NCBI RefSeq assembly: GCF_000190735.1
Contig: NC_015177.1
Coordinates: forward strand, 1,612,001-1,676,000
Direction: 5' to 3'
Origin: Pseudopedobacter saltans DSM 12145
GTDB lineage: Bacteria; Bacteroidota; Bacteroidia; Sphingobacteriales; Sphingobacteriaceae
Length of the DNA: 64,000 nt
A program made the position numbers and the translations under genes. Positions 1-64,000 of this stretch are shown here, one piece after another (position 1 is the stretch's first letter; each line of letters opens with the position of its first letter). The notes beneath the pieces were generated by a model that was given only the letters and a program-made list of their open reading frames with translations, had not been told where the DNA came from and did not search any database.

Positions 1-1
1 T

Positions 2-1297
2 AGAATTAATGAATTTACTGCTATTGTCCAGCCAATGGATAAGGTAACCAATAAATACTTTACCATGAATGTCGGGAGCGGTTTCCTGATGAATAAAGAT
101 GTGGTTTTCTTTCCCCGGCGAATTAATAACAAATTGTATTTTATGCATCGTATAAAACCAGAGATACAACTTGTTTCGGTAAACAGCTTACAAGAGCTTA
201 CAAAAGAGTTTTGGGAAAATTACTTTAACCACTTCGATGAAAATATCATGCTTAAACCAAGATATAGCCAAGAGCTAAGTTATATTGGTGCCGGCTGCCC
301 GCCAATAGAAACTAACGAAGGCTGGCTGCTAATTTATCATGGTGTTTACGGAATATCAGGTAAATATACTTATTCCGTTCGCGTCGCTTTATTGGATTTG
401 GAGGATCCCCGAAAAGTAATTGCCCATTTACCTTACCAATTGTTTAAACCTGCGAATGACTATGAATTATCAGGAATAGTAAATAAAGTATGTTTCCCCA
501 CAGGAACAGCATTGTTTGGCGACACATTATATATTTACTATGGAGCAGCAGACCAATGCATTGCCTGTGCATCTCTGAGCCTTTCTTCTTTATTAGGAGA
601 ATTAGTAAATGTTAAAATACAAAACAAGAAAGCCTGCAGTATAAAAATAAAATCAATACAGCATCTGACTCATAATGTATTGAAAATCGTCACAGAGAAG
701 CCTCCGGCTTTTGATTTTTATCCAGGACAGGCTGCAGAGATTTCTATAAATAAAAATGGTTGGGAAAATGAACTAAGACCTTTCACCTTCACTTCTCTTC
801 CGAATGAAAACCATTTAGAGTTTACAATCAAAACCTATCCTTCACATAAGGGTGTAACCAAACAACTTTTAAAGCTGGTTGAAAATGATGAATTTATACT
901 ACATGAAGTTTTTGGCACAATTACTTATAAAGGAGAAGGTGTATTTATAGCAGGAGGTGCAGGTGTAACACCTTTTATTTGCATCTTTAGATATCTGAAA
1001 TCGATAAATAAAATAGGAAATAATGTGTTGATTTTTGCAAATCGAACTAAGGCTGACATCATACTTCAACAAGAACTAAAAAATTTATTAGGCAAGAATT
1101 TCATCAATATTTTATCACAGGATAAAGTGTTAGGATATGCCCAGGGGCGCATTACAAAACAGTTTCTCAAAGCTAATGTTAGCGACTTTAGCAAAAAATT
1201 TTATTTATGCGGCCCGGAATCAATGATCGATAACGTAGAAAAACAGTTATACGATTTAGGCGTGAACGAAAAATCCATTGTTAAAGAAGAGTTTTAA
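2..1297 (+). CDS. GH130-type glycoside phosphorylase half fused to a flavodoxin/ferredoxin reductase-like module (5' partial)
   Basis: The reading frame is open to the left edge of the window, so the 5' end is missing; the first ATG in frame (35) is internal to the GH130 fold. Counting from that ATG, residues 1-190 look like the C-terminal half of a GH130 mannoside phosphorylase (GAGCPPIETNEGWLLIYHG near 85-103; KVCFPTG and IYYGAAD near 151-173). Residues about 198-420 form a ferredoxin-NADP-reductase-like module: RPFTFTS (248-254) fits the RxxTxxS flavin motif, GGAGVTP (307-313) the NAD(P)-binding start, and YLCGPESM the C-terminal nucleotide motif. No iron-sulphur cysteine cluster is seen. 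GH130 enzymes split beta-mannosides with phosphate; why one would carry a flavin reductase is not clear. There is no stop or frameshift between the modules, so I read it as a true fusion. Module identities are firm, the joint function is unknown. Confidence 0.82.
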   Translation, partial: RINEFTAIVQPMDKVTNKYFTMNVGSGFLMNKDVVFFPRRINNKLYFMHRIKPEIQLVSVNSLQELTKEFWENYFNHFDENIMLKPRYSQELSYIGAGCPPIETNEGWLLIYHGVYGISGKYTYSVRVALLDLEDPRKVIAHLPYQLFKPANDYELSGIVNKVCFPTGTALFGDTLYIYYGAADQCIACASLSLSSLLGELVNVKIQNKKACSIKIKSIQHLTHNVLKIVTEKPPAFDFYPGQAAEISINKNGWENELRPFTFTSLPNENHLEFTIKTYPSHKGVTKQLLKLVENDEFILHEVFGTITYKGEGVFIAGGAGVTPFICIFRYLKSINKIGNNVLIFANRTKADIILQQELKNLLGKNFINILSQDKVLGYAQGRITKQFLKANVSDFSKKFYLCGPESMIDNVEKQLYDLGVNEKSIVKEEF

Positions 1298-1419
1298 ATA
1301 TCCTAAAAAGATCTTCAAGATCTTAAATCCAACAAGAAATCTATTACATGTTTTTGAATTGATATTATATAAATCCATGAAGTAGAAATGGATCCAATAG
1401 GGTACCTATGATAGAAAAC

Positions 1420-1446
1420 AAAAAATCCCAACCTAAAAGCTGGGAC
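1420..1446 (-). terminator. Terminator after tRNA-Ser
   Basis: Read on the minus strand, TCCCAGC pairs with GTTGGGA (one G-U pair) across a six-base loop and is followed by a run of T (1420-1425). It sits just downstream of the tRNA-Ser gene. Confidence 0.75.
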
Positions 1447-1453
1447 TTTTCCG

Positions 1454-1538
1454 CGGAGAAAGAGGGATTCGAACCCCCGGACCTGTTACAGTCAACGGTT
1501 TTCAAGACCGCCGCATTCGACCGCTCTGCCATTTCTCC
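1454..1538 (-). tRNA. tRNA-Ser (anticodon UGA)
   Basis: The minus strand folds as a long-variable-arm tRNA of 85 nt. The acceptor GGAGAAA (1532-1538) pairs with TTTCTCC (1455-1461), with G as the discriminator base. The anticodon loop reads CTTGAAA, giving anticodon TGA (serine UCA codons). The T arm contains GGTTCGAATCC. The variable arm is long, as expected for class II tRNAs. CCA is not encoded. Confidence 0.96.
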
Positions 1539-1543
1539 GGGGG

Positions 1544-1574
1544 CAAAAGTACAAAGTTTGGATTAATCTCCAAA
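1544..1574 (-). promoter_or_regulatory. Promoter of tRNA-Ser
   Basis: On the minus strand TTTG (1571-1574) lies exactly 19 nt before TACTTTTG (1544-1551), matching the Bacteroidota primary sigma consensus TTTG-N19-TAnnTTTG. The -7 box ends only 5 nt before the mature tRNA 5' end, so the primary transcript should have almost no 5' leader. Confidence 0.8.
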
Positions 1575-1739
1575 ACATTTTTCATTTTTGGACCTAACTA
1601 ACTTGTTTACAAACAATTTAATTTGTCGAGGTGATAAAAGCACTAGTAAAATTGATAAAATATGCCTCTTCTATTAAAGAAAACAATTATTATAATAAAA
1701 GCCAATTTAAAAAACTGATATCTGGGTTAAAGATAAACA

Positions 1740-2123
1740 TCAGCTTACCTGCTCATCAATAATCTCTTTCAGTTTATCCTCCAGATCATCGCAAAAAGCA
1801 GGATGAACTCCGGAAGTTTGTATAATCGTACTACGTTTCGCTGTAAGCCATCTAAACCTCGACGGGGCATCCAACTCTCCTATCGGCCCACCCGATTTCC
1901 CACCTATACTTATTTTTTTAAAAGCATTCAGATGTTGTTTGATCTCATCAATATCTATAGTCGGATGTAGCGCCTTTAATCTTTCCTCGTTTAATTGGAT
2001 ATCTATATGAAGGCTCTTTTTCTTAGGGCAGTAGATAATTACACCTACATTGAGGAACTCCTCTCGTTCTACCCTTGGTACAACGCGGATAATTGCATAA
2101 TCAAATAAGTGTTTGTCTTGCAT
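1740..2123 (-). CDS. DUF3037 family protein
   Basis: A 127-residue protein that begins DYAIIRVVPRVEREEFLNVG, the typical opening of DUF3037 proteins, whose function is not established. No signal peptide or membrane segment is visible. Its start overlaps the end of the upstream HipA-like kinase gene by 23 nt, which points to translational coupling. DUF3037 genes are commonly found beside HipA-like kinase genes, so a joint role with that protein is likely; what it is cannot be read from the sequence. It is the last gene of a three-gene operon. Confidence 0.85.
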   Translation of the reverse strand: MQDKHLFDYAIIRVVPRVEREEFLNVGVIIYCPKKKSLHIDIQLNEERLKALHPTIDIDEIKQHLNAFKKISIGGKSGGPIGELDAPSRFRWLTAKRSTIIQTSGVHPAFCDDLEDKLKEIIDEQVS

Positions 2124-2895
2124 CTTTAACTTCGTTTACAATTACTGATGAATGCTTTACCCTGTTTTTGAGAAAGGCTCTATAGGCATTTTTATGTTCT
2201 TCCAGATTCGCAAATGGAGCGTCTTTCAACCAATCACCCGGGATAATATCAACTATATTATCTATCAGTTCTGGTGTAATAATCTGAGTAAACAACTTAT
2301 CAGCTTCTTCTATCTTACCGGCTTTCTTTAGCAGAACATGATCTTTAATTAATTTAAATGGTTTTTCAGCCTGCTGTTCCCAATTATTCCACGAATGGTG
2401 GAAATATAAAGAAGCACCATGATCGATCAGCCAAAGTTCCTTATGCCATATTAGCATATTGGTATTTTTGGCTGTTCTGTCCATATTCATCAAAAAGCTA
2501 TCTAACCAAACTATTTTAGAAGCTTCCAGTTCGTCCAGATCATTAACTACAGGATCGTAAGTTATTGCCCCCGAAAGGTAATGCAACGCCAGATTAAGTC
2601 CTTCACTAAACTTTAAAAGATCCTGTATTTCCTCATCCGGTTCGGTTCTTCCAAATGCCCTGTCCAAATTAGCAAATACTAGCTCCGGAACTCTAAAACC
2701 TAATTTTCTAGCCAACTCGCCACCTATCAATTCTGCTATTAAAGCATTGGTTCCCTGTCCTGCTCCTCTAAATTTCAGAACGTACAGAAAATCGTCATCA
2801 CCTTCTACTATTGCAGGCATAGACCCACCTTCTCTTAAAGGAGTGACATATCTGGTAACATTGATATTTCTTAAATTAACTTCCTGGTTTGCCAT
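2101..2895 (-). CDS. HipA-like kinase domain protein
   Basis: 264 residues resembling the kinase part of HipA proteins but without the N-terminal HipA subdomain. Near residue 30 the motif GDDDFLYVLKFRGAGQGTNA looks like the nucleotide-binding glycine-rich region. DSFLMNMDRTAKNTNMLIW (about 131-149) carries the catalytic Asp-x4-Asn pattern, and LIDHGASLYF supplies the metal-binding Asp. HipA itself is a Ser/Thr kinase toxin that phosphorylates glutamyl-tRNA synthetase, but this short form has no HipB-like DNA-binding partner beside it. It is instead coupled to DUF3037 downstream and lies 3 nt from the helicase upstream. I therefore call it a kinase-fold protein of unknown target and not a toxin. 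Confidence 0.8.
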   Translation of the reverse strand: MANQEVNLRNINVTRYVTPLREGGSMPAIVEGDDDFLYVLKFRGAGQGTNALIAELIGGELARKLGFRVPELVFANLDRAFGRTEPDEEIQDLLKFSEGLNLALHYLSGAITYDPVVNDLDELEASKIVWLDSFLMNMDRTAKNTNMLIWHKELWLIDHGASLYFHHSWNNWEQQAEKPFKLIKDHVLLKKAGKIEEADKLFTQIITPELIDNIVDIIPGDWLKDAPFANLEEHKNAYRAFLKNRVKHSSVIVNEVKDARQTLI

Positions 2896-2898
2896 TTT

Positions 2899-4788
2899 TT
2901 AAATATGCATAAATTCCCAAGCACTTTTATATCCATTTATTTTTTCTGTATAGCTGATAAAATCACTATAAAAAGCATTCTTTGAAAGTGTCCCGCTATC
3001 TCCTATCACAACGAGTTTCATTCTGGCTCTGGTAATAGCGACATTCATTCGGCGTATATCCGATAAGAAACCGATTGCATTCTCGGAATTACTTCTGGTT
3101 AAACTGATATACACAATATCTCTTTCCTGCCCTTGAAAGCTATCTATTGTATTGATATCAATCTGTGCTAAAAATGGCTTTAAATCTTCCCAATCCTCAA
3201 TCAGTTCCTTTAATAACTCCACCTGTTGTTTATAAGGCGATATTACCGCCACGGAATATTTTGCCTTGTTATGATTTTGTAACAACCCGGTCAAATGTTT
3301 TAATGTAAAATTCGCTTCTTCCGGATTGTACACGCTAGTCCCGTTTATCTTTTCATCAAAAGAGCAACCTGCTGTGTCTACAAATTCGACAGGAATATCC
3401 TTCTGATCTAATTTTCGGGTTGCCACAGAACGGTCTGCATGCAGCTTACTTTCATATAATTCTATTGACGGATAATCATTTATTTCTTTATTCATCCGGT
3501 ATTGGGTGGTTAATAGAGAAACTGCTTCCGGATGAAAGCCCATATTTTTCTCCAGTAAAGTTGAACTCAGCCCTAATTTTTCCGCTTCTTTCGATTTCAC
3601 CGTTGGTGGAAGCTGTAAATGATCCCCTGCAAAAATCACTTTCCTGGACCTCAATACAGGAATCCAGCAAGCTGGTTCCAAAGCCTGCGCAGCTTCGTCG
3701 ATAACCACAATATCATAGTCTCTGTCTTTTATAGCATAATTGTTAACGCCAACCAGAGTTGCGGTTATAACCTGCGCCTTATTTAGTAAATCTTCACTTA
3801 TAAAAGACTCCGTTTGCTCCACCTGTTTTAATAATTTATGTGCCTCGTCAAACAAGGCCTTTCTCTGCTCACGTTCCAATTTCCCAAAACTCCGTTTGTA
3901 TTTATGGGCCATGTTTCTATATTCCGCTGCCTGTTTCTTTAACTGCTTTATTTCTTTATTATATTGGTGCTGATTGATTTTATAATCAAGCGTAAGTTCC
4001 TCTAACTTCTGGGATACACGTATAGGATTACCTATTCTGATTACATTCACCCCCTTTTCAGCTAGTTTTAAAGTTAGTAAGTCAACTGCGGTATTACTCG
4101 GCGCAGTGACTAAAATCTGCTTTCCGCTTTGCATATATAAAGCCGAAATTGCCTCTACCAGGGTTGTCGTTTTACCTGTTCCGGGCGGACCATGTAAAAT
4201 TGCCAGTTCCTGCGCCGCCAGAATAGAGTTAACCGCCTGATTCTGACTATCATTTAATCTAGAAGAGATATAACCTGAAGCTTCTTTTTTAAAAAAAGGC
4301 TTTTCTACTCCCGTAAGAACTTTTATTAATCTATTTTCAGTATCATTCCTTTCTATAATTTCAGCTTTTTTCAAAGCTCTTTTCATCTCATCATAACTAT
4401 TATTATCGAATAATAGCTGTACTCCTATTTTGCCTTTATTCATCCAATCCGGCAATTCGTCAACCTTTAACGCAATACGCATTCTATTGGCTGAAACATG
4501 GCTAATCAGACCTTCCAATTTCAGGTCTGAATCATGATGTGTAAAAAATGCAACTGGCACTCCCGATCTGAACTGATGTACAATTTCCTGATGTGTGGTC
4601 CGCTCGACTTCAACAAGCAAATAATCACCTCTTCCGATTTCGGTATTTCGAATAGCTATAGGGTACCAAACTATCCCCAAATTCCGTTTCTCGGCATTTG
4701 ATAATAATTTATTTTGATTTTCAAAAAGAGACAGATCTTCTTTTCTTTCTATTTCTAAAAGATTCTGGAGCTCTAAAAAATAAGACAT
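2899..4788 (-). CDS. Superfamily 1 DNA/RNA helicase, Upf1/IGHMBP2-like
   Basis: 629 residues with the full SF1B helicase set: Walker A GPPGTGKTTT (about residue 200), motif Ia VTAPSNTAVD, Walker B VVIDEAAQALEP, motif III FAGDHLQLPPTV, motif IV/V region INTIDSFQGQERDIVYISL, and motif VI MNVAITRARMKLVVIGD. An N-terminal beta-barrel-like region (1-150) precedes the helicase core, as in the IGHMBP2-like group. Such enzymes unwind nucleic acid 5'-3' using ATP; in bacteria their exact role is poorly known. It is the first gene of the operon with the HipA-like and DUF3037 genes. The promoter box sits so close to the ATG that the mRNA may be leaderless. Confidence 0.92.
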   Translation of the reverse strand: MSYFLELQNLLEIERKEDLSLFENQNKLLSNAEKRNLGIVWYPIAIRNTEIGRGDYLLVEVERTTHQEIVHQFRSGVPVAFFTHHDSDLKLEGLISHVSANRMRIALKVDELPDWMNKGKIGVQLLFDNNSYDEMKRALKKAEIIERNDTENRLIKVLTGVEKPFFKKEASGYISSRLNDSQNQAVNSILAAQELAILHGPPGTGKTTTLVEAISALYMQSGKQILVTAPSNTAVDLLTLKLAEKGVNVIRIGNPIRVSQKLEELTLDYKINQHQYNKEIKQLKKQAAEYRNMAHKYKRSFGKLEREQRKALFDEAHKLLKQVEQTESFISEDLLNKAQVITATLVGVNNYAIKDRDYDIVVIDEAAQALEPACWIPVLRSRKVIFAGDHLQLPPTVKSKEAEKLGLSSTLLEKNMGFHPEAVSLLTTQYRMNKEINDYPSIELYESKLHADRSVATRKLDQKDIPVEFVDTAGCSFDEKINGTSVYNPEEANFTLKHLTGLLQNHNKAKYSVAVISPYKQQVELLKELIEDWEDLKPFLAQIDINTIDSFQGQERDIVYISLTRSNSENAIGFLSDIRRMNVAITRARMKLVVIGDSGTLSKNAFYSDFISYTEKINGYKSAWEFMHI

Positions 4789-4791
4789 TCA

Positions 4792-4799
4792 CAAAGGTA
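4792..4799 (-). promoter_or_regulatory. -7 promoter box of the helicase operon
   Basis: The minus strand reads TACCTTTG, an exact TAnnTTTG box, ending 3 nt before the helicase ATG (4788). No TTTG is seen at the expected 19 nt upstream. If used, transcription would start at or next to the ATG. Confidence 0.5.
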
Positions 4800-4836
4800 A
4801 CTATCTCCTTTTACAATAGACACACCCATAAATGAA

Positions 4837-4868
4837 AACCGCTTCGACATTTTACTGAAGAAGCGGTT
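4837..4868 (-). terminator. Terminator after the first LruC gene
   Basis: A perfect 9-bp stem (AACCGCTTC, 4837-4845, with GAAGCGGTT, 4860-4868) followed on the minus strand by a T-rich stretch, 10 nt beyond the stop of the LruC gene. Confidence 0.8.
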
Positions 4869-4877
4869 GATGAGAGC

Positions 4878-6938
4878 TTATTTGTATATATTTTGGCTAT
4901 TGGTGTAACCCGTATTAGGTAAATACCAATCTTTATAATTCGTTCCTCCAGATGCTGCCCATTCTTTAAAATGCAGGTATGTATCCATGATATTTACAGT
5001 TTCTATCGGATATTTAAAATCATCTGCTATATGCAATGCAAATGGTCTGTTATCTGTAGTGATGTAATAATTGTTCTGCTCTGGTTTTGAAGCATCAGCC
5101 GAGGTTCCAAATAAACCTGTATTAGCTAGTTTTGTAGGTTTATTATTGGGTAAATGAACTTCTTTTCCTCTAACTCCATCGCTTATCATAAAAGGATTGA
5201 AAGGTACTTTCCCAATTACACTAGCTTCATATTCTGATCCAATAAAAGTAAGAGTAACATTTACCGTATCACCTTTTATTTTTTGATTTCCTGCAATTGT
5301 ATTTACATAAGCAGAAGAAGTTTTAAATAGAGATTTAGCATTATCAAATGGAATAATCACTGCATTAGTTTGTCCGATCTCCAATCCCTTTGAATCTACG
5401 GTGATATAATTTGATTGTAACCTGAATCCACTTACTGATTTTACACCAGTTGCTCCCCAAGGGAACTCCACACCAAATCCATTGCGATAAACTGCACCTG
5501 AAGCCAATGGGACATAATTTCCAATAACGTCTTTCACCTTATTGACACTATTCATTACAAATTTATAACGATAACTAACTACCAGATCATTAAAATCGTA
5601 ATCGCCTTCTTTAGGCCATTGATCCTCAAATGCTAAAGTTCCCCAACTATTTTTAGCCGGATAATACCTTGTATAAGCCCGGTCCGGATCATTAGGAAAC
5701 TCATCTATTGTATCAGGAATACCATCGCCATCACTGTCTGTAACATTGCTTTCCAAATTAGGAATATTTGTGGGGTCAATAGCATTCAAAGCACTTGTTT
5801 GAGCAAAAAAGACCAAATCATTAAAGTCGTTATCAGAAACTGCTACCATGTCTCTTCTCATGTCCTCGAAACCAATCAGAAACACTTTTTGAGACTGACT
5901 GTACAATAAAACGTTGTGTCTTTTCAACCCTGCGCTACTCCCCTGATTAAACTCCTGATCACTATAAAACTGAGTATTGGAATAACTTATAGAAGCATCA
6001 TTATTATAGGCATTCTGAATAAGCAGAAAACCGATTGAAGTTCCTGCCGGGAAATTGCCAAGTTTAACTTTATCTCCCATCAGCATATTACCTGCGCCGG
6101 TATGTCCTTTTAAAGAAGCATTAGGAAACACCAGATGAATATCTTTAATATCATCTATTTTAGAAGGCTTGTTTCCTGTTGGATAAGTGTAGTATGCTAG
6201 CGAGTTTCTATAGTTAGCTCCTTCGTGAACAAAAGTTAGCGAAACTTCAGAAGATACGGTTAAATTTAAATTGCTGGGTGTATTATTGGCAATATATTGT
6301 GGATGCAGATAGATACCGTCTTTTCTTTCTGGTAAGGATGCATTCACTTCTTTCATTAACTGAACAAAATCTACCGTATTATCCAATGGTAATAAATTTT
6401 TTGGCCTGCCCAGTTCATCGTAATCATTTTTATCGTAATGATAAGTTACACCTGAATTAGAAAGAATACTGTTACTTAAAGATGGTTTTATAGCAGATAG
6501 ATTCCCGGCTGGTATAACACTTCCAGCATATCCTTCACGTCCTCCCAAAACTGCTCGGGTAGGCCCATTATTTACCTTAACAAGTGCATTTCTCATTAAA
6601 CCAACATAAGCAGGATCTACGATTAGGTATTCCACATGGGACGGAATTACCAAACTTAAAGTAAGTTCCCCTTTTTCATTGCTTATTGCACTGGCTATTT
6701 CGTCTCCTGACTCTGTTTTACCTGGATAGTACACTTTGGTAAGGACTCCATTTACAGGCAGATCGGTTCTTGACTTTAATTGAATAATAAGATCTACATT
6801 CTTTGTTGTAGAATAATTAAAACCTTCCGGAGCATATTTATCTACTGCTTGTAACCCTTGCTCGGTAAGAGAGTTCTTGTTACAAGAAGCCAGAAAAATA
6901 CTTATTAATAAAGAGAGCGTTAAAGTAGATTTCTTCAT
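4878..6938 (-). CDS. LruC (DUF4842) domain lipoprotein with DUF4114 domain
   Basis: 686 residues starting with a lipoprotein signal peptide (MKKSTLTLSLLISIFLASC; lipid-bearing Cys19). A DUF4114-like segment lies around residues 350-382 (GFEDMRRDM, then SDNDFNDLVFF). It is followed by a calcium-binding thrombospondin-type-3-like stretch (DSDGDGIPDTIDEFPNDPDRA) and the C-terminal LruC domain (FEDQWPKEGDYDFNDLVVSY onward, to the end). Outer-membrane or surface anchoring is expected from the family; the function is not known. It has the same order of parts as its two neighbours downstream in sequence but is clearly diverged from them. It has its own terminator at 4837-4868. Confidence 0.9.
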   Translation of the reverse strand: MKKSTLTLSLLISIFLASCNKNSLTEQGLQAVDKYAPEGFNYSTTKNVDLIIQLKSRTDLPVNGVLTKVYYPGKTESGDEIASAISNEKGELTLSLVIPSHVEYLIVDPAYVGLMRNALVKVNNGPTRAVLGGREGYAGSVIPAGNLSAIKPSLSNSILSNSGVTYHYDKNDYDELGRPKNLLPLDNTVDFVQLMKEVNASLPERKDGIYLHPQYIANNTPSNLNLTVSSEVSLTFVHEGANYRNSLAYYTYPTGNKPSKIDDIKDIHLVFPNASLKGHTGAGNMLMGDKVKLGNFPAGTSIGFLLIQNAYNNDASISYSNTQFYSDQEFNQGSSAGLKRHNVLLYSQSQKVFLIGFEDMRRDMVAVSDNDFNDLVFFAQTSALNAIDPTNIPNLESNVTDSDGDGIPDTIDEFPNDPDRAYTRYYPAKNSWGTLAFEDQWPKEGDYDFNDLVVSYRYKFVMNSVNKVKDVIGNYVPLASGAVYRNGFGVEFPWGATGVKSVSGFRLQSNYITVDSKGLEIGQTNAVIIPFDNAKSLFKTSSAYVNTIAGNQKIKGDTVNVTLTFIGSEYEASVIGKVPFNPFMISDGVRGKEVHLPNNKPTKLANTGLFGTSADASKPEQNNYYITTDNRPFALHIADDFKYPIETVNIMDTYLHFKEWAASGGTNYKDWYLPNTGYTNSQNIYK

Positions 6939-6960
6939 TTATGTTCTTAGCTAAAACTTC

Positions 6961-6978
6961 TGTAATGTTTTCATTACA
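6961..6978. other. Perfect hairpin upstream of the first LruC gene
   Basis: TGTAATG and CATTACA form a 7-bp perfect inverted repeat around TTTT, 23 nt before the ATG at 6938. It may be a regulator site or an mRNA leader hairpin; nothing else in the sequence decides this. Confidence 0.45.
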
Positions 6979-7102
6979 TCATGTCATTTTGAAATAATTA
7001 TGCCAAAGGAATAATGCAGGTTATTTCGTCTATAAGTGCATTTTTACAATCTATACAGCGAAACGGAATCCCCGTTTTAAGGAAAGAAATCCCCATAAAA
7101 AC

Positions 7103-7126
7103 AAAAGCCTCCTAATGGAGGCTTTT
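7103..7126 (-). terminator. Terminator after the second LruC gene
   Basis: A perfect 10-bp stem AAAAGCCTCC / GGAGGCTTTT with a 4-base TAAT loop, 21 nt past the stop at 7148. The T run on each side would let it act in both directions. Confidence 0.85.
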
Positions 7127-7147
7127 ACTATATTTATACGCTGGTTA

Positions 7148-9634
7148 TTAATATAATAGTGAATTATTTATGTAGCCGGAGGCTGAATTTGTGTACCAGT
7201 TAGGATATTCTGTTCCGCTGGATGTCGCCCATTGTGCAAATTTCAAATATGCATCTGTAATTGCTACACGCTCCTTCGGATATTTGAAAGGTGCAGTCGG
7301 GATTTCCAGAGCCCAAGGCAGGTTGTCATGCGTTGAGTATGTTCTGCCACTTTTGGAATTATCGTCGCCTGTTCCAAAAAGATTTGAATTTACCTTATTA
7401 GTCGCTTTCTTGCCCAATAAATGTGTTTCATATCCTCTTCCATAACCTGTTGTGTTATTCCAGATAAATGGATTGTACGCACTAACACCGAAAGCACTTA
7501 ATAAAGGCCCGTTAACCACATCAAAAGTAATACTGTAATCTACCACCGGTGATACGGTTTCTCCCGGGTTGGTATTCCAGGTTTGCTGCTCTTTTCGGCT
7601 GTCTTCAAATAAGATGACAACAACACTGTCCTGACCGCTTTCTAAATAAGTTCCTGCTTTACCTGTGAAGTTTTTAGCTGATGCAGCAGGGAGATTGAAC
7701 TGAATACCTGCTCCGTTATTAAATTTGCCCCCCGTAGCCAATAGCTTGTAATCTGCATTAACCTGAACCACTTTGTTCTGTGCATTGGTTACGATCATAT
7801 AGCGATAGGTAATAACAATATCGTTAAGGTCGTAATCACCTTTTAAAGGCCAGCTGTCTTCGAATGCCACTGATGAACCGCCTGTACTGTAATTTAAGCT
7901 ATAGTTTTTAAATGCCTTTGTTGGATCGTTTGGATAATCATCCTCTTCGTCAATTATTCCATCACCGTCTGTGTCCGGTTTTATTACTATAGGAGCTGTT
8001 CCATTTCCTACAGTATTACAAGAAGTTTTTGCTATATAAACATCACATCCTTGTTTTGCTACTCCGTCAAATCTAGCTGATGGAATAGTAATATTTGTAC
8101 AATATTGGAAAGCACCTTTAAATTTAACACCACCATTAGTTGCTACTTTAGTATCAGATATATCTGCCTTTACTAAAGACACAGAACCATATCCTGCTAT
8201 TATTCCATCTGCTGTTTCCATTCTGGCAGTATAAAACATAGCATGATTATATAAATTCAAAGTACTCTTATCATCTAATTTACTTTTAACTTTCACTTCA
8301 ATCAAAGCATAGTTATGAACTATACCTCCATTGTTACTAAATTCCTCGGTAACAATTAAATGACAGTTGTTTATAATTGTACCATTATTCCCAGCGGATT
8401 TATCATAATGGTTCTCTATATTTTTAACGGTAAAAGTCCCATTATTATTAATCATACCATCGTTATGAATTTTAGCTTTCTCTGCTGTTAAAATCCCATT
8501 ATTAATCAAAGTATCAACACCACTATCAAATTTCAATTCTGTAGCCTCTATAAGATTCAGAGTTGCATCATTAACAAACTTTCCTTTAAATGTGGAAGTG
8601 CCTCCCCCCTCAACAATAAAGTTAGAAGTGTTTTTTGTATATGAATCAGTTGCAGAATACGCTGTATAAGTTCCTTTTACTCTAAAAGAGCCATAGTTAA
8701 AGAAAGACCCTTTATTAGTAGCATTATTTTTTACCTTTAATTCCGATCCGAAATTGATTACTTTACTTGTTTTATCATAAATCTCAAAATCTTCCAGATC
8801 TAAACTTTGGGTATTATAAAATAATCCCCCATTGGTGACTTTCAGTTTCTTTAACCCTGTTATAGTACCAAAGTTCTTAAATGTTGCATTATTGCCCTTC
8901 CACTCAATATCATTATAAAAATTAACCGAAGCACCATTTAACACATATATCTCAGCATTATCACTAAGTTTAAAATCCTTAAGCGTGATATTCGTACCAC
9001 AGATATAAATTTTGGCTTTAATATCCTGCTTAGCTTTTACAGTATAATTATTACCTGTAATTGCATATACTTGTCCGTTTACAAAGTCATAATCACCCCC
9101 TGCTGAAATAGTAACATTTGGAGATTGAGGACATGCCGGACTAACTTCCGATGTCGGATTTGCCAGTACAGATAGCCCGGATTTCACAGCAGCAGTATTA
9201 TTATTCCGTAAAACAGAGCCTATAATTCCTGCTTCGCCAACTGCTACAGATACTTTTCCCGCTGATACTTTTACAAGTCCCGAAATCCTTTCCCCCGTAG
9301 GATCTATTTTTTCCACATAAACCTCTTGCAGTGCTACAGGAAGAGAAATCTTTGTGTTAAATGGCGTAATTAAATTGGCTGCACCCTTTGATATTAATTG
9401 CCCGTCTTTTGATGGATCTCCAACATAAATAGCTATCACATGGCTATTGTTTTGAAAACGGTCATCACTAACGCTTATACTAAAATTCACGTCACGTGTT
9501 GTTTTCCAGTCAAATTGAGGAGATACAGAAATTTCATTTAAGTTCTTATTCCCATTATCTTCAACTTGTAACCCATCTTTTCTACAGGCTGCTAAAAATA
9601 CTATAATTAGAATCGATAAGTATTTTATTTTCAT
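7148..9634 (-). CDS. LruC (DUF4842) domain lipoprotein, paralogue A
   Basis: 828 residues with a lipoprotein signal peptide (MKIKYLSILIIVFLAAC; Cys17). An N-terminal beta-sandwich-like segment (about 40-150) is shared with paralogue B. Residues about 190-520 are an Asn/Gly-rich region with repeated short beta-strand units (for example NNGTFTVKNIEN and NNGILTAEKAKIHNDG), suggesting a right-handed beta-helix as in adhesins or carbohydrate-binding proteins. A calcium-type DTDGDGIIDEEDDYPNDP motif then leads into the LruC domain (FEDSWPLKGDYDLNDIVITY to the end). The last 250 or so residues are almost identical to those of paralogue B, while the beta-helix-like middle is strongly diverged. Likely surface-exposed; function unknown. 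Confidence 0.9.
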   Translation of the reverse strand: MKIKYLSILIIVFLAACRKDGLQVEDNGNKNLNEISVSPQFDWKTTRDVNFSISVSDDRFQNNSHVIAIYVGDPSKDGQLISKGAANLITPFNTKISLPVALQEVYVEKIDPTGERISGLVKVSAGKVSVAVGEAGIIGSVLRNNNTAAVKSGLSVLANPTSEVSPACPQSPNVTISAGGDYDFVNGQVYAITGNNYTVKAKQDIKAKIYICGTNITLKDFKLSDNAEIYVLNGASVNFYNDIEWKGNNATFKNFGTITGLKKLKVTNGGLFYNTQSLDLEDFEIYDKTSKVINFGSELKVKNNATNKGSFFNYGSFRVKGTYTAYSATDSYTKNTSNFIVEGGGTSTFKGKFVNDATLNLIEATELKFDSGVDTLINNGILTAEKAKIHNDGMINNNGTFTVKNIENHYDKSAGNNGTIINNCHLIVTEEFSNNGGIVHNYALIEVKVKSKLDDKSTLNLYNHAMFYTARMETADGIIAGYGSVSLVKADISDTKVATNGGVKFKGAFQYCTNITIPSARFDGVAKQGCDVYIAKTSCNTVGNGTAPIVIKPDTDGDGIIDEEDDYPNDPTKAFKNYSLNYSTGGSSVAFEDSWPLKGDYDLNDIVITYRYMIVTNAQNKVVQVNADYKLLATGGKFNNGAGIQFNLPAASAKNFTGKAGTYLESGQDSVVVILFEDSRKEQQTWNTNPGETVSPVVDYSITFDVVNGPLLSAFGVSAYNPFIWNNTTGYGRGYETHLLGKKATNKVNSNLFGTGDDNSKSGRTYSTHDNLPWALEIPTAPFKYPKERVAITDAYLKFAQWATSSGTEYPNWYTNSASGYINNSLLY
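7201..7939. repeat. Near-identical tract, copy 1 (LruC 3' ends)
   Basis: This 739-bp stretch matches 9979-10717 with a constant offset of 2778 and only two substitutions that I could find (about 7224 and 7831). Similarity drops sharply beyond both ends. It covers the LruC domain of paralogues A and B and looks like recent gene conversion or duplication. Confidence 0.93.
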
Positions 9635-9880
9635 AAATTCAATTATTTTAATTATTTTCTTGGTAATACTTAGCCAAAAAATATTCCATTATTTTTAACA
9701 GACTCATGCAGGACTTAAAACCTGTTTAAACCCTGATTATTCTTTTTATTGATATATATTCTACAGCAAACACAAAAATAAAGGGCATTTTATTCCCCGG
9801 AATTCCACAAAACACATCTATTCATATTCCGATAAACATCTCGTTCTTTAGCAATTCAAATTTAGAGTTAACGCATAACA

Positions 9881-9900
9881 AAAAAAGGAGCCTAAGCTCC
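9881..9900 (-). terminator. Terminator after the third LruC gene
   Basis: GGAGC (9887-9891) pairs with GCTCC (9896-9900) and is followed on the minus strand by seven T, 26 nt past the stop of paralogue B. Short but well formed. Confidence 0.7.
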
Positions 9901-9925
9901 CTTTTTATAAATGATATCCTTAAAT

Positions 9926-12370
9926 TTAATATAACAATGAGTTATTTACATATCCGGAAGCTGAATTTGTATACCAATTAGGATATTCTGTTCCGCTGGA
10001 TGCCGCCCATTGTGCAAATTTCAAATATGCATCTGTAATTGCTACACGCTCCTTCGGATATTTGAAAGGTGCAGTCGGGATTTCCAGAGCCCAAGGCAGG
10101 TTGTCATGCGTTGAGTATGTTCTGCCACTTTTGGAATTATCGTCGCCTGTTCCAAAAAGATTTGAATTTACCTTATTAGTCGCTTTCTTGCCCAATAAAT
10201 GTGTTTCATATCCTCTTCCATAACCTGTTGTGTTATTCCAGATAAATGGATTGTACGCACTAACACCGAAAGCACTTAATAAAGGCCCGTTAACCACATC
10301 AAAAGTAATACTGTAATCTACCACCGGTGATACGGTTTCTCCCGGGTTGGTATTCCAGGTTTGCTGCTCTTTTCGGCTGTCTTCAAATAAGATGACAACA
10401 ACACTGTCCTGACCGCTTTCTAAATAAGTTCCTGCTTTACCTGTGAAGTTTTTAGCTGATGCAGCAGGGAGATTGAACTGAATACCTGCTCCGTTATTAA
10501 ATTTGCCCCCCGTAGCCAATAGCTTGTAATCTGCATTAACCTGAACCACTTTGTTCTGTGCATTGGTTACGATCATATAGCGATAGGTAATAACAATATC
10601 GTTAAGGTCATAATCACCTTTTAAAGGCCAGCTGTCTTCGAATGCCACTGATGAACCGCCTGTACTGTAATTTAAGCTATAGTTTTTAAATGCCTTTGTT
10701 GGATCGTTTGGATAATCGTCCTCTTCGTCAATTATACCATCGCCATCTGTATCTGGTTTTATCGGCGCAGGAGCTGTTCCATTTCCTACAGTATTACAAG
10801 AAGTTTTAGCTATATAAACCCCACAACCTTGCTTTGCTACTCCGTCAAATCTGGATGGATTTATAGTACGACTAGGATCACAGTATTGAAATTTACCCTT
10901 AAATTTAACGCCTCCATTTGCGGAAACTCCCTCATTAGATGAAGTAATAACTTTCACCAGTGATGTATCATTACCAAAACCTTCAATAATACCGTCTGCT
11001 GCCCAAAGATATTTTGTAGACAACATAGCACCGTTATATAGATTAAAAGTTCCTTTCAGGTTACTTCCGTTATCTACCTGCAGGTAACTATAATTATCGA
11101 ATTTACTGTCGTTGTTGAAATCTGTTAATACCCACCATTTGCAGTTATTGATAATTTTTCCCGAACCTGTATTATTCAGCTCTCTAACAGTAACAGATCC
11201 ATTATTAGATACCGTACCTGAAACATTAATTTTTGAGTTTGTGGCTATTAATGTACCGTTATTAATCATACTAGGCCCATTCAGATTAATCTCCCCCCTT
11301 GTTACACTAAAAGTATTATCATTTCTAAATGTTCCTGTATAAGTAGAGTTGTCATAAAGATTAACTATACCTGTATTTACGAAAGCAGGGTTATTGTTAT
11401 TTGAATTAAGGTTTCCTCTTACTGTTAAAATACCATGGTTATTAAATGTACCTGCATTGTCTAAATTCGCCGTTACTTCTAACGTAGAACCGAAGTTTGT
11501 CGCCGTACTTCCTTCTGAAACATAAAGAACACCGTTAATTTTCAGATCTTTTGTATTATAAAAAGTCCCTTTAACATGCAGATTATCTAAACCAGTTACA
11601 GCTCCAAAGATTTTAAATATCGCATTTCCGTTTCCATTATAATTGAAATTCTGGAAGTTAACAGATGCTCCGCTCAAAATGTATAATTCAGATCCAGCCA
11701 GTAATTTGGCACCCCTTAAAGCTACGTTGGTACCGGTTACATAAACCGCACCTCTTACTTCATTAATGTTATTGATTTCAATGTTGTTTCCATTGATAAC
11801 ATAAGTTTTATTTGCTTCAAAATTATATCCATTTTGGTAGCTTGAAGAAACAACGATTGCACCGACAGGAACTGCCGGGCTCGGTTCAGCAACCGGAGCA
11901 CTTAAAATTGAAAATCCAGAGGCAAATGATTTAACAGATTTAATTCCTGAGACAGGGCCAACCACACTATTTTCACTAATTGCAACGGACACATTTGTTG
12001 AAGTAAGGTTAACAGCACCGGATACTGTACTTCCGTCGGGAGCTGTTTTTACCACATAAACTTGTGCTATGGTTATTGGTAATGCAATTTTTGCATTATA
12101 AGGTTCAACAAGAGTTGCAGAACCTTTTAAAATAATTTGACCACCATTACCTGGATCACCACTATAAATGGTAATCACATGTTTTTTGTCGGCAAATCTG
12201 GAATCGCTTACACCGATACTAAAATTCACATCATGTGTTGTTTTCCAATCAAACTGAGCTGAAATATTTACTTCACTCAAGCTTTTTCCAAAATCACTTA
12301 CCGAAACATCATCCTTTTTACATGCTGCTAAAAAAGCGATTGCTAAAATGGAAAAGTATTTTATTTTCAT
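9926..12370 (-). CDS. LruC (DUF4842) domain lipoprotein, paralogue B
   Basis: 814 residues with a lipoprotein signal peptide (MKIKYFSILAIAFLAAC; Cys17). It has the same plan as paralogue A: an N-terminal segment with DWKTTHDVNFSIGVSDSRF, a Ser/Asn/Gly-rich middle of short beta-strand repeats (about 170-510; for example NNGSVTVRELNN, NNGTLIATNSKIN), then RFDGVAKQGC, the DTDGDGIIDEEDDYPNDP calcium motif and the LruC domain. The C-terminal part differs from paralogue A by about one residue in 245 (AASSG for ATSSG), while the middle region shares little beyond pattern. Probably a surface protein; role unknown. Confidence 0.9.
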   Translation of the reverse strand: MKIKYFSILAIAFLAACKKDDVSVSDFGKSLSEVNISAQFDWKTTHDVNFSIGVSDSRFADKKHVITIYSGDPGNGGQIILKGSATLVEPYNAKIALPITIAQVYVVKTAPDGSTVSGAVNLTSTNVSVAISENSVVGPVSGIKSVKSFASGFSILSAPVAEPSPAVPVGAIVVSSSYQNGYNFEANKTYVINGNNIEINNINEVRGAVYVTGTNVALRGAKLLAGSELYILSGASVNFQNFNYNGNGNAIFKIFGAVTGLDNLHVKGTFYNTKDLKINGVLYVSEGSTATNFGSTLEVTANLDNAGTFNNHGILTVRGNLNSNNNNPAFVNTGIVNLYDNSTYTGTFRNDNTFSVTRGEINLNGPSMINNGTLIATNSKINVSGTVSNNGSVTVRELNNTGSGKIINNCKWWVLTDFNNDSKFDNYSYLQVDNGSNLKGTFNLYNGAMLSTKYLWAADGIIEGFGNDTSLVKVITSSNEGVSANGGVKFKGKFQYCDPSRTINPSRFDGVAKQGCGVYIAKTSCNTVGNGTAPAPIKPDTDGDGIIDEEDDYPNDPTKAFKNYSLNYSTGGSSVAFEDSWPLKGDYDLNDIVITYRYMIVTNAQNKVVQVNADYKLLATGGKFNNGAGIQFNLPAASAKNFTGKAGTYLESGQDSVVVILFEDSRKEQQTWNTNPGETVSPVVDYSITFDVVNGPLLSAFGVSAYNPFIWNNTTGYGRGYETHLLGKKATNKVNSNLFGTGDDNSKSGRTYSTHDNLPWALEIPTAPFKYPKERVAITDAYLKFAQWAASSGTEYPNWYTNSASGYVNNSLLY
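9979..10717. repeat. Near-identical tract, copy 2 (LruC 3' ends)
   Basis: Partner of 7201-7939 in direct orientation, with two differences over 739 bp. It falls entirely inside the 3' part of paralogue B. Confidence 0.93.
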
Positions 12371-12571
12371 ATTTAACTTATTCTATTATCCTAAAGATGC
12401 AACCGTAAATGCAAACAATGAACCATTTCCAATTAATGTTTACACTTATCAAAAAAACATCTTTAATATGCTTTACAAGGCTCGAAATAATATCTCATAT
12501 TTCATTCAAGATTAAAAACCGGGTATTAAATTCCACATAACACCTTTTTAGCGGCTCATATTACACACAGA

Positions 12572-13093
12572 TTAGATCTTCATATAAACACGGAATGCCT
12601 CTATTTTTTCAATCTCATCAAACTCATAGATAAAATCATCCGAACAAATTGTAATGATATGTAGACCAAAATGATCTTTCAGTTGATCTGTAGTGTACCC
12701 CATTTTTTTTGGATCTAAAAAGCGAAACTTATTTTCTCTTAAGATCTCAATAAAATGGTTATTGGTTTCCGAAAAATAAATCTCTGCGACTTTACCAATT
12801 TCAAGCTGGCCAATTTTTTCCAATAGATTGGGTTTAAAGCAATGATCAAAAACCTTCTTTGATATTTGAATATTATCTTCTGAAACCCCTATCTCGAAAA
12901 CACAGTTGTTTCCTTTCGTATGCTTGATACAATTAGTACAAAGTTCGATAATAACAAATCTCAATTTATTTTCCTGCAATGAGGAAAGTAGTATTTTAGT
13001 TTTGATCTCAGAAATTACTTTATTCAGGAAAGCACCAATATCATCTGCTCTTTTGGGAGCGTTTTCTAATATTATATAAGGTTTTGAACTCAT
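12572..13093 (-). CDS. Anti-sigma-factor-like ATPase (HATPase_c, RsbW-type fold)
   Basis: 173 residues. FVIIELCTNCIKHTKG (about 47-62) holds the N-box Glu-x3-Asn-x2-Lys/His pattern of GHKL ATPases, but the G1/G2 boxes are weak. The C-terminal part (DHFGLHIITICSDDF) resembles the fold end of RsbW-like proteins. In partner-switching systems such a protein binds either its target or an unphosphorylated STAS partner, which it phosphorylates. The start codon overlaps the stop of the STAS gene, so the two are translationally coupled. The real target here is not visible; there is no sigma factor beside it. Function by family and context. Confidence 0.75.
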   Translation of the reverse strand: MSSKPYIILENAPKRADDIGAFLNKVISEIKTKILLSSLQENKLRFVIIELCTNCIKHTKGNNCVFEIGVSEDNIQISKKVFDHCFKPNLLEKIGQLEIGKVAEIYFSETNNHFIEILRENKFRFLDPKKMGYTTDQLKDHFGLHIITICSDDFIYEFDEIEKIEAFRVYMKI

Positions 13094-13431
13094 TAGAATA
13101 GAGATATCGCTGTCTCCAAAGAATCTTCTACAATAAATACTTTATTAAGTCTTGTAATTTCAAAAAGACTATAAATATTCGAATTTACATCTATCAAAAC
13201 CAATTTTCCTTTAACCGGCAACAATGTTTTCAAAATAGAAACCAATGCCCCCAAAAAAGAACTATCTATGTAAGTAACCTTTTTAAACGAGATGATAATC
13301 TGCTTTTCACCTTTTTCAATCTTCTGTATTATCTTAGATTTAAAATCATCGGCAACGCTCAAATTAGCTTCTGCTTCTCCAATAGTTACTAAACATATTC
13401 CGTTTTCTAAGTCCTTTTCTTCTAATTTCAT
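13093..13431 (-). CDS. STAS domain anti-anti-sigma-like protein
   Basis: 112 residues, one STAS domain. YIDSSFLGALVSIL (about 54-67) carries the Asp-Ser-Ser motif whose second Ser is the usual phosphorylation site in SpoIIAA/RsbV proteins. It lies between the PP2C phosphatase gene (3-nt gap) and the ATPase gene (overlapping), the standard order for a phosphatase, STAS switch and kinase set. The phosphatase next door would remove the phosphate and the ATPase would add it. The physiological output is not evident. Confidence 0.85.
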   Translation of the reverse strand: MKLEEKDLENGICLVTIGEAEANLSVADDFKSKIIQKIEKGEKQIIISFKKVTYIDSSFLGALVSILKTLLPVKGKLVLIDVNSNIYSLFEITRLNKVFIVEDSLETAISLF

Positions 13432-13434
13432 ATA

Positions 13435-14559
13435 CTACTTTCTTTTAAATGTTATAAAACTGCAATCATCTATCTGGGTTTTATGTTCGTTGAATAACAA
13501 ATTCTTAATTTCTTCTAATGATAATCCCTGTTTTTTATAAGACAGCAATCTATTCTTTAATACATTCAAATCAGATTTTTTCTTTCCATCTATTTCAAAA
13601 TCCATCATTCCATCAGATACAATAAAAAGTTCGTCCTCTTTGTCAATTTCTATATCTTGCTCTTCATAATTACCATCTTCAAAAAAACCCAATAGTAATC
13701 CCTGCGATTTAAATGTTTCTAAGCTTTTATTTGCTGCGTTGTACTTTAAAAGCGGAAGGTCACCTGCCCCGCTATAAGACAATTTCCCTTCTTTATCATC
13801 TATCAGCACTATACTCAATGTAGAAAATACGTCGTCAAAGAAATCATCGTGATAAACTACTTGATTTATCTTATTAAGAATCGTTGCCAAAGATAGGTTT
13901 CCGTCGAAAACACATATCCTGATAGCTGAGCGTATATAGCTAAGAAAACTAAATGAGAAAAACCATGCACCCCATTTTTTCCCCATAACATCTCCCAATA
14001 TCACAAACGTGTATCTTTCATCAACTTTGATGAAATCAATAAAATCTCCGCCCGGATAATTCTGAAAAGTCTGGTTATGAAAAGCTATTTCAAAATGATT
14101 TAGTTCGGGCGCTTCCTTGGGCACATTCTTCAGGTTAAGCTTCTCGGCAACTTTACGCAGTTCAGAAAGCGATTTCTTATGCTGTTCTTCCACCGCCTTG
14201 GTAATGTTCTTTATTTTCGAAATAAGTTGCTGCGGTGGAATATTTTTTGGTATATAATCCAACGCACTTAAATCCAATCCTTTCTGAACCAGTTCGCTAT
14301 CGTTAAAAGAAGTTAGAAAAATAAAAGGAACATCTTTTACGTTTTCATTTTGCAGAACTTGCTCCCTAAATACAAAACCATCAATGTGCGGCATACTATA
14401 GTCAGAAATAATCAGATCAGGAACAAAATTGTCCAGAATCTTCATTGCCTGCTTTACAGATGTAGCTATTTTACAACTATAGCCATGTGACTTTAATAAG
14501 TTTTCCAACAATTTTAGCTGAAAAAGCTCGTCATCTACCAAAAGAATTTTATTATTCAA
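13435..14559 (-). CDS. Response regulator with PP2C-type (SpoIIE/RsbU-like) phosphatase domain
   Basis: 374 residues. The N-terminal receiver domain (1-120) has the acidic pocket KILLVDDE, phospho-acceptor Asp in LIISDYSMP (about residue 54), the switch Thr/Ser in FIFLTSF and the Lys in DYIPKNIPP. A short linker leads to a PP2C/SpoIIE phosphatase domain (about 160-374) with GGDFIDFIKVD, ILGDVMGKKWGAWFFSF, YSGAGDLPLL and FIVSDGMMDFE carrying the metal-binding Asp residues. It should dephosphorylate the STAS protein encoded 3 nt downstream when its receiver is phosphorylated. No histidine kinase is beside it; the kinase at 31090 is a distant candidate only. Confidence 0.9.
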   Translation of the reverse strand: MNNKILLVDDELFQLKLLENLLKSHGYSCKIATSVKQAMKILDNFVPDLIISDYSMPHIDGFVFREQVLQNENVKDVPFIFLTSFNDSELVQKGLDLSALDYIPKNIPPQQLISKIKNITKAVEEQHKKSLSELRKVAEKLNLKNVPKEAPELNHFEIAFHNQTFQNYPGGDFIDFIKVDERYTFVILGDVMGKKWGAWFFSFSFLSYIRSAIRICVFDGNLSLATILNKINQVVYHDDFFDDVFSTLSIVLIDDKEGKLSYSGAGDLPLLKYNAANKSLETFKSQGLLLGFFEDGNYEEQDIEIDKEDELFIVSDGMMDFEIDGKKKSDLNVLKNRLLSYKKQGLSLEEIKNLLFNEHKTQIDDCSFITFKRK

Positions 14560-14569
14560 GTCTTACTTC

Positions 14570-15109
14570 TTATTCGTTATTAAATTTAAGATAAGATTTG
14601 ATAATTATGTAAATTCCCGATGCGATAATAATCAGGGATATCAAATCCATCAAAGTGAAGCCATCATTATAAGTAAAATGGAAAATAGTGAACATTTCAA
14701 AATATGGAGGCGCAGGTAAAATAACCATTGCAAAACCTAATGTAATCATCAGGAAGCCCATTATAACTTGTACAATCTTGGCAAAGGTTTCCTTAAATCT
14801 GATTTTTTTTGCCTGTTTAGAATCTAAATAATTGCTATTCAACAAGATTTCCAATTGATTCAACTTCTCTAAACTATCTATTTCACCAATACTAACCTCT
14901 TTTATTTCTGATATAAATTGTTTCTGACTAAGTTTCTTTTCTACGACACTATTAAATTTCTTCTGGATATCTTTAATACTGGACGAATCTAAATCGCTTT
15001 TATCCAGCAGTTTCAACAATTCATCTAAACGGGCTTCTACCTCTAGATTTTTACCCTCTAAAGCTTCGAACTGCCTAATCTGTTTGGATATGTTTTTTTC
15101 TTTTGACAA
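14570..15109 (-). CDS. Coiled-coil protein with two C-terminal membrane helices
   Basis: 179 residues, not recognised as a named family. Residues 1-110 are charged and helical with coiled-coil character (SEKxL/LDELLKLLDKSDLD type repeats). Two hydrophobic segments follow (about 112-132 IVQVIMGFLMITLGFAMVIL and 150-170 LMDLISLIIIASGIYIIIKS). The start is TTG at 15109: no ATG lies nearby and a TATATTTG promoter box sits 18 nt upstream. It is the first gene of the partner-switching operon, 10 nt before the response-regulator/phosphatase gene, so it may act as a membrane anchor or input element. That role is inference. Confidence 0.65.
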   Translation of the reverse strand: MSKEKNISKQIRQFEALEGKNLEVEARLDELLKLLDKSDLDSSSIKDIQKKFNSVVEKKLSQKQFISEIKEVSIGEIDSLEKLNQLEILLNSNYLDSKQAKKIRFKETFAKIVQVIMGFLMITLGFAMVILPAPPYFEMFTIFHFTYNDGFTLMDLISLIIIASGIYIIIKSYLKFNNE

Positions 15110-15126
15110 AATCTTGTTTATTTGTT

Positions 15127-15140
15127 CAAATATACCTTCG
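15127..15140. promoter_or_regulatory. Overlapping divergent -7 boxes
   Basis: The minus strand reads TATATTTG (15127-15134), an exact -7 box for the partner-switching operon. The plus strand reads TACCTTCG (15133-15140), one base from consensus, 5 nt before the ATG of the glycosyltransferase gene at 15146. The two boxes share two base pairs. No good TTTG -33 box is seen for either. Confidence 0.45.
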
Positions 15141-15145
15141 TTTTA

Positions 15146-16060
15146 ATGGTAAAAGTTTCCATCATCACAGTCAATTTCAATCAGCCCGAAGTAACTGTTG
15201 AATTAATTAATTCCATCAATCTGCATTACAAAGATTATCCTCTGGAAGTAATCGTTGTCGATAACGGAAGTAAAAATAACCATGAAAATACTTTTAAAGA
15301 ACTTTTTCCTGATATTATTTTCATTAGGTCTGACAAAAATTTAGGCTTTGCCGGAGGGAACAATCTTGGTTTTAAAGTTGCACAGGGAGAATATATTCTG
15401 CTATTAAATAATGATACAGAGGTAATTGAAGGCTTTATAGAGAAACTTATAGAACAATTTGAAAGTAATCCAAAAATTGGTTTGTTATCTCCTCTCATTC
15501 TTTATTTCGATCGTAAAAATCTGGTACAATATGCGGGATTTACTCCCATGGACTACCTAACCGCCCGAAACTCCTGCATTGGCCAGTTCGAAATAAATAA
15601 AGGCCAGTTTAATCATACGCAACAGACTGGTTACTGCCATGGCGCCGCTGTTATGTGCAGAAAAAGCGATCTGGAGAAAGCAGGCTACATGGAAGAAAGC
15701 TACTTTCTCTATTATGAAGAATTAGACTGGTGCGAGAAATTTAAACGGATTGGTAAAGAGATATGGTTTACCGGAAAAACACATATTTACCATAAGGAAT
15801 CTGTTAGTGTGGGAAAAGAAAGTCCGTTAAAAACCTATTTTTTCACAAGAAACAGAATGTTATTCATCCGCAGGAATACAGGACTATTAAATACACTCTT
15901 GTTTTGGATTTATTATAGTCTGATAGCATGCCCCAGAATGATTATCAACTATCAAAAAAAAGGGAAGAGAAATCTGGTAAAATGGGTATACAAAGGACTT
16001 CTTTGGAACTTCACACACAATAAGAACAGTAAAAATTTAGGTTACGACATTCCTGGCTAA
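15146..16060 (+). CDS. GT2 family glycosyltransferase (rhamnosyltransferase-like)
   Basis: About 304 residues. VSIITVNFNQPEVTVELINS at the N terminus, VIVVDNGSKNN, LGFAGGNNLGF and LLLNNDTEV (the DxD-like metal site) define a GT-A fold of family 2. FLYYEELDWCEKFKRIGKEI (about 190-210) contains the catalytic-base region seen in WbbL-like rhamnosyl transferases. A C-terminal hydrophobic patch (LFWIYYSLIACPRMII) suggests membrane association. A TTG at 15122 could extend the frame by 8 codons, but that would cross the likely promoter box; ATG 15146 is preferred. It pairs with the next gene (9-nt gap). The acceptor is unknown; surface polysaccharide is plausible. Confidence 0.85.
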   Translation: MVKVSIITVNFNQPEVTVELINSINLHYKDYPLEVIVVDNGSKNNHENTFKELFPDIIFIRSDKNLGFAGGNNLGFKVAQGEYILLLNNDTEVIEGFIEKLIEQFESNPKIGLLSPLILYFDRKNLVQYAGFTPMDYLTARNSCIGQFEINKGQFNHTQQTGYCHGAAVMCRKSDLEKAGYMEESYFLYYEELDWCEKFKRIGKEIWFTGKTHIYHKESVSVGKESPLKTYFFTRNRMLFIRRNTGLLNTLLFWIYYSLIACPRMIINYQKKGKRNLVKWVYKGLLWNFTHNKNSKNLGYDIPG

Positions 16061-16069
16061 AACATTATT

Positions 16070-17242
16070 ATGATTACTTTTTTTTGGATCGGCATTTTTA
16101 TCATTATTTACAGCTTTATTGGCTACGGTTTACTCCTTTATGTTATTGTAAAAATCAAATCATTATTGAAAAAGCCGGCTACATTTGCCATTCCTGAAAA
16201 TCTGCCTAGCTTAACTTTATTGGTCGCCGCCTATAACGAGCAAGACTTTATTCGAGAAAAGATAAAAAACTGTTTATCTCTAAAATACGATAAAAGCAAA
16301 CTACAGATTCTGTTTATTACAGATGGTTCCTCTGATGCAACTCCTGAAATTATTTCCGGCTACGCCGAAATAGATTTACTTCACGAAAACATAAGGGCAG
16401 GCAAAATGGCAGCAATAAAAAGGGCTATGCCTTCAATACAGTCTGAAATCACTGTCTTTACTGACGCCAATACATTTTTAAACGAAGACGCTTTGTTGCA
16501 GTTGGTTAAACACTACCAAAATCCAAAAGTTGGTGCCGTTGCCGGAGAAAAAAGAATTCAGGTAGATGAAAAATCCGATGCCAGTTCTGCCGGAGAAGGT
16601 TTCTACTGGAAGTATGAATCCAAATTAAAGAAATGGGATTACGAATTGTATTCGAATGTAGCTGCCGCAGGCGAATTATTCAGCATAAAAACTCAACTGT
16701 ATCCTCCCGTTGAAAGCGATACAATTATTGATGACCACATGATTGCGATGCGTATTGCTGAAAAAGGATATATCATTGCCTACGAACCAGAAGCTTATGC
16801 TATGGAAACGGCATCAGAAAATTCTGCGGAAGAACTAAAACGAAAAATCAGAATTTCCGCAGGTGGTATCCAGTCAATATTCAGGCTAAAAAAAGCGGCA
16901 AATCCCTTTATAAACCCTGTTCTAACGTTCCAGTACATAAGTCATAAGGTTTTAAGATGGGCGGCCACTCCTTCTTTATTGATTATAATTTTGCTATTAA
17001 ATATTCTTATAGTTAACAGATATCCACAACTGAGGTTTTACCACCTCACCTTAATGCTGCAAGCAGTATTTTATACCGCGGCATTACTAGGTTGGATACT
17101 CGAGAAAAAGAAAATCAAAATGAAGATGTTCTTTGTCCCCTATTATTTCTGTCTGATGAATTATGCAGCTTTAGCAGGAACCATAAGATATTTTAAAGGG
17201 CAACAGTCTGCAGCCTGGGAAAAGGCAAAAAGAAAAATTTAA
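16070..17242 (+). CDS. Membrane GT2 family glycosyltransferase (processive type)
   Basis: 390 residues. An N-terminal membrane segment (about 4-30) precedes a GT-A domain with LLVAAYNEQDFI, LFITDGSSDAT, VFTDANTFL (DxD-like) and the acceptor region ESDTIIDDHMIAMRIAEKGY. KRKIRISAGGIQSIFRL corresponds to the QxxRW-like region, here altered. Three more hydrophobic helices near the C terminus (about 300-375) complete the topology of a beta-glycan or poly-N-acetylglucosamine synthase-like enzyme. It is co-transcribed with the preceding GT2 gene and converges on the thi operon. The sugar and product are unknown. Confidence 0.85.
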   Translation: MITFFWIGIFIIIYSFIGYGLLLYVIVKIKSLLKKPATFAIPENLPSLTLLVAAYNEQDFIREKIKNCLSLKYDKSKLQILFITDGSSDATPEIISGYAEIDLLHENIRAGKMAAIKRAMPSIQSEITVFTDANTFLNEDALLQLVKHYQNPKVGAVAGEKRIQVDEKSDASSAGEGFYWKYESKLKKWDYELYSNVAAAGELFSIKTQLYPPVESDTIIDDHMIAMRIAEKGYIIAYEPEAYAMETASENSAEELKRKIRISAGGIQSIFRLKKAANPFINPVLTFQYISHKVLRWAATPSLLIIILLLNILIVNRYPQLRFYHLTLMLQAVFYTAALLGWILEKKKIKMKMFFVPYYFCLMNYAALAGTIRYFKGQQSAAWEKAKRKI

Positions 17243-17243
17243 A

Positions 17244-17265
17244 GGAGAACTATCATTAGTTCTCC
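17244..17265. terminator. Hairpin between convergent GT2 and thiF genes
   Basis: GGAGAACTA and TAGTTCTCC form a perfect 9-bp stem with a TCAT loop. It overlaps the last codons of thiF and starts just after the GT2 stop. There is no strong T run on either side, so termination is possible but not certain. Confidence 0.5.
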
Positions 17266-18287
17266 TCTATACCATCCTTAATATTATATACTATTTTTTC
17301 AGGAAATTTATCCTTAATCAACTTAGCCGCAATCCTGCTTTTACCGCCGTAACTACAACAACAAACAATGTTATTGATACCAGATAAACTGTCAAGTTTT
17401 TCGGGAATATGACTTAAAGGTATATTGATACCTCCCTTATTAAAATCTTCAAACTCCCACTCCTCCCTAACATCAATCAGATAATATGGGTGGTTTGATT
17501 TCTCTATTTCCTTCTTATCTATTTCCACTATTTGATTTTTTTTGGAAGGCAAATTTATATTTTTTAGAAGTTTTTTTCCAAATGAAAAAACATCAAACTG
17601 TGTAACCATTGCATTATAGACTAATAACTTACCGGTCAAAACCTCACCTTTTCCAGAAACTATCTTGATAACCTCATTAGCCATCAAATTTCCAATAATG
17701 CCGGGTAAAACACCTATAACTCCAATTTCAGAACAATTAGGCATAGCTCCTTCCTCTGGCAATTCGGGATATAAATCTCTGTAAGTTGGCCCCTGCTGAT
17801 AATTAAAAACAGAAAGCTGTCCTTCGTATTTAAATAAAGATCCAAATACCCAGGTTTTACCCAAAGCAACACAAGCATCATTAATTAAATAACGGGTTTT
17901 AAAATTGTCTGATCCATCTACTACCAGGTCATATCCACCAATTATGTCAGCAATGTTTTCCTCTATAACTTTAAACGTATAAACTTTAAAACTTGTATGA
18001 GGATTCAGTACCTTCAACTTTTCAGCAGCAACTTCAGCTTTCAATTTATTTATATCATCGCTAGTAAAAAGTATTTGGCGATGCAAATTAGATAAAGACA
18101 CATGGTCAAAATCTACGATGCCTATTTCACCTATACCCGCTGCTACCAAATATTGCATAGCCGGACAACCTAAACCACCTGCGCCAATAAATAAAACTTT
18201 AGCAGCTTTTAACTTCTGTTGTCCCTCCAAACCAAATTCATCAAGTATAATTTGTCTGGAATAACGTTCCAACTCTTTCCTGTTCAT
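17256..18287 (-). CDS. thiF: ThiF/MoeB-family adenylyltransferase with C-terminal rhodanese domain
   Basis: 343 residues. The E1-like adenylation domain (1-240) has the ATP loop GAGGLGCPAMQYL (about 36-48), DFDHVSLSNLHRQILF, and DGSDNFKTRYLINDACV. A rhodanese domain (about 260-343) ends it: YYLIDVREEWEFEDF and an active-site loop CCSYGGKSR. In thiamine synthesis this family adenylates the C-terminal Gly of ThiS before sulphur transfer, and the fused rhodanese domain may deliver the sulphur. As the last gene of the thi operon it very likely serves ThiS, although such proteins can also act in molybdopterin synthesis. The zinc-binding Cys pairs typical of MoeB are not evident. Confidence 0.85.
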   Translation of the reverse strand: MNRKELERYSRQIILDEFGLEGQQKLKAAKVLFIGAGGLGCPAMQYLVAAGIGEIGIVDFDHVSLSNLHRQILFTSDDINKLKAEVAAEKLKVLNPHTSFKVYTFKVIEENIADIIGGYDLVVDGSDNFKTRYLINDACVALGKTWVFGSLFKYEGQLSVFNYQQGPTYRDLYPELPEEGAMPNCSEIGVIGVLPGIIGNLMANEVIKIVSGKGEVLTGKLLVYNAMVTQFDVFSFGKKLLKNINLPSKKNQIVEIDKKEIEKSNHPYYLIDVREEWEFEDFNKGGINIPLSHIPEKLDSLSGINNIVCCCSYGGKSRIAAKLIKDKFPEKIVYNIKDGIEEN

Positions 18288-18296
18288 TTCATTTGT

Positions 18297-19406
18297 TTAC
18301 ATAAAACTATCCCAATCTTTCCACACCGGCTCGTAACCTTTACTTGTAATAACCTCTGCTATTTGCTTTGGAGACCTTTCATCGGAAATTTCAAACTGTT
18401 CCAAAGATTCCATTGCACAATAATATCCGCCCGGATTAGTCTTCGACCCGGCACTCATAGACGTAATTCCCAATTGAAATATATGGTTCCTGAAATTCTC
18501 CGACTCCCTTGTAGAAATCGATAGCTCAACTTCTTCATTAAAAATTCTGTAGGCGCAGATTAACTGTACCAATTCCCTGTCAGACATTTCTACTTTAGGC
18601 TCCAGACCCCCGCTAAAAGGTCTCAGTCTTGGAAAAGACAGACTGTATTTTGTTTGCCAATAAGTTTTTTCCAGATAATCTACATGCAATGCCGTAAAAA
18701 AGTTATCGGTGCGCCAGTCTTCCAAACCTATCAATACACCCAGTCCCATTTTATGGATATTAGCTCTTCCCAATCTATCAGGCGTTTCAAGGCGATAAAG
18801 GAAATTCGACTTCTTACCTTTAGGATGGTGTTTTTTATAGTCCTCCTGATGATAAGTTTCCTGATAAACCAAAACTGTATTCAGCCCTAAAGGAATCAGT
18901 TCCTCATAGTCTTGCTGATCCAATGGCTGCACCTCCATAGAGATATGAGAAAAATGTGGACGAACCAGTTTCAGGGCTTGTTTAAAGTACTCAACACCTA
19001 CCGTTAAATTCGCTTCACCACTTACCAGCAAAACATGATTATAGCCCATTTTCTTGATAACACTTACTTCCTGCATCAGTTCTATAGGAGACAATGTTTT
19101 GCGTTTTATTTTATTATCCAGGCTAAAACCGCAATAAGTGCATATGTTATTACACTCATTAGAAAGATAAAGCGGAATATACATCTGTATAGTCTTACCA
19201 AAGCGCTTTTGCGTCAAGTTCTGACTCAACTTAGCCATAGGCTCCAGATAAGACGAAGCTGCCGGTGAAATAAGTGCCTTAAAATCTTCCAGACTACGAA
19301 CGGATTTGTGTAAAGCCTCTTCTACTTCTATTTTTGTCTTTCCGTAAATAGATTCCTTTACTTCGCTCCATTTATATTGTTCAAAACAATCTTTAAAGCT
19401 ATTCAT
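18297..19406 (-). CDS. thiH: 2-iminoacetate synthase ThiH
   Basis: 369 residues, the usual size. A radical-SAM enzyme that cleaves tyrosine to give dehydroglycine for the thiazole ring. The CxxxCxxC cluster-binding motif is in [10 protein letters not shown] (about residues 83-92). [17 protein letters not shown] and the C-terminal [13 protein letters not shown] match ThiH proteins. The start overlaps the end of thiG by 8 nt, so the two are coupled. Its presence, with no thiO in the operon, indicates the anaerobic-type (tyrosine-dependent) route to dehydroglycine. Confidence 0.96.
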
Positions 19407-20160
19407 CTAAAAAAGAAGTTAAGGGACTACTTGCTACTGCAAAATCGCTGAGTTTACTCAATTTAGCTTCATAAGCCATCCGACCGCTAATTACTGCCAG
19501 TTTAAAAGCTTCAGCCATTTTTACCGGATCCGCGGAAACTGCAATGGCGGTGTTCACCAGAACAGCATCTGCCCCCATTTCCATTGCCTTTGCGGCATCA
19601 GACGGAGCTCCAATTCCAGCGTCAACAATTACAGGAACCTTGCTTTGCGCAATAATAATTTCCAGAAAATCGAAAGTCTTTAAGCCTTTATTACTACCGA
19701 TTGGCGCCCCCAAAGGCATTACTGCGGCTGTCCCGACCTCTTCCAATCGTTTACACAATACCGGATCAGCATGGATGTAAGGTAATACGACAAATCCCAT
19801 TTTCGCCAATGCTTCTGTTGCTAAGAGGGTTTCTATAGGGTCTGGCATAAGATATTTAGGATCCGGATGGATTTCCAGTTTCACCCAATCGGTTTCCAAC
19901 GCTTGCCTGGCCAGTTCTGCTGCAAAAACTGCTTCTTTTGCATTCCGAACACCCGATGTATTAGGTAGCAAATTAATCCTCGGATGCTTCAAATGCCGCA
20001 ATATATCATCTTCCTTCGAATGCATATCGACCCTCTTTAAAGCCACTGTTGCCAGTTCAGAGCCCGAAGCTCTAATAGAAGCCTCCATTTGTTCATTAGA
20101 ACTGTATTTACCCGTTCCGATAAATAACCTCGATTGAAATTCCTTATCTGCTATTTTCAT
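19399..20160 (-). CDS. thiG: Thiazole synthase ThiG
   Basis: 253 residues, full length. This (beta/alpha)8 enzyme joins deoxyxylulose 5-phosphate, dehydroglycine and ThiS-thiocarboxylate sulphur. [13 protein letters not shown] at the N terminus, [15 protein letters not shown], the Schiff-base Lys in [14 protein letters not shown] (about residue 96), and [20 protein letters not shown] are all typical. It sits 25 nt after thiE and overlaps thiH. Confidence 0.97.
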
Positions 20161-20185
20161 TTTATCTATTTAAAATTGATTTCTT

Positions 20186-20803
20186 TCACTGTTTCAACAG
20201 CATACCGAATATATCCTCAGGATTAGAAAGTGAGTTTAATAAGCCGGAAATGGCAAAGCCATAAATACCAAGCTTGCTTAAAGCCCTCATATCTTTAATT
20301 TGAATACCACCTATCGCTATGATTGGAATATTAATACCTGATACTTTCATTTGAGCAAGAATCTGTTCATAACTCAAAAGACCAAGAATGGGGCTCAATT
20401 TTTCTTTAGTTTGTGTGAATGCATAAGGCCCCAAGCCAATATAATCAACCTGTTCCCCGCTACGCTTTACCACATCGTCAAAAGTATTGGCTGTACCACC
20501 AATTATTTTATCCCAACCTAAAATCTCTCTTGCCACAGTAACACTTCCGTCCTGAAGTCCCAGATGCACACCATCACTATCTAAATCCTTTGCCAACTGA
20601 ATAAAATCATTAATGATAAGTCTGGATTGATAAGATTTACATAAAACTTTAGCACTCTCAGCTTCGCGATAAACCCAGTCCAGAGGTTTGTTTTTGATAC
20701 GTAGTTGTATCCAGGTACAGCCAGCATCCAAAGCTTTCTGGACATTTGTGATGTGAGAGCCTCTACTATCTGGTTGTGATATATATTGAATTTTTGAAAT
20801 CAT
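20186..20803 (-). CDS. thiE: Thiamine phosphate synthase ThiE
   Basis: 205 residues. It couples HMP pyrophosphate with thiazole phosphate. Motifs: WIQLRIKNKP near the N terminus, LIINDFIQLAKDLDSDGVHL (pyrophosphate/Mg site), IGGTANTFDDV, YIGLGPYAFTQTK and PIIAIGGIQ. All match functional ThiE, unlike the diverged paralogue at 21561. It lies between thiD and thiG with short gaps (11 and 25 nt). Confidence 0.93.
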   Translation of the reverse strand: MISKIQYISQPDSRGSHITNVQKALDAGCTWIQLRIKNKPLDWVYREAESAKVLCKSYQSRLIINDFIQLAKDLDSDGVHLGLQDGSVTVAREILGWDKIIGGTANTFDDVVKRSGEQVDYIGLGPYAFTQTKEKLSPILGLLSYEQILAQMKVSGINIPIIAIGGIQIKDMRALSKLGIYGFAISGLLNSLSNPEDIFGMLLKQ

Positions 20804-20814
20804 ATTCCCATTTT

Positions 20815-21570
20815 CTAATGGTAAGCCAACAAAGTAGAATTACTACTTAACGCTTTCTCCACATATTTTTTTCCTTGCTTACATGCATCAACTAAATCTA
20901 AACCTAAAGCAACATAAGCCGCTATAGCAGAAGACAGTATACAGCCAGACCCATGTTTCTCCCAAAGCTGCTTATTGGAGTTAAGTATTGGGGTTTTTAT
21001 CTTTTTTTCAAATAACAGATCGATACCAAAATGCTTTTCATTATGTCCTCCTTTCAATAAAATATTTCCATATACCGACCAGAGCTCAGCTGCCTCTTCA
21101 GTATCCTCATTGCCACTCAACCATCTCATTTCATTATTATTTGGAGTGAGTAAATAAAGTTCCGATAATATGCTTTGCCATTTTTGCTTCGGCATATCGT
21201 CTTGGAACCGAAAACCTGAAGAACTTTTAATAACCGGATCGACAATAAGTCTGATCGTCGGATCCCTTTTTTTGAGTTGCTTTATAATTTGGCAAAGAAC
21301 CTCTGTTGACTCTACAATCCCAATTTTACATACAGATATATCATATTTATTTAACAGGATATCAATATTTTCTATAATCTCATTTAAAGAAATCCAGGAG
21401 ATGGAGTATATCTTTTCATGATCCTGATGTGTTAAAGCGCTAACAATACCAAAAGCGTATACTTTTAACGCTTCTAATGTTTTCACATCAGCTAATATCC
21501 CTGCTCCGGCACTCGGGTCAAAGCCCGAAATCACTAAAACATGTGGCCTTTTATCTTCGGTCATTTCCAT
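20815..21570 (-). CDS. thiD: Hydroxymethylpyrimidine/phosphomethylpyrimidine kinase ThiD
   Basis: 251 residues of the ribokinase fold. SGFDPSAGAGILADVKTLEA (about 15-34) is the ThiD signature, PVIKSSSGFRF and LLTPNNNEMRWLSG the substrate and nucleotide region, and WEKHGSGCILSSAIAAYVAL the anion-hole/catalytic motif (Asp is replaced by Gly-Cys context as in ThiD). It phosphorylates HMP and then HMP-P. The gene overlaps the upstream TenI-like gene by 10 nt. A second ATG two codons in (21564) is an equal start. Confidence 0.95.
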   Translation of the reverse strand: MEMTEDKRPHVLVISGFDPSAGAGILADVKTLEALKVYAFGIVSALTHQDHEKIYSISWISLNEIIENIDILLNKYDISVCKIGIVESTEVLCQIIKQLKKRDPTIRLIVDPVIKSSSGFRFQDDMPKQKWQSILSELYLLTPNNNEMRWLSGNEDTEEAAELWSVYGNILLKGGHNEKHFGIDLLFEKKIKTPILNSNKQLWEKHGSGCILSSAIAAYVALGLDLVDACKQGKKYVEKALSSNSTLLAYH

Positions 21571-22148
21571 AAATTTTTAAATGCGTTAAGGGCTTGTTTA
21601 GGTTCCTGCCATATATAGCCCAGAAATGCAGCTCCCTTAAATCCATACTGCTCCAGTGTCTTATAATTACAGCTACTTAATCCTCCTAATCCTATAATAT
21701 TAAATTGGTTAATAACATTATTTAAAGATCTACTATAATTAAATTCAGTTAAATAGTCCGGTTTAGAAATACTATTAAACACCGGACCAAATAAGGCATA
21801 ATGAAAGGTTGCGATTTCTTCTATGTCTTTCAATTGATGCAAAGAAGAGCTTAATGTAAACCCGTCTGCTTTTAGTTTTAAAAGCGTTTCACGACACAAC
21901 ACACGTCTGTTCTTCTCAGGAAAATGCAATCTCTTTATCTCAAAATGCACCGCAAGCTCATGTTGCTCATGCAGAACTATACGAGATAAATATTGCGGCC
22001 TAATCTTTTCAAAAAAGGCTCCAACCTTATTTTGCTGAAGTCCAGGTTTACGAAAATGAAATAATTCCAATCCCTCGTCAAAAAGGGCATTCACTATATC
22101 CGATTCACCTGTAAATAATTCCGGAGAAGAAATGACGATAATTTTCAT
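21561..22148 (-). CDS. ThiE/TenI-like paralogue (thiamine phosphate synthase superfamily)
   Basis: 195 residues with the TIM-barrel outline of ThiE/TenI: HFRKPGLQQNKVGAFFEKI for the first substrate loop, TLSSSLHQLKDIEEI, YALFGPVFNSISKPDY and FNIIGLGGLSSCNYKTL. Several residues that bind the pyrophosphate and Mg in ThiE (the NDxxxLA stretch) are missing; the corresponding segment is HEQHELAVHFEIKRLHFPEK. TenI proteins are thiazole tautomerases, which would fit a place in this operon beside an intact ThiE. Tautomerase is the better guess but unproven. It is 2 nt from thiC and overlaps thiD. Confidence 0.75.
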   Translation of the reverse strand: MKIIVISSPELFTGESDIVNALFDEGLELFHFRKPGLQQNKVGAFFEKIRPQYLSRIVLHEQHELAVHFEIKRLHFPEKNRRVLCRETLLKLKADGFTLSSSLHQLKDIEEIATFHYALFGPVFNSISKPDYLTEFNYSRSLNNVINQFNIIGLGGLSSCNYKTLEQYGFKGAAFLGYIWQEPKQALNAFKNLWK

Positions 22149-22150
22149 AC

Positions 22151-24043
<1,893 letters not shown>

Positions 24044-24090
24044 TTATTTTGTTTACTGGATAGTTAGGAATTTCATTTACTGAATTGAAA

Positions 24091-24297
24091 TCAACCTCCC
24101 TGTGTAGCTTTGATAAGAGTTAAAGAATCATTTTCCTGGATTTGATGATTTGCCCAGCTGGACTTATCAATAATATCCTGATTGACTGCTACAGCCATTC
24201 CAAACGATTGCTGTTGGGGAAACAACGTTTGCATCAATTGCAGAATAGTAATCTGTTCCGGTACTTCGTGAAATTGATGATTGATCTTAATTTTCAT
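24091..24297 (-). CDS. thiS: Sulphur carrier protein ThiS
   Basis: 68 residues from ATG 24297, a beta-grasp ubiquitin-like fold (MKIKINHQFHEVP..., AVAVNQDII) ending in the required Gly-Gly (ATQGG). The frame is open further upstream, but that would run into the riboswitch hairpin and would add an atypical 18-residue head, so ATG 24297 is chosen. It is adenylated by ThiF and carries sulphur to ThiG. First gene of the thi operon. Confidence 0.93.
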   Translation of the reverse strand: MKIKINHQFHEVPEQITILQLMQTLFPQQQSFGMAVAVNQDIIDKSSWANHQIQENDSLTLIKATQGG

Positions 24298-24353
24298 TCC
24301 TATCGGTTTTAAATTATAAAACCTTAGGAATGGCCAATATGAAAAAGCCAAAC

Positions 24354-24373
24354 AGAGCTAATAGCTTAGCTCT
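24354..24373 (-). terminator. Hairpin of the TPP riboswitch expression platform
   Basis: On the minus strand AGAGCTAA pairs with TTAGCTCT (8 bp, 4-nt loop), directly after the TPP aptamer and followed by GTTTGGCTTTTTC. It looks like a weak intrinsic terminator lying between aptamer and thiS. Confidence 0.6.
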
Positions 24374-24456
24374 TACTTTTCCCTTCGGCAGTATGAACTG
24401 CATCAGGTTCGGAGGGTATAATCTCAGCCCACAAATATGGGACACCCCTAAAGTTT
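24374..24456 (-). promoter_or_regulatory. TPP riboswitch (THI element)
   Basis: Minus strand, upstream of thiS. The conserved blocks appear in order: a 5' P1 strand with GGGGTG, GGCTGAGATTATACCC, CCGAACCTGATGCAG, TTCATACTGCCGAAGGGA. These are the standard TPP-aptamer core (CUGAGA, ACCC, GAACCUGAU, and the AGGGA closing strand). CTTT (24450-24453) can pair with AAAG at the 3' end to close P1. It should repress the thi operon when thiamine pyrophosphate is abundant. Confidence 0.96.
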
Positions 24457-24460
24457 GTTC

Positions 24461-24491
24461 CAAAACTAGGTATTATTTTGAGAATAACAAA
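24461..24491 (-). promoter_or_regulatory. Promoter of the thi operon
   Basis: On the minus strand TTTG (24488-24491), then exactly 19 nt, then TAGTTTTG (24461-24468): a full match to TTTG-N19-TAnnTTTG. The expected start point, about 4 nt on, falls at the first bases of the TPP aptamer. Confidence 0.85.
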
Positions 24492-24900
24492 TTATGTTCG
24501 GAAGACATTGACAGAAACATCTAGCCAAATATCTGGATTGGTAAATAAAGATATTGTTCCACAGCCTTCACACAGGGTTACAGAAATACCTCGCTTGATC
24601 AGTCACAATATTGATATGATATCATTAAACCCGAATAACAACAAATCCCCGTGGGTCTCTCGTAGGCTGCAATAAAGAACAAATAAGCACCTAAACCCGT
24701 CTTTGTTGAAACTCTAATTTTCTATCGGAAGGCCCTGTAAAAACTTAAAAATCCAATCTACAGGTCGTCAGGGACATGTACCTTTTCTCATTATTTTTGC
24801 GTATATTAGTAAGTGGAATTATGTTGAATACCCTGCCTCAAACGTCTTTTAATTTGTTTTTACCTTTTTCTATTTTTTACCCCAACCAAGATTTTATAAC
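24492..24900. other. Gene-free stretch upstream of the thi promoter
   Basis: No coding potential is evident on either strand. The only structure I see is an interrupted inverted repeat CCTGTA ... TACAGG (about 24733-24763) and an isolated -7-like TATTTTTG on the plus strand near 24795 with no gene after it. Confidence 0.5.
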
Positions 24901-25010
24901 TCCACCTATCATCCACCTATAGTCCACCTTTCATCCACATATACTCCACGGTATCTGGCTTATACCTTGTACTATCCTATAGCTATTCCTTTACTATACC
25001 CCGCTTTATA
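24901..25010. repeat. Degenerate 11-bp tandem array (ten units)
   Basis: Ten consecutive 11-bp units. The first five are clear: TCCACCTATCA, TCCACCTATAG, TCCACCTTTCA, TCCACATATAC, TCCACGGTATC. The next five keep the phase with weaker matches (TTGTACTATCC, TATAGCTATTC, CTTTACTATAC among them). The array lies between the thi promoter region and the alaS terminator. Confidence 0.85.
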
Positions 25011-25034
25011 ACAATAACATAATCAAATAAAAAA

Positions 25035-25058
25035 GAGGGTAACTAAAAAGCTACCCTC
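25035..25058 (-). terminator. Terminator after alaS
   Basis: On the minus strand GAGGGTAGCT pairs with AGTTACCCTC (one G-U pair) around TTTT and is followed by TTTTTT. It is 26 nt past the alaS stop. Confidence 0.88.
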
Positions 25059-25083
25059 TTCAATCTCAAAACAAAAGAGATTA

Positions 25084-27720
25084 CTATTTTAAATAAATTA
25101 TCGCCTTTTCTAACGCAGATTTTAATCCCTCTGGATTTTTTCCTCCCGCTGTTGCATAAAACGGTTGTCCACCACCCCCACCATTGATTTCTTTAGCAAG
25201 TTCCCTGATGATTTTTCCAGCGTCCAAACCTTTTTCCTTAACCAGATTATCGGAAATCATCACAGTCAAATTCGGTTTACCGTCTATGTTTGCACCCAAG
25301 ACCAAAAACAGGTTATCTACAATATCTTTTAGTTGATAAGCTAAGTTCTTAATCGCTTCAGCATTAGATAAATCTATTTCTTCCGCAATTAAATTTACAT
25401 CATTTACTACTGTTACTTTAGACTTTAATACGTCTTTCAGAACCGAAGCTTTTTCTAACACGGATTTTTCGATTTCTTTCTTTAGTTTATTGTTTTCTTC
25501 CAATAAAGATTCTACACTTTTTGTAAGATCCTTAGGGTTCTTCAACAACTCTTTTAAAACCGCTAAAAGTTGAGCCTGATTATTTATATATTCTTCTGCT
25601 TTATCAGCAGTAATAGCTTCAATTCTTCTAACACCTGCAGCAACGGCACTTTCAGATACAATTTTGAAGTAACCGATTTGCCCGGTTGCCTTTACGTGAG
25701 TACCACCGCAAAGCTCTTTCGAATAGCTATCATCAAAAGTAATTACGCGAACGTAGTCACCATACTTCTCACCAAACAAGGCTGTTACTCCACTTTCCAG
25801 GGCTTTTTGGTAAGGTACATTGCGTTCCTCCTTTAAAGGAATATTCTCTCTAACCTTTTGGTTAACGATAGCTTCAATTTTTGCGATTTCCTGCTCTGTA
25901 ACTTTAGAAAAATGAGAAAAGTCAAAACGCAGTACATCCGCATTAACCAAAGATCCTTTCTGGTTCACGTGATCCCCCAACACTGCTTTTAAGGCAGCAT
26001 GTAACAGGTGGGTTGCAGAGTGATTATTTTCCGTCAATCTTCTGGTATGAACATTAACTTTTGCTATAAAGGTTGCATTTAAATTATGAGGTAAGACATC
26101 AGCAAAATGAATAATCAAGCCATTCTCCTTCTTGGTATCATTGATTATTATACTTTCGTTTTCATTTTCCAAAACGCCGCTATCGCCTACCTGACCGCCA
26201 CTTTCTGCATAAAATGGAGTCACATCTAATACCAGCTGGTATTGTTCTTTACCTTTAGCTTTAACTTTTCTGTATTTTAAAATTCTGGAAGTAGCAACTA
26301 CCTCGTCATAACCAACAAATTCTACTTCATCATCTTCGTTCACGGTTATCCAATCCCCTGCATCTATAGCTGTTGCCGCTCTCGAACGCTCTTTCTGCTT
26401 TTGTAATTCCGTATCGAAACCCGCCATATCAACAGTTAAACCCTTCTCCCTCGCCATTAATTCGGTAAGATCAATTGGAAAACCGTAAGTATCATATAAT
26501 TCAAAAGCGAAAGCCCCGTCAATTTGCCTATCCTGGTTGTCCTGAATATACTTCTCGAAACGGTTGATTCCATTTTCCAAAGTTCTCAAAAAGGAGTTTT
26601 CCTCTTCCAGAATTACTTTCTGAACAAAATCCTGTTGAGATATCAATTCATCAAAAACCCCCTTAAACTGCGCAGCCAATAAAGGCACCAGCTTATTTAA
26701 AAATGGTTCCTTAAAGCCCAGATACTGGTATGCATAACGAACCGCTCTTCTCAGGATACGACGAATAACATAACCTGCTTTGTTATTTGATGGCAATTGT
26801 CCGTCAGCAATAGCAAAAGCAATAGCTCTGATATGATCGGCCATTACACGCATAGCAACCGCTTGTCCCCAGTCTTTATCATCAGGAGTAGCAGCGGCGT
26901 TGTATGGTATACCGGCTGATTTAGAAATAAAGTCAATGATTGGTGTAAAAACATCAGAATCGTAATTAGATGTTTTACCCTGGATAACACGTACAAGGCG
27001 CTCGAATCCCATTCCAGTATCCACATGTTGCGCAGGAAGCTTTTTCAAAGAACCGTCTTTTAAACGGTTAAACTCCATAAATACATTATTCCATATTTCA
27101 ATTACCTGCGGATCATCAGCATTTACCAAAGTCGCACCGTCTACTTTTGCTCTTTCCTCGTCAGACCTGTTGTCAAAATGGATCTCAGAACACGGACCAC
27201 AAGGCCCTGTATCTCCCATTTCCCAGAAATTATCTTTTTTGTTTCCTTTTAAAATCCTGCTTTCAGGAACAAATGCTTTCCAAAAATCATAAGCATCCTG
27301 ATCCATTGGTAACCCCTCTTTCTCGTCCCCTTCAAAAACAGTTACATATAAACGATCTTTATCCAATTTAAGAACATCCGTAAGCAATTCCCAGCTCCAT
27401 GCTATAGCTTCCTTCTTGAAATAGTCACCAAAGCTCCAGTTTCCAAGCATTTCAAACATGGTATGGTGATAGGTATCTATACCTACCTCTTCCAGATCAT
27501 TATGCTTTCCCGAAACGCGTAAACATCTTTGCGTATCGGCAACACGAGGATATTTTATAGGTGCTTCCCCTAAAAATAAGTCTTTAAACTGGTTCATACC
27601 TGCATTGGTAAACATCAATGTAGGATCATTCTTAACAACAATTGGTGCTGATGGAACTATTTGATGGCCTTTAGAAGCGAAAAAGTCTAAAAAAGCCTGA
27701 CGAATTTCTTTAGCAGTCAT
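25084..27720 (-). CDS. alaS: Alanyl-tRNA synthetase
   Basis: 878 residues from ATG 27720 ([14 protein letters not shown]). The class II catalytic core (1-250) includes [34 protein letters not shown] and TGMGFERL. The editing domain has the zinc motif pair [13 protein letters not shown] and [13 protein letters not shown]-terminal oligomer/C-Ala domain ends with [18 protein letters not shown] longer frame beginning at a TTG (27738) is ruled out because that codon lies inside the promoter box at 27736-27743; ATG 27726 would leave a leader of only a few bases. It charges tRNA-Ala. Single-gene transcript with its own promoter and terminator. Confidence 0.97.
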
Positions 27721-27735
27721 ACTCATAATCGCTTG

Positions 27736-27743
27736 CAAAGATA
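27736..27743 (-). promoter_or_regulatory. -7 promoter box of alaS
   Basis: Minus strand TATCTTTG, an exact TAnnTTTG, with the expected start point about 12 nt before ATG 27720. No convincing -33 TTTG is seen. It decides the start codon of alaS. Confidence 0.65.
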
Positions 27744-27869
27744 AAATATGAAACGTATTTTTTCCTATGTTTTTATATTCGAACAGATATATTCTTTGGC
27801 AAATTAGGATTTGATATATTTTTCTAACTAATTTGTGGCGTTTTTTCTCAATTAACTGAAGATATACTG

Positions 27870-28796
27870 ATGAAATTCCGTCTACAATACGTAAACTTAT
27901 TATTTATATTTATAACGATAATATCCTGTCAATCAAACAGTAAAAAAGAAGGCAAAATTAAAAACCCACATAACTTCGAATCTATTAAGGGAATCACCTT
28001 TCATGAGGTAAAGAGAAGATTTGAGAATGGTCTTTCCTTTGATACTATCGGCTTTCAGCAGGAGCCCCAATGGATACTCAGATTTCAACGCAACGATTCT
28101 GTAGAGGTTTATTCCTATGAGCTTAAAAGGTTAGTTGGCTTCTATCTTCACCATGACCATGATAATTATTATAATTTCGCAAGAGAATGGTTTGCAGTAA
28201 AACTGTTATCCAAAGACAGCATAGTATTGCAAAGACTGGAAGTTAAAAGTCTGCGGGTAAAAAATGATGCAAGATCAAATGTTTATATGACATTCTATTC
28301 CGAGAATTATATGGACAAAGTATTGCATAAAACCAAAGAGGAACTTACTAAACCAAGCGCAAAAGACACTGCTTTTGTAAGAGAAAGAATTGCTCTGGCT
28401 AATGCACATCCTTTAGATTCGACTTATCTTTTCGCTGCCCGGAATCCGGTAAAATTGGAAAGTAAAAGTAAAGCCATTACAGTTGAAAAATTCTCTTCCT
28501 TTGATCCGTTGACTAAAAGCAGTTCTTATGACTATATCTATCCGGAATACAAAATTGAAATAGCCAATGCCTATAAAAAATTCAATTATGCTTTTAGGGT
28601 AATCGTAGATGTTTATGGTAAAATTACTGTTTATGATTTTCCTACCTATGAAGAAGATACCAAAGAAAACATGAAGAAGGTGTTACAGGGAATCTGTGAT
28701 ATTTATTTAAGCAATTTACTTAAAATAACGCCCGGGAGCACTTTAGGTATCCCCCAGGCGTCATTAATAACTGTGTATGTGAAAGGGAAAGATTAA
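27870..28796 (+). CDS. Hypothetical lipoprotein with TonB-C-like C-terminal region
   Basis: 308 residues with a lipoprotein signal peptide (FIFITIISC; Cys20). The middle is not recognised. The C-terminal 80 residues ([29 protein letters not shown] ... [19 protein letters not shown]) follow the pattern of TonB-C-like domains (strand, G-kit turn, helix, G-x-P, strand) but the match is loose. Likely anchored in the periplasm or outer membrane. It is convergent with the DUF4251 gene, the two stop codons overlapping by 4 nt. Function unknown. Confidence 0.75.
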
Positions 28797-29290
28797 TTTT
28801 CCCCTTTTTCTTTTTTCTCAGGTTTAGGCATGATGTATCCGTAAAAAGATATATTGGATCTTTGATTACTGTTTACACTTAAAGTTGCATAACCGTTTTC
28901 AGATATAGACAGTGCCATGGAATTTATTTCTTTGTAATCAGTTGGCACAATAACTATTTCCCAACCGCCTTTTTTACCTAATTTCTCTTTATACTTAAAA
29001 TTCTTGGAAGTAAATTTTATACCTCCTTCGGTAGGATCCATGGGTGCTGTATATGCGCGGCCATAGAAGGGCAAATAACTTTCAATTTGCGTTTTTCCAA
29101 CCTTCAGGTCATATTCACTGGTTAAATTGATATTTGTTCCTCTTTGGCTTAAAGCACTTTGTGCTACAAAAACATATTCCTGATCCTTAATAAGCTGTTT
29201 TAACTTATCGCCCTTTACTTGAGCAAAAAGCGTAACGGAACCCAACAGAACCGTTATTACCAAACAAACGGGCATTTTTATAAACTTCAT
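28793..29290 (-). CDS. DUF4251 family secreted protein
   Basis: 165 residues with a cleavable signal peptide (MKFIKMPVCLVITVLLGSVTLFA). The body matches the DUF4251 pattern: KQLIKDQEYVFVAQSALSQRG, LKVGKTQIESYLPFYGRAY, GGIKFTSKNFKYKEKLGKKG, and a C-terminal NSNQRSNISFYGYI. The function of the family is unknown; it is common in Bacteroidota. The stop overlaps that of the convergent lipoprotein gene. Confidence 0.88.
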   Translation of the reverse strand: MKFIKMPVCLVITVLLGSVTLFAQVKGDKLKQLIKDQEYVFVAQSALSQRGTNINLTSEYDLKVGKTQIESYLPFYGRAYTAPMDPTEGGIKFTSKNFKYKEKLGKKGGWEIVIVPTDYKEINSMALSISENGYATLSVNSNQRSNISFYGYIMPKPEKKEKGEN

Positions 29291-29348
29291 ATTGCTTGAA
29301 TTTTAATCTATATACAATAACGACGAAACACCCCTTATGTTTTGATAA

Positions 29349-30398
29349 TTAACCTTCTACAAAAATTTCCGTACCATTTTCTGTCGGATGGCCAGTACAA
29401 ATCAATACCCGTCCCTTTTCCACCTCATCGTCAGTCAATATCTCATTATAATCCATTCTCACATTGCCCTTTATACAATTGGAAGTACATGTACCACACA
29501 TTCCAGCGCGACATGAATAAGGAAGATTAATCTTATTTTCAAGCGCTACATCTAAAATCCGCTTGTTGTAGGGAATATCTAAATCATAGGTTTTACTCTG
29601 AAAATGTAATTTAATCGTGTATGTGTTTGTATCAACAACCTTTTCTGTTTGGTCATCATCATCGCCTTCATCTTCTGGCAATACAAATGTTTCTCTCTTT
29701 ATATTTTGAGCCGGAAATCCCATTCCCAATAAGCAGATCCGACATAAATCCATATAAAATATAGGCCCGCAGGTATAAAACAATGCCGCGCTTCTATCAA
29801 ATTCCAATTCGTTCCTGATAATCTCTTCGATATAGAAACGGTTCAAACGGGCTTTCAATAAATTTTTGCTATCACTAAAGATCCAAATAATATGTAAGCG
29901 ATCCGGATACTTTGCCTGCCATTGTCTTAGTTCGTCGATAAAAAGTGTATTATCCTCTGCTTTATTACTGTATACCAGAACTATTTTCGATTTGCTTTCC
30001 CTAACCAACGCTGTTTTAAGAATAGCATATAACGGTGTAATCCCTACACCTGCGGCAAAAAGAAACACGGTTCGCTTTGTACCCGGTTCGGTTTCGTAGA
30101 CGAACAAACCATTGGGGTCCTGAGCAGTCAGTATATCCCCAACTTTAATTTCGTGATGTAGGAAACGCGATATTTCACCATTATCTATTCTTTTAACAGT
30201 AATACTTAATTGCTGATCCACATCGGGTGAACTGTTTAATGAATATGACCGTCTGATTTCTCTTTCCCCAAAATGAAATATCAATGATAAAAACTGACCT
30301 GCTTTGTAAGAAGGGAAATTGCTGCTTACCGGAACTAGCTGAAAAGTAATGTTATCTCCAGGCTGAGAAATAATATCGACAATTTTTAACTGATGCAT
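29349..30398 (-). CDS. Ferredoxin-NADP reductase-like protein with 2Fe-2S domain (PaaE/Hcr type)
   Basis: 349 residues. The FAD-binding barrel (1-100) has RRSYSLNSSP, the NAD(P) domain (about 105-235) has LFAAGVGITPLYAIL and YTCGPIFYMD, and the C-terminal plant-type ferredoxin domain (about 255-349) has the cluster loop CRAGMCGTC plus a later Cys (ICTGHP). This is the layout of PaaE, Hcr and related one-component reductases that pass electrons to an oxygenase. No paa genes are nearby, so the partner is unknown. An acidic linker (EDEGDDDDQ) separates the reductase from the ferredoxin part. Confidence 0.88.
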   Translation of the reverse strand: MHQLKIVDIISQPGDNITFQLVPVSSNFPSYKAGQFLSLIFHFGEREIRRSYSLNSSPDVDQQLSITVKRIDNGEISRFLHHEIKVGDILTAQDPNGLFVYETEPGTKRTVFLFAAGVGITPLYAILKTALVRESKSKIVLVYSNKAEDNTLFIDELRQWQAKYPDRLHIIWIFSDSKNLLKARLNRFYIEEIIRNELEFDRSAALFYTCGPIFYMDLCRICLLGMGFPAQNIKRETFVLPEDEGDDDDQTEKVVDTNTYTIKLHFQSKTYDLDIPYNKRILDVALENKINLPYSCRAGMCGTCTSNCIKGNVRMDYNEILTDDEVEKGRVLICTGHPTENGTEIFVEG

Positions 30399-30544
30399 TT
30401 CTAAATAATAACTGACATCAGCAAAATAGGAATTTAAGGGAATATTGAGGTAAATTTATTGTAAGAATAAAACTTTCATAAGTCCATTGATTTATCAATA
30501 GACATGAAGTTTTTGATGGCTTCCAGTACAACAGACACTTTAAG

Positions 30545-30592
30545 AAAAAAGGCTATTTAGAATAAGAGATATTCTCTATTTAAATAGCCTTT
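30545..30592 (-). terminator. Terminator after the small periplasmic protein gene
   Basis: AAAGGCTATTTA (30548-30559) pairs with TAAATAGCCTTT (30581-30592), with an inner 5-bp hairpin (AGAGA/TCTCT), and T-rich sequence follows on the minus strand. It lies 8 nt past the stop at 30601. Confidence 0.85.
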
Positions 30593-30600
30593 AATTACAA

Positions 30601-30954
30601 TTAGTTAGTTTGAGTCGCCTCAGTTGCTAATTGCTTTCTCTTTGTTTTAATGTACTGATTTTGCTCTTCGTTAAGCACTTTGTAATAAGCTGCTGTACGA
30701 TCTTTAGTTAATTTTGCAATCTCAGCCTTTTTTTCATCTTCCGATAAAGCGGTATTCGCTTTAACCTTCTTCGACTCAGCTTTAAAATCGTCCATTAATT
30801 TGTTAATAGCGGCCTTCTGCTCCGGCGTCGCTTTTAACTCATCTAAGAACTCCTGAGAATAATAAGGGATTTTAACAGCAGGTTTCTGATCCTGTGCATA
30901 AGCGGACATCAAAAGTCCCATAGCTAAAGAAGCTGTAACAAAAAATCTTTTCAT
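30601..30954 (-). CDS. Small secreted helical protein (Spy/CpxP-like size and layout)
   Basis: 117 residues with a signal peptide (MKRFFVTASLAMGLLMSAYA). The mature part is charged and helical: LKATPEQKAAINKLMDDFKAE, SEDEKKAEIAKLTKDRTAAYYKVLNEEQ. ATPEQKAAINKLM resembles the LTPEQ-type helices of Spy/CpxP periplasmic proteins, but no LTxxQ repeat is complete. Own terminator. Function unknown. Confidence 0.75.
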   Translation of the reverse strand: MKRFFVTASLAMGLLMSAYAQDQKPAVKIPYYSQEFLDELKATPEQKAAINKLMDDFKAESKKVKANTALSEDEKKAEIAKLTKDRTAAYYKVLNEEQNQYIKTKRKQLATEATQTN

Positions 30955-31089
30955 TTTAAATTTAATAGTTACACCAAATTCATCTATTTTTTTTAAATCT
31001 GCAATACGAATTTAATATTTTTTTTATTTTTTTTTCTTTCAATGGTTTTACACATATGAGTATATTAGTCGCATAATTTAACGCTCGCT

Positions 31090-32391
31090 TTGGTTAACCT
31101 TTTTACTTATAAAACTCCGCGCAAATATGCGACGGACTTTAGAAGCTATTGTACCTCTACCAATCTAAAAAACGTGTACTTGTTGAGCATTTGCTCACTA
31201 GCAATCAATGTATTTAATCGCATTTTTGCCTTATTTTTTTGGCGGGATGTTATGCAATTGGCTAATTTCAGGGAACTTTCTTTATTAAACTGGATTCAAA
31301 TAACTACTGCAACCACATTTTTAATTTTATCAAGAAAAGCCTATAAAAGTAATTGGTCAAGAAAAAAGAAAGACACACTCTCTTTTGCTTTTATGCTGAC
31401 AATATTATTAACTACATTTTCCGTTAGTTATATAGTTTCCTTGTATAATACAAAAAATACGCTTACCGTCTTTTTAATTGGAATTGTCACCGTCTCCTTA
31501 TTTTTTGTTATCGAATACCGTAAAATAGCCACTGCAGCAGCAATTATTTCCAGCGTGTTTGTGCTGTCTATTATTTTTATTCCTATCTCTGTAAATCAAA
31601 AAATAATGAATGTATATGCGGGCTTGTTTTTAGGCTTTGTTCTACTTTGCTTTTCACGGTACAATTATTATTTCAAATCGCAACACTTTGTAAAAATAAA
31701 GCAATTAGAAGAGAAAAATAAAGAGATTGAGATACTGAACAACAGAAAGAAAGAGATTTTAACCTTTGTTGCACACGATCTACGTAATCCTCTTAGTAAC
31801 ATCGAAATTTTAAGTGAAATGATTTCGGAGAAATACGATCCAAATCTGGTTGTATTGATTACGAAGTCTGCCATTCAAGCGCAAAAAATTATACAAGATT
31901 TAATAGAAGCAGAAAAAGAACATGAAGAATCTATTTCGAGGCAACAGGTTAATGTATTCACTTATATTAAGTCTATTATCGATAAATGGAGAATAGATAA
32001 CTCCAGAAAAATATTATTAATAAATAATACCGAGGACATAGATATAGAAGTTAATATTTCTAAAATAGAACGTGTAATTGATAACCTGATAAGTAATGGT
32101 TTGAAATTTTCTCCCAAAGACAGCAATTTAGAGATTTTACTCAATCAGGATGATTTCTTTGTTGATATCACCATTAAAGACTATGGAATAGGCATCCCTA
32201 AGGACCTGCAACAACATTTATTTGATCAGTTTTCCGCCGCAGGAAGAACAGGCTTACAGGGAGAAAAATCTATTGGATTGGGATTGCATATCTCGAAAAA
32301 GATTGTAGAACAACATGGCGGAACAATCTCTGTGCTCAGCAGCGAGAACAAAGGAACAGCATTTACTATAAAACTCCCTATTGCGTCTTAA
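31090..32391 (+). CDS. Membrane sensor histidine kinase
   Basis: 433 residues. About six hydrophobic segments fill residues 25-200. A coiled-coil linker (EEKNKEIEILNNRKKEI) precedes the H-box FVAHDLRNPLSNIEIL (His about 229). The HATPase domain has the N box VIDNLISNGLKFSP, DYGIGIP, and GLGLHISKKIVEQHGG. There is no response regulator next to it. The frame begins at TTG 31090; I see no better start, the next ATG being inside the membrane region. Signal and partner unknown. Confidence 0.88.
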   Translation: MVNLFTYKTPRKYATDFRSYCTSTNLKNVYLLSICSLAINVFNRIFALFFWRDVMQLANFRELSLLNWIQITTATTFLILSRKAYKSNWSRKKKDTLSFAFMLTILLTTFSVSYIVSLYNTKNTLTVFLIGIVTVSLFFVIEYRKIATAAAIISSVFVLSIIFIPISVNQKIMNVYAGLFLGFVLLCFSRYNYYFKSQHFVKIKQLEEKNKEIEILNNRKKEILTFVAHDLRNPLSNIEILSEMISEKYDPNLVVLITKSAIQAQKIIQDLIEAEKEHEESISRQQVNVFTYIKSIIDKWRIDNSRKILLINNTEDIDIEVNISKIERVIDNLISNGLKFSPKDSNLEILLNQDDFFVDITIKDYGIGIPKDLQQHLFDQFSAAGRTGLQGEKSIGLGLHISKKIVEQHGGTISVLSSENKGTAFTIKLPIAS

Positions 32392-32600
32392 CAGTCGATT
32401 CTCCGCTTGACATAATCGAAGACTACCGTAATTTTTCTTTTTATTACAACGCAAAGGAAAAAATTCAAGAGATTATGCGTTTGTCTTTCACTATATCGGA
32501 GGTTCAGGTTCAATTTTTTGGGGTTGATTATAGCCAAAACTAGAGCAGCTTTGCCGGTTTACTTAGATTCCCTCAGCACTTTTCCTGCGATTTTCTTTTG
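32392..32600. other. Intergenic stretch before the 11-bp array
   Basis: No coding potential or clear structure found; it leads directly into the repeat array at 32601. Confidence 0.4.
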
Positions 32601-32699
32601 TATCGTAAGAGTAACGTAAGACAATCGTAAGCCTTGTAAGAGGGATGGTACGGAGAAGTGAAGGAGAAACGGAAAAGAAACAAAAGAAATACGAAGAAG
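32601..32699. repeat. Degenerate 11-bp-period purine-rich array
   Basis: About nine 11-bp units. The first three are clear: TATCGTAAGAG, TAACGTAAGAC, AATCGTAAGCC. They decay through ATGGTACGGAG and AAGTGAAGGAG to AAACGGAAAAG and ATACGAAGAAG. The GTAAG core recurs at 32605, 32616 and 32627 and then with small shifts. It lies between the histidine kinase and pirin genes, 130 nt before the pirin ATG. Confidence 0.75.
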
Positions 32700-32800
32700 G
32701 ATTAGCTCAAAGAGCCTATCTTTTATATTCCTAGCTCAATATAAAACAGATTTACGAAATACCTGTTTTTAAATAAACTTCACTCAAACATATGTATCTT

Positions 32801-32808
32801 TAGTTTTG
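32801..32808 (+). promoter_or_regulatory. -7 promoter box of the pirin gene
   Basis: TAGTTTTG is an exact -7 box, with the start point expected about 19 nt before ATG 32831. No TTTG lies at the right distance upstream. Confidence 0.5.
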
Positions 32809-32830
32809 CCATTTTCATTAAAAAAATATT

Positions 32831-33712
32831 ATGTCAAACATTGGATTAATTATAGAAGAACGGGCCGCTGATATTGGAAATTTTTTAGTGGGCAGGCTAT
32901 TACCTTTCCGCCAGAAAAGAGCTGTTGGACCTTTTGTTTTCATAGATCACATGGGGCCAGCTGATTTAAAAAACTATCAAAATCTGGATGTACCCGCTCA
33001 TCCTCACATAGGCCTATCTACTTTAACTTATTTATTTGAAGGTTCCATTATGCATAGGGACAGCTTAGGAACTGAAATGGAAATTACACCCGGTGCCGTA
33101 AATTGGATGACCGCCGGCAAAGGTGTTGTCCATTCTGAACGGACTCCCCAGTATCTAAGGCATTCGGATAAGCGTCTTCACGGATTACAAATATGGGTGG
33201 CTTTACCTAAAGATTTAGAAAACTTAGACCCTAGCTTTATACATATCGAAGCTAAAGATATCCCTCATTGGGAAGAAGGTTCTACGAAAATTAAACTGAT
33301 TGCTGGTGAAGCCTTCGGAAAACGATCTCCGGTTCCCGTTTATAGCAAGCTTTATTTTCTCGAAATCATAGCTTCTGAAGATACGACCTTAAATATTGGA
33401 AATGATTTATTTGGTGAAAGCGCTTTATATATATTAGAAGGCGAAATCGAAGACGGAGGAAATACTTATGGGCCAAAACAGATTTTAATAGCTAAGGATG
33501 CCAAGTTATGTCAGTTTAAAATGCTGGCGGGTACTACTGTCTACATTTTTGGTGGTGAGCCATTTCCAGAGGAACGTTATATATTCTGGAACTTTGTTAG
33601 TTCAGATAAAGAAACGATAGAAAAAGCTAAACAAGACTGGGTAGCACAAAGGTTCCCAAAGGTTCCTAACGAAACAGATTTTGTTCCTTTACCCCAAAGT
33701 AATGTAAAATAA
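32831..33712 (+). CDS. Pirin family protein
   Basis: 293 residues, a double-cupin protein. The N-terminal cupin carries the metal ligands in PAHPHIGLSTLTYLFEG (about 56-72) and MHRDSLG, with AVNWMTAGKGVVHSERTP completing the site. The C-terminal cupin (200-290) ends in GEPFPEERYIFWNFVSSD, typical of pirins. Bacterial pirins include quercetin dioxygenases and regulators; which applies here is not visible. Own promoter box; shares a strong bidirectional terminator with the convergent gene. Confidence 0.94.
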   Translation: MSNIGLIIEERAADIGNFLVGRLLPFRQKRAVGPFVFIDHMGPADLKNYQNLDVPAHPHIGLSTLTYLFEGSIMHRDSLGTEMEITPGAVNWMTAGKGVVHSERTPQYLRHSDKRLHGLQIWVALPKDLENLDPSFIHIEAKDIPHWEEGSTKIKLIAGEAFGKRSPVPVYSKLYFLEIIASEDTTLNIGNDLFGESALYILEGEIEDGGNTYGPKQILIAKDAKLCQFKMLAGTTVYIFGGEPFPEERYIFWNFVSSDKETIEKAKQDWVAQRFPKVPNETDFVPLPQSNVK

Positions 33713-33760
33713 AAAAAGCTTTCAACGCTGCAATATAGGATTCTTATCATCGCAGGACTC

Positions 33761-33823
33761 AAATAAAGTAGTCAAACTAATAAAAACTGATTTCCAGAGT
33801 TTATTAGTTTGATTACTTTATTT
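33761..33823. terminator. Strong bidirectional terminator
   Basis: AAATAAAGTA-G-TCAAACTAATAAA (33761-33784) pairs with 33800-33823 to give a 24-bp stem with a single G-U pair and a 15-nt loop. It lies between the convergent pirin and acetyl-CoA hydrolase genes, 13 nt from the latter's stop. Confidence 0.88.
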
Positions 33824-33835
33824 ACCAAATACAAT

Positions 33836-35338
33836 TTATGAGAAAATTTGCTTTGCCATGGTTCCTTTTTCTCTCAGATCTTTATAAATATCAAAAGCTT
33901 CTTCTAACAGATGAGGTGTTTGACCTCCCCTTTCACACGCTCTGTCAAAATAATCCAGCAAATACGAGCGATATGAAGGATGTGCGCAGTTCTCTATTAT
34001 TATCTTAGCTCTCTGACGGGGCGCCAGGCCTCTTAAATCTGCCAGTCCCTGTTCTGTTACTATAATATCTACATCATGCTCGGTATGGTCTACATGAGAA
34101 ACCATAGGTACAATACTGGTTATTTTTCCACCTTTTGCAATAGACTGTGTTACAAAAACGCTTAGGTATGCGTTTCTTGCGAAATCTCCTGATCCTCCGA
34201 TGCCATTCATCATATTGGTACCAGCGATATGCGTAGAATTTACGTTTCCATAAATATCACACTCCAATGCTGTATTTATCGAGATTACTCCCAGTCTCCT
34301 GATCACTTCCGCAGCATTACTTATATCCTGGGGACGCAAGATTATTTTATTACGATATTTATCGAAATTATCGAAAACCTTATGATAGTATTCTTCTGAA
34401 ACTGTGATGGAAGATCCGGAGGCAAAATTCAACTTTCCTGAATCCAACAAATCAAATGTACTATCCTGCAATACTTCAGAATACATAGTCAGGTTTTCAA
34501 AATCCCCCTCTATAAATCCGTTCAAAACCGCATTAGCTACTTTACCTATACCAGCTTGCAAAGGCATCAGTGATTTTGTAAGGTTTCCTTTCTTTATTTC
34601 GTCATTAAAAAACCCAACTAAATGCTTCGCAATAGCTTTTGTTGTTTCATCTGCAGGCGCAATCTCTGCAGGGCTATCCTTTTTATCTGTTAGAACAATT
34701 CCAATCACTTTATCTACCTCTATAGGTATTGCTATTGTCCCTACTCTACTATTTGCTTCTACGATATGTATTTCTGATCTGTTTGGATATTCGCCGGGAG
34801 AGCATATGTCATGAACTCCTATTATATCCAGTGAAACCGAGGTATTAAGTTCTATAATAATTTTATCTGCCAAGGCTGCGAAAGCCGCGGAATTACCCAC
34901 AGAGGTAGTAGGAATTATACTACCGTCTTCCTGAATTTTTGCTGCTTCGAGAATTGCGATATCTATTTTTGGAAAGTTATTGGCTTTGAGTAGGTTTGCC
35001 GTTTCTCCCAAATGCTGGTCTATAAACAAAACCTCACCGTCATTTATTGCTTTACGCAAAACGGTATCTACCTGAAAGGGCAACCTAAGGTGTAATAATT
35101 TAGCCGCAGCTAAAGCTCCATCTGTACCATGTCCAAGAGAAGCTCCGGTCATTAAGGTAATTTTGAGAGGATCAGTTTGGGCTCTTTGTACCAATGCAGA
35201 CAATACCGCTTTACTATCTCCTGATTTTGTAAAACCGCTAGATGCCACAACCATTTTGTCTTTAAAAAATGAAGCAGCCTTTTTATCGTCAATTATTCTC
35301 TCGCTTAGTTCTTTGTGTAAAATTCTTTCTCCAGCCAT
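33836..35338 (-). CDS. Acetyl-CoA hydrolase/transferase family protein (succinyl-CoA:acetate CoA-transferase-like)
   Basis: 500 residues. Matches the class I CoA-transferase family: an N-terminal domain with VVASSGFTKSGDSKAVLSAL and MTGASLGHGTDGALA, a middle SLDIIGVHDICSPGEYPNR, and a C-terminal domain with NMMNGIGGSGDFARNAYLS and DIIVTEQGLADLRGLAPRQRA. The predicted catalytic Glu lies in the C-terminal half (ALECDIYGNVNSTHIAG). Such enzymes move CoA between acetate and succinate or hydrolyse acetyl-CoA; substrate choice cannot be settled from sequence alone. Confidence 0.92.
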   Translation of the reverse strand: MAGERILHKELSERIIDDKKAASFFKDKMVVASSGFTKSGDSKAVLSALVQRAQTDPLKITLMTGASLGHGTDGALAAAKLLHLRLPFQVDTVLRKAINDGEVLFIDQHLGETANLLKANNFPKIDIAILEAAKIQEDGSIIPTTSVGNSAAFAALADKIIIELNTSVSLDIIGVHDICSPGEYPNRSEIHIVEANSRVGTIAIPIEVDKVIGIVLTDKKDSPAEIAPADETTKAIAKHLVGFFNDEIKKGNLTKSLMPLQAGIGKVANAVLNGFIEGDFENLTMYSEVLQDSTFDLLDSGKLNFASGSSITVSEEYYHKVFDNFDKYRNKIILRPQDISNAAEVIRRLGVISINTALECDIYGNVNSTHIAGTNMMNGIGGSGDFARNAYLSVFVTQSIAKGGKITSIVPMVSHVDHTEHDVDIIVTEQGLADLRGLAPRQRAKIIIENCAHPSYRSYLLDYFDRACERGGQTPHLLEEAFDIYKDLREKGTMAKQIFS

Positions 35339-35472
35339 TTTAAATAGTCGAGTTGATCCTATACAAATCTATTATGATTTATTTCTTAACTACAGCGACA
35401 TAAGTAAAATGTTTGTGGTATAAAGCAGGATCTTTTAAACGAAGACATGGCTAACCAAAAGGTTAAAAGTGA

Positions 35473-35502
35473 AGTCAGACTTCCTAAGACCGGAGTCTGA
35501 CT
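35473..35502 (-). terminator. Possible terminator after trpA
   Basis: AGTCAGACT and AGTCTGACT form a 9-bp stem with a 12-nt loop, 29 nt beyond the trpA stop. The T run on the minus strand is weak, so this is a tentative call. Confidence 0.45.
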
Positions 35503-35530
35503 ATACTATACCTGCCTCTACTTCCTCATA

Positions 35531-36325
35531 TTAATTACTTGATGCGTTACGAGAACGAATATTATTAATGAAGCCATCTATATGCGATAGATAATCACTG
35601 CCATCGGCTTTTAAAGTCTTTACAAATGCAGATCCTACGATTGCTCCATTTGCATATTTACTTGCCCGCATAAAAGACTGATTATCTGAAATTCCAAAAC
35701 CAATAATTAAAGGGTTTTTCAAATTCATTGATTTCACTCTTTCGTAATATGAAGTAATTTTATCTGACACATCTAAGGCACTTCCCGTAGTAGCAGAAGA
35801 TGACAACAGATAAATAAATCCAGATGACAAATCATCAATTTTTCGGATTCGTTCTTCTGAGGTTTGCGGCGTTACTATAAAAATATTGCTTAAACCGTTG
35901 TCCAGAAAATCATTTTTGTATAATTCTTCGTATTCATACATTGGTAAATCCGGAACGATAATGCCGTCAACCCCAACTTCACGGGCTTTTGTACAAAATT
36001 CTTTAACTCCATATTGAATCATTGGATTAACATAGCCCATTAATAAAATAGGAATGTTTACTCTTTTGCGTAAGTCTTTTAGCTGTTCGAAAAGGACTTT
36101 GACTGTCATTCCATTCTCTAAAGCTCTTTGCGAACTGGCCTGAATTACCGGTCCATCAGCTACGGGATCTGAATATGGGAAACCTATTTCCAGAAAGTCT
36201 GCTCCTGCAGCTTCTAGTTTTTCGGCTATTCTTAGTGTAGCATCCAGCTCAGGATATCCCGCTGTAAAATATATAGATAGAATATTCTCTTTTTTCTCTT
36301 GAAAAAGCTTTTGTAATCTGTTCAT
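35531..36325 (-). CDS. trpA: Tryptophan synthase alpha chain
   Basis: 264 residues. SIYFTAGYPELDATLRIAEKL, LEIGFPYSDPVADGPVIQAS (catalytic Glu and Asp), GVDGIIVPDLPMYEYEELY, FIYLLSSSATTG and PLIIGFGISDNQSF are typical. It cleaves indole-glycerol phosphate to indole for TrpB. The start codon directly follows a 7-bp tandem repeat, with no Shine-Dalgarno sequence. Last gene of the operon. Confidence 0.97.
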   Translation of the reverse strand: MNRLQKLFQEKKENILSIYFTAGYPELDATLRIAEKLEAAGADFLEIGFPYSDPVADGPVIQASSQRALENGMTVKVLFEQLKDLRKRVNIPILLMGYVNPMIQYGVKEFCTKAREVGVDGIIVPDLPMYEYEELYKNDFLDNGLSNIFIVTPQTSEERIRKIDDLSSGFIYLLSSSATTGSALDVSDKITSYYERVKSMNLKNPLIIGFGISDNQSFMRASKYANGAIVGSAFVKTLKADGSDYLSHIDGFINNIRSRNASSN

Positions 36326-36327
36326 TT

Positions 36328-36378
36328 CGTGTTTCGTTGTTCGTGTTTCGTTTCTCGTTATTCGTTCCTCGTTATTCG
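36328..36378. repeat. 7-bp tandem repeat (seven units) between trpB and trpA
   Basis: Seven units in perfect phase: CGTGTTT, CGTTGTT, CGTGTTT, CGTTTCT, CGTTATT, CGTTCCT, CGTTATT, then CG. It fills most of the 80-bp spacer and ends 2 nt from the trpA start codon. Confidence 0.9.
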
Positions 36379-36405
36379 ATGAACTAAAAAGCGACAGACG
36401 ATATT

Positions 36406-37596
36406 TTATAAATTAAAATACTTCATAAAAGTTGCCAGGTCCTTATCTCCTCTTCCCGACAAACAAACCACTACATTTTCACCACCTTCGAATTTCATTT
36501 TCTCCAACTGAGCCAATGCATGTGCCGATTCTATTGCCGGTATTATTCCCTCTAGTTTTGACAATAACATACAAGCCTGCAAAGCTTCATCATCCGTAAT
36601 ACTTACATATTCGGCTCTCTTCACTTTATGTAAATGTGCATGCTGAGGCCCTATTCCAGGATAATCCAAACCGGCAGAAATAGAATATGGTTCTACTACC
36701 TGACCATCTTCTGTTTGCATTAATATTGTTTTTGAACCATGTAACACCCCTTCTTTTCCTAATTTTGATGTTGCGGCAGAATGTCCTGATTCTATACCCA
36801 ATCCGGCAGCTTCAGCAGCAATCAGTTTAACATTTTCATCATCAAGAAAATGATAAAACATTCCCATGGCATTACTTCCTCCGCCCACACAAGCCAACAC
36901 ATAATCAGGAAATTCTGATCCGGTATGCTCTTTTAATTGCTTTTTGGTTTCTTCGGAGATGATTGATTGAAATTGAGCTACCATCTCTGGATAAGGATGG
37001 GGCCCCACTACCGAACCTATAATGTAATGAGTATCTTCCGGATTGTTTATCCAGTCTCTCATTGCCTCATTTGTAGCGTCTTTTAAGGTTTTACTTCCAG
37101 ACGTAGATGGTATAACCGTTGCTCCCATCATTTTCATACGAGCTACATTTGGAGCCTGACGTTCTATGTCTATCTCTCCCATATACACTACACATTCCAA
37201 CCCTTTTAACGCACACACTGTAGCCGTTGCTACGCCATGCTGTCCGGCACCTGTTTCTGCTATAATCCTCTTCTTACCTAGTTTTTGGGCCAATAAAATT
37301 TGCCCTACTGTATTGTTAACTTTATGCGCTCCGGTATGGTTAAGGTCTTCCCTTTTCAGGAAAATATTCGCCCCGTATCTTTCAGATAATCTTCTGGCGT
37401 AATAAAGTGGCGAAGGGCGTCCAACATAATCTTTCAATAAAGATTTAAACTCTTTCTGGAAATCTTCGCTTGCAATAATGGATTCATAATTCAATCTTAG
37501 TTCTTCTACATTCGGATAAAGCATCTCAGGAATGTAAGCTCCTCCAAAATCCCCATAATATCCATTTTCGGATATTCTGTATTTACTATTTCCCAT
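36406..37596 (-). CDS. trpB: Tryptophan synthase beta chain
   Basis: 396 residues. The PLP-binding Lys is in [20 protein letters not shown], the active-site Glu in [20 protein letters not shown], the phosphate loop in [15 protein letters not shown] and GRGDKDL at the C terminus. It joins indole with serine. ATG 37596 is 1 nt from the end of trpF. Confidence 0.98.
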
Positions 37597-37597
37597 G

Positions 37598-38221
37598 TTA
37601 TTCTCTTATATTTTTTAATGCTTTTTCAAGCAGTTCTACATTTTTTATTCCCGGTTCTATTTCAAATTTCGAATTCAGATCAACAGCATATAGTTGTGAA
37701 TGATTCAATTCCCTGGCCTTTTCCAGGTTTTCAACATCTAGTCCACCGCTCAGGAAGAAAGGTTTGCTTAGCTGGTATTTGTTTAAAATATCCCAGCCAA
37801 ATGTTTTACCTGAACCTCCGTAATTTATTGTTTTTGTATCGAACAAAAAGAAATCAACTACATCTTCGAAAGCTTTCAGACTTTCGAAATCAAAATTTTC
37901 ATCAACACCAAAAGCTTTGATAATAGAAAATCCCTCTTTCTTAATTTCTGTACAAAACTCGGGACTTTCATCTCCATGTAATTGAACGGTGGAAATTCCA
38001 TATATTCTGCTAAATTCCACTACTTCATTTACATGTGCATTTACAAAGACTGCTACTTTTCTTATCCGCGGATCGATATTTTGTATATGCTGTCTTTCGA
38101 AATCGAGCCCTACAAATCTTTTTGATTTTGGATAAAAGATAAATCCCATAAAATCCGGAGACAGGGCTGAAACTTCAGCAATATTTCTTTCATACTTCAT
38201 CCCACAAATCTTAACCTTCAT
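37598..38221 (-). CDS. trpF: Phosphoribosylanthranilate isomerase
   Basis: 207 residues. [20 protein letters not shown] holds the catalytic Cys, [13 protein letters not shown] and [12 protein letters not shown] the substrate sites, [20 protein letters not shown] the catalytic Asp, and [13 protein letters not shown] the phosphate loop. It sits between trpD (3-nt gap) and trpB (1-nt gap); trpC is not in this operon. Confidence 0.95.
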
Positions 38222-38224
38222 CTC

Positions 38225-39223
38225 CTAGTTTGAAATTGATATTAATTTATTAAATGACTTTTTGGCATTACCGGATAGTAACGACTCCTCTGCCTTATAA
38301 TAACAATCGGCAAATGATAAACCCGGCTCCATGGTATTAATCGCCAAAGCCGCATTTACTAAAACCACATTATTTTGTTCTGTTGTTGCCTGATTATTCA
38401 ATACATCCTGAAAAATACTGGCTGAATCTTCCACGGTAGACCCTCCGGCTATGGTTGAAGGATCTATCTTTTCAAAACCCAGAGATTCTATCTGATAAAT
38501 TTTCTCTCCGCCATTAGAAAAGACTTTGAAGTCGCAGGTTAAAGAAACTTCGTCGTATCCTTCCAGTGCATGAAGAATGGTGTAATTTGTATTAGATTGC
38601 TGATATAGATAAGCGTATAATCTCGCTAACTCTAGACTAAATACACCTACTATTTGGTTCTGTGGTTTGGCCGGATTAATCATCGGTCCCAACATATTGA
38701 AAAATGTTTTTATCCCCAACGCTTTTCTTATTGGAGCTACATTTTTCATAGCCGGATGAAATAATGGAGCATGTAAGAAACAGATTCCAGCCTGATCGAG
38801 GCTCTTATGCAGCGCGCTCATATCGTTCGTAAACTTATAGCCCAGATATTCCATTACGTTAGACGATCCACAACCCGAGGAAACCCCGTAATTACCGTGT
38901 TTAGCAACATGATATCCAGCTCCTGCAACAACAAAAGAAGCCAGCGTGGAAATATTAAAAGTGTCCTTGCCGTCTCCGCCTGTACCGCAAAGATCTATCA
39001 GGTTAAACTCCTTATTCAAATCTACCTGAAGGCTTAGCTCGAGCATAGCGTCCCTAAAACCAGAAAGTTCTTCTATAGTGATGTTCCTCATACAATATGC
39101 GGTAATAAAAGCCGTCATCTGGCTTTCATTAAATGCTCCTGAGGTCATTTTCGTCAGAATTTCTTTAGACTGTTCGCGAGTAAAAGTCTTATGTTCGAAT
39201 AGTGTGTTTAATATCTGTTTCAT
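38225..39223 (-). CDS. trpD: Anthranilate phosphoribosyltransferase
   Basis: 332 residues. LIDLCGTGGDGKDTFNISTL (phosphoribosyl diphosphate loop), KHGNYGVSSGCGSSNVMEYLG, HPAMKNVAPIRKALGIKTFFN and GPMINPA are all characteristic. First structural gene of this trp operon, immediately behind the attenuator-like leader. trpE and trpG, which usually precede it, are not present here. Confidence 0.96.
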   Translation of the reverse strand: MKQILNTLFEHKTFTREQSKEILTKMTSGAFNESQMTAFITAYCMRNITIEELSGFRDAMLELSLQVDLNKEFNLIDLCGTGGDGKDTFNISTLASFVVAGAGYHVAKHGNYGVSSGCGSSNVMEYLGYKFTNDMSALHKSLDQAGICFLHAPLFHPAMKNVAPIRKALGIKTFFNMLGPMINPAKPQNQIVGVFSLELARLYAYLYQQSNTNYTILHALEGYDEVSLTCDFKVFSNGGEKIYQIESLGFEKIDPSTIAGGSTVEDSASIFQDVLNNQATTEQNNVVLVNAALAINTMEPGLSFADCYYKAEESLLSGNAKKSFNKLISISN

Positions 39224-39281
39224 ACGTCTATTTCCTTATCTTTTTTATCAGATGGACTTATAATATTTCTTAAAAACGCAA

Positions 39282-39315
39282 TTAAAAAAAAAGGGCAACC
39301 AAATTGGCAGCCCTT
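39282..39315 (-). terminator. trp attenuator terminator hairpin
   Basis: On the minus strand AAGGGCTGCCA pairs with TGGTTGCCCTT (one mismatch, one G-U pair) across a short loop, followed by a run of nine T. It is 59 nt before the trpD ATG and 35 nt past the leader-peptide stop, so it can terminate before the structural genes. Confidence 0.85.
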
Positions 39316-39350
39316 CAAGTATTTTTATGTAGTTATATACAGCAGGTTGC

Positions 39351-39401
39351 CTACGATAAATCGCAGATCCACCAACCAATATTTACTACAGTGTTTACCA
39401 T
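39351..39401 (-). CDS. trpL: Trp leader peptide (attenuator)
   Basis: A 16-residue open frame, MVNTVVNIGWWICDLS, with two adjacent TGG codons (39369-39374), followed by the terminator hairpin at 39282-39315 and then trpD. The GGCAACC just after the stop (39345-39351, minus strand) is an exact complement of the 3' arm of the terminator and a 6-of-7 match to its 5' arm, so it can act as an anti-terminator strand. GGTTG over the Trp codons can pair with CAACC of the same segment. This is the full layout of a ribosome-mediated attenuator. Too short for gene callers. Expression is not shown, and the assignment is by structure. Confidence 0.8.
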   Translation of the reverse strand: MVNTVVNIGWWICDLS

Positions 39402-39462
39402 TTCTTTACTTATGTTACAAATATGATAATTAATTCAAAAGTTTAAAAATATTTTTCAAGAA

Positions 39463-39771
39463 TTATTTATCGTTCGCTGTTTTTTTCTTTGTTTCTTTTA
39501 AACCTGCAACCGGCATATTAAAAATCAGGGTGGTATCTGGTTTATATACCCTCATAGCGAAATTTCCTTCCGGCTTTAATATCGGCATATTATCCTCTGG
39601 CTGTGATGCTATCCGCTGATGCATCCTCACCGAATCCTTTAGCCTAAAAGGACGTTTGTCCAATTTCGGAGCGGGTAATTCTATCCGCGGTTTAGCATCT
39701 TCTTTTTCCTGGGAAAAAGACAATGTACTTGTTGCAAGCAACAATATTAAAAGTAACAGCTTCTTATTCAT
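39463..39771 (-). CDS. Small secreted protein, unknown
   Basis: 102 residues with a signal peptide (MNKKLLLLILLLATSTLSFSQ). The mature part is basic and proline-rich (IELPAPKLDKRPFRLKDSVR) with no recognised domain. An ATG two codons upstream (39777) is an equal start; MNKK is the more usual form. It precedes the trp leader by only 61 nt and has no obvious terminator between, so some readthrough into the trp leader is possible. Confidence 0.65.
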   Translation of the reverse strand: MNKKLLLLILLLATSTLSFSQEKEDAKPRIELPAPKLDKRPFRLKDSVRMHQRIASQPEDNMPILKPEGNFAMRVYKPDTTLIFNMPVAGLKETKKKTANDK

Positions 39772-39875
39772 ATACAAGCGTTTAACTAAAACAAGATATA
39801 AATTACACCTGTCAAATCAAAACGGATATATCAGCTTCTGCTTGCTCAACGAAACCTATTTATTTAGAACCAATG

Positions 39876-40691
39876 CTACTTTATCAGAGGATCTTTTTCT
39901 TTTGCAAAAACGTTATAAACTAATTTATCCAGTACAGACGGTAAAAATTTCTGCAGAAAAACGGTCAGCTTGCCTTGTCCCGTCATAATCAAATCGCGCT
40001 TTCTCTTCTGTAATCCGTTTACAATTATTTTTGCCACTTCTTCCGATGTCATCATTTTACCTTCATCCATACTGGTTTCTCCCTGCGAAACGGCATTTTT
40101 ATTCAAAGCGACATTTCGGATATTTGATGCTGTAAATCCGGGACAAGCTGTCATTACATGCAAACCAGTTTTCAGATTCTCTACCCTAAGAGATTCCAGA
40201 AAGCCATTCATTGCAAATTTCGATGCTGAGTACCCGGTTCTTCCCGGCAAACCTTTATATCCCGCTATTGAAGATACACCTATAACCGAGCCTTTAGATT
40301 TTAGTAGTTCTGGCAACGCATATTTTGTACAATAAACAGTTCCCCAGAAATTGATATCCATTATCTGTTTCAGTACCTCTAAATCCAAATCATTGAATAA
40401 AGCCCGCATTGATATTCCGGCATTATTAACCAAAACGTCAATGCTCCCCATCGAATAAACAGCCTGATTTATAAAATTTTGACAATCTTCTTCATTAGTC
40501 ACATCCAATTGTATAGCTAATGATTTTACTCCATATTTTTTAATGATATCATCAGATATCTCACAAAGCTTTACATATTGTCTCGCTCCCAAGACTACAT
40601 TTGCTCCACGGCTTGCAAACTCTTCCGCCAAAGATTTCCCTATTCCGCTGGATGCTCCTGTTATTAAAACAACTTTATTTTTTAAGTCCAT
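39876..40691 (-). CDS. Short-chain dehydrogenase/reductase
   Basis: 271 residues. NAD(P)-binding ITGASSGIGKSLAEEF (about 9-24), NNAGISMR, catalytic Ser in VIGVSSIAGYKGLPG and YSASKFAMNGFLESL (Tyr-x3-Lys). The C-terminal part is the extended form seen in membrane-associated SDRs (FLQKFLPSVLDKLVYNVF). Substrate unknown. It follows recR by 29 nt in the same direction. Confidence 0.9.
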   Translation of the reverse strand: MDLKNKVVLITGASSGIGKSLAEEFASRGANVVLGARQYVKLCEISDDIIKKYGVKSLAIQLDVTNEEDCQNFINQAVYSMGSIDVLVNNAGISMRALFNDLDLEVLKQIMDINFWGTVYCTKYALPELLKSKGSVIGVSSIAGYKGLPGRTGYSASKFAMNGFLESLRVENLKTGLHVMTACPGFTASNIRNVALNKNAVSQGETSMDEGKMMTSEEVAKIIVNGLQKRKRDLIMTGQGKLTVFLQKFLPSVLDKLVYNVFAKEKDPLIK

Positions 40692-40720
40692 TATTTCGAT
40701 TTACTGAAATTCGTAGATAA

Positions 40721-41338
40721 TTATTTCATGAGGGTGTTTTCGTAAGGTACTCTGGTTGCAATAGATCTTCCAAGAGTTATTTCATCTGCATATTCTATTT
40801 CTCCCCCGAAAGCAATTCCCCTTGCAATTGTGCTTATTTTAATATTAAAATCTTTCAATTTTTTATGCAGGTAGAAAATGGTAGTATCGCCTTCCATTGT
40901 CGCACTAAGGGCAAAAATAATTTCCTGGATCTCTCCTGATTTTATTCTCTCCAAGAGAGATTCTATTGTCAAATCTGCCGGGCCAATGCCATCCATAGGC
41001 GAAATCAGGCCATTTAATACATGATATAATCCCTGATATTGGTGCGTATTTTCTATAGCCATTACATCCCTCGTATCTTCTACCACACAGATTATTGTGG
41101 AATCTCTTTTTGGTGAAAGGCAGATTTCGCACACATTATTATCAGAAATATTGTGGCATTTCTGACAATATTTAATATTGTCTTTTAGCGTAGTGAGACT
41201 GTTACTGAATTGATGCACTTCAGCCGAGCTATTTTTCAGTAAATGAAGCACCAAACGTAAAGCTGTTTTCTTACCTACTCCGGGCAATTTGGAAAACTCT
41301 TCAACTGCGTTCTCTAATAGTTTAGAGGAAAAATTCAT
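40721..41338 (-). CDS. recR: Recombination mediator RecR
   Basis: 205 residues. The N-terminal helix-hairpin region ([17 protein letters not shown]), the zinc finger [17 protein letters not shown] (four Cys), and the Toprim domain with [14 protein letters not shown] and [14 protein letters not shown] are all present. It acts with RecF/RecO in loading RecA at gaps. Probably co-transcribed with the SDR gene. Confidence 0.97.
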
Positions 41339-41644
41339 GGTGCAAAAATACGGAATATATAGCTGAAATAATTAAAAGAGTCTAAAATCATAAGCCTTCT
41401 TGCTTGATAACATTTTGAATTCAACAGCTATTGCAGAACTGTTGTAAGGCGCATTTAGCGGTGATCTTCCTTAAACTCCATCATTTCAAAACGCTGGCTA
41501 AAAATCAAAAAAAAATTTATATTAAGAGCTTTGTACCAGCACTATACGGATAAAAACAGCATTCCAGCAATGGAAATTTACTTTATAAACAAAACTTATT
41601 AGGTATAAATCTGTATCTTAATTTGGGATTAAATTGAAGATTAT
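41339..41644. other. Intergenic region between divergent recR and LOG-like genes
   Basis: 306 bases with no open frame or clear repeat. I found no convincing TTTG-N19-TAnnTTTG pair for either gene; AATTTGGG near 41622 may belong to a weak -7 box of the plus-strand gene. Confidence 0.4.
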
Positions 41645-42349
41645 ATGGTTAATGACGATAAAATAAGAAGTGCTTTTGAAAATAAAACATGGCAAGAGAT
41701 TAAGGTTACCGATTCGTGGCAAATCTTCAAAATTATGGCCGAATTCGTGGATGGATTCGAAAAATTAGCAAAGATAGGCCCCTGCGTTTCCATATTTGGT
41801 TCTGCAAGAACTTCCCATGATAACAAATATTATCAGATGGCTGTAAAGATCGGCGAACTATTAACTGAAAGAGGCTATGGGGTGATTACAGGAGGCGGCC
41901 CCGGAATTATGGAAGCAGGAAATAAAGGAGCCTTCGAAGCTGGGGGGAAATCTGTTGGATTAAATATTGAATTGCCTTTTGAACAGTTTCACAACAGATA
42001 TATAGACAGGGACAAATTAATGGAATTTGATTATTTTTTTGTTCGCAAGGTAATGTTTATGAAATATTCGCAGGGATACATCGTATTACCTGGTGGCTTT
42101 GGTACTTTGGATGAACTTTTTGAAGCCATCACTCTTATCCAAACCGGTAAAATTGCCAGATTCCCTATTGTTCTTGTCGGATCTGACTATTGGAAAGGTC
42201 TGCTTGATTGGGTGGAGCAAACAATCTTAAAGGAAAAGAATATTAGTCCAGAAGATTTAAACCTGTACCGTATTGTGGATACAGCCGAAGAAGCAGCGGA
42301 ACATATCTTCAGATTCTATGATAAATATGTACTTAAACCCAATTTTTAG
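41645..42349 (+). CDS. TIGR00730-type Rossmann protein (LOG-like)
   Basis: 234 residues. SIFGSARTSHDNKYYQMAVKI, GYGVITGGGPGIMEAGNKGA and YIVLPGGFGTLDELFE are the PGGxGTxxE and GGGxGxM signatures of the LOG/lysine decarboxylase-like family. Members hydrolyse nucleoside 5'-monophosphates (cytokinin riboside phosphate in plants). Here a nucleotide salvage or cleavage role is likely. Single gene with a terminator at 42437-42506. Confidence 0.92.
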   Translation: MVNDDKIRSAFENKTWQEIKVTDSWQIFKIMAEFVDGFEKLAKIGPCVSIFGSARTSHDNKYYQMAVKIGELLTERGYGVITGGGPGIMEAGNKGAFEAGGKSVGLNIELPFEQFHNRYIDRDKLMEFDYFFVRKVMFMKYSQGYIVLPGGFGTLDELFEAITLIQTGKIARFPIVLVGSDYWKGLLDWVEQTILKEKNISPEDLNLYRIVDTAEEAAEHIFRFYDKYVLKPNF

Positions 42350-42436
42350 TTTAATCTGTGCTTAATTTTCAAGTTTGGGTCTAAGAATCAGACTATAATT
42401 CCGTTCTAAAAGGGTGACTATATTACACCAATTAGG

Positions 42437-42506
42437 AGAGGGTATCCAAAAAGACTAAAACAGTTGATATTTCAACAACAAATAATGTTTTCTGATACCC
42501 TCTTTT
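42437..42506 (+). terminator. Terminator after the LOG-like gene
   Basis: AGAGGGTATC (42437-42446) pairs with GATACCCTCT (42494-42503) around a 47-nt loop that holds a small inner hairpin (GTTGA/TCAAC), followed by TTTTA. Long-looped but the stem is perfect. Confidence 0.65.
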
Positions 42507-42516
42507 ATTTTGGTTC

Positions 42517-43002
42517 TTATTTAGCTCTTCCGCTCTCTTTATCTTTCTTCCTTCCGATAAGATAACCTGTTCCGGCTCCCAACACACCACCTATTGCTGC
42601 TCCTCTACCATCTTTTTTATCTATCAGGATACCTGTTACGGCTCCGGCACCAGCGCCAATTGCCGCACCTTTAGCCGCAGCGCTCCAACCTTTCTTTTGT
42701 TGCTGAGCAGTAGCCGTACCACTGCTTGTTGCCGCAGCTGGGGTATGATTAACTACTGTCACGTTTTTTGTCGCACTGGCTCTACCTTCAGCCCTTGCCT
42801 GTTCCAATTCCCGCTCTTTTAAAGCTTCTTCTTTTTTTGCGGCTTCTGCGCGTTCAAAACTATCCAGTTTTAAACTGTCTCTAATAATTTTTACCGAATC
42901 TTTAATCGTAAATGTGTTATGCGACCCCGGCGAATTATTAGCATTGCCAGAACAAGCCGAAACTCCGGCAGCTAAACCCATTATTACTATTAACTTTTTC
43001 AT
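42517..43002 (-). CDS. Glycine-zipper lipoprotein
   Basis: 161 residues from ATG 43002, the start that gives a lipoprotein signal peptide (MKKLIVIMGLAAGVSAC). The middle has a charged coiled-coil-like stretch (RAEAAKKEEALKERELEQAR) and the C terminus a glycine-zipper (GAAIGAGAGAVTGIL and GGVLGAGTGYLIG) of the kind that inserts in membranes, as in YMGG/Rick17kDa-like proteins. Function unknown; envelope role likely. Confidence 0.82.
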   Translation of the reverse strand: MKKLIVIMGLAAGVSACSGNANNSPGSHNTFTIKDSVKIIRDSLKLDSFERAEAAKKEEALKERELEQARAEGRASATKNVTVVNHTPAAATSSGTATAQQQKKGWSAAAKGAAIGAGAGAVTGILIDKKDGRGAAIGGVLGAGTGYLIGRKKDKESGRAK

Positions 43003-43136
43003 CTGTTTAATTTTTAGTGTCCGGTACAATTTTTAAATTTTAAGGACTCAGCTATTAACTCTTCCTCTCTAATTTTATTGTACTGTATTTCCCTCACATA
43101 AGAAAAAACGATGCCAATTTGGTTTTATTGCCGGAT

Positions 43137-43724
43137 CTAAAGCAAAATAGAACGGCTAATTTTCTTATCTATAGTAATATAGCCGGGATATTTTATTGCA
43201 GCTCCTGCTACATAAATAACAGGCTTAATCTTAATAGTAAGCAAACCTACGTCTTCTTTATCAGACTTTAATGCTCTAAAAGTATCCTCGAGCTGGCCAT
43301 TGGTTAAAAGTTCATAGACATTGGCCTTCAGTGTTACAGGTACCACAACAGATTCGCCAGCTCCTACGCTTACTTTTTGATTAACCACACCTTCTGCTAA
43401 TTGCTTTTGTTGAAGCAAAACGATGTATTCGAATTGATTTATTGACGCCTTATTGGTAGTTGGATTGTCTATCGCCAAATTTACCCGTCCCTCGAATGGA
43501 ATATTCTTACGCAGTAACCCAAGCGCTATACCTGGTGCTGCCGATAAATCTATCGTGTTTTGATTGATAATCTTATTTAAAGCCACTCCTGCTACATAAA
43601 TACTGTCTATTGATTTTAAATCGTATTTACACTTTCCCAAAGCTTTAATCTCTCTTGTTTGTCTGTTAACTCCGCAAGCAGTAATAGTAATCAACATTGC
43701 CAGCGCTATCCATATTTTTTTCAT
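43137..43724 (-). CDS. LEA14-like lipoprotein
   Basis: 195 residues with a lipoprotein signal peptide (MKKIWIALAMLITITAC). The body NLAIDNPTTNKASINQFEYI followed by GVVNQKVSVGAGESVVVPV fits the LEA2/WHy domain pattern. Function in bacteria is unknown. Confidence 0.78.
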   Translation of the reverse strand: MKKIWIALAMLITITACGVNRQTREIKALGKCKYDLKSIDSIYVAGVALNKIINQNTIDLSAAPGIALGLLRKNIPFEGRVNLAIDNPTTNKASINQFEYIVLLQQKQLAEGVVNQKVSVGAGESVVVPVTLKANVYELLTNGQLEDTFRALKSDKEDVGLLTIKIKPVIYVAGAAIKYPGYITIDKKISRSILL

Positions 43725-43793
43725 AATTTCAAATTCTAGATTGTATTATAAACCGTTTAAAGCCGAATTTATTTTGCAAAAAGCTATCCAATT

Positions 43794-44189
43794 TTATTCC
43801 TTTTCTGCAACTATCTGAATAGTATTGTTATCCATAGTTTCAAACGTCAGTTTATTTGTCTCCAATTTTTTTATCAGAAAAGGAATCTTTCTTTTCATTC
43901 CTCCTTCTAAAACCTCTTCATAACGTATAATATCCCCTTCTAGCCTATAAGTTCCTTCAGAAAGCACTTTATCTTCCGAGAAGATGGTCAGCTTATTTTC
44001 CCCTGTTATTACCAAATAAGGATGTTTCTTCTGTAATTCGGCTCCTTCTTGTATTAACGGTGGATTTTCTTTAAGATGAGACACTTTTTTATAGATCCAT
44101 TTTCCCTCCAGATCTTTTTCTGAAACTGAATTCCCGCAAGCAGACAGGAGTACTGTTAATAACAATAAATATTGAAGTATCTTTCTCAT
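43794..44189 (-). CDS. Lipocalin-like lipoprotein, unknown
   Basis: 131 residues with a lipoprotein signal peptide (MRKILQYLLLLTVLLSAC). The mature part LEGKWIYKKVSH, LVITGENKLTIFSEDKVLSEG and YRLEGDIIRYE is built of short antiparallel strands as in small lipocalin-like proteins of Bacteroidota. It overlaps the end of the DUF1905 gene by 4 nt, so both are probably co-transcribed. Function unknown. Confidence 0.75.
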   Translation of the reverse strand: MRKILQYLLLLTVLLSACGNSVSEKDLEGKWIYKKVSHLKENPPLIQEGAELQKKHPYLVITGENKLTIFSEDKVLSEGTYRLEGDIIRYEEVLEGGMKRKIPFLIKKLETNKLTFETMDNNTIQIVAEKE

Positions 44190-44689
44190 TTTTTAAAAAA
44201 TCTAGTCATTTCGGAATAAGACCATTTATTATCCATCGCTGTTACTGTCTGAGATATGCGTTTTACTCTTGTATCCATTGTTTTAGCTTCCTGTATCCAT
44301 TTAATAAAATAATTCTGATGTGATTTGGCCATTGCATAAAAGTTTTGCAGCAAATGTTCCTCATCCTGTAAACAGTCCATCAAATCTGCAGGAATCGTCA
44401 TCTTAAATTCCCTATCTTCTTCAAGCATCAATAATACTTTATCTCCATCTGCTTTACCAAGATCTTTTCTTAGCTTTTGATTTATCGGGATAATAAAATC
44501 TCCGTTTCCATAGGGCAACAGAGCTATTCCTTTGATAGCAACATTATCTATACTTCCCTTAATCCGAAAAGATTTCTTATTATCCGGTTTTAAAGTGTTA
44601 GCAAATTCTGCAGGGATAAATACATAGGACCAATTTGTCTTCTCTCCTTTTTCTTTAAATTTTTCGATAAGGACTTCTAATGTATTCAT
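44186..44689 (-). CDS. DUF1905/YdeI-type protein
   Basis: 167 residues. WSYVFIPAEFANTLKPDNK and KSFRIKGSIDNVAIKGIALLP are the DUF1905 beta-barrel, and the C-terminal FIKWIQEAKTMDTRVKRI with KWSYSEMTRFF is the YdeI/OmpD-associated helical region. No signal peptide. Function unknown; the stop overlaps the start of the following lipoprotein gene. Confidence 0.85.
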   Translation of the reverse strand: MNTLEVLIEKFKEKGEKTNWSYVFIPAEFANTLKPDNKKSFRIKGSIDNVAIKGIALLPYGNGDFIIPINQKLRKDLGKADGDKVLLMLEEDREFKMTIPADLMDCLQDEEHLLQNFYAMAKSHQNYFIKWIQEAKTMDTRVKRISQTVTAMDNKWSYSEMTRFFKK

Positions 44690-44725
44690 TGCTCAAAAAT
44701 ATTAATAAAAATAAGTCGACAAATT

Positions 44726-45694
44726 TTATACCTTGAAAAGGCTATTGTATAATTCTACCTGTTTAGCGAAGAATCGGTCGGAGAGTTTACATGGAAAAGC
44801 ATCGAAAACATGAACGGCATCCGGTATTACTTCCAAGCTTACGGGAACTTTCGCTGTCAGCGGTTTCTTTGCATAGTCAATTCCCTCGTCCCTTAGCGGG
44901 TCTAAACCACATACTGTAATAAAAGCCGGAGGTAGTCTATCCAGAGAAGCATTTAGCAAATTAGCGTACGGCGATACGTTTTCCGGATCGGCAACTGTTT
45001 GTTCGCCCAAATAATGTATCCAACCGATATTGGAGTTAATACTATCCCATACCGGGCTGTCTGTAAATTCTTGTTTGGACGAGGTACCTGTTGCCGGAGT
45101 AATAGCAGGATAAATTAAAACCTGGTAACTGATTTCAGGACCGTTATAATCGCGGGACATTAACGTTAAAGCTGCAGCAATATTACCCCCGGCACTCGCT
45201 CCGGCAACCACAATCTTAGTCCTATCCAGAGATAAGATCTGTTCGGCTTTTGTATAAATCCAATATAATGCAGCAAAGGCATCTTCTACAGCAGCGGGGA
45301 AAGGATGTTCTGGTGCTTTTCTGTAATTTACTGAGATAACGACATAATCTATCAAAGACAACAACTTGAAAATTGCTGCGTCCATCTGTTCCGGCTCTCC
45401 TACAACAAAACCTCCCGAATGAAAATAAAGCAAAACAGGAGCATTTATCAACCCATTTTTACTATAAGTACGGATACTTACTTGATGACTTTCTTTACTT
45501 CCTTTAATCGTTATATTTTCAACTTCAATATTTTCAGGTGCCTTCTTTAGTGTTTTTTGTATTATCTGACGTCTTTGCGCCCTGATCTGTTGGGGATTAT
45601 TTTTGAATACGTCATGCGGTATATTCAGATTTGGAACATGTTCCAATATTTCCAGCAATCCTTTATTTATCCGCGATTTATCCATAGTTTGCAT
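44726..45694 (-). CDS. Alpha/beta hydrolase, hormone-sensitive lipase (HSL) family
   Basis: 322 residues. The oxyanion motif is HSGGFVVG (HGGG family, with Ser for the second Gly), the nucleophile is in VAGASAGGNIAAALTL (GxSxG), with the acid in VCGLDPLRDEGIDYA and the catalytic His in PDAVHVFDAFPC. No signal peptide, so probably a cytoplasmic carboxylesterase. ATG 45685 is an alternative start three codons in. Confidence 0.92.
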   Translation of the reverse strand: MQTMDKSRINKGLLEILEHVPNLNIPHDVFKNNPQQIRAQRRQIIQKTLKKAPENIEVENITIKGSKESHQVSIRTYSKNGLINAPVLLYFHSGGFVVGEPEQMDAAIFKLLSLIDYVVISVNYRKAPEHPFPAAVEDAFAALYWIYTKAEQILSLDRTKIVVAGASAGGNIAAALTLMSRDYNGPEISYQVLIYPAITPATGTSSKQEFTDSPVWDSINSNIGWIHYLGEQTVADPENVSPYANLLNASLDRLPPAFITVCGLDPLRDEGIDYAKKPLTAKVPVSLEVIPDAVHVFDAFPCKLSDRFFAKQVELYNSLFKV

Positions 45695-45782
45695 TGTTCG
45701 ATTGCAAGATACAAAGCTATAACACTAAATGCAGCATTATTTTTTAACATGCAAGCAGGCATTTATACTTAGCCTTTATTTA

Positions 45783-45790
45783 TAACTTTG
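45783..45790 (+). promoter_or_regulatory. -7 promoter box of the LysR gene
   Basis: TAACTTTG, exact TAnnTTTG, ending 20 nt before ATG 45811. No clear -33 box. Confidence 0.5.
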
Positions 45791-45810
45791 TTTTCAATAC
45801 CCAGAAACAG

Positions 45811-46701
45811 ATGTTCGATTTCAGATTAAAAGTATTCCATCTTGTTGCAAAGAGACTCAACTTTACCAAAGCTGCAGAGGAGCTTTATATTACACAACCT
45901 GCTGTCAGTAAACATATCCATGAAATTGAAGTATTTTACGGGACTAAATTATTTGAGCGCAATGGAACACGGATCAAACTGACTGCGGCAGGCAAAATTC
46001 TTGCACAATACACTGATCAGTTAAATCATATCTACAGAAATATAGAATCTGATTTGGCCGCACTGGATAAAAACGTAAAGGGTAGCCTTAAAATTGGAGC
46101 AAGTACCACTGTATCACAATATTTCTTACCTAAACAGCTGGCTATTTTTAAGCAAAAATTTCCTGATATTAATATCGAACTCAATAGTAACAATACCGAA
46201 ATTATAGAAAACCTACTTCTGGAAGGTAAAATAGACGTTGGCATTGTTGAAGGTCAGTCCAAAAGGCAAAACCTAAAATATACAGCTATTGTAAAAGATG
46301 AACTGGTACTTTGCGCAAGCACTAAAAATGATGTAATAAAAAAGAACACCTTCAGCCTGAACGATCTTAAAAAAATCCCATTGTTAATCAGAGAACCTGG
46401 TTCGGGATCCTTGGAAGTTGTAAGTTCCGCCTTAAAAGAAAAAGGCATCAGGTTTAGTGATCTTTATATAGAAATGGTACTCGATGGTATTGAAAGCATT
46501 AAAAGCTATCTTTTAAATTCAGATACCTTTGCATTTCTGTCTATACATGCGATTTATAAAGAGTTAAAAAGTAATGAATTGAAAATTATCGACGTAAAGG
46601 ACCTGAATATCGAAAGAAATTTTTATTTCATTACACAGCAGGGCGACTCAGCCTCCATTAAAGAACTATTTTTAAAATCGCTTATTTCTAATAACTTTTA
46701 G
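45811..46701 (+). CDS. LysR family transcriptional regulator
   Basis: 296 residues. The N-terminal winged helix-turn-helix reads LNFTKAAEELYITQPAVSKHI (about 16-36), the effector domain (90-290) has LKIGASTTVSQYFLPKQLA and VLCASTKNDVIKK. It lies 85 nt before the YeiH-type exporter, a pairing often seen, so that gene is the probable target. The effector is unknown. Confidence 0.94.
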   Translation: MFDFRLKVFHLVAKRLNFTKAAEELYITQPAVSKHIHEIEVFYGTKLFERNGTRIKLTAAGKILAQYTDQLNHIYRNIESDLAALDKNVKGSLKIGASTTVSQYFLPKQLAIFKQKFPDINIELNSNNTEIIENLLLEGKIDVGIVEGQSKRQNLKYTAIVKDELVLCASTKNDVIKKNTFSLNDLKKIPLLIREPGSGSLEVVSSALKEKGIRFSDLYIEMVLDGIESIKSYLLNSDTFAFLSIHAIYKELKSNELKIIDVKDLNIERNFYFITQQGDSASIKELFLKSLISNNF

Positions 46702-46786
46702 TTATCGGAGATTGCAAATTGTCATTTCCCGGTGGTTCTTCCTTTTCTCAATTTTGTGATAGAAATTATCAACAAATACTGAAGAA

Positions 46787-47755
46787 ATGAATAAGCGCAC
46801 ACACACTTTAAAAAACCTGAATTTATTTGATAAAAGCATTACTGTAAGAGAATTGGTTTTTATCTGTTGTATTATCCTTTGCTTATTTCCTTTTATTTCT
46901 CCTCCGATTGCTTTAACATTAGGTATTGTTGTTGCGCAATTTATAGGGCATCCTTATATTAATTTAAACCACAAGGCTACTCAAACGCTTTTACAGTTGT
47001 CTGTTGTTGGACTAGGTTTCGGTATGAATGCTCAAACGGCCTTTCAAGCCGGAAAAGATGGGTTTGTTTTTACATTGATTTCTATTATAGGTGTCTTATT
47101 TTTTGGGTATATACTGGGTAAACTATTAAAAACAGACAAGAAAACTTCTTTTTTAATTTCTACAGGAACAGCGATTTGTGGTGGAAGCGCCATTGCGGCT
47201 ATTTCTCCGGTTATTAAAGCAGAGGAAAAACAGATCAGTGTCGCCCTGGGTACTATTTTCGTACTTAATGCCATGGCAATTTTTATTTTTCCTTTTATTG
47301 GTCATCTTTTACGGCTTTCTCAGCATCAGTTCGGACTTTGGTGCGCAATAGCCATACAGGATACTAGCTCTGTAGTAGGCGCCGCCAACAAATTTGGTAG
47401 TGAAGCACTAGAAGTTGCTACAGCCGTAAAATTAACCAGAGCCTTGTGGATTATTCCTCTGGCTATTATCAGCAGCTTCGCTTTTAAAAGTAAAAAAACT
47501 AAAATTAAAGTACCTTATTTTATTGGCTTATTTGTTCTGGCAATTTTATTAAACAGCTACTTCCCGGTTCCCAACGGTATAAGCCACGCGATAATGGGAT
47601 TATCTAAAACCGGCTTAACACTTACGTTATTTCTTATTGGAGCCGGACTGTCTAAAGAGGTACTGGGAGGAGTTGGCTTAAAACCGTTTATGCAAGGTGT
47701 TTTCTTATGGATTATTATTGCAATTCCCAGCCTGTTAGCTATTATGTTTTTATAA
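46787..47755 (+). CDS. YeiH/UPF0324 family putative sulfate exporter
   Basis: 322 residues with about ten hydrophobic helices. STGTAICGGSAIAAISPVIKA and IQDTSSVVGAANKFGSEAL are signature segments of UPF0324 membrane proteins. The transported substance is not certain (sulfite or sulfate has been suggested for relatives). It is probably controlled by the LysR protein encoded directly upstream. Confidence 0.92.
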   Translation: MNKRTHTLKNLNLFDKSITVRELVFICCIILCLFPFISPPIALTLGIVVAQFIGHPYINLNHKATQTLLQLSVVGLGFGMNAQTAFQAGKDGFVFTLISIIGVLFFGYILGKLLKTDKKTSFLISTGTAICGGSAIAAISPVIKAEEKQISVALGTIFVLNAMAIFIFPFIGHLLRLSQHQFGLWCAIAIQDTSSVVGAANKFGSEALEVATAVKLTRALWIIPLAIISSFAFKSKKTKIKVPYFIGLFVLAILLNSYFPVPNGISHAIMGLSKTGLTLTLFLIGAGLSKEVLGGVGLKPFMQGVFLWIIIAIPSLLAIMFL

Positions 47756-47984
47756 AAAGGTATGAGAAACTTCGTCCGACTACAGGATAAAATGCATTGA
47801 AACGTAATTTACAAAGGCATTTTTCTACTTTTATGGTATCTTATACTAAGTGTAGATATCCACTTTTTTAATCCCCCTTTCCGGGATTTATTTCACAAAT
47901 TTTTAATCTTATTCGAAGGTCTTTTTTTTTCATATAATTTCTATATTAACCGATTTTTTTCAAGTGTATTGATGGCACAATTTT

Positions 47985-48803
47985 ATGGGTAATAAAACTT
48001 TGATCAGTTCATCTATTGAACAATTTTACAATAAAGCATCGGAAGAAACTCGTTTAAACAAAGGTATGGGCGTCTTTGAATTTGAAAGGATAAAAGAACT
48101 TATTTCACTTTATCTGAAAGATTCTTCGACTATAATTGACGTCGGCGGTGGAACTGGTAAATATTCTGAGTGGCTTTCCAAACTAAATCATAACGTTTTT
48201 TTGGTTGAACCTGTTGACAAGCATTTAAAAACTGCCGGGGAAAGATCTCAAAAACTAAAGAACAAATTCAAAGTAATGAAGGGGGAATCCAGAAAACTGG
48301 ACTTTCCAAATGACTTTGCTGATATAGTAATTCTGCATGGCCCTCTATACCATCTCCAAAATCTGGATGATAGACTTTCAGCTATTAACGAAGCTAAAAG
48401 GGTATTGAAAAAAGGAGGAGTTATTCTAGGTTTTGGAATAAACTCAACTGCCTCTACATTGGTCGGACTGCTCAGCGGCTTAATATATAAGCCTTCTTTT
48501 TTTGAGATGTGTAAAACAGAATTACTTTCCGGGGTACATAATCAACCAGATGATTTTCCCTGGTTATTGGCTGAAGCCTATTATCACAAACCGTATGATC
48601 TGAAAAATGAATTTTTAAGTTGTGAGCTTAAAGTGGATAAAATTTATGCCGTGGAAGGACTGATTTGGTTGGATAAAGATTATTTCGCTAATATGCTGGA
48701 CCGCAAAAAAAGCCTCGTATTAAAAGAATTATTGAAAGTAACTGAAAATGAAGAGTCATTACTTCCTTTTAGCCCGCATATGATGATTGCTGCCATAAAA
48801 TAA
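47985..48803 (+). CDS. Class I SAM-dependent methyltransferase
   Basis: 272 residues. IIDVGGGTGKYSEWLSKL (about 48-65) is the SAM-binding glycine motif, NHNVFLVEPVDKHLKTA the acidic loop region, and FADIVILHGPLYHLQ with INEAKRVLKKGGVILGFGIN motifs II and III. No neighbouring pathway gene hints at the substrate. First gene of the accessory-looking stretch. Confidence 0.9.
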   Translation: MGNKTLISSSIEQFYNKASEETRLNKGMGVFEFERIKELISLYLKDSSTIIDVGGGTGKYSEWLSKLNHNVFLVEPVDKHLKTAGERSQKLKNKFKVMKGESRKLDFPNDFADIVILHGPLYHLQNLDDRLSAINEAKRVLKKGGVILGFGINSTASTLVGLLSGLIYKPSFFEMCKTELLSGVHNQPDDFPWLLAEAYYHKPYDLKNEFLSCELKVDKIYAVEGLIWLDKDYFANMLDRKKSLVLKELLKVTENEESLLPFSPHMMIAAIK

Positions 48804-48996
48804 CCAGAACAAATCTTATGATAAGGAGCTGTTTCTAATAGAATTTCAACTATTTACAATGGAATCTTTTCGGAACGGCTCCATTATAATCCCCCTCTCC
48901 TTAATTAAGGATCTTCATATTAGAGATTTTATTGCCATTATTTATTTGTCGACTAATCTCACCGTTGTTAGTAAATATATGTTTAGTTCTTCTATC

Positions 48997-49512
48997 CTAA
49001 ATTTGGTTAAACATATGCCTGGCTCTATCCTGATCGCTAGAAACTCCTTTTTTTATCTCTAAAAAATATTTTATCTGCCAGCTTTTTGTTTTCTCCGCTT
49101 GCTTATTTGTTACGATATCCCATATCGGATAAACCCTGATTCCCCGTTTACCAATTTTTCCATTTTGGGTCATGATACCTTTCTCTGCCAAAACCCTTTT
49201 TGGAAAAATAAATTGTCCCATATTCTCTCCATTCTTAGCTGTTATGGCTATAAAGTCTATATTATCGGAGATGTCAAATGGCTCCGTAATACCGTCAGCA
49301 TTTCTTTTCCAGATTGCAACAAACTGGCCAACCTTTGTAGGTGTAATTTTAGAAACACGATATTCAATATTTAATTCATTAAGTTTAAATGAACAAGCGG
49401 CATATTCAGTACTTTCTGCATTCAGCTTAAGACTTGTTAAAACCAAGCCGCACTTTTCGTAAACCAGTTCTTTTACGATTTTCAAATCGTGAAGAAGTAA
49501 AACTGCATTCAT
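48997..49512 (-). CDS. MepB family protein
   Basis: 171 residues. Matches MepB proteins (Staphylococcus MepRAB locus) with YEKCGLVLTSLKLNAESTEY, RVSKITPTKVGQFVAIWKRN, NGENMGQFIFPKRVLAEKGI and GKRGIRVYPIWDI. Function unknown. There is no MepA or MepR gene beside it. No signal peptide. Confidence 0.88.
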   Translation of the reverse strand: MNAVLLLHDLKIVKELVYEKCGLVLTSLKLNAESTEYAACSFKLNELNIEYRVSKITPTKVGQFVAIWKRNADGITEPFDISDNIDFIAITAKNGENMGQFIFPKRVLAEKGIMTQNGKIGKRGIRVYPIWDIVTNKQAEKTKSWQIKYFLEIKKGVSSDQDRARHMFNQI

Positions 49513-49618
49513 TAACTAGCTTTCATTATTATTAGTGTTATCCATAAACTGTTGATCAGAAGAATTGTAGTTGGTACTACCATTTATTACTAAAATGTTT
49601 TTCATTTACTTCCTCTTA

Positions 49619-50086
49619 TCACAATTCCTTTTTCATCACCACAATATCTTTACCTACCAAATCAAGCCTTTCCAATTGCCGCCATTCTAATCGTTTGTAT
49701 AAAGTTTCTGCAGTATGGGTAAATAAATACAACTCTTTTAGTCCCAGAGCTTTTGAATAATCCTGAATGTATTTACACAGTAATGCACCCAATCCTTTTC
49801 CTCTTACATCAGACTTTACAAAAACCAAAGCTAACCAGTTTTTATAAACTTTAAGTCGTGGTTCTCTATCTAGCAAACCAACATAATTGTAAAGCCCCCC
49901 TGTTGCGATTGGTTCATTGTTAAGCATCATTAAGATCTGAAACTCATCATTTCTGATAGAAAGGTTTTTTATTTTTTCTATTGTTGTCTGAACTGGAATA
50001 TTCCACTCACATAAATACCAATCCGCAATAAGTTCTATTTTTTCGTGGTCTTCTGGTGTAATGATTTGATATTTTATATCTTCCAT
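49619..50086 (-). CDS. GNAT family N-acetyltransferase
   Basis: 155 residues. LALVFVKSDVRGKGLGALLCKYIQDY contains the acetyl-CoA-binding RxxGxG/A loop (about 94-100), followed by LGLKELYLFTHTAETLYKR and WRQLERL, the usual C-terminal strand and Tyr. Substrate unknown. Confidence 0.9.
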   Translation of the reverse strand: MEDIKYQIITPEDHEKIELIADWYLCEWNIPVQTTIEKIKNLSIRNDEFQILMMLNNEPIATGGLYNYVGLLDREPRLKVYKNWLALVFVKSDVRGKGLGALLCKYIQDYSKALGLKELYLFTHTAETLYKRLEWRQLERLDLVGKDIVVMKKEL

Positions 50087-50192
50087 AATTTGACAACAAC
50101 GTCTTTATTTATAAACACTTTAACCGATACTTTTTGCAAACAGCTTGTTAACCAATTAGGTGTCATCGTTATTTTTTATTGATTTTAATATC

Positions 50193-50521
50193 CTATAATC
50201 TATATAAATTTAAGGCTTTTTGCAGTAAATTGTTAATTTTCAAAACTGGCAAATCTTCGTTTGGATCAAGCAACATTATTTTCATTTTTGAACGCTTTTC
50301 CTGAATTAAAAACGGATCATCTAAACGATTTCCTTTTACTATTCCAATGTAAGGTTGTTTGTATTTTTATGATACCAACAAATAACAAAACATCTTTCCT
50401 TTATAGCAAAAAATGGCATTCCGTATTTCAGAGCAGTTGTTATGTCTTTGTTTTGTTACAAAATAATTTCTCTCAATGCAAGCAAGGTTCCCTGTAAGTA
50501 AAAATTATCCAATTCTCGCAT
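50193..50521 (-). pseudogene. Decayed DUF1801 family gene
   Basis: Translating the minus strand in three frames gives one continuous DUF1801 protein broken by frame changes and a stop: MRELDNFYLQGTLLALREII then a stop codon, KDITTALKYGMPFF, then (frame shift) CYKGKMFCYL, then (shift) WYHKNTN, then (shift) PYIGIVKGNRLDDPFLIQ and on to KIMLLDPNEDLPV and the real stop. The pieces line up with the family in order and spacing. At least one nonsense change and several frameshifts make it non-functional. Sequencing error is unlikely to explain all of them. Confidence 0.82.
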
Positions 50522-50610
50522 GATGCTATAGTTAAATTTTAAGGGCAAGCTATGTTTTATTAAACTATTAACTGGATATACAATCTATCTTGACAAATAA
50601 ACCAAGGAAT

Positions 50611-51312
50611 TTATCCCTTATTCTTATAAAATTTCAAGTTCTTTTCCCATAAATCAAGTTTTGCTATTGCACCCTGCATTCCGAAAAATATATTTTTATC
50701 GTCAATAATAGCGATGGAATTAGGATATAATCCGTTCCGAAAAATGTTCTTATAAATTACAACTTGTTTGAAATTCTCAATTGAATAAAAATTTATGTGC
50801 GTTGCAATCAGTAACTTGTTTTGATAAACAGCGAAAGCTTCGGGAGCCCCGTCAAAATCCATGATTTTCTTGAAGACAAAACTATTAATAGAACTATAAA
50901 GTTTATATAATGATCCGGTGTTTGTTGTTGAATGAGCTAATCCTTCAATGAAATATAACTTATTCTTGAAACTGAAAATAAATTTAATATTTCCCTCCTT
51001 TATTTTTAACGTTTTTTTTGCCGTATCGGTTGGTATAAAACATAATTGTCCACCCCATTCTCCTCGGTCTATCCCCAAAAGTTTGCCATCTGAAAACTGA
51101 TACTCACATTTATGTAGTTCGCCCACTTTATTAACTTCAAGTTTCCCATCTGTAAATTTAACACCAAATTTGTTTAGTTGATACCCTTCATCATCTTTTA
51201 GGTGTCGTAGATTGGTTTCTATAAATTCATTTGGTATTTGAGAATTTGTATGACTGCAACTTGTCAAACCAATAGAGCCCAAAAGTATCAGTAATACTGA
51301 CATTATCTTCAT
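50611..51312 (-). CDS. Lipoprotein, unknown (beta-propeller-like)
   Basis: 233 residues from ATG 51312, which gives a lipoprotein signal peptide (MKIMSVLLILLGSIGLTSC). Longer frames upstream add a non-hydrophobic head and are not favoured. The mature protein has repeated short strands, e.g. KFIFSFKNKLYFIEGLAH, AFAVYQNKLLIATHINFYSI and SIAIIDDKNIFFGMQGAIAK, which look like propeller blades. No family recognised. Confidence 0.72.
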   Translation of the reverse strand: MKIMSVLLILLGSIGLTSCSHTNSQIPNEFIETNLRHLKDDEGYQLNKFGVKFTDGKLEVNKVGELHKCEYQFSDGKLLGIDRGEWGGQLCFIPTDTAKKTLKIKEGNIKFIFSFKNKLYFIEGLAHSTTNTGSLYKLYSSINSFVFKKIMDFDGAPEAFAVYQNKLLIATHINFYSIENFKQVVIYKNIFRNGLYPNSIAIIDDKNIFFGMQGAIAKLDLWEKNLKFYKNKG

Positions 51313-51778
51313 GGTACGTTCTTTTGTTTTATAAATATAACATTTTTCAGATTTCTCGATCACTTTATAAGTGAAATCAATAAATAAAAGAAAATGCAAA
51401 TGACTCACCTGACATTGAAATTCCTATTTGCGATATCATTGTTAGCGATTCGTTCTCTTTAGTTTCCGTTTAAAAAAATGTTTATTATTACACGGAACTC
51501 ATTTGGACATTATAAGAATATGGTAGGGAAAAAATCGCTTTAATATACTTTTATCTCGCTTTAATCTTTTTATTAAAATATATTGCCCCAGCTATATTTC
51601 AGGGAACATTTATCAAAATAAATGTCGCATTGATAATAGTATGCCTGAAAAAGTTTTTTCTAAGAAGGAATTTAGCCAGTTAAAGAAAACCGATAGATGA
51701 AGTCCTTTTAAATAATTAAAAATAATGCCTTAAAAATGAGTGCATTTCGATTTAGCATTAAATTTTTAGAAAAAATAG
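51313..51778. other. Gene-free stretch before tRNA-Arg
   Basis: AT-rich, no supported gene. A 19-codon frame (about 51641-51700, MPEKVFSKKEFSQLKKTDR) is the only open piece and I cannot support it as a gene. Confidence 0.5.
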
Positions 51779-51809
51779 TTTGCAACAATCATTTATAGCC
51801 CTATATTTG
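51779..51809 (+). promoter_or_regulatory. Promoter of tRNA-Arg
   Basis: TTTG (51779-51782), 19 nt, TATATTTG (51802-51809): a full match to the Bacteroidota consensus. The start point is about 37 nt before the tRNA. Confidence 0.88.
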
Positions 51810-51849
51810 CACTCGATTCAAACAAACACACGGTTGTTTAAATCGGAAA

Positions 51850-51923
51850 GGTCGCATAGCTCAGCTGGATAGAGCAACTGCCTTCTAAGCAGTAGGTCTT
51901 TGGTTCGAATCCAAATGCGACCA
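51850..51923 (+). tRNA. tRNA-Arg (anticodon UCU)
   Basis: 74 nt. Acceptor GGTCGCA pairs with TGCGACC, discriminator A. D arm TAGCTCAGCTGGATAGAGCA, anticodon loop CTTCTAA (anticodon TCT), T arm with GGTTCGAATCC. The terminator follows 7 nt later. Confidence 0.96.
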
Positions 51924-51930
51924 CATGAAC

Positions 51931-51960
51931 AGGCTTCAGAGATAATCTGGAGCCTTTTTT
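51931..51960 (+). terminator. Terminator after tRNA-Arg
   Basis: AGGCTTCAGA pairs with TCTGGAGCCT (one G-U pair) around GATAA and is followed by six T. Confidence 0.9.
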
Positions 51961-52131
51961 GCTTTTTGGAGGTTTTGCTTTCATCTTCCAATAGTTCTTA
52001 ATCGGATCATGTACAAAAGTTGTGGAAGAGATAAAAATAATGAGATATTTGTTTTTGATTTTTTACTCAGATGCACGATTCATTTAAAGCCCTAATGCCC
52101 CTGATCATGGATCAGTTTCAAAACCTGTGGA

Positions 52132-52497
52132 CTAAGCAAATAATTTAGTCAATCTAAACAGGAAAAAATTGATGTCTCCGACGCCTCTGAACTGACTTCT
52201 GAAAGCTTTTATCTTGGCATTGAAAGATTCTGCCGAAGCATTCGTTGATCGGTTGGTGAAGAAATTCAGGATAGATAAATAATGAGCCTGTACGGATCTG
52301 GATACTGTTCTAAAGGATTCAATACCGCAATCCTCCACATCATTGTACCATAATGCCAGATGCTTGAAGGCGTGTTCCTTACTCTTGCAGGTCTTAAAGA
52401 TATTCCCCAGTTTTAAGGACAGGTCATAAGCTTTCTTTAATTCGGGATACCTTGCAAATAGCAATTCCGCTCTCAGCTTCTGTGACTGTAATAACAT
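52132..52497 (-). pseudogene. ISAon1-type (ISL3-like) transposase remnant
   Basis: 121 residues covering only the C-terminal end of the transposase: NFFTNRSTNASAESFNAKIKAFRSQFRGV with the conserved Glu, then INFFLFRLTKLFA. A stop codon lies directly before the first Met in frame, and no N-terminal part is found upstream, so this is a decayed copy. A 6-bp inverted repeat CTGATC/GATCAG (52097-52111) lies after the stop. Position 210 nt from tRNA-Arg fits an old insertion hot spot. Confidence 0.8.
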
Positions 52498-52819
52498 AAT
52501 CTACTCTATAATAATCTCCATTCAAAGCTACTGTTGACATTTACATACTAGTCTAAAATATCATCCAGCAAAATTTGGAAAAATAGCGATTATGAATTCA
52601 TTATTTGCGGTCTTCTTTCATGAAGAGTTAGCCATTTTTTTATTCCTAAATATTTAGAATCAAAATCTTATAAATAAATATTAAGTTTTAAAAATAGATA
52701 TATAGAGTACTTCACCTCCTATATGTTCTAAAGGAAGGTATTCAGGAGTGACACTTAATTTCTTTACCTAACAGCACTTAACATGTGCTGAATGGAAAAT
52801 TTCCTCTGTCTTTTGTCTG
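52498..52819. other. Intergenic region between transposase remnant and lgt
   Basis: 322 bases. A CAGCAC/GTGCTG hairpin (52772-52790) could serve as the end of lgt transcription. No gene or repeat is seen; it may hold decayed transposon sequence. Confidence 0.4.
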
Positions 52820-53629
52820 TTACTTCTCAGCTACTTTCGGTTTTCTCAACAAAAAATACAGCCCAACTAAAATAAATGGAATACTTAATATTTGTCCCAT
52901 ATTGATAGCCATATTAGCTTCAAAAGCAGATTGATTCTCTTTTATAAATTCTACCAGAAAGCGGACAATAAATATTCCCGTAATAACAAATCCAAAGTTA
53001 AAACCTACATATCGTTTACGTTCTTTATTCAGATTATATAAAACAAAGAACAGAATAAAGTAACATATAGATTCGTACAGCTGCGCAGGATGCCTTGGCA
53101 ACATATCTTCTTTGACAAAAATAAATGCCCAGCTTACGTCGGTTGGCTTTCCAATAATTTCAGAATTCATTAAATTTCCCAATCTGATAAATCCTCCTGC
53201 CAAAGGAACAACCATTGCCACAGTATCAATCAGGTACCATAGATTCATTTTATAGTTTCTGGAAAACAAATAAAGACTGACCAAAATACCAACACCTCCA
53301 CCATGACTTGCCAGACCCTGAAAGCCTGTAAATTTGAATGGACTAAAAGTAAATGGTAGTATTATTTCAAGAGGGTGTTTAGAGTAATAAGCAAAATCGT
53401 AAAATAGACAATGCCCTAATCTGGCGCCTATAAGTGTACCTAAAAACACATAAATAGTTAATTTATCCAGTATTTCTATTCCGATATTTCTTTTATCAAA
53501 TTGCTTCTTAACTACAATGTAGCTGGAGACGAAAGCCAGCAAGAAACATAATGAATAATATTTAATAGATATAAAGCCTAAGTCTACGATACTATCGGAA
53601 GGATTCCAGGTAATAAAATCTAAAAGCAT
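52820..53629 (-). CDS. lgt: Prolipoprotein diacylglyceryl transferase
   Basis: 269 residues with seven hydrophobic helices. The Lgt signature is FIRLGNLMNSEIIGKPTD (about 147-164), preceded by GARLGHCLFYDFAYY and SHGGGVGILVSLY. It moves diacylglycerol to the Cys of prolipoproteins in the inner membrane, which the many lipoproteins encoded nearby need. It precedes no close partner. Confidence 0.97.
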   Translation of the reverse strand: MLLDFITWNPSDSIVDLGFISIKYYSLCFLLAFVSSYIVVKKQFDKRNIGIEILDKLTIYVFLGTLIGARLGHCLFYDFAYYSKHPLEIILPFTFSPFKFTGFQGLASHGGGVGILVSLYLFSRNYKMNLWYLIDTVAMVVPLAGGFIRLGNLMNSEIIGKPTDVSWAFIFVKEDMLPRHPAQLYESICYFILFFVLYNLNKERKRYVGFNFGFVITGIFIVRFLVEFIKENQSAFEANMAINMGQILSIPFILVGLYFLLRKPKVAEK

Positions 53630-53694
53630 TTAATATTTCTGTTTTTAAGTAAAGTCTCTAATGTAAAACAATCGTCTTAATTTAAGATATATTT

Positions 53695-54459
53695 TTACAA
53701 ATTTTTAAAAGCCTCGGTTTGTAAAATAGAAACCAGTTCCTTTTCTTTCAGGCTTTTCAGGTCTAAAGTTTCAAAGGTTCTTACATCTACATAATCGAAA
53801 AACTCGGGACTTGTATTAATAATTACACATCCAAGAAGGAATACCCGGTTACAGTTAAATTCGTTCTTTGAAATTCTTACCAGATCGTGTACCTGAGAAT
53901 ATATATTACCAAAAGTTACCTCTGTTATTTCCTTTTCCGGAATTTCCGCTTGTAAAATCTGGTGTTTAAATGGCATTACGGATCTTTCCAGCAAAGTTTG
54001 CTGATAATCTATTTCGTTATTTACCGGAATATAAACGCCTTCTTTATCACGCATTCGCTCCAAAGCCAGCATTAGTGCTCCACAGCTATTGGTTAAATGC
54101 TTTTGCCCCGGGCGTCTCATCTTTCCTAAAACACCGTCATCTGTTATTCCAATATGCGGACCATAAAATATAAAAGCATCTCCACCATCCGGAACGTGAT
54201 GAGCAAATGCAGTGATACCGGTAAGTCCCGCAAAAGGCAACCCTCCCATCCCTCCGAGAGTAAAAGGCCTGCTTAACACCCTTCTGAAGTCTGTAGACAC
54301 ATTAATATCGTCTGCACACAAAGATGTAGCAAACATCATTTTAGTTAAGTCTGATTTATACTCTTCTTTCAGAAAACCTAAATAAGCTTTTGTAACCTCT
54401 TCGCCGCTTTTAGCATTTGGGTAATGCTTTTTTACCAGCTGCTCTATTGTATTTTGCAT
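53695..54459 (-). CDS. LCIB-like (theta-type) carbonic anhydrase homologue
   Basis: 254 residues. The motifs CADDIN (48-53), FTLGGMGGLPFAGLTG (66-81), AFAHHVPDGGDAFIFYGPHIG (85-105) and NSCGALMLALE (125-135) match the LCIB/C family first known from algae, some members of which are beta-like carbonic anhydrases. C48, D50, H102 and C126 are the residues I would expect as metal ligands. No signal peptide, so cytoplasmic. In algae the family works in CO2 concentration; in a heterotroph like this it might serve bicarbonate supply. Activity is not proven, since several relatives lack it. Neighbours (lgt, odhB-like E2) give no further clue. Confidence 0.82.
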   Translation of the reverse strand: MQNTIEQLVKKHYPNAKSGEEVTKAYLGFLKEEYKSDLTKMMFATSLCADDINVSTDFRRVLSRPFTLGGMGGLPFAGLTGITAFAHHVPDGGDAFIFYGPHIGITDDGVLGKMRRPGQKHLTNSCGALMLALERMRDKEGVYIPVNNEIDYQQTLLERSVMPFKHQILQAEIPEKEITEVTFGNIYSQVHDLVRISKNEFNCNRVFLLGCVIINTSPEFFDYVDVRTFETLDLKSLKEKELVSILQTEAFKNL

Positions 54460-54490
54460 TAAACTAAATTCCGTTTTTGTAAAAATTACA

Positions 54491-54522
54491 CGAAGGTAGA
54501 TGCTTGAATGTTCTCAATCAAA
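54491..54522 (-). promoter_or_regulatory. Promoter of the LCIB-like gene
   Basis: Minus strand: TTTG (54519-54522), 20 nt, TACCTTCG (54491-54498), one mismatch in the -7 box. It lies 31 nt before the ATG. Confidence 0.55.
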
Positions 54523-54656
54523 CTTTTATTGTAAAAAAGACTTTTTAAACCATCAAACCGATGCATATGATTCTGTAACACCAGAGCGTCCCGGGTGTTC
54601 TAAATGTACTTTTATTAGTTTTCGAACAATCTATTCAATTTTTGATATTGAAGCAT

Positions 54657-54690
54657 AAAAAAACCGTTCTTTAGTTTTAAAGAACGGTTT
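54657..54690 (-). terminator. Terminator after the E2 gene
   Basis: AAACCGTTCTTTA (54661-54673) and TAAAGAACGGTTT (54678-54690) form a perfect 13-bp stem with GTTT loop, 12 nt past the E2 stop, with a T run beyond on the minus strand. Confidence 0.9.
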
Positions 54691-54702
54691 TTATTTGGTA
54701 TT

Positions 54703-56088
54703 CTAAATTTCCCGGTCGCTATCCCACTGTTCCAGATAATCGGCAACCTTACGCAGGAACATACCTCCTAAGGAACCGTCTACCACCCTGTGGTCATAAG
54801 ACATGGATAAATACATCATATGCCTTATGGCAATTACATCCCCATACTCAGTTTCTATAACTGCTGGCTTCTTCTTGATAACCCCTACAGCTAAAATAGC
54901 TACCTGCGGTTGATTGATTATAGGAGTCCCCATAATATTACCAAACATTCCTATATTACTCATCGTGAATGTTCCGCCCTGAATTTCATCCGGTGCCAAT
55001 TTATTAACTTTTGCGCGTTTACCTAAATCATTAACAGATTTTGTCAAACCAACCAAATTCAGCTGATCCGCGTTTTTAATAACCGGTACAATTAGATTTC
55101 CATTTGGTAAAGCTGCAGCCATCCCAATATTTATATCTTTTTTCTTGATGATTTTATTATCCTGAACGGAAATATTAATCATCGGAAAATCTTTGATTGC
55201 TTTTGCTATAGCTTCAATAAAAATTGGAGTAAAGGTAATCTTCTCTCCTTCTCTTTTTTCGAAACCACTTTTAACTTTATCTCTCCACTTCACTAAATTG
55301 GTCACATCGGCTTCTACAAATGAGGTAACATGAACCGATGTCTCTTTACTCATTACCATATGGTCAGAAATCAATCTTCTCATTCTGTCCATCTCTATAA
55401 TCTCATCTGAACCAGAACTTGCAACAACATGCTGTTGTTTGTAAGTTTTCTCTTCCGATACAGAAATCTCTGTTCTATCGCTTTGCTTAGTATCTTTTGC
55501 TTCTGCTTGCCTGATTTCGGGTGTAACAGAAACCTGAGCCTCTATTGGATACGATTTTCCGTTTCTTTTATTAACATAAGCCAATAAATCGTCCTTGGTT
55601 ACTCTACCATCTGCCCCGCTACCTTGTATCGAATCCAATTCGCTTAAAGAAATTCCCTCTTCAGATGCAATACTTTTAACCAATGGTGAGTAAAATCTAT
55701 TCGAATCACTGTACTCATTCTGGCTAGTATTTATCTGGTCTACCTCTTCGGAAGGAATATATGGAATTTCTACCTCCTCAATATCATTATAATTTTGTAT
55801 CGGTAGTTCATCTTCCTGCTTTACAGCCGTCTCTTCAACATCGCCCTCGCTTATTTCAATAGTCGCTATAACATCACCTATCTGAACTACATCATTTTCT
55901 TTAAAAAAGGTCTCAATCAATATCCCTTTAACCGGAGACGGAACTTCCGAGTCAACTTTATCAGTTGCCACTTCTAAAACCGTATCGTCTATTTCTATGG
56001 CGTCTCCCGGCTTTTTTAGCCAGTTGATAATTGTCGCTTCAGCAACACTTTCCCCCATTTTCGGCAATATAAATTTGTACTGAGCCAT
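54703..56088 (-). CDS. 2-oxo acid dehydrogenase E2 component (dihydrolipoamide acyltransferase)
   Basis: 461 residues. The N-terminal lipoyl domain (1-80) has the lipoyl Lys in EVATDKVDSEVPSP (Lys44). An acidic linker leads to the E1/E3-binding peripheral domain SPLVKSIASEEGISLSELDS (about 135-170), and the catalytic domain (230-461) ends with the active-site SYDHRVVDGSLGG. It is the core of a pyruvate, branched-chain or 2-oxoglutarate complex. E1 and E3 genes are not next to it, so the complex cannot be named from context; branched-chain type is often suggested for single E2 of this form. Confidence 0.92.
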   Translation of the reverse strand: MAQYKFILPKMGESVAEATIINWLKKPGDAIEIDDTVLEVATDKVDSEVPSPVKGILIETFFKENDVVQIGDVIATIEISEGDVEETAVKQEDELPIQNYNDIEEVEIPYIPSEEVDQINTSQNEYSDSNRFYSPLVKSIASEEGISLSELDSIQGSGADGRVTKDDLLAYVNKRNGKSYPIEAQVSVTPEIRQAEAKDTKQSDRTEISVSEEKTYKQQHVVASSGSDEIIEMDRMRRLISDHMVMSKETSVHVTSFVEADVTNLVKWRDKVKSGFEKREGEKITFTPIFIEAIAKAIKDFPMINISVQDNKIIKKKDINIGMAAALPNGNLIVPVIKNADQLNLVGLTKSVNDLGKRAKVNKLAPDEIQGGTFTMSNIGMFGNIMGTPIINQPQVAILAVGVIKKKPAVIETEYGDVIAIRHMMYLSMSYDHRVVDGSLGGMFLRKVADYLEQWDSDREI

Positions 56089-56110
56089 ATATAAAATCGT
56101 CGTTTTATAA

Positions 56111-56118
56111 CAAAAATA
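56111..56118 (-). promoter_or_regulatory. -7 promoter box of the E2 gene
   Basis: Minus strand TATTTTTG, exact TAnnTTTG, 22 nt before the ATG at 56088. No -33 TTTG seen. The box lies in the 40-nt gap after cinA. Confidence 0.45.
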
Positions 56119-56128
56119 ACAATATAGA

Positions 56129-57385
56129 TTAATTATACTGCGACTTCCTTAATAATGTTAATAACAAAAACAAAGCAGCCGTAGCGCTTCTTTCTATATT
56201 CTGCAAGCGTTTATTACTGAATATAAACCGTTTAACAAGTGTTTCATTTTTATTTGCCACCGCGATACAAACTGTACCGACAGGCTTCTCTTCAGAGCCA
56301 CCTCCCGGTCCGGCTATGCCTGTTATTGCTACGGCAAAATCTGTTTCGAAATTAAGCAGAGCACCTTCTGCCATTTCTTTTGCGGTCTGCTCACTAACAG
56401 CACCAAATTGTTCCAGCGTTTCAGATTTGACGCCAAGTACAGACATTTTCAATTTATTTGAATACACCACTGCAGCGCCATCAAATACACTTGAAGACCC
56501 GGAATGTTGTGTAAATAAATGAGATAAATAACCACCTGTACAGCTTTCTGCTAATGATAAAGTGAGGTTATTTCTTTCCATCAAATCCAAAATTGCTTTT
56601 TCAAAAGCTACATCCTCATTAGAAACCCAATATTCCGCTACCCTTTCTTCAATCTTCCCGGCAAATTGTTCGATCTCTTCAATCAATTCAGCATCGGCAT
56701 TTTTTGCAGAACTCAAGCGCAAACGCACCATTCCTAATTTTGGTAAATAAGCTAGCTTAATATAATCAGGCAGGCTATCTTCTATATCAGCTATCCTATC
56801 AGCCAAAAAAGATTCACCAATTCCTGCTGTTAAAATGGTGCGGTGATAAATAGAAGGCAAATGATACCTTTTAGTCAGTTCGGGAAGTACTTTATTACTC
56901 ATCAACAGCATCATCTCAAAAGGTACTCCCGGCATTGAAATAAAGACCTTATTTCCCTTTTGAAACAACATACATGGTGCAGTTCCATTTTCGTTCAGCA
57001 ATATCTCACAGTTATCAGGAACTTCGGCCTGTAATGCGTTCAGTTCTGTCACAGGTAAATCTCTGCGCTCGAAAAAAGATCTTACAATCTTCAGCGTCGG
57101 CTCGTGAACCACCATTTTTTCGCTGCCAAAATATTCGGCCATTGTTTTCTTGGTAACATCATCTTTTGTAGGCCCCAACCCTCCGGTTACCAGGATAATA
57201 TCCGCTCGCCCTTCGGCTTCTTCCAAAGCCTTCAATATATGTTCTTTCTGGTCAGATATTGATGTTATCTGAGTAACCGAAATACCTATCTTATTCAATT
57301 CGGTTGCCATCCAGGGCGAATTCGTATCTATAATTTGTCCTATCAGAATTTCATCTCCAATAGTAATAATTTCTGCTAAAGGCAT
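56129..57385 (-). CDS. cinA: CinA family protein (nicotinamide-nucleotide amidohydrolase)
   Basis: 418 residues. The MoCF-like N-terminal domain (1-170) has ITIGDEILIGQIIDTNS and LVTGGLGPTKDDVT. The C-terminal CinA domain (about 260-418) carries SLAESCTGGYLSHLFTQHSG and AVAITGIAGPGGGSEEKPVG. Full-length proteins of this family combine ADP-ribose pyrophosphatase-like and NMN deamidase activities for NAD recycling. The NMN deamidase role is by family. Confidence 0.94.
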   Translation of the reverse strand: MPLAEIITIGDEILIGQIIDTNSPWMATELNKIGISVTQITSISDQKEHILKALEEAEGRADIILVTGGLGPTKDDVTKKTMAEYFGSEKMVVHEPTLKIVRSFFERRDLPVTELNALQAEVPDNCEILLNENGTAPCMLFQKGNKVFISMPGVPFEMMLLMSNKVLPELTKRYHLPSIYHRTILTAGIGESFLADRIADIEDSLPDYIKLAYLPKLGMVRLRLSSAKNADAELIEEIEQFAGKIEERVAEYWVSNEDVAFEKAILDLMERNNLTLSLAESCTGGYLSHLFTQHSGSSSVFDGAAVVYSNKLKMSVLGVKSETLEQFGAVSEQTAKEMAEGALLNFETDFAVAITGIAGPGGGSEEKPVGTVCIAVANKNETLVKRFIFSNKRLQNIERSATAALFLLLTLLRKSQYN

Positions 57386-57434
57386 ATGTTTTAAATTGAA
57401 AGTCTAATGTTACAGGTTCCGGCTTTTCCTTCTC

Positions 57435-60128
57435 TTAGTAAAATGACTGGTACCCGCTGCGTTTGCTCAATTTCAGATCCTGCAGTATGCTTGACTTCAC
57501 CCTTAAGTTTACACCGTAATATTTATAAGATCCAAAAGGACTCCAGTTAATCGACAAGTCCCAGCAGTGTAAATCCCTATAGATATTAAAAGATGTAGCA
57601 CTTATTTTGTTCATCTGAAAATCGTATCCTGTCGTAAACTGAACTTTCCATTTTGGCGTCAGACTAAAGTCACCATTGGCGCTTAATGTTTGTGAATAGG
57701 TTTTCAGCAAACCACTATTTGCATACGTAAAATTATAGTAAAAACTAAAGTTCCAGGGAACGGTAAAATCTACAAAGGCATTTGCATCTCTACTTATCTG
57801 CTGTAACTGTGCCAGCTCACTGGCATTTAAACGATTAAAGGTTTCATTATTCCCACCAGGCGTAGGTGGGTTATTTGATTTATTATTTTTCCCTAATGTC
57901 GATGAATTCAGGCTATAGTCGAACGAAAAGTTAAAGCTTGCCAGTCTTGGAAGTTTGCCATTTTGCCATAAATATCTGTCAACCCGCCTTCCCATGGTAA
58001 CTCCATTCCGAATATAGGTCTGATAAACATATGGGTCTAATGAACCACCGAAATTGACACCTAATTTCTCTGTAAAAAAAGTTCTTCCACTGAAACTAAG
58101 TGTAGAAAGCTTGAAACTATCAGCCACAAAATTGTAGTTACCATTTAACGACAGCCCCTGTAAAATCGGTATCTTTTTAATTCCATTTCCGGTAGTGTCT
58201 TTTGTGCTTCGCACTTTCATTTCGATATTATTATCTATTCCGAAATTGATAGCCGCAGATTTCCCACCTCCCGGACCACCATATAAACTGCCTTCGAAAA
58301 TGGAATATTTCGTTCTATCTCCAGCCTGATTATACACGTACTCCTGATAAAAACCGTACTTTTCCTGACTGAAATCCGGGCGATAAGAGAATCCGATATT
58401 TGGAGTTAATACATGGCGTATTGCAACCAATTTACCCTTCTTAAAATTCACCATTCCGTAAATTTTTGTAGAAAGCCCTCCTCCTACGCTATATTCTCCA
58501 GCTCTTCTAAAGCCTTGAATAGTATCTATAGATGTAGAATCCTTGGTTCCGGTTGGCGTTGGTGCCAAAGCGTATTTCTTTCTAATCGTCTGGAAATACC
58601 AGTTTTCGGTATAGTTGATATTCTGGCTAAACTGGAAATATTTTAAAATCCTCGAAGACATGGATATCGGGATATTATGTCTGATTCCGCTCTGAACTTT
58701 ACTTAATGATTCTTTCTTAAAAAGCATAGAATCTGTTGTATTCAAACGATTATCGGCAGTTAAGTTGTAACCTACAGCAATCCTCTGATACCATTTTTGT
58801 TCGCCAACCCTATCTTTTTTGTCAAACGGATTTAGCGTTGACATACTAAAATTTAAACTTGGCAATCCCAAACTAACGGTTCTTCTTGTTAAATCCTGGT
58901 TATGTGTTAAACTGGTACTTAAGTTAAAAGGACTATTTGCCCAGGTTTTGCTGTACGATATACTGGAGTTCAGATTATTTTGACTGATTTGATTAAAATC
59001 CATAATACCGTTGGCGTTATTACGGTAATAAGTAGAGGTACCTGCATTTACAGAAGCACTAAAATTGGTACCTGGTCTGGCGTTCGGATTTTGCGAGTGC
59101 GACCATCTGATATTAAAATCTCTTTGCGGATGTTCGTATTGCGGAGTTCCCTCCACACCATACTTTCTCGAAGCGTAGGAAAAGAACAAATTTCCTGTGT
59201 ACTTATAACGCTTCATGTATCTCGAAGCAATATTCCCTTCATAAGACCCTTTAGAATAGATTCCTCCTTTCAATGTCATGTCCCAATAGTCATTAAGCCC
59301 TATATAGTATCCAAAATCTCTCAGGAAAAAGCCCAAAGTTGCATCTTCTCCAAATTGAGGAAATATAATACCTGAGGCCCGTCTATTCGGCTTTGGAAAG
59401 AAACCAAATGGCAGCACAATTGGTAAGGGAACATCTTCTATCACTACATAAGCTGGCCCTGTAACAATCTGTCTGTCTGTGGCGATACCTTTTGTAATCA
59501 CTATTCCAAAATGTTGATGCGGGTAAGGATTACTACACGTGGAATACACCACACCCTTCATATGCAACTCGTTATCCTCTTGCTTCTTTACTTTCCCTCC
59601 TGTAATATACCCTCCTTCCTGTTCGGTATAAACCTGATAGATTTTACCTTTCGAAGTTTTGAAGTTATAATAAACAGAATCTGCTGTCAGCGCTCCCTGA
59701 CTAGGATCTTTAAAAATCGCCGGGCCCGAAAAGTGACCTAAAGAGTCGATTGTTCCTTTTGCAAAGATTGTGTTGTTTTTCTGGTCGAGCCTGATATAAT
59801 TTGCATCTACGGTCTTATCTCCGTAAACCACTCTGGCCTTACCGTATAAATGGACAATGTTGTGCTTAGCGTCGTAAATCGTCGAATCCTCTGCCGTCGC
59901 AACAATTTTATCTTCAAAGTCAGACTTTTTCTTAACCGTATCCGTTTTAGTATGCAGCGTGGAATCTAATTTCACTAAAGAGGAATCTAATACAGTTGAA
60001 TCGGAGGATATAATGGCTCTTTTTGATCGTAAACTGGTATCAGGATTTTGAGCAAAGGCAGAAAATAATTGCACACAAACGCATACAATTGTTAAAATAC
60101 ATATAAAAATTATATTAGAAGCTCTCAA
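57435..60128 (-). CDS. lptD: LPS assembly protein LptD-like (Bacteroidota type)
   Basis: 897 residues. A signal peptide (MRASNIIFICILTIVCVCV... FAQ) from a TTG start at 60128; no ATG is nearby. The N-terminal OstA/LptA-like domain (70-180) has IYDAKHNIVHLYGKARVVYG, DANYIRLDQKNNTIFAKG and an LPF-rich stretch (PIVLPFGFFPKP). The rest is an aromatic, amphipathic beta-barrel (240-897) ending in Tyr. It should sit in the outer membrane and insert LPS with LptE. No LptE is recognised beside it. Divergent from the amidase gene. Confidence 0.88.
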   Translation of the reverse strand: MRASNIIFICILTIVCVCVQLFSAFAQNPDTSLRSKRAIISSDSTVLDSSLVKLDSTLHTKTDTVKKKSDFEDKIVATAEDSTIYDAKHNIVHLYGKARVVYGDKTVDANYIRLDQKNNTIFAKGTIDSLGHFSGPAIFKDPSQGALTADSVYYNFKTSKGKIYQVYTEQEGGYITGGKVKKQEDNELHMKGVVYSTCSNPYPHQHFGIVITKGIATDRQIVTGPAYVVIEDVPLPIVLPFGFFPKPNRRASGIIFPQFGEDATLGFFLRDFGYYIGLNDYWDMTLKGGIYSKGSYEGNIASRYMKRYKYTGNLFFSYASRKYGVEGTPQYEHPQRDFNIRWSHSQNPNARPGTNFSASVNAGTSTYYRNNANGIMDFNQISQNNLNSSISYSKTWANSPFNLSTSLTHNQDLTRRTVSLGLPSLNFSMSTLNPFDKKDRVGEQKWYQRIAVGYNLTADNRLNTTDSMLFKKESLSKVQSGIRHNIPISMSSRILKYFQFSQNINYTENWYFQTIRKKYALAPTPTGTKDSTSIDTIQGFRRAGEYSVGGGLSTKIYGMVNFKKGKLVAIRHVLTPNIGFSYRPDFSQEKYGFYQEYVYNQAGDRTKYSIFEGSLYGGPGGGKSAAINFGIDNNIEMKVRSTKDTTGNGIKKIPILQGLSLNGNYNFVADSFKLSTLSFSGRTFFTEKLGVNFGGSLDPYVYQTYIRNGVTMGRRVDRYLWQNGKLPRLASFNFSFDYSLNSSTLGKNNKSNNPPTPGGNNETFNRLNASELAQLQQISRDANAFVDFTVPWNFSFYYNFTYANSGLLKTYSQTLSANGDFSLTPKWKVQFTTGYDFQMNKISATSFNIYRDLHCWDLSINWSPFGSYKYYGVNLRVKSSILQDLKLSKRSGYQSFY

Positions 60129-60144
60129 AGTTCAATATGAATAT

Positions 60145-60152
60145 TATTTTTG
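60145..60152 (+). promoter_or_regulatory. -7 promoter box of the amidase gene
   Basis: TATTTTTG, exact TAnnTTTG. The start point expected near 60156 lies inside a longer in-frame extension of the amidase, supporting ATG 60185 as the true start. Confidence 0.5.
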
Positions 60153-60184
60153 TACACAAGGTCAACAAAAAACGTCCAAAATTA

Positions 60185-61051
60185 ATGAAAATTACAACAA
60201 GGTTTATCAGCTGTTTTATTATTTCCGTAAGTTTAACATTTTCCTTCATAAGTAGCTCGCAAGCCGAAAATATCATTAAATCCGAAAAGAGCAAAGTAAA
60301 ACTTATTGTTTTAGATCCGGGGCATGGTGGTGAAGACGGCGCAACCAGAGGTGCATTTTCAAAAGAAAAAGACGTAGCTCTGGAAGTGGCACTGAAATTA
60401 GGAAAAGCAATTGAGGAGAAACTTCCCGACGTGAAAGTTATTTTCACCAGGAAAACCGACGTCTTCGTAAAACTTTATGACAGAATTGGAATAGCTAACG
60501 CTGAAAAGGCAGATTTATTTATTTCCATACACTGTAACTCCATGCCTCTGATTAAACAAAAATATGTCGTAAGGTATTCTAACGGAAAACCAATTTACGG
60601 TTATAGAAATATTCCAAACCCGGGACCTACAGGAACGGAAACTCTAGTATCCGGTTTCGGAAGGCTTGGTCAACAGGATGCCGCAATTCGCGAGAATGCT
60701 TCAGTTCTTTTGGAAAAGAACTATAAAGAAAACTACGAAGGTTTTGACCCTAATGATCCTGAGAGCTATATTATCTTCTCTTTGATGAAAAATGCATTTA
60801 GAGAGCAAAGCATCAAACTGGCATCATTAATGCAAGAGGAGTATGTCAAATCCGGAAGAGTAAACAGAGGAGTTAAAGAGCAAAGTCTGGCGGTACTGGC
60901 AAAAGCCGGAATGCCAGCTGTGCTAACAGAAATTGGTTTTATAAGCAATCCGGAAGAAGAACAATACATAAATTCAGAATCTGGCCAGGCAGAAATTGTT
61001 AAAAACATTTTAAATGCTATAATTGCTTATAAGAAACAGATAGAGTCTTAA
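60185..61051 (+). CDS. N-acetylmuramoyl-L-alanine amidase
   Basis: 288 residues from ATG 60185, which gives a clear signal peptide (MKITTRFISCFIISVSLTFSF, then ISSSQA). The amidase_3 domain (about 40-285) has the zinc ligands in LVLDPGHGGEDGATRG-like (IVLDPGHGGEDG), later Glu in KEKDVALEVALKLG, the His in LFISIHCNSMP, and the catalytic Glu in VLTEIGFISNPEEE. It cuts the amide bond between muramic acid and the stem peptide in the periplasm, in cell separation or peptidoglycan turnover. A longer frame from 60137 crosses the promoter box and is not chosen. Confidence 0.94.
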   Translation: MKITTRFISCFIISVSLTFSFISSSQAENIIKSEKSKVKLIVLDPGHGGEDGATRGAFSKEKDVALEVALKLGKAIEEKLPDVKVIFTRKTDVFVKLYDRIGIANAEKADLFISIHCNSMPLIKQKYVVRYSNGKPIYGYRNIPNPGPTGTETLVSGFGRLGQQDAAIRENASVLLEKNYKENYEGFDPNDPESYIIFSLMKNAFREQSIKLASLMQEEYVKSGRVNRGVKEQSLAVLAKAGMPAVLTEIGFISNPEEEQYINSESGQAEIVKNILNAIIAYKKQIES

Positions 61052-61080
61052 ATGATTTAAAAACTTAAATTGAACATAAT

Positions 61081-62025
61081 TTGAAAATTTCTAACGAAAC
61101 TAAGGTCGGAATTTTAGCGTCTTTTGCTATTGCTATTTTTATAATTGGCTATAATTTCTTAAAAGGGAACGACGTTTTTACACAAGAAAAAGATTTTTAT
61201 GCTATTTATGATAAAGTAGACGGATTAACGGTCTCTAAACCTGTTCTGGTAAATGGCTATCAAATTGGCAGGGTAGCGGCCTTAACATTACAGCAAAACG
61301 GAAAGATTTTGGCGAACTTCAAAATAGCTCCTAAATACGATATTCCGAAAAACACCATTGCAAGATTAGAAAGTACCGACCTTCTGGGCAGCAAAGCGGT
61401 TGTATTTGATCTGGGTAACAGCACTGCATACGCTGCTGATGGCGATACCTTAAATTCAAATATTCAAGCTAATATTTTGGATCAGATGGAACCTGTACAG
61501 AAAAAGGCACAAATCCTTATTTCGCGGTTGGACTCTGTATTAGTTTCAGTAAATAATATATTGAACCCTAACTTTCAAAAGAATATCGAGTCTAGCTTCA
61601 ACAGTATCGCAGGGACCTTACAGACGTTGGAGTCAACATCTAAAACGGTTGATGGCATGGTTACCGTACAATCAAAAAGAATAGATAATATCTTGGCTAA
61701 TGCGGAATCTATATCTGCCAATCTGAAAAACAACAACGAGCAAATAACCGGTATTTTAACAAATTTCAATAAAGTATCTGACGAAATTGCTAAAGCGAAT
61801 TTCAAACAGACATTGGAAAACGCCAATCAGGCAGTAGCAGATTTGCAAACTGCTATCAATAAAGTAAACAAGGGGAACGGATCTTTAGCCCTACTGTTAA
61901 ATGACGATAAATTGTACAATAATCTAAATAATGCTTCCCATAATCTGGATAAGCTAATGATTGATCTAAGGGCTAATCCTAAGAGATATGTTAGTTTCTC
62001 CGTTTTTGGTGGAAAGAAAGATTAA
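61081..62025 (+). CDS. MCE/MlaD domain protein
   Basis: 314 residues from TTG 61081 (KISNETKVGILASFAIAIF...). One N-terminal membrane helix (8-26) and an MCE domain (about 37-115; YDKVDGLTVSKPVLVNGYQI, LLGSKAVVFDL) are followed by a long helical tail (130-300). Such proteins anchor in the inner membrane and form a periplasmic hexameric channel for lipid transport. MlaE and MlaF partner genes are not here, although the amidase gene lies only 29 nt upstream and is likely in the same operon. Confidence 0.9.
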   Translation: MKISNETKVGILASFAIAIFIIGYNFLKGNDVFTQEKDFYAIYDKVDGLTVSKPVLVNGYQIGRVAALTLQQNGKILANFKIAPKYDIPKNTIARLESTDLLGSKAVVFDLGNSTAYAADGDTLNSNIQANILDQMEPVQKKAQILISRLDSVLVSVNNILNPNFQKNIESSFNSIAGTLQTLESTSKTVDGMVTVQSKRIDNILANAESISANLKNNNEQITGILTNFNKVSDEIAKANFKQTLENANQAVADLQTAINKVNKGNGSLALLLNDDKLYNNLNNASHNLDKLMIDLRANPKRYVSFSVFGGKKD

Positions 62026-62038
62026 ATTAAGCTACGTT

Positions 62039-62070
62039 AAAAAGCGGTTATTAAATAATAACTGCTTTTT
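62039..62070 (+). terminator. Terminator after the MCE gene
   Basis: AAAAAGCGGTTATTA pairs with TAATAACTGCTTTTT (one G-U pair) with a T run on the plus strand, 13 nt past the stop. Confidence 0.85.
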
Positions 62071-62187
62071 ATTCAATTTTCCCTCAACGGCCTTCTTAAA
62101 AACATCTAAGGCTAACATTTCAACACCTGTATTATTTTCATTATCTTTAAAGTTTATATATTCTATTACTTAATCCTTCCAAAATTT

Positions 62188-62195
62188 TAAATTTG
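62188..62195 (+). promoter_or_regulatory. -7 promoter box of the sterol desaturase-family gene
   Basis: TAAATTTG, exact TAnnTTTG, 24 nt before ATG 62220. No -33 TTTG at the correct distance. Confidence 0.45.
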
Positions 62196-62219
62196 TCGTA
62201 ATTTTTATTCATTGATATA

Positions 62220-63176
62220 ATGAACATAGAAACCTTCTTTGGAGAACAGGGCGTTTCCTACGTTTATCTCTATACAGCTCCTATCCACATAGCTGTCATA
62301 TTGTTCGAAATGATCTACAGTTACAAATATAAAAAGCATATATACGACACAAAAGATACGGCAACAAATGTCTACATGGCATTGTTAAATTTCGGCCTAG
62401 ATCTGGTTATGAAAGCTTTTGCTATGGGTGTTATGTTTTTCTTCTATGATCATAGTTTATTCAACCTTTCAGCAAGTTCCGCATGGTATTGGCTGGGTGT
62501 GTTTTTATTGCAGGACTTTGCATATTATATTCATCACTATGTAGATCACCATTCACGCTTATTTTGGGCGGTACATGTGACTCACCACAATTCAGAAAAA
62601 TTCAATATTTCAACAGGATTTCGTTCGCCTGTATTCCAGCCCCTATACAGATATTTATTCTTCTCTCCTATTGCATTATTGGGTTTTAATCCATGGCATA
62701 TCATGTCTGCTTATGCCATTTTCCAAATTTATGGAACGTGGGTACATACCACTACTGTTGGAAAACTGGGAATTTTAGAATGGTTCCTCGTAACGCCATC
62801 TCACCACCGCGTACACCATGCTTCCAATGCCAGATATCTAGATAGAAATATGGGAATGGGGCTAATTATCTGGGATAGGATCTTTGGTACCTTTGAAAAA
62901 GAGGATGAGAATTACGAACCTATAAAGTATGGGCTGACCAAAGATATAGAAGACAAAGGGCCTATAAACATCGTATTTCACGAATGGAAAGAAATTTATA
63001 AAGATGCATGGAAACAACCCGGCCTTAAGTTTTCCGATCGGTTAAAATATATGTTCTATCCTCCAGGCTGGAATCACAGAGGCGATGGTAAAACATCCGC
63101 TGTTTTACGGGCGCAGGAAAAAGCCGAAAGACTAAGTAAAACAAACAACGAAAAAATACGAAAACTACCTACTTAA
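62220..63176 (+). CDS. Sterol desaturase/fatty acid hydroxylase family membrane protein
   Basis: 318 residues with several membrane helices in the first 200. The three His boxes that bind the di-iron centre are HHYVDHHSRLFWAVHVTHHN (about 105-124) and SHHRVHHASN (about 197-206). Family members hydroxylate or desaturate lipids. The actual lipid is unknown. A hydrophilic C-terminal tail of 60 residues ends the protein. Confidence 0.92.
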   Translation: MNIETFFGEQGVSYVYLYTAPIHIAVILFEMIYSYKYKKHIYDTKDTATNVYMALLNFGLDLVMKAFAMGVMFFFYDHSLFNLSASSAWYWLGVFLLQDFAYYIHHYVDHHSRLFWAVHVTHHNSEKFNISTGFRSPVFQPLYRYLFFSPIALLGFNPWHIMSAYAIFQIYGTWVHTTTVGKLGILEWFLVTPSHHRVHHASNARYLDRNMGMGLIIWDRIFGTFEKEDENYEPIKYGLTKDIEDKGPINIVFHEWKEIYKDAWKQPGLKFSDRLKYMFYPPGWNHRGDGKTSAVLRAQEKAERLSKTNNEKIRKLPT

Positions 63177-63211
63177 CAACAGGTTCGCTAACATAAGTGA
63201 TTGAGTTTGGC

Positions 63212-64000
63212 CTACCTGTCATTGGCACCAACCCGCATTATTTTCTTGTATAACCTGTTATCGCTTTCGGAAACTACCCGAACTATATAAATACCGTCCG
63301 GTACAATGGCTTCCATGGTAAAGTCTACTTCTCCTGCCGGAAAAACACGCGTTTCTTTTTTCATCAGCTCTCCTACTACGTTAATCAAATAAATATCTAC
63401 CTTCTCTTTTTGCGCCAGATAAAAGTTCACATTAAACTTGTCAACAAATGGGTTTGGATAAATAAATAGCTCGTCTTTGTTAAAGACACGCATTCCCTCG
63501 TCCTCAATGTACCCACTAATCTCACCTGTAACGGTCTTAATGTTTGCCATATTATCCATAAGGTTTTCCGCAAAGTCCGTTTTTTGTGTAGCTAGCCTCA
63601 GATTGTTTTGTATTACCATCAAGTGATCTATTTCCCAAGCCCCTTTCATACAATGTTGAAATCCTATTACATTGCCTTCAATAGGAACAATATACTGTTT
63701 ATACACCTCTACATTGTTTATTTTTAAGTGGATAAATCCCGCAGACTGTATAAGTTCGTATTTATTAAATTCACGAGGATTAAAAGACATCTGATCAAGT
63801 TTATCTTTGATATAGACCCGGCTGAAATTATCCCATTTGGAATTAAAAAAGTCTAATCTGACACTGCCGTCCAAAAAAACATTCAATTGATACAGCACAG
63901 AATTTGTCTGAATATTTCCTTTAGATATCACTCCCCACTGGATATCTAACACATCAAAAATATCTCCTCCAGACACAAATTTAGCATCCAAAGCAAGAGA
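63212..64000 (-). CDS. T9SS sorting-domain protein (3' part; N terminus outside window)
   Basis: The frame is open to the right edge of the window (SLALDAKFVSGGD...), so the gene starts beyond it. The 262 visible residues end with a type A sorting tail: FIYPNPFVDKFNVNFYLAQK (about 177-196), VVGELMKKETRVFPAGEVDF, and a final GIYIVRVVSESDNRLYKKIM. The preceding region has a glucanase-like or laminin-G-like beta-sandwich character (SVRLDFFNSKWDNFSRVYI). Cargo should be exported by the type IX system and processed at the cell surface. Confidence 0.85.
   Translation of the reverse strand, partial: SLALDAKFVSGGDIFDVLDIQWGVISKGNIQTNSVLYQLNVFLDGSVRLDFFNSKWDNFSRVYIKDKLDQMSFNPREFNKYELIQSAGFIHLKINNVEVYKQYIVPIEGNVIGFQHCMKGAWEIDHLMVIQNNLRLATQKTDFAENLMDNMANIKTVTGEISGYIEDEGMRVFNKDELFIYPNPFVDKFNVNFYLAQKEKVDIYLINVVGELMKKETRVFPAGEVDFTMEAIVPDGIYIVRVVSESDNRLYKKIMRVGANDR

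Follow-up and report, generated by a model that had tools for sequence, protein, structure and literature searches.

The trpD-trpF-trpB-trpA operon (trpDFBA) of Pseudopedobacter saltans is preceded by a leader that we interpret, with a probability of roughly 0.88, as a ribosome-mediated attenuator of transcription, similar in type to the enterobacterial trp attenuator, and as a divergent member of the Bacteroid-trp class. The leader lies on the minus strand of the 64 kb stretch of DNA analysed here (hereafter the window). The reading draws on the parts of the leader, their conservation among relatives, the covariation of the paired strands across the class and the geometry of the whole; transcription of the leader, translation of its peptide, ribosome stalling and a response to tryptophan are predicted from these features.

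The leader contains a reading frame of 16 codons plus stop (39351-39401, minus strand; ATG at 39401-39399, TAG at 39353-39351) encoding the peptide MVNTVVNIGWWICDLS, and both the frame and its Trp run are kept in relatives. The proposed sensor consists of tandem Trp codons, TGG TGG (39369-39374), with TGG TGG TGG at the equivalent place in most relatives. These codons fall within the 5' side of a hairpin between strands 1 and 2 (39328-39390), identified from the MFE fold, the aligned RF01692 structure and a permutation test of 1:2 pairing. The core of strand 2, GGCAACC (39345-39351), assigned from sequence and duplex energies, shares its first base with the last base of the stop codon. Further downstream, the terminator hairpin (39313-39293) reads GGGCTGCC-AATTT-GGTTGCCC and is followed by a U run encoded by nine T (39284-39292). 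Its 5' arm, GGGCTGCC (39306-39313), is strand 3, the putative antiterminator partner of strand 2, and its 3' arm, GGTTGCCC (39293-39300), is strand 4; the arms are recognisable in sequence and fold, and the stem includes a U.U mismatch. Folding of the leader RNA yielded the 1:2 hairpin plus the terminator with a z-score of -3.2, three of 200 shuffled sequences folding as well. A survey of both strands of the window for frames of 8-36 codons combining two consecutive Trp codons with a terminator returned the trpD leader only. The initial annotation had proposed a 16-codon frame with tandem Trp codons at this site, and its coordinates and anatomy hold on reading of the sequence.

The T run is separated by 60 nt from the start of trpD at 39223, the first structural gene (38225-39223), whose orthologues with the same leader are 64-79% identical. 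It is followed on the minus strand by trpF (37598-38221), trpB (36406-37596) and trpA (35531-36325), in the conserved gene order D-F-B-A. Upstream of the frame, 16 nt before its ATG, the sequence CATATTTG (39418-39425, minus strand) is a candidate promoter element, differing by one base from the Bacteroidota -7 box TAnnTTTG and occurring in identical form upstream of the leader in two congeners (L007 and L009). A frame for a small, secreted-looking protein of 104 aa (39463-39777, minus strand) lies between an SDR gene and the leader, whose immediate upstream neighbour in another congener (L015) is the 3' end of the SDR gene. Elsewhere in the window, a TPP riboswitch (RF00059, 72.1 bits) is located at 24363-24459 on the minus strand.

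These parts suggest the following mechanism. When charged tRNA-Trp is ample, the ribosome translating the leader would reach the stop codon and cover strand 2, because strand 2 starts at that codon; the 3:4 terminator would then form and trpDFBA would not be transcribed. When Trp-tRNA is scarce, the ribosome would stall at the two Trp codons and open the 1:2 hairpin, and the freed strand 2 would capture strand 3 as it emerges, ahead of the synthesis of strand 4, precluding the terminator and permitting read-through into trpD.

Matches to the RF01692 model were found in 17 of the 18 genomes of the genus, P. saltans included, and the leaders preceding trpD in the genus encode peptides such as MKNLNVNTIWWWHYENS. 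The nearest named relatives belong to Daejeonella, Pedobacter and Mucilaginibacter. In the Sphingobacteriaceae the leader precedes trpD of a D-F-B-A operon and is present in nearly all members sampled, while in more distant relatives (Flavobacteriales, Dyadobacter and its kin, Marinilabiliaceae) it precedes trpE of a whole E-G-D-C-F-B-A operon. A leader with Trp codons stands before the trp operon at 73 of 76 named Bacteroidota loci with enough upstream sequence, a count that scores leaders dropped as duplicates and those lying farther off as present and leaves out L096, where trpE is cut off; the three loci without a leader are L047, L097 and L119. A run of two or three Trp codons characterises all 52 distinct trpD-type leaders kept and 76 of the 78 trpE-type leaders kept, figures that describe the set rather than an unbiased rate, since the search required paired Trp codons. 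Leaders with Trp codons seem close to universal in the Bacteroidota trp operons sampled. The initial annotation had made its attenuator reading depend on conservation of the short frame and its Trp codons. Both recur upstream of trpD within the genus and family and upstream of trpE in other parts of the phylum, and the alternative strands show either conservation or covariation, all of which supports that reading.

Some loci depart from this pattern. The region within 330 nt of trpD in Pedobacter frigidisoli (L047) has no leader and contains repeated sequence, and the leader may have been displaced by an insertion. Upstream of trpE, L139 and L142 encode peptides in which the Trp run is reduced to one codon at the centre (MIDQKHNNNWRSLPKRKAG in one case, a similar sequence in the other) and keep the terminator; decay and a retuned sensor are both possible.

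A covariance model built from 21 relatives, with the window excluded, recovered the window leader with a score of 63.3 bits and, for the set of sequences searched, an E-value of 9.7e-12. Applied to the complete 4.6 Mb genome, the same model returned the window leader as its best match (E 5.8e-10) and the leader of trpE as the second best (32.6 bits, E 0.0026). A covariance model match at window positions 25030-25126 was rejected as an ordinary terminator behind another gene. The recovery of the window leader by this model bears on one alternative, that the hairpin is an ordinary intrinsic terminator of an upstream gene accompanied by a short frame that arose by chance. In its favour, the small frame at 39777-39463 (minus strand) ends 61 nt before the leader frame, but relatives keep the whole set of leader frame, Trp codons, strand 2 and terminator in front of their trp genes, and this conservation, together with the genome-wide E-value of a model that had never seen the window, leads us to regard the alternative as refuted.

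Pairing of the post-stop strand with each of the two terminator arms had been predicted, and duplex energies agree. In the window, GGCAACC pairs with strand 3 at -10.4 kcal/mol with one A.C mismatch (-11 to -12 kcal/mol in relatives) and with strand 4 at -13.3 kcal/mol through seven perfect pairs. Over 26 leaders, 93.6% of the cells in the terminator helix are paired, and compensatory change of both partners was counted in 13 cells, compared with 2.7 after shuffling. Covariation of strands 2 and 3 was measured by comparing native with swapped duplex energies rather than on a multiple alignment, where several rows, that of the window among them, have strand 2 out of register owing to indels at the stop codon. 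For the antiterminator, native 2:3 duplexes averaged -9.62 kcal/mol and swapped ones -7.68 kcal/mol, a difference reached in none of 5000 permutations; for 1:2 pairing the corresponding values were -10.58 and -9.21 kcal/mol, again with 0 of 5000 permutations, both tests using 54 clusters that are phylogenetically not fully independent. It is the trpE-type leaders that give rise to the 2:3 signal; when only the trpD type is considered, the two strands (GGCAA / TTGCC) are conserved rather than covarying, with a native energy of -9.96 and a swapped energy of -10.47 kcal/mol.

The better fit of strand 2 to strand 4 raises the alternative that antitermination in the window works by capture of the terminator 3' arm instead of strand 3, and strand 2 of the genome's own trpE leader (AACCCGG) likewise matches its strand 4. 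Yet strand 4 is the last to be made and lies beside strand 3, so that the local hairpin should prevail; at equilibrium the window leader folds into 3:4 in all states, the covariation across lineages favours 2:3, and a near-palindromic terminator yields 2:4 pairing for free. We consider capture of strand 4 very improbable. Because strand 4 is made last and adjoins strand 3, and because the relatives support 2:3, we infer that 2:3 is the working antiterminator in the window and that the 2:4 match is a by-product of the near-palindromic terminator.

Equilibrium folding of the stall states did not serve to discriminate stalling at the Trp codons from arrival at the stop codon: it failed in most leaders, the terminator being the most stable structure and winning in nearly every state and leader. 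The proposed mechanism therefore rests on co-transcriptional timing, as attenuation in E. coli is likewise taken to do. Co-transcriptional folding was simulated by folding the RNA as it stands prior to the synthesis of strand 4. For the trpD-type leaders this gave a median occupancy of strand 3 by strand 2 of 0.80 with the ribosome at the Trp codons (0.50 in shuffled sequences), falling to 0.11 once it had reached the stop codon, a clear contrast for the class. The window copy reached 0.59 at the Trp codons against 0.53 in shuffles (p = 0.39), and with the ribosome at the stop codon its occupancy was 0.01; taken alone it is indistinguishable from chance on antiterminator occupancy. Its antiterminator has the right geometry and a strength below that of relatives, with the A.C mismatch in 2:3, and the sensor has two Trp codons.

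This weakness would also be expected of a decayed attenuator, one that once worked and has here become largely unresponsive, so that trpDFBA would be preceded by a partial terminator acting constitutively. Such decay is suggested by the loss of one Trp codon relative to most leaders, by the mismatches in 2:3 and in the terminator stem, and by an antiterminator occupancy not above shuffles. The window leader does belong to the more divergent copies, reading GWW in place of the usual WWW, but GWW recurs in L026, and L026 together with the group of L025, L027 and L029 has only WW with all other parts kept. Set against decay are also the retention of the start codon, the two Trp codons, a stop adjoining strand 2, the nine-T terminator and a strong 1:2 hairpin, as well as a 2:3 energy still near that of relatives. 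On balance, decay is unlikely, and a functional attenuator remains our preferred reading.

The initial annotation had noted trpE as absent, which is correct for the trpDFBA operon and incorrect for the genome, where trpE, trpG and trpC stand together, apart from trpDFBA (G000:C1:3402473-3399331). This cluster has a leader of its own (L039, G000:C1:3402649-3402506), encoding the peptide MNKKTNISKKWWWHKICQPG with three consecutive Trp codons and carrying a terminator directly before trpE. Leaders with paired Trp codons precede all 16 other trpE loci fetched in the genus, and most in the family. The trpE-G-C leader resembles the trpD leader in its Trp-run peptide, its terminator, its position adjoining the first trp gene and its conservation in genus and family, and differs from it in the tail of the peptide and in strands 2-4, which are of the AACCCGG type; in the P. 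saltans copy strand 2 repeats strand 3, and therefore matches strand 4. L039 was matched by no Rfam family, and a search of 14 trpE-leader loci with RF01692 gave no match even at E 2.

A TAnnTTTG element occurs within 60 nt of the leader ATG in 64 of the 78 trpE-type leaders, against 8 of 130 after shuffling. In many of them (as among L120-L163) only 5-9 nt separate the end of this element from the leader ATG, which suggests a putative transcription start so close to the ATG that the mRNAs of trpE-type leaders would be nearly leaderless. Judged by their sequences, both halves of the split trp pathway carry a predicted attenuator, with different strands 2-4, an arrangement common to most of the family. 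A more speculative and rather doubtful extension is that, family-wide, the split pathway is coordinated by these two differently built Trp attenuators, one before trpE-G-C and one before trpD-F-B-A, the former belonging to no described RNA family and being almost without a 5' UTR, and that in P. saltans both have perhaps shifted to capturing the terminator 3' arm.

The trpDFBA leader is confirmed, but as an instance of a kind already known, Bacteroid-trp. What looked like an isolated candidate is now placed in a class reaching far beyond what the RF01692 model detects, and two further points emerge: a split pathway with predicted attenuation of both its halves, and an existing RNA family that is incomplete. 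With a Trp-codon leader on each half of the split operon, coordination of the pathway through attenuation becomes testable. Ribosome-mediated attenuation requires coupled transcription and translation, and it would be informative to test it in the Bacteroidota, where translation initiation largely dispenses with Shine-Dalgarno sequences. Candidate attenuators in Bacteroidetes were reportedly also listed by Vitreschak et al. in 2004.

The initial annotation knew of no trp attenuator characterised in the phylum. This may still hold as far as experiment is concerned, no experimental test in Bacteroidota having been found in the searched open-licence literature, where a Bacteroides thetaiotaomicron transcriptome study contains only unvalidated frames resembling leader peptides, none for trp (PMC7366714). 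It does not hold for prediction: the class is described in silico as Bacteroid-trp (RF01692), a candidate cis-regulatory element of Bacteroidetes (Weinberg et al., 2010; PMC2864571). Rfam lists it under the name Bacteroidete tryptophan peptide leader, and a study of Flavobacterium psychrophilum records it upstream of the trp operon and likens it to the E. coli attenuator (PMC6414381). The novelty is accordingly lower than initially claimed. Under strict search filters, RF01692 matches at or above the cut-off came from 15 of 198 Bacteroidota genomes, every one of them in a single family; the model is narrow and covers only part of the class.

The window leader scored 35.2 bits against RF01692, below the curated cut-off of 49, and by Rfam's rule is no member of the family. 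It lies upstream of trp genes in a member of the Bacteroidota, as RF01692 elements do, and the alignment spans model positions 1-131 of 131, placing the ATG on the model's AUG and the Trp codons in its UGG region. Four relatives with the same layout, three from the genus and one from elsewhere in the family, scored 49.4-54.7 bits, and the over-cut-off leaders of the congeners (L007, L009 and L010) align with the window leader, establishing homology through intermediates. Alignment, intermediates and position together identify it, on sequence grounds, as a divergent relative. Other RF01692 matches in the genome (L002-L006; at most 29.4 bits), with neither an adjoining trp gene nor a frame with tandem Trp codons, were taken as chance. 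A match of the window leader to Phe_leader (RF01859; 27.3 bits, cut-off 55) was likewise rejected, there being no Phe in the frame.

The enterobacterial trp leader model (RF00513) gave no match to the window leader at E up to 10 and, among congeners, only a weak one in a single trpE leader (L127; 28.4 bits, cut-off 41). The window leader nonetheless shares with E. coli trpL a leader peptide with tandem Trp codons, strands 1-4 and a predicted antiterminator that would exclude the terminator, and differs from it in preceding trpD rather than trpE. With Bacteroid-trp it shares the phylum, the site before trp genes, Trp codons at the same model positions, the 1:2 hairpin and the terminator 5' arm, and it differs in its two Trp codons, where Bacteroid-trp has three, and in its sub-cut-off score.
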